Positions 1 to 13,529 of a stretch of DNA of 13,529 bases are shown here, piece by piece. Every line of letters begins with the position of its first letter. Position 1 is the first letter of the stretch. Under the pieces are notes generated by a model. It searched no databases, was not told the DNA's origin, and was given only the letters and a program-made list of their open reading frames with translations. The stretch comes from Clostridia bacterium BRH_c25 (GTDB lineage Bacteria > Bacillota_A > Clostridia > Lutisporales > Lutisporaceae). A program made the translations under genes and the position numbers. Where the stretch lies: the NCBI GenBank assembly GCA_001515955.1, contig LOES01000080.1, positions 1-13,529 of the forward strand, read 5' to 3'.

Positions 1-1208
1 CTCTTAATGGGAAGCTCCCCTATCCGGAAATCCCCATCCATACAGCTGGTCAGAATAACCTCCTTGCACTTCAGAATCCTGACCCACTCGGTTATAAGCC
101 GGGCTTTCTCCCCATGAAAGGCCAGGTTTGCATCCTGTGAAACAGATATAATAAGTATAAGATTCTCATAACTCAATATCTGCATTGAATCAAAGGCTTC
201 CGTATAATCGTGAATTGACCTGCAGTAATTATCTATAATAGTAAAATCACCATCAAATATTTTCTGAAAATGCCTTGCCGGTGCTTTATAGCTTTCTACT
301 GCGGCTTTTATATTTGTAATGTCCTCATCATAATACAAGCCGCACGTAATGGCCGCCAGGGCATTATATATGTTGTGACTTCCCAAGGCACTCAAGTGTA
401 TAGGGATTTCGAAGGGTTCAATCCTTACTCCGCTCCTTGACTGAAAGCTTTTCTGCACACAGTAATTGAAGCAGGTAATCTCATCAACAGCTATACTGGA
501 GGCTGTTACTGCAGCTTTTTTATTCAGCCCGTATGTAATTGACTTTATTTCTCTGTTTTCCTCTGCTGTTTTTATCCCATGATTCTCATCATTATTGATT
601 ATTATGGTTTTTTTTCCTGATAATCCTGAAATATAATCAATAATAGACAGGCCTTTGTAATTCCTTTCCATTGAACCTCTATCAGTCAGAATTGCACAGT
701 CAAGACTCATATTTCTGCAATAAAAAAGGCTGCTTGTACTTGTATCAATAGTGATAGGGATTATATCCATACCACGTTCGTACATATCAGCAAAGGCAGA
801 AAAGAAATCTTCAATGTTATGCCTGTTGCCAAAGTTTATTTTGCTTCTGCTCCAACTATTAGTTCTTACGATGTTATTCTTCCCGTATAGTATGCTCTGT
901 ATCAGTTCAACCAAAACGCTGTTATCGATATCTCCCAGCACCCCGATCAACTTCGCTTTATGCTCCTGCTTCCCAAAGAATCTGTCAACCACCATATAAA
1001 ATGTATCCTGAGGGTTCTTGACCTTTATCACTGGAAGCTCCGGATCTGATATATTATAGGGAGTAAATATCAAGGATGCTCCATTGCCGTAGGCTTCATA
1101 TATCTGTCTTCTGTTCCTTCTGCCGGATAAATCGACATATATCATTCCCGGTCTTACCTTATGCGGATCCGCTGTTACTCCTATGCTTCCCGTACTGTCC
1201 ACGTTCAT
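1..1208 (-). CDS. Degenerate Mur ligase (MurE-like) protein, 3' end beyond window
   Basis: About 402 residues are visible; the reading frame is open to the left edge, so the C-terminus is missing (MurE proteins are usually near 480-500 residues). The layout follows MurE: an N-terminal domain with a DPHKVRPGMIYV segment resembling the usual DSRKVxPGDLFV; an ATP-binding core starting near residue 87; a central LGSHNIYNALAA segment matching the conserved LxGxFNxxNxLAA; and the start of the C-terminal domain. The catalytic signatures are altered. The P-loop GTNGKT is GDIDNS (residues 92-97), the DYAHxP motif is IDNYCRSI (around D326), and the DNPR-like substrate motif after VILTS is CMDGDF. AGGAG lies 8 nt before the ATG. 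True MurE adds the third amino acid to UDP-MurNAc-dipeptide in the cytoplasm; this protein probably cannot do that with ATP in the normal way. A regulatory or binding role is inference. The fold assignment is fairly sure, the function unknown. Confidence 0.8.
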   Translation of the reverse strand, partial: MNVDSTGSIGVTADPHKVRPGMIYVDLSGRRNRRQIYEAYGNGASLIFTPYNISDPELPVIKVKNPQDTFYMVVDRFFGKQEHKAKLIGVLGDIDNSVLVELIQSILYGKNNIVRTNSWSRSKINFGNRHNIEDFFSAFADMYERGMDIIPITIDTSTSSLFYCRNMSLDCAILTDRGSMERNYKGLSIIDYISGLSGKKTIIINNDENHGIKTAEENREIKSITYGLNKKAAVTASSIAVDEITCFNYCVQKSFQSRSGVRIEPFEIPIHLSALGSHNIYNALAAITCGLYYDEDITNIKAAVESYKAPARHFQKIFDGDFTIIDNYCRSIHDYTEAFDSMQILSYENLILIISVSQDANLAFHGEKARLITEWVRILKCKEVILTSCMDGDFRIGELPIK

Positions 1209-1460
1209 CTTACCAACTCCTAGGCGATTTGCGGAAAACGTCTGCACTTTTCATTCAAATTCCACAAAACGGTTTCCTTAGTGTTATTGAATTCGCATCC
1301 TACCCGGTAATAATTCTTCAATGGGTTCAACATAGTTCAATTTAAACCTGCACACTCATTAAAGACTATCTTCTTTATCATTGGCAAACAGCCTTGATTT
1401 TATGTATTTTATCCAAAAGTGACTATTCTTAATAAATATTTACCGGTTAATAATGTTTAC

Positions 1461-1652
1461 TTAATGCTTTCCCCCCTTAAACAATTTGCCATCAAAAATA
1501 TTCCGCACATTAACTTTTTCATCTATATACTTTATCATATCCTCAAGCTCATCTTCAGTTTCACCAAACACCTTTGACAATGATGATGCTCCTGAAAAAA
1601 ATGTCTCAAGAAGAAGCAGCTTTTGAAGTTGTTTTATAATCTTCCTATCCAT
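1461..1652 (-). CDS. Orphan small protein, 63 residues
   Basis: I do not recognise this protein. It is 63 residues, charged and probably helical, without a membrane segment: a basic N-terminus (MDRKIIKQLQKLLLLE), an acidic middle (ETEDELEDMIKYIDEKV) and a basic end (KLFKGGKH). The start is supported by a strong AAGGGGG ribosome site 8 nt before the ATG. That site lies in the 3' arm of a long hairpin (1651-1695), suggesting translational control. The gene sits between the RNA methyltransferase gene and the MurE-like gene on the same strand, with 158 nt and 252 nt of noncoding DNA on either side. The good ribosome site and even amino-acid composition argue for a real gene, but its function cannot be inferred. 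Confidence 0.65.
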   Translation of the reverse strand: MDRKIIKQLQKLLLLETFFSGASSLSKVFGETEDELEDMIKYIDEKVNVRNIFDGKLFKGGKH

Positions 1653-1695
1653 AATAGCACCCCCTTAATACATTATATTAACAGGGTGCTGTTAT
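1651..1695 (-). promoter_or_regulatory. Hairpin sequestering ribosome site and start codon
   Basis: In the minus-strand RNA, ATAA pairs with TTAT at the base; after one A-C mismatch AGCACCC pairs with GGGTGCT plus a G-U pair; after a G-G mismatch TTAATA pairs with TATTAA around a 5-nt loop. This gives about 18 pairs in 45 nt. The 3' arm contains the AAGGGGG ribosome site and reaches the ATG of the 63-residue gene. The structure would block translation unless opened. There is no U-tract, so it is not a terminator. What would open it cannot be seen. Confidence 0.6.
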
Positions 1696-1700
1696 GGATA

Positions 1701-1745
1701 TATAAATCGCACAAAGAAGATTACATAGAATAGAAGCGATTTATA
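1701..1745. repeat. Perfect inverted repeat, 10-bp arms
   Basis: TATAAATCGC (1701-1710) and GCGATTTATA (1736-1745) are exact reverse complements around a 25-nt spacer. The repeat lies in the leader of the 63-residue gene, five bases upstream of the hairpin over its ribosome site. It could be a leader-RNA stem or a pair of protein-binding half sites. There is no T-run on either side, so it is not an intrinsic terminator. Confidence 0.6.
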
Positions 1746-1759
1746 ACATCAAGGAAAAC

Positions 1760-1803
1760 GTTTCGCACTATTGAACAATTATGTAGTGGATTTAGTGCGA
1801 AAC
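1760..1803. repeat. Perfect inverted repeat, 11-bp arms
   Basis: GTTTCGCACTA (1760-1770) and TAGTGCGAAAC (1793-1803) are exact reverse complements around a 22-nt spacer. The spacer holds a small ATTG-AA-CAAT hairpin and a second TAGTG (1784-1788) that could pair with the first arm instead. It lies just after the stop codon of the RNA methyltransferase gene. It is almost the same size as the two neighbouring inverted repeats, and the three together fill the gap before the 63-residue gene. Confidence 0.6.
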
Positions 1804-1810
1804 ATATAGC

Positions 1811-2989
1811 CTATTTTTCAATTTCACTCAGTTCTGCGCTTTCATAATTATTTCTTTTTGGAGGCTTTGGCCCAAAGAACTGGTAGAGATCCGTCCTCAT
1901 CATGCCATTATACAGCTTCCGCTTTTTATCTGCTCTTCTTCCGAAAAACCGTTCAAATTCCTCATGAGAAGTGATTATATAGAAGGACCAGGTATCAAGC
2001 TTTGAGAATACCTTCCCCATTTCCTTGTACAGACCTTCCACGCTCTTTTGGTCAGACAGTCTTTCTCCATAAGGAGGATTTGTAACTATGAAGCCGTAAT
2101 GATCCTTACTGCTGAGCTCCTTGATATCTCTTTTCTGAAAATGAAGCTTATTCTCAAGGCCTGCCAGTTTTGCGTTGATTCTTGCTACTTTAAGAGCACT
2201 CTCATCAATATCATAGCCCTGCACATTCAATTCCGCATCATTTATGATCAAAGATCCGGCTTCTTCCCTTGCTTTATCCCATACATTCTTCGTAATCCAC
2301 CGCCAGTTGCCGGACACAAAGCTCCTGTTGATGCCCGGTGCCATATTGAGTCCTATCATTGCAGCCTCTATAGGTATTGTGCCTGAACCGCAGAGAGGAT
2401 CTATAAATGCTCTGTCGGCTTTCCAGGGTGTCAGAAGCACCATAAGAGCAGCGAGGGTCTCTTTTATCGGAGCAGCATTTGATAATTCCCTATACCCTCT
2501 TTTATGCAGGGACAAACCGCTGCTGTCAATATACAAAGCCACCTTGTCCTTGTTCAGGAACACATGTATAGGGTAGCGCTCACCTGTTTCTTCGAACCAT
2601 TGCAGCTTATACTTGTTCTTCAAGCTTTCAACCACAGCCTTTTTTACTATTGCCTGTATGTCTGAAGTACTGAAAAGCTTTGATTTTATAGAAGACGCTT
2701 TAGCTACAGGAAACTCTGCATCTTTAGGTATCCACTCATGCCAGTTAATCTTCTTGGTCTTTTCAAACAGCTCATCAAAGGTAAAGGCTTCAAACTCCCC
2801 TACCTTCACAAGTATCCTCTCTGCAGTGCGCAGCCACAGGTTGGACCTGCATATCCCTTCTTCATCTGCAAAATATGAAACCCTTCCATCCTCCACTCTT
2901 GATATTTCATAGCCCAGACTCTTTATTTCCCTTGATAGTACAGCTTCTACCGCAAAATTACATGGTGCCACGAGCTCTATTTTAGACAT
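1811..2989 (-). CDS. THUMP-domain class I SAM-dependent RNA methyltransferase (RlmL/YpsC family)
   Basis: This is a cytoplasmic RNA base methyltransferase using S-adenosylmethionine. The chosen start gives 392 residues and begins MSKIELVAPC, as in the family; GGAGG lies 6 nt before it. An upstream in-frame start at 3052 would add 21 basic residues without a ribosome site and is less likely. The N-terminal part (roughly 1-165) is a ferredoxin-like plus THUMP RNA-binding region. The catalytic domain has the SAM motif DPLCGSGTIPIEAA from residue 197 and the amino-methyltransferase motif NPPYGERL (N304 to Y307), then the typical end RTDLYQFFGPKPPKRN. E. coli RlmL makes m2G2445 in 23S rRNA; members in Firmicutes are single-domain relatives, so N2-guanine methylation of rRNA is the best guess and the exact site is not established. 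It is transcribed divergently from the moxR operon. Confidence 0.9.
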   Translation of the reverse strand: MSKIELVAPCNFAVEAVLSREIKSLGYEISRVEDGRVSYFADEEGICRSNLWLRTAERILVKVGEFEAFTFDELFEKTKKINWHEWIPKDAEFPVAKASSIKSKLFSTSDIQAIVKKAVVESLKNKYKLQWFEETGERYPIHVFLNKDKVALYIDSSGLSLHKRGYRELSNAAPIKETLAALMVLLTPWKADRAFIDPLCGSGTIPIEAAMIGLNMAPGINRSFVSGNWRWITKNVWDKAREEAGSLIINDAELNVQGYDIDESALKVARINAKLAGLENKLHFQKRDIKELSSKDHYGFIVTNPPYGERLSDQKSVEGLYKEMGKVFSKLDTWSFYIITSHEEFERFFGRRADKKRKLYNGMMRTDLYQFFGPKPPKRNNYESAELSEIEK

Positions 2990-3166
2990 GTTCATCCTCC
3001 GTTTCCTATATTCCTTTTGTATAGTTTTCTTCATATACTCTTTAACATACATTTTTCATGAATATACAGATTTCATACCCTTCTCTAAAATATCACAAAT
3101 TGCACAAAAATGGTATTAATCCTTTTTTATCTCCGGGTTTATACAGGTGCATCCTTTACTTTATTA

Positions 3167-3175
3167 TGGTAAAAT
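3167..3175 (+). promoter_or_regulatory. Possible extended -10 promoter for the moxR operon
   Basis: TGGTAAAAT fits an extended -10 element (TGnTATAAT-like), 41 nt before the moxR start codon and in the 227-bp divergent gap. No good -35 box is seen 16-18 nt upstream, as can occur with extended -10 promoters. Confidence 0.35.
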
Positions 3176-3216
3176 ATATATTATTTGACTTCTATTACTT
3201 TAATGGGGTGGAATTA

Positions 3217-4164
3217 ATGAGCAATCAAGATATTATCAAATCAATAGTCTCAAATATTGAAAAAGTAATTATAGGGAAAACCCCTGAGATTCATCAGATA
3301 CTAAAGGGGATATTTGCAGGAGGCCATATACTGATCGAAGATGTTCCCGGGGTAGGCAAGACCACGTTGGTAAAAGCACTGGCAAAATCCTTGAACCTTA
3401 CTTACAGCAGGATACAATTTACCCCGGATCTGCTTCCTTCAGACATTCTTGGAGTATCTATATACAACAAGAACACCGGAGGCTTCGAGTTCAAAAAAGG
3501 ACCTGTTTTTGCAAACATAATACTGGCTGATGAAATAAACAGGACTTCTCCCAAAACTCAGTCTGCTCTTCTGGAGGTTATGGAGGAGAGCCAGATATCC
3601 GAGGGCAACAATACCTACTACCTCCAAAAGCCTTTTATAGTATTGGCTACTCAGAATCCCGTCGAGTACCAGGGTACCTTCAATCTTCCGGAAGCACAGC
3701 TTGACAGGTTTATGATAAAAACCCGCATCGGCTATACAGATGAAAAAAGCGAATCCGATATTCTCCAGACATATAGCAACCGCGAGCCTTTATGTGATAT
3801 AGGCAAAGTAGCTGAAGCCGGTGATATTATTGATATTCAGAACATAGTAAGGAATATAAAAATATCCAGGTCCATAACTGAATATATCGTCAGAATTGCC
3901 AATGCCACAAGAGAAAGCAAATACATAACCTTGGGTGCCAGCACCAGAGCTTCCATGGCACTCCTGCGTATTGCCCAGTCCAGTGCCTTTCTCGACAACA
4001 GGGATTTCGTAATACCGGAGGATGTCAAGTCAAATGCACCTGCCGTATTAAGCCATAGAATCACAATTTCATCCCTTGCCCGGGCAAACGGACTTGATGG
4101 CGAAAAAATAATCAAGGAAATATTGGACAAAACTTATGCTCCAAGAGTATACCTCAATGATTAG
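3217..4164 (+). CDS. MoxR-family AAA+ ATPase
   Basis: The protein has 315 residues, typical of MoxR. The start at MSNQDIIK has a GGGGTGG ribosome site 6 nt upstream; an earlier in-frame ATG (3058) would add 53 residues unlike the family and without a ribosome site. Walker A is DVPGVGKTT (K48) and Walker B is LADEINR (D105, E106). The sensor segment LATQNPVEYQGTFNLPEAQ and the LDRF arginine region follow, then the C-terminal lid. MoxR proteins are ATP-driven chaperone-like ATPases that act with a partner, here almost certainly the DUF58 protein encoded next, whose start overlaps this stop. The role of this trio in Clostridia is not established; assembly or activation of envelope proteins is the usual proposal. 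Confidence 0.93.
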   Translation: MSNQDIIKSIVSNIEKVIIGKTPEIHQILKGIFAGGHILIEDVPGVGKTTLVKALAKSLNLTYSRIQFTPDLLPSDILGVSIYNKNTGGFEFKKGPVFANIILADEINRTSPKTQSALLEVMEESQISEGNNTYYLQKPFIVLATQNPVEYQGTFNLPEAQLDRFMIKTRIGYTDEKSESDILQTYSNREPLCDIGKVAEAGDIIDIQNIVRNIKISRSITEYIVRIANATRESKYITLGASTRASMALLRIAQSSAFLDNRDFVIPEDVKSNAPAVLSHRITISSLARANGLDGEKIIKEILDKTYAPRVYLND

Positions 4165-5314
4165 TGTTGACAAAAAATTTATTATCCTGACCTCCGGCTT
4201 GTTATGCTTTTCGCTGCTTTTTGGCGGCAGCCTGCCCTTCAGCATATTCTATGCCCTGCTTTTCATGCTGCTGGCTTCTTATTTATATATTAGAATTGTA
4301 CGTTCTGTTTTTGATATAGAAATAATATGCAGCGAAAAAATACTTAGTGCCGGGGCTTCCTCCAATGTGCTCACCAAAATCAAATTTGACATGCCACTGC
4401 CTGTACCATATGCTGAAATACGGAGTGATGCCTTTAGTGCATCGGGGAACAGGCACTCCGGCTTCATCAGAGATACCACCTGGGATGAAAACATTTGGAT
4501 TGAAGCTGATATAAAATTCCATCAAAGAGGGATCCACAGTCTGGACAATATATATATAAAGGTGTCTGATCTTTTTCACATTACGTGTTTTGAGAAAAAT
4601 ATGAATACAGGAATAAAAATAAAGGTCTATCCCCGTATATATAAAATAAAACCCCTTGCCCTGGGTGGAATTGATATATATCATGAAGCCTCCGATCTGA
4701 AGAGCCGAAGCGAGGATCAGCATGCTATAAGAGATGTCAGGAAATATAGAGAAGGAGACAGTCTCAAGAAGGTTCACTGGAAGCTCAGTGCAAAGCAGAA
4801 TGACCTTTATGTGAAAAATCTGGATACTATATCAGGTGAAGAGATTGTTCTCTTTGTTGATATGAATAAAAAAAACTATTCCTTTGACGATAACGGGATT
4901 ATTGAAGAGAGCATAGTCGACTTTTCCTCCTCCATCATATATCAGATGATCGGAAAAAATCTCAGTATCAAGGTCTTTTTGAACACATCCCCGGGCAGAT
5001 ACTTTGAGCTGGATGACAAACCTGGCTTTAACAAGCTCACGGATTATCTCATGACTCAGAAAAGTGATGGCGTCCTGGAGTTGTTTCAATACATATATGA
5101 AAACGCCTACCGGCTTCATAGAATGAATAAAATAGCCATCGTGGTCTCGGAATTGGATGACCGCCTGATTGAGGCTCTTATCCCTATGAGCAGCTCAGGC
5201 TACCTGATCTCCGTATTCTACTGTGTTAATAACCAAGAGCAGCAAAAATACTCGTCATTACTGAGAGCTTCACAAATAGAATGCTGCTATTTCAACGATT
5301 ATATCGAGCCGTGA
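4157..5314 (+). CDS. DUF58 domain membrane protein
   Basis: The protein has about 385 residues. Two membrane segments near the N-terminus (roughly 6-22 and 26-45) are followed by a soluble domain. The DUF58 signature is clear around residues 193-213: DVRKYREGDSLKKVHWKLSA, matching the usual REYxxGDxxRxIDWxxSA. After it comes a von Willebrand A-like half beginning EEIVLFVDMNKK. The chosen ATG overlaps the moxR stop by 8 nt and has a weak AAGAG upstream; an alternative ATG at 4136 adds 7 residues. DUF58 proteins are regularly paired with MoxR and are thought to be its adaptor or substrate. Translational coupling with moxR is likely. Confidence 0.9.
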   Translation: MISVDKKFIILTSGLLCFSLLFGGSLPFSIFYALLFMLLASYLYIRIVRSVFDIEIICSEKILSAGASSNVLTKIKFDMPLPVPYAEIRSDAFSASGNRHSGFIRDTTWDENIWIEADIKFHQRGIHSLDNIYIKVSDLFHITCFEKNMNTGIKIKVYPRIYKIKPLALGGIDIYHEASDLKSRSEDQHAIRDVRKYREGDSLKKVHWKLSAKQNDLYVKNLDTISGEEIVLFVDMNKKNYSFDDNGIIEESIVDFSSSIIYQMIGKNLSIKVFLNTSPGRYFELDDKPGFNKLTDYLMTQKSDGVLELFQYIYENAYRLHRMNKIAIVVSELDDRLIEALIPMSSSGYLISVFYCVNNQEQQKYSSLLRASQIECCYFNDYIEP

Positions 5315-5328
5315 AGGAAGGTGCGGTT

Positions 5329-7563
5329 ATGGTGCTTCAAAAAACAAAGGCTGCTCCGGCAGCAACAAACTTAACCGGGCTTCTTTACAGGCATTCACAT
5401 CTGCTTTTTCTATTTGCATATGTTATTGTTATATGCAAAGCAATGGTTGCCTGCTACCGGATCAATGACTTCAGCTATCTGCATGTATCCCTGTTGTTTT
5501 TCCTGGGAATACTGCTGTACAAGCTGTATTCCTTCCTTACTGCAAAAATTGCTTTCAAGCCTGCAGCATTGCTGTTATCATTATTTATATTGCTGCTTTT
5601 CATTTTTAACCTTCAGCACCTAAGACCCCTCTGGGATACCTGCATAATAGAAAATTTCAACAGCATAAACCTGGGGATTTACAATGAAAGTGAAACATAC
5701 TTCCATCAATTTCTCCCCTTTCTCATAATTTTCATACCCATTACCTCGGCAGCCTGCTATGCACTTTCTGCAAGGGGCTCTGCCGAGCTTTCCATACTCA
5801 TATTGTCAATATACATGTTTTCCTTATGGAATAACGGACTGGACAAACTTTTGGCCGGATACACACCCATCTACATAATGCTCTGTATTTTATACTACAG
5901 TGTCAGCAGATATGACAAAACAGCCAATAAATTCAGAAACTCCGATACCAAAGTCACAGTGGTTTTCAGAAACATATTCCTGTATTCCCTTTTGATATCG
6001 GTATCGATAACACTTTTTACAGCCGCAGCAACCCATATGTTCGGAACCGTAAGCATGCTGCAATTAAAAAACAACTATGACCTGAAAGAGCTGCGCCTTG
6101 CAAACAGCAGCAAAAAATCTTCCTTTGATCTGACAAGCAATGTCTTTGGCCTGGAAAGTGAAAAGCTGGGTGGTCCTATTCATATAAATACCTTAATAGC
6201 CTTAAAAATAAAAGCTGACCGTCCTGCTTATCTGCGAGGTGCAGTCAAGGATTATTATGACGGCCACAGCTGGAGCAAGAGCTTTGATGATTATGCAATA
6301 AAGGGTTCCGGGCCCCTTACAGAGCCGGATCAGAACTTCAACCTCCTCATGACCGGCAGCTATAATAAAAAGCCGGGAACGGAAAAAATGTCTATACAGC
6401 ACTACGGACTCGCAACCTCAACCCTGTTTTCCCCAAATAACACACTGAGTATAAATACGAAAACAGGAAAAGTAATGTATGATTCTTCCAATACATTTTT
6501 GCTTATAGGGAAGCAGACAGTCAGTGAGTCCTATACAGTCAGATATTATTACAGCAATACAGGCATTGAATACTATAATAAAACAACCGGAACAGGCTAT
6601 AAACCCTATCTTCAAGTGCCTCCCGGCATAACTCCCCGCACCTATGCACTGGTGGATGCAATAACAAGTGACTGCAGGACAACAGAAGAAAAGGCCGGAA
6701 GGATTATGAACTACCTTTCCTCGAGTTTCCCCTATTCACTGAAGGTATCTCAGGTACCTGAAGACGTGGATTTTATCGACTATTTCCTTTTCAATGAGAA
6801 AAAGGGCTACTGCACCTACTTTGCCACCGCTGCCACTATAATGTGCAGGATTTCCGGGATTCCGGCACGTTATGTTGAAGGCTTCAATATGGATAGCGAA
6901 AAGGATTCTGCCGGCCTGTATATAGTCAGAAATCACAGGGCACACGCCTGGACAGAAATACTTGTATCCCCCGAAAGCAACCTCTGGTGTATAGCAGACA
7001 GTGTTCCCCAGGGAGCCTCAATCAATGATATCAGCAATTCAAGCCAATATAGAGACAGATTTGATGATGACCGCTACAAATCCGGTGACAACAGATTTTC
7101 CGACATGGAGCATACAGGATACTCAACGGATATAAAGGACTATTCCTCCCTATTATCCGTACTGCTCTATCCCTTATTCATCATCCCTGCAGCCATACTT
7201 CTATTATTATTCTTATATATTATTTTCCGGCTGACAGTATTTAATGGAATGACAGCCAAGCTGCTGGCAGCAGAAAGCATGATACCCTTTTACAAGCACC
7301 TGACAGCCAGGCTTAATGCAATGGGAGAGGGCTTCCCTGAAGAGTGCTGCGAGCTTGAATATGTAAGAAGCCTGGAGGACAAGGAATTGTCCTGGCAGCT
7401 TGAGAAGGTGGTTGAGGCATGCTATTCCGAGTATTACGGCGGCAAAGGGAATTTGCCCGTCATTGACAAGAAGTCCTGCAATAGGACGATTGAGAGACAT
7501 ATGCACAAAAAGCTAGGCTTTCTCAGGTACTGGTATTGCAGAATCCTCCCATATGTAGAATAA
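5329..7563 (+). CDS. Membrane-anchored transglutaminase-like cysteine protein (TgpA/DUF3488-like)
   Basis: The protein has about 744 residues. The ATG at 5329 follows an AGGAAGG ribosome site and the DUF58 stop by 14 nt; an upstream ATG (5281) overlapping DUF58 is less likely. The N-terminal 240 or so residues hold about six membrane segments. A large extracytoplasmic region follows with the transglutaminase core: C495 in KKGYCTYFATAA, H539 in NHRAHAWTEI and D557 in WCIADS form the Cys-His-Asp triad. A further membrane segment (near residues 610-635) is followed by a short cytoplasmic tail of about 100 residues. The triad is intact, so it is probably an active thiol enzyme (protease, amidase or crosslinking); the substrate is unknown. 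Last gene of the moxR operon, ending 13 nt before the convergent oxidoreductase gene, with no clear terminator between. Confidence 0.88.
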   Translation: MVLQKTKAAPAATNLTGLLYRHSHLLFLFAYVIVICKAMVACYRINDFSYLHVSLLFFLGILLYKLYSFLTAKIAFKPAALLLSLFILLLFIFNLQHLRPLWDTCIIENFNSINLGIYNESETYFHQFLPFLIIFIPITSAACYALSARGSAELSILILSIYMFSLWNNGLDKLLAGYTPIYIMLCILYYSVSRYDKTANKFRNSDTKVTVVFRNIFLYSLLISVSITLFTAAATHMFGTVSMLQLKNNYDLKELRLANSSKKSSFDLTSNVFGLESEKLGGPIHINTLIALKIKADRPAYLRGAVKDYYDGHSWSKSFDDYAIKGSGPLTEPDQNFNLLMTGSYNKKPGTEKMSIQHYGLATSTLFSPNNTLSINTKTGKVMYDSSNTFLLIGKQTVSESYTVRYYYSNTGIEYYNKTTGTGYKPYLQVPPGITPRTYALVDAITSDCRTTEEKAGRIMNYLSSSFPYSLKVSQVPEDVDFIDYFLFNEKKGYCTYFATAATIMCRISGIPARYVEGFNMDSEKDSAGLYIVRNHRAHAWTEILVSPESNLWCIADSVPQGASINDISNSSQYRDRFDDDRYKSGDNRFSDMEHTGYSTDIKDYSSLLSVLLYPLFIIPAAILLLLFLYIIFRLTVFNGMTAKLLAAESMIPFYKHLTARLNAMGEGFPEECCELEYVRSLEDKELSWQLEKVVEACYSEYYGGKGNLPVIDKKSCNRTIERHMHKKLGFLRYWYCRILPYVE

Positions 7564-7576
7564 AATAAAGGGCATA

Positions 7577-8653
7577 TTAGCCGAGTTTTTCAATTAACTT
7601 AAGAATACTTCCGATTAAGTCAGCAAAGTTAAGAGGGACTTTATATACAGCCTGCTTAATTCCTGGTGTTCCTAATAAAGATAGAAGCCTGTCAAAGTCT
7701 TTGTTTTCAAACTTTTCAACTGCTTTTCGAAAAGCTGAAATGTTTTCAACATGCTCTTGTAATGGTTTAACCATCTCGTCATAATCCTCATTCTTTATCA
7801 TAGCCCTTGCTGCCAGGACTCCGCTCATCAGCGCCTCAGGCCCTCCGACTCCCAGAAACCTCTCTGTTAATCCAGCCGAGCGGCCAACTAACAGAATATT
7901 TCCAACCTTGAATTTTTTTACACGCCCTGTAGTAAATGGTGGCGGTTTAAGTTTATATAAGAATTCAAGTTTATTAAGTTTTTCATAATTCAAGAATTTT
8001 GCAAAGAGTCTTTCGGTATCAAATTCATCATGCCTGTCGTCATATAACCCCACTACGGCTTGTGTAGGGCTGAAAGGAGTGATTCTGGCATATCCTGAGC
8101 CTGCATACTCGGTATTCAAATAAAGTACCGCAGTTTCATCATGAAAAGCACCTAACGCTATTCCTCCAAAAACACGTATAATCCCCTCATCTTCCCACAC
8201 ATTTAATTCTCTTGCTTCGCTGTCTCTTCCTGTAGCCACTACTACATAATCATATTTAGAGGAAAGTTCTTTGAAATCTGTGAGACTGTTATAATGAATT
8301 GCTGTTCCTTTTTTTAGTCTTCCAAGCAACTGGTTTTCTTTCGATTCCTCACCCTTTCCTCTGGATATAAAATACCCCAGCTTTCCTTGAACTTTAACTT
8401 CCTGTCCAGGAGACTTTAAAATAATGGTCTTACATTCATTTATAGGTATAACATCAATGTCATAATTCTTTTTCAAATAATCTCTTGGGTCACCCATGTT
8501 TCTCAAAATGACACTCGGCCAGTAGTTTATAGAGAGCCACGGCCATCCAACAGAAAAGTCCCTTTCATAAACATCAGGAATAACCCCTAATTTTTCACAT
8601 TCCAGTGCACATGCTAATCCACCGATACCTGCCCCGATAATTGCTATTTTCAT
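7577..8653 (-). CDS. FAD-dependent oxidoreductase, geranylgeranyl-reductase-like
   Basis: The protein has 358 residues from the chosen start, MKIAIIGAG. The dinucleotide-binding motif GAGIGG (G7, G9, G12) and the acidic residue ending the second strand (VYERD) show an N-terminal Rossmann FAD fold. A VVATGRD segment sits mid-protein. The C-terminal FAD segment reads LLVGRSAGL followed by GVGGPEALMSGVLAAR, close to the geranylgeranyl-reductase/PHBH pattern except that the usual GDAA aspartate is an arginine. Starts at 8662 (ATG) or 8671 (TTG) are possible: GGAG at 8666-8669 lies 12 nt before the chosen ATG, and 3 nt before the one at 8662. The family reduces isoprenoid double bonds or hydroxylates aromatic rings; the substrate here is unknown. 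Monocistronic, between convergent and tandem neighbours. Confidence 0.8.
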   Translation of the reverse strand: MKIAIIGAGIGGLACALECEKLGVIPDVYERDFSVGWPWLSINYWPSVILRNMGDPRDYLKKNYDIDVIPINECKTIILKSPGQEVKVQGKLGYFISRGKGEESKENQLLGRLKKGTAIHYNSLTDFKELSSKYDYVVVATGRDSEARELNVWEDEGIIRVFGGIALGAFHDETAVLYLNTEYAGSGYARITPFSPTQAVVGLYDDRHDEFDTERLFAKFLNYEKLNKLEFLYKLKPPPFTTGRVKKFKVGNILLVGRSAGLTERFLGVGGPEALMSGVLAARAMIKNEDYDEMVKPLQEHVENISAFRKAVEKFENKDFDRLLSLLGTPGIKQAVYKVPLNFADLIGSILKLIEKLG

Positions 8654-8695
8654 GCTTTCCATCAACTCCAATTAATTTCTAAAGTCCTTCCTTAT

Positions 8696-8725
8696 TATTA
8701 ACTTTTATTAACCTTTTTATCTCAA
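8696..8725 (-). promoter_or_regulatory. Possible sigma-A promoter for the oxidoreductase gene
   Basis: Minus strand: TTGAGA, an 18-nt spacer, then TTAATA, followed by TAATAA one base on. It lies about 40 nt before the start codon and downstream of the deacetylase terminator, so the oxidoreductase is probably transcribed on its own. Confidence 0.35.
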
Positions 8726-8750
8726 ATATTAAAAGCGGCAATGATGCAGC

Positions 8751-8776
8751 AAAAAAAATGGCGAACATAGTTCGCC
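8751..8776 (-). terminator. Rho-independent terminator of the deacetylase gene
   Basis: A perfect 7-bp stem, GGCGAAC with GTTCGCC around a 3-nt loop, is followed on the minus strand by an eight-T run. It begins 15 nt after the deacetylase stop codon. Confidence 0.9.
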
Positions 8777-8791
8777 CTCATATTGCCTATT

Positions 8792-9562
8792 TCACCTCAG
8801 CAGCTTCTGCATTCCGGTATGGTCTATGTAGTAATTATCCTTATATATCAGCTCCGAAACCGGTACTACCTTGTACCCCTCCTTCTGCAGGTTATCAAGT
8901 ACTATAGGCAGTGCATCCTTTGTATAGGTTGCATTGTTATGAAACAGTACAATTGAGCCATTTTTGACCTTTGAAAGTACTCTTTTTACTATTGAATCAG
9001 CTCCATAATCCTTATAGTCCAGAGAATCCACGTCCCACTGTATGACCTGTATTCCCAGTCCTCTTGAGGTCTCTATCAGCCTATTGTTATAGTCTCCGAA
9101 AGGCGGGCGGAATAGAGTAACCTTTTTATTTGTTATCGCTTCAATTTTGTCCGAAGTCTTTGAAAGCTCCTCTATAATCTGTTCCTTTGACAGCTGAGAC
9201 ATATGAGGATGCTTCGAAGAGTGATTTCCTATCTCATGACCTTCTTCATCTATTCTCTTTACCATCTCCGGGTATTTATCCACCCAGAATCCCACAAGGA
9301 AAAAGGTGGTCTTCACATCATACTTCTTGAGGATTGTAAGCAGGTCCTCGGTATAATCGGCCCCCCAGGCTGCATCAAAGGAAATGGCGACCTTTTTTTC
9401 AGATGTATCCACACAGTATATAGGCAGCTCCCTGCTGTTGTTCCTAAATACATTCAGCAGCTGGTTATAGCCTGCATAATTGAATATAATGGAAATGCCG
9501 ACTATCAACATCACCAGCATTACTTTCTTTGTATAGTGGTTATTCTTCAATCCAAGCTTCAC
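8792..9562 (-). CDS. Sporulation-type polysaccharide deacetylase (PdaB/YlxY-like, NodB domain)
   Basis: The protein has 256 residues, starts with GTG 6 nt after GGAGG, and has one N-terminal membrane anchor (about residues 13-31), so the enzyme works outside the cell or in the forespore envelope. NodB motifs in order: SFDAAWG (catalytic-base Asp D63; the second Asp of the usual TFDDG is Ala, as in PdaB-type proteins where the position is also non-Asp); HSSKHPH (zinc ligands H114, H118); LFRPPFGDYN; QWDVDSLDY; and IVLFHN. The family removes N-acetyl groups from peptidoglycan or related sugars. The relatives in Bacillus act in sporulation. It has its own terminator and a sporulation-sigma-like -10 element upstream. 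PdaB and YlxY cannot be told apart with certainty by eye, so no symbol is given. Confidence 0.9.
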   Translation of the reverse strand: MKLGLKNNHYTKKVMLVMLIVGISIIFNYAGYNQLLNVFRNNSRELPIYCVDTSEKKVAISFDAAWGADYTEDLLTILKKYDVKTTFFLVGFWVDKYPEMVKRIDEEGHEIGNHSSKHPHMSQLSKEQIIEELSKTSDKIEAITNKKVTLFRPPFGDYNNRLIETSRGLGIQVIQWDVDSLDYKDYGADSIVKRVLSKVKNGSIVLFHNNATYTKDALPIVLDNLQKEGYKVVPVSELIYKDNYYIDHTGMQKLLR

Positions 9563-9616
9563 GTCGCACCTCCAAAATCAATCTTATATAAATAATTTAT
9601 TCAGATGACTCAGAAG

Positions 9617-9625
9617 TAGAATATG
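9617..9625 (-). promoter_or_regulatory. Sigma-E/sigma-K-like -10 element before the deacetylase
   Basis: CATATTCTA fits CATAnnnTA, the -10 pattern shared by mother-cell sporulation sigma factors, about 54 nt before the GTG start. An AT-rich ATAATA lies 14-15 nt upstream where a sigma-E -35 would be. Such short matches are common by chance in AT-rich DNA; the sporulation gene behind it raises the odds. Confidence 0.3.
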
Positions 9626-9683
9626 ATACAGGTTGATTTATTATTATTCCATCAGGCTGCTTTCACATAAACAAAACAAACGA

Positions 9684-9722
9684 CATATTTTGCGCGAAAT
9701 TTTAATTTCGCGTCATATTTTG
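9684..9722. repeat. 20-bp palindrome flanked by 9-bp direct repeats
   Basis: CGCGAAATT (9693-9701) and AATTTCGCG (9704-9712) are exact reverse complements around TT. On each side stands the same CATATTTTG (9684-9692 and 9714-9722). The element lies between the structured RNA's terminator and the deacetylase promoter. No T-run follows, so it is not an intrinsic terminator; a protein-binding site or remnant of a small mobile palindrome is possible. Confidence 0.55.
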
Positions 9723-9735
9723 TAATATTAGCTGC

Positions 9736-9772
9736 AAAAAAACAGGAGCTTATGCTCCTTTTTGCTTTTTTT
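9736..9772 (-). terminator. Rho-independent terminator after the structured RNA (possibly bidirectional)
   Basis: AGGAGC and GCTCCT (9744-9749, 9754-9759) form a 6-bp stem with a 4-nt loop. On the minus strand a seven-T run follows one base later. On the plus strand two T-runs follow as well, but no plus-strand gene lies upstream to be ended. It sits just behind the multi-helix RNA at 9775-9877 and so either ends that transcript or forms the switching part of an attenuator. Confidence 0.75.
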
Positions 9773-9774
9773 AT

Positions 9775-9877
9775 GGACACCCACTTCATCGTACCGCTAT
9801 TCTGAAACAGCAGTACCGGCCTTGCCGTATTGGCTGCCGCCGAGTGGCAACAGCACCAAGCTCCTCCATGAGTGTCC
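9775..9877 (-). ncRNA. Unidentified multi-helix structured RNA (candidate riboswitch, attenuator or small RNA)
   Basis: Read on the minus strand, the segment folds into a closed multi-branch structure. P1: GGACACTCAT (9877-9868) with GTGGGTGTCC (9784-9775), 10 pairs. P2: GCTGTTGCC, loop ACTC, GGCGGCAGC (9854-9833), 9 pairs, plus TTG/CAA at its base. A short CGGC-AAG-GCCG stem (9827-9817). P3: GTACTGCTGT, loop TTCAGA, ATAGCGGTAC (9816-9791), 10 pairs. Six of these pairs are G-U on this strand and would be A-C mismatches on the other, which argues that the minus strand is transcribed. An intrinsic terminator follows directly. It lies in a stretch without plausible proteins (9563-9901), 25 nt after the 57-residue gene and about 210 nt before the deacetylase start. 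I do not recognise it as SRP RNA, 6S, T-box or any riboswitch class I can recall. Confidence 0.55.
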
Positions 9878-9901
9878 AAGCTTCTTATTCTCAATCATTC
9901 A

Positions 9902-10075
9902 TCACGTTATGATTGTATGTATCAGCTCAATTACTTCTCTTGGAGTAAACCTTGCATAGTTTACCAGCAAAAGTGCTGCCAGTGCTATAGCAACCAACCT
10001 GATCAATGTTGAGAATGTAAGGGTGTTTATCACTTTAAACACGTTCTGCGATGTTATCTTGCAACTGCGTTTCAT
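9902..10075 (-). CDS. Small single-pass membrane protein, 57 residues
   Basis: I do not recognise this protein. A basic, polar N-terminus (MKRSCKITSQNVFKV) is followed by one hydrophobic segment, about residues 20-41 (core LIRLVAIALAALLLV), then a charged tail (RFTPREVIELIHTIIT). An AAAGGAGGG ribosome site lies upstream, though its 14-nt spacing to the ATG is long; no other in-frame start fits. A TATAAT promoter overlapped by a palindrome lies 45-75 nt upstream, and the structured RNA begins 24 nt after the stop. The positive-inside pattern suggests the N-terminus stays in the cytoplasm. It may be a small regulatory membrane peptide or, less likely, a toxin-like peptide paired with the downstream RNA; neither is shown. 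Confidence 0.6.
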   Translation of the reverse strand: MKRSCKITSQNVFKVINTLTFSTLIRLVAIALAALLLVNYARFTPREVIELIHTIIT

Positions 10076-10118
10076 AGTGACTTTTTTTCCCTCCTTTCAC
10101 ACCAGGCCGGGAGGTGCT

Positions 10119-10150
10119 TAAACAAGTAGACACTTGTTTATTATATTATA
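10119..10150 (-). promoter_or_regulatory. Promoter with overlapping 22-bp palindromic operator
   Basis: TATAAT occurs twice in overlap on the minus strand (10150-10145 and 10145-10140), with a poor -35 (TTCCAA) 17 nt upstream. Immediately downstream TAAACAAGT and ACTTGTTTA form a perfect 9+9 bp palindrome around AGAC (10119-10140), covering the expected transcription start. This is the classic place for a repressor; size and spacing suit a TetR-type dimer. No regulator gene is in the window. The -10 is followed by the 57-residue gene and the structured RNA. Confidence 0.5.
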
Positions 10151-10223
10151 CCTCCTAATTATTTCCTTTGGAAGAGGGTAAAGACCTATTTTTCTGAGAC
10201 TTTATTACCATTTATTAACATTT

Positions 10224-10610
10224 TCAATAGAATATCCAATTCAATATGATTCCTACAATGAGAGGCAGAAAAAGATACATCAATATAATCCATACAATGC
10301 TTTTCCTTTTTATTTCATATCTCTCAGCTGCTTTTATTACCTCTTCTCCGCCGGTTTCCTCCGGCATATCCAATACTTCAGAATTCAGAAGTCCCTCTGC
10401 CAGCTCGAGAGCCCCCTCCGGAACAAACAGATCAATACCATAACGGGACATCCCCATGTACACCTGCAGATAACCCCCTGCCTCTTTATGCTTCCTCTGG
10501 ACAGGTATACCTTCCGTACCGAGAACCGATTCCACCAGGACAGCTTCCTGTTCATTAGCCACATTCCTCACAAAAGCCCAGCCGTTCATGCTCTTGTTAT
10601 CCATTGCCAT
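10224..10610 (-). CDS. DUF2007-like protein with C-terminal membrane anchor
   Basis: The protein has 128 residues; the ATG is preceded by AGGAGAG at good spacing. The first 75 or so residues look like the DUF2007 (putative signal-transducing) fold: FVRNVANEQEAVLVESVLG, then GIPVQRKH, and LFVPEGALELAEGLL. A charged linker follows, then a hydrophobic segment at about 104-126 (SIVWIILMYLFLPLIVG) anchors the protein in the membrane. DUF2007 domains resemble small ligand- or protein-binding modules related to the PII-like fold, and their role is not known. It lies behind mnmM on the same strand but is separated from it by 209 bp holding a MITE-like repeat, so it may be transcribed separately. Confidence 0.7.
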   Translation of the reverse strand: MAMDNKSMNGWAFVRNVANEQEAVLVESVLGTEGIPVQRKHKEAGGYLQVYMGMSRYGIDLFVPEGALELAEGLLNSEVLDMPEETGGEEVIKAAERYEIKRKSIVWIILMYLFLPLIVGIILNWIFY

Positions 10611-10665
10611 ACAACTCTCCTATCTAAATTTATTTTCTAGTGTAATTACAAAGAAGTAATGCAAA

Positions 10666-10772
10666 TGTCATCCTGAACAAAGTGAAGGATCTAAGACCCT
10701 AAAGGAATACCTAAGAGTATTTGCTTGGGTTATTCTCACAGGCATAAGATTCGACCCAGGCTCAGAATGACA
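10666..10772. repeat. MITE-like 107-bp imperfect palindromic repeat
   Basis: The ends TGTCATCCTGA and TCAGAATGACA are inverted repeats with one mismatch. Pairing continues inward (AAGTGAAGGATCT against AGATTCGACCCAGG, imperfect), and the centre forms a tight hairpin with AATAC and GTATT. From memory, elements starting TGTCATYCTGAGC are dispersed repeats in many bacteria. There is no transposase and no clear target-site duplication at the ends. It lies between mnmM and the DUF2007-like gene, where it could alter read-through or mRNA stability. Confidence 0.65.
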
Positions 10773-10819
10773 CAGGCAAGGTATTGGAGTCATTTTTGCT
10801 TTATTTAATAGTATAAACA

Positions 10820-11386
10820 CTAATCTGCATTCTTCTCTATGCATACAGCTATTGGAGGACAGTTGATCTGATTCACAAAATCACTTACAAGTACTGTATA
10901 TTTCCTGCAATCAATAGTCCTGACATATTCCAGTACTGCTTCCTTCTCATCAAAACCACTGTCTCCTCCATAGTAAATTACCATCATTATTATACCGCCA
11001 GCCATAAGCAATTCCATGGATTTTCTCAATGCTTCGATAGTAGTGTCCGCTTTTGTTCCAATACTGTGGTCTCCCTTTGGAAGGTAACCCAGATTGAACA
11101 TGACCGCTTTAATACCCTTTGCTGCATATTTGTCAATATTCTGATGTCCGTCCCGGATAAGCTCCACATAACCGCTGATTCCGGCTTCCTCAAGCTTTTT
11201 TCTTGTATTAATCAAGGCACATTCCTGTATATCGAAGGAGTACACCTTACCTTTATCCCCTACCAGACCGGCAAGCAGAAGAGTATCGTTGCCGTTGCCC
11301 ATGGTGGCATCCACTACTGTGTCTCCTTGCTTCACTGTCTTATTAATTATTTCGTGGGAAATTGCAAGCGAATTACTTAATAACAT
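10820..11386 (-). CDS. mnmM: tRNA mnm5(s2)U methyltransferase MnmM (YtqB)
   Basis: The protein has 188 residues, the usual size. A class I SAM methyltransferase fold: motif I VVDATMGNGNDT (D26-T35), a SFDIQ acidic strand (residues 50-54), and the family signature FNLGYLPKGDHSIGTKADTT, which replaces an NPPY motif. In Bacillus subtilis, YtqB was shown to be MnmM, which methylates nm5(s2)U to mnm5(s2)U at the tRNA wobble position 34, taking the last step that MnmC performs in E. coli. It begins 20 nt after yraN; GGGAGG lies 13 nt before the ATG, a slightly long gap. It is the last gene of the compact operon. Assignment rests on the signature and length. Confidence 0.88.
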   Translation of the reverse strand: MLLSNSLAISHEIINKTVKQGDTVVDATMGNGNDTLLLAGLVGDKGKVYSFDIQECALINTRKKLEEAGISGYVELIRDGHQNIDKYAAKGIKAVMFNLGYLPKGDHSIGTKADTTIEALRKSMELLMAGGIIMMVIYYGGDSGFDEKEAVLEYVRTIDCRKYTVLVSDFVNQINCPPIAVCIEKNAD

Positions 11387-11406
11387 CTTATTGCTTCTTC
11401 CTCCCT

Positions 11407-11787
11407 TTAATAGCCGTACTTCCCCGAATATTGGAAAGCATCCTTTATAAGATTGATTTGCTGATTATTCTCTTCATCAAATAATATTTCTATTACATCA
11501 AATCTGCACATATAATCAAGCAGCTTATTTTTTTGCATGTAGTATAGAGCGGTCTTGACTATTTTCCGCTGCTTCGGTATACTCACAGCCTCTGAAGGTT
11601 GACCATACTTAACGCTGCTTCTTGATTTAACCTCAATAAAAACAACTGTGTCACCTTGTATTGCTATAATATCAATCTCTCCGGCCTTACAGCTGAAGTT
11701 CCTTTCCAGCACTCTATAACCGCATTCTGTGAGATATGCGGAGGCCATGCTCTCTCCAAAAGCTCCAAGAATCTTGTTATTACCCAT
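11407..11787 (-). CDS. yraN: YraN/UPF0102 family endonuclease-like protein
   Basis: The protein has 126 residues, normal for the family. The chosen ATG overlaps the ylqH stop by 8 nt and has AAGGGTG 6 nt upstream; a GTG three codons earlier sits inside that ribosome site and is unlikely. Motifs: LGAFGESMASAYL, GYRVLERNF, then GEIDIIA (E37, D39) and FIEVKSR (E52, K54), the PD-(D/E)xK nuclease metal site; the residues are intact. YraN proteins are predicted Holliday-junction-resolvase-like nucleases whose biological role is not settled. It is probably translationally coupled to ylqH. Confidence 0.92.
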   Translation of the reverse strand: MGNNKILGAFGESMASAYLTECGYRVLERNFSCKAGEIDIIAIQGDTVVFIEVKSRSSVKYGQPSEAVSIPKQRKIVKTALYYMQKNKLLDYMCRFDVIEILFDEENNQQINLIKDAFQYSGKYGY

Positions 11788-12055
11788 TTCTATCACCCTT
11801 TAGCCTGTCGATATTGGAAATGAAAACCAAAACCTCAGCCACAACGTTATATAGCTCCGGAGGAATCTGCTCACCTATTTCCAGTTGAAGCAGCGTTTCA
11901 ACCAACCCGCTGTTCTCAAAAACAGGTACATCATTCTCCTTTGCAGTCTCTATTATACGAAGGGCAACCTCCCCTTTACCCAGTGCAGTAATCTTGGGTG
12001 CTGTTTCTCCCTGTTCATAAGTAAGGGCGGCTGCTTTTTTATGCTTATTATCCAT
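11780..12055 (-). CDS. ylqH: YlqH, small FlhB/EscU C-terminal-like protein
   Basis: The protein has 91 residues and corresponds only to the cytoplasmic C-terminal domain of the flagellar/type III export switch FlhB. AAALTYEQGETAPKITALG matches the AVALxYxxxxxxAPxVxAKG segment, followed by ENDVPVFEN and IPPELYNVVAEVLVFI. The membrane part is absent, and the NPTH autocleavage motif is replaced by KHKK just before AAALTY, so it should not self-cleave. GAGGG lies 6 nt before the ATG; only 1 nt separates it from the upstream FliK-like stop, so the two are coupled. Pairing with a FliK-like gene mirrors the FlhB-FliK pairing in hook-length control, but no other flagellar gene is here; a stand-alone role is inference. 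Confidence 0.88.
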   Translation of the reverse strand: MDNKHKKAAALTYEQGETAPKITALGKGEVALRIIETAKENDVPVFENSGLVETLLQLEIGEQIPPELYNVVAEVLVFISNIDRLKGDRNG

Positions 12056-12056
12056 A

Positions 12057-13529
12057 CTATACCCTCATATCAAAATGTATTTTCTCTGAGCCGCTTTCAT
12101 TTATCATTGCCTCCAGAGAAAGCAGGCTGAAAGGCTGCTCAAGACTTATCACCCTGACAGGATTCAGACTGTAGCCCTTTTCCTTCAGTGCATTTTTTAA
12201 TGCCGAACTATTCTTTTCTATCATTGTACCTATACTTTTGTTTTCAACTCTGAAGGTTACATTTACAGACTTGCCTTTAACCCTTATCATGCTTTCCAAA
12301 TGCCCAAGGCTGTTTAAGTCCAATGCAACAACCACAGTGGCATCCTCAGGGTTTATCTTTTTACTTCGCTTCCCCTCTTTGAACACATAAAGCTTGGCGG
12401 TGGAAGTATCCCCGTTTATAATTACGGGAAGCTGCATGTAATTGGTATGCTGATTTATATTTCTAAGGAAATCTATACTATCCCTGAGATTGGAAAGTGC
12501 ATCCCTTATTTCAGGATCTTTATTATCACTTCTGTTCAAATATTTCTCCAGCTTTTCCCCCAGCCTGGCCACATCCTTAAGCTGCTCGGAAACCTCTTTG
12601 TTGTCCTCAAGCTGCCTGGGCTCCAGGAAAACCTTCTTAATTGCTGTCTTAATTTCTTTTAGCTCAGGGTTATCTTCGATAGCTGCTTTCTGTTGAAGCT
12701 TATCAAGGAACTGTGATATACCATCACTGTTTTCGATGTTTTTTATAAGCATACCCAAATTCTTCGGAGTTATCTTCATTTCCTTAGAAACAAGGTAAGT
12801 CAGTGCTTCCATATCATGACCCTTTATCGAAGCTAAAATATCTGCTACTTGACCGGCAAACCTTTTTACTTCATTCCCAGCTTCAATTCCCAGCTTATCC
12901 AGTACCTTAAGCAGCTCGGCTCCTTTGCCGTCATCCGCAGAAGCTTTTATTTCCTTCACTGCTGCCTGCAGCTCTTCTTCGATAACCGGCTCCTTGCCTG
13001 TGCCTGTTTGTTCAAGTATCTTGGTATTGTCAGGTCTGACAACAGTTTGCACCTCTTTTGCAGCTTTTCCTGCTGCCTCAGTATTTACTTCCTTTACCGG
13101 CACCTGGTTTGCAATATCATTTGCAGTTTTTTCCGATGCAATAATATCCCCAGCAGCATTACCCTGCTGTACTGAAGCTGTCTCAGCAGCATCCTGCTTC
13201 ACCATATCGGCAGACCAACTGAGTACAAGCTTATTCAACACATCGACAGGGGTATTTTTTATATCCAGCCCTGAGAGCAGCAGCCCTAATTTTTCTTCAC
13301 CGCTTTTATTCAAATTGTCTATACTTTTCTGCAGTCCTGTGATGTTCGTAATCGTTTCCTTATCCAGAGGCTGCTTGTATTTAATCAGCAGCTTGGCAGC
13401 TTCGATGTTTTTCTCGTCAGCAGGCAGACCAATCTGCATCAACAGGTCGGACACCTTTACATCCATATCCGCAGCTCTGTTTTCATCCTTTAATTCTGCA
13501 TATATCTTCCCGTCGGCTATAGCGGTGAC
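12057..13529 (-). CDS. FliK-like (YlqG-like) protein, 5' end beyond window
   Basis: 490 residues are visible and the frame stays open to the right edge; the first in-window ATG (13466) is not the start, because the preceding codons read on into a segment containing DGKIYAELKDENR without a stop. The middle is a low-complexity, Ala/Glu/Lys-rich linker (about 13200-12950). The C-terminal 120 residues fit the FliK Flg_hook domain: DATVVVALDLNSLGHLESM, VNVTFRVEN, then KNALKEKGY. Flagellar FliK measures hook length and binds FlhB. Here the partner next door is the small FlhB-like YlqH, so the pair may work outside the flagellum. In Bacillus ylqG-ylqH follow rnhB. The domain call is good; the function is inferred. 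Confidence 0.8.
   Translation of the reverse strand, partial: VTAIADGKIYAELKDENRAADMDVKVSDLLMQIGLPADEKNIEAAKLLIKYKQPLDKETITNITGLQKSIDNLNKSGEEKLGLLLSGLDIKNTPVDVLNKLVLSWSADMVKQDAAETASVQQGNAAGDIIASEKTANDIANQVPVKEVNTEAAGKAAKEVQTVVRPDNTKILEQTGTGKEPVIEEELQAAVKEIKASADDGKGAELLKVLDKLGIEAGNEVKRFAGQVADILASIKGHDMEALTYLVSKEMKITPKNLGMLIKNIENSDGISQFLDKLQQKAAIEDNPELKEIKTAIKKVFLEPRQLEDNKEVSEQLKDVARLGEKLEKYLNRSDNKDPEIRDALSNLRDSIDFLRNINQHTNYMQLPVIINGDTSTAKLYVFKEGKRSKKINPEDATVVVALDLNSLGHLESMIRVKGKSVNVTFRVENKSIGTMIEKNSSALKNALKEKGYSLNPVRVISLEQPFSLLSLEAMINESGSEKIHFDMRV

Follow-up and report, generated by a model that had tools for sequence, protein, structure and literature searches.

The window considered here, the whole analysed stretch of 13,529 nucleotides (positions 1-13,529 of contig LOES01000080.1 of Clostridia bacterium BRH_c25), carries on its minus strand, one behind the other, a 57-codon ORF, a structured RNA element, an intrinsic terminator and a polysaccharide deacetylase gene (Table 1). 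Further upstream lies a 128-codon ORF (10224-10610), to which Pfam assigns no family; a counterpart with 72% identity is present in locus L084, and none was found between the same neighbours in L090 (genome G001) or L092 (genome G003).

Table 1. Features of the locus in window coordinates
Feature	Position	Strand	Remarks
Conserved block AAAATGGTAATAAAGTC...AAAATAG	10183..10220	-	Columns T11 to C48 of a four-sequence alignment, most of them invariant; the presumed promoter follows downstream
-10-like TATAAT	10145..10150	-	Aligned in 4/4 rows
5' hairpin AAACAAG/CUUGUUU	10119..10140	-	Presumed leader fold, or operator palindrome
Leader block	10085..10118	-	Shine-Dalgarno GGAGG and an upstream CCUCC able to pair
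57-codon ORF	9902..10075	-	Ends 24 nt upstream of the RNA; no Pfam family
Structured RNA element	9775..9877	-	Closing stem P1 and two arms forming a three-way junction
P1, 5' strand	9868..9877	-	Partner 9775-9784; 10 pairs, 98% of cells paired (n = 5 sequences)
Arm 1 hairpin	9833..9854	-	Both sides changed in 3/7 hairpin pairs and 1/4 lower-arm pairs
Arm 2 hairpin	9791..9816	-	Both sides changed in 3/10 consensus pairs
Intrinsic terminator hairpin and U run	9744..9759	-	Separated from the element by 15 nt; resembles a terminator on the plus strand as well
Block TATTCTACTT...TGAATA	9595..9623	-	Upstream of the deacetylase; invariant in 6/6 aligned loci, including L002
Polysaccharide deacetylase gene (PF01522)	8792..9562	-	Neighbour, outside the element

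A conserved three-armed RNA fold

On the minus strand, positions 9775-9877 reach an MFE of -48.6 kcal/mol (z -3.81), which 1 of 200 dinucleotide shuffles matches, whereas the plus strand folds much more weakly (MFE -30.9, z -1.64, 12 of 200 shuffles as good). The minus-strand structure consists of a 10-bp closing stem and hairpins of 9, 11 and 4 bp, the 9-bp hairpin having one isolated pair beneath it; a hand count gives six G-U pairs, with each of the three long stems contributing two. The original prediction had drawn an RNA at these coordinates, and its closing stem and 9-bp hairpin are reproduced (the other long hairpin has 11 bp); its six G-U pairs and the directional fold read from them agree with the difference between the strands in the comparison with dinucleotide shuffles that it had suggested. 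The small hairpin it described is present in the MFE of the window as the 4-bp hairpin and absent from the five-sequence consensus, in which the first arm instead extends downwards, its GCN/NGC and GG/CC pairs separated by internal loops rich in purines.

The search for relatives covered the best 80 of 217 loci on genome contigs that carry the neighbouring deacetylase gene. Comparison of the RNA with these loci by blastn revealed three relatives, L001, L003 and L004, which are close to one another, and a covariance model (R1) built from them and the window added a fourth, L084 on genome G007. All four keep the outer stem and the two arms. The elements are 100, 101, 101, 103 and 103 nt long and differ by single-base indels; these speak against a coding segment, and conservation as an ORF, the alternative named in the original prediction, was rejected for the element on that ground.

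In the model-fitted alignment of all five sequences, which leans toward a structure itself derived from four of them, 97.0% of cells pair. Both sides have changed in 7 of 33 consensus pairs, a count attained by 1 of 500 shuffles (shuffled mean 3.5), further pair types amount to 24 (shuffled mean 20.1; 13 of 500 shuffles), and the covariation score is 0.376, where shuffles average 0.242 and 0 of 500 do as well, falling to 0.103 or less when the structure is slid by 1 to 3 columns. The MAFFT alignment, which is not fitted to the structure, has both sides changed in 8 of 35 pairs; covarying pairs in homologues, whose absence the original prediction had named as a refutation, are seen in both alignments. 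P1 contains no pair changed on both sides; apart from one pair that is broken in L004 it varies on one side, and its support therefore comes from U-A to U-G and similar exchanges. Folded singly, L084 (z -4.30), L001 (z -3.69) and L003 (z -3.11) are stable, whereas L004, with its broken P1 pair, folds weakly (z -1.52; 16 of 200 shuffles). Three motifs outside the long stems, AAUA, GGAGG and AGGCCGGU, show no change across the five sequences. The element is a genuine, conserved three-armed RNA fold, with support that is good but, at five sequences, shallow.

No family of Rfam 15 reaches its gathering score anywhere in the window, in keeping with the earlier failure to match the fold to a known class. 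A permissive scan of 9580-10230 (E<=5) yielded three weak matches far below their thresholds, none covering the element and two of them overlapping just its last 18 and 11 bases. Among the four relatives, Rfam at E<=1 gave two unrelated sub-threshold matches: Leu_leader (L084 1455-1530, 30.6 of 50 bits), which covers the terminator and also the element's 3' third, and, outside the element, RAGATH-23 (L081 439-516). Searches of plasmid and phage records with 9740-9900 (blastn) and of viral contigs with the ORF profile returned no match. A limited literature search (Lutisporaceae, riboswitches of Lutispora and wider topics) brought up no such locus, the sources covered being a narrow basis for calling it unpublished. 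A comparable orphan is the structured RNA candidate Clostridiales-1 (RF01699), named in PMC2864571: like the present element, it is a conserved folded RNA of undefined role in a restricted group; unlike it, the present element has no Rfam model at threshold and is preceded by a small ORF in 5/5 loci.

A small ORF and a seemingly constrained message

The original prediction had seen no believable protein in this stretch. This was wrong: the conserved 57-codon ORF lies directly upstream of the RNA on the same strand. Pfam has no family for it; among 5.8 billion proteins, a single-sequence search found 14 relatives (14 of 14 candidates) and a profile search 16 (7989 candidates scored), 15 of the 16 being 81-93% identical over the matched part and the remaining one (P0016) 55%. 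Within the class, ORF matches at E<=0.1 occur in 42 of 391 genomes, four of which are the known ones; in six weak-match loci (L098-L103), regular expressions applied to frames of <130 residues detected no LVNYAKFTP-type motif. The predicted model of the protein consists of helices 4-40 and 45-56 (mean pLDDT 71.5, pTM 0.40), and its Kyte-Doolittle maximum is a mean of 2.29 over 19 residues. Because of this hydrophobic stretch and the helix model, the product is read as a probable single-pass membrane protein, with a first helix hydrophobic enough to span the membrane.

Pairwise comparisons with the window give dN of 0.06-0.09, dS of 0.40-0.58 and dN/dS of about 0.10-0.21, and third positions hold 46 of the 73 pairwise differences. 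The four comparisons share the window and are hence non-independent; they cover 51 (G001), 27 (G002), 39 (G003) and 57 (G007) codons. Judged by this coding signature in the compared sequences, the ORF is a small protein under selection. At about 497-506 of L004 (G003) the ORF contains a one-base deletion causing a frameshift, which may be real or an assembly error.

Constraint extends to the synonymous sites of the ORF, clearly so in two of the four comparisons. In G001, 3 of 21 fourfold sites have changed in the ORF versus 91 of 149 in the deacetylase and methylase (one-sided Fisher p 5e-5), and in G007 5 of 23 versus 78 of 152 in the same two genes (one-sided Fisher p 0.007); G002 is marginal (3 of 11 versus 51 of 84, deacetylase only; p 0.04) and G003 not significant (5 of 17 versus 53 of 107; p 0.10). 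The 128-codon ORF (17/33 fourfold sites in G007) was kept out of the comparison pool. The leader contains 34 consecutive bases that are invariant in four sequences (columns A113 to A146). Together, the fourfold constraint and the invariant leader suggest that selection acts on the message as RNA, seemingly from leader through tail.

The presumed promoter of this message includes the aligned -10-like motif. In L084, TATAAT is preceded by TTGACT at 16 nt and scores 11/12 in the promoter scan; the scan of the window finds no minus-strand promoter that uses 10145-10150. The conserved block at 10183-10220 is a possible regulator site. The predicted leader fold pairs the Shine-Dalgarno sequence, yet it is no better than that of shuffles (z -0.57). 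A 7-base pairing between leader and 3' domain, AGGCCGG with CCGGCCU, was dropped, being equalled by 278 of 2000 shuffles; in duplex energy, 317 of 500 single-base shuffles do as well as leader and 3' domain.

Distribution, terminators and the downstream gene

The family set and the order set comprise one and the same 22 genomes, 4 of which contain the RNA at E<=0.001. Stricter filters applied to 391 genomes of the class returned the same four and one weak match (G099, E 0.29); the 30 genomes of other loci contained no RNA (10 of them belong to the 22, and the class sample includes some of the rest); and model R2, run against 398 genomes of the phylum, returned G001 and weak matches in G715, G637 and G737 (E 0.003 to 0.095 per genome). 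The matches in G099, G715, G637 and G737 were rejected as chance because many pairs are broken or parts of the model skipped, and because they sit within long open frames of 537, 704, 729 and 233 codons. Known occurrences of the element are thus confined to a small group of uncultured Clostridia, the taxonomy of which is tentative: record P0011 names a Lutisporaceae bacterium and L004 'Gracilibacteraceae'.

At convincing E-values, RNA and ORF are found in the same 4 of the 22 genomes of the order. In 5/5 loci the ORF is followed by the RNA on one strand at a distance of 23-24 nt (the ORF of L003 is cut by the contig end and that of L004 frameshifted); L002 contains the flanking methylase and deacetylase and lacks both ORF and RNA at the site. 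A conserved fold shortly behind the stop codon, on the same strand and with a constant partner, as is characteristic of structured 3' UTR elements, is thus present at all five loci.

The terminator that had been placed right behind the element is indeed there in the window, and L084 has a counterpart at 1456-1485, equally 15 nt behind the RNA. Such a terminator-like hairpin directly behind the RNA is confined to these two of the five loci; L001 and L003 have one 83 and 75 nt downstream of the RNA, its U run being weak, and the terminator scan finds none behind the RNA in L004. Another hairpin, of the type GCGCGAAAT...ATTTCGCGC, precedes the deacetylase in the window (9692-9713), L001 (4888-4921) and L003 (304-337); similar sequence is aligned in L002 and L004, not in L084.

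The deacetylase is the next gene in 4/5 loci. In L084 the RNA is followed by a convergent gene of the YcxB family (915-1454), with the terminator on the RNA's strand between them, so that the position of a co-directional leader fits four loci and fails in this one. The invariant block at 9595-9623 is possibly the deacetylase's own promoter. Given the convergent gene in L084 and the upstream block that the deacetylase retains in L002, where the RNA is absent, the deacetylase is, on this comparison of loci, not a likely target of the RNA; the riboswitch or attenuator considered in the original prediction is not supported as a control of this gene. In genome G006, the deacetylase gene is split, with residues 1-68 on one contig and 58-256 on another (contigs C122 and C210; L013 142-2176), and the 58-256 part lies directly behind a recombinase gene (Pfam Recombinase, Zn_ribbon_recom and Resolvase). 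The arrangement presumably resembles a skin-like element inside a sporulation gene.

Possible roles of the RNA

The best explanation, in which we have about even confidence, is that 9775-9877 is the 3' folded domain of a small-protein mRNA and acts on that mRNA. It builds on the fold and its conservation, the coding signature of the ORF, the constant order of ORF and RNA and the extra synonymous constraint; the single transcript, its start, the membrane location of the product and each regulatory step are what we infer from there. The locus could function in the following manner: A minus-strand transcript of about 400 nt would start near 10140, with a leader able to mask the Shine-Dalgarno site, and would encode a 57-aa protein, probably of the membrane. 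The message would end in the 100-nt three-way-junction domain, followed in the window by the terminator. The domain would act within its own message, most likely by setting its lifetime or translation; the conserved junction and purine-rich internal loops may mediate this as a binding site for a protein, for the ribosome or for a small molecule. Control from the 3' UTR is described as unusual for bacteria in the survey of Weinberg et al. 2010 (PMC2864571). The same survey presents the L17 downstream element, a structured RNA in a potential 3' UTR that follows the gene for ribosomal protein L17. The present RNA shares this potential 3' UTR location, often without an annotated gene directly behind in the case of the L17 element (PMC2864571); unlike that element, it follows an orphan small ORF and has no Rfam model at threshold.

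The main rival, possible although we consider it rather unlikely, is a dual-function RNA: the transcript would encode the small protein, and its 3' domain, either intact or cut off, would act in trans, with a protein or other RNAs as its targets. The conserved sequence of junction and internal loops, the terminator that follows the RNA closely in both L084 and the window, and the constraint on the ORF beyond the protein level would all suit such an RNA. However, much of the invariant sequence is located in the junctions and internal loops that the consensus defines, and not in a long free strand, and the 3' end is ambiguous in L001, L003 and L004. Since RNA and ORF occur side by side in the same genomes, the free small RNA suggested in the original prediction is conceivable mainly as such a domain of the ORF transcript. 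The SR1 RNA of Bacillus subtilis, a dual-function RNA encoding SR1P, is described in PMC8501984; what it has in common with the present locus is a Gram-positive host and a short RNA containing a small ORF (PMC8501984). Unlike SR1, the ORF here is followed by a conserved three-way junction, and the two are likened by description, not by sequence.

Returning to action of the 3' domain on its own message, the three-way junction might constitute a new sensor (aptamer) or a catalytic RNA at the message's 3' end, a version that we regard as doubtful. If it were true, binding or cutting would set how much of a new small membrane protein is made, which would amount to riboswitch-like control from the 3' end in bacteria.

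The mRNAs of type I toxins (hok-like) encode a small hydrophobic protein in a strongly folded message, and both traits recur here. A locus of this kind, in which the message of a small hydrophobic toxin would be silenced by self-folding together with an antisense RNA, appears improbable. The predicted hydrophobic helix of the small protein, the Shine-Dalgarno sequence paired in the predicted leader fold, the constraint on synonymous sites and the patchy presence would be expected of it; in contrast to hok-like mRNAs, however, no antisense RNA is evident and no antisense promoter stands out (plus-strand promoter-like sites in the window and L084 all score 9/12), the 7-base match between leader and 3' domain is of the kind that shuffled sequences often reach, and the ORF matches no family in Pfam, whose toxin families were the ones searched. 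A plain protective 3' stem of the mRNA with no specific partner is quite improbable as well: the message has a strong closing stem close to its end, which would serve that purpose, but the three invariant motifs outside the long stems exceed what protection needs.

The poorest case is that for a riboswitch or attenuator of the deacetylase gene. Apart from the position of that gene, it could draw on a junction segment complementary to the 3' arm of the terminator over 8 bases in the window and 7 in L084, in the same register and with one covarying position, a pairing found after several had been examined and longer than most shuffles produce, being equalled by 51 of 5000 (window) and 262 of 5000 (L084) single-base shuffles. 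It is very unlikely, as forcing this antiterminator pairing costs 11.3 and 27.1 kcal/mol (window and L084), the pairing would need the complete terminator first, the junction segment of L001, L003 and L004 has no complement of >4 bases in the 120 nt downstream, and the convergent gene of L084 and the deacetylase's own upstream block stand against it as well; uphill in energy and absent in 3/5 loci, the pairing was set aside as a weak rival only.

With the RNA taken as the 3' domain of a small-protein message, the general reach of the finding is lowered by its having been seen so far in one little-known clostridial group. The locus nevertheless joins, in one compact unit, a nearly invariant leader with a folded RNA and a small-protein family that are unmatched in Rfam and Pfam, respectively, and this unit could be transferred to a laboratory host and dissected there.
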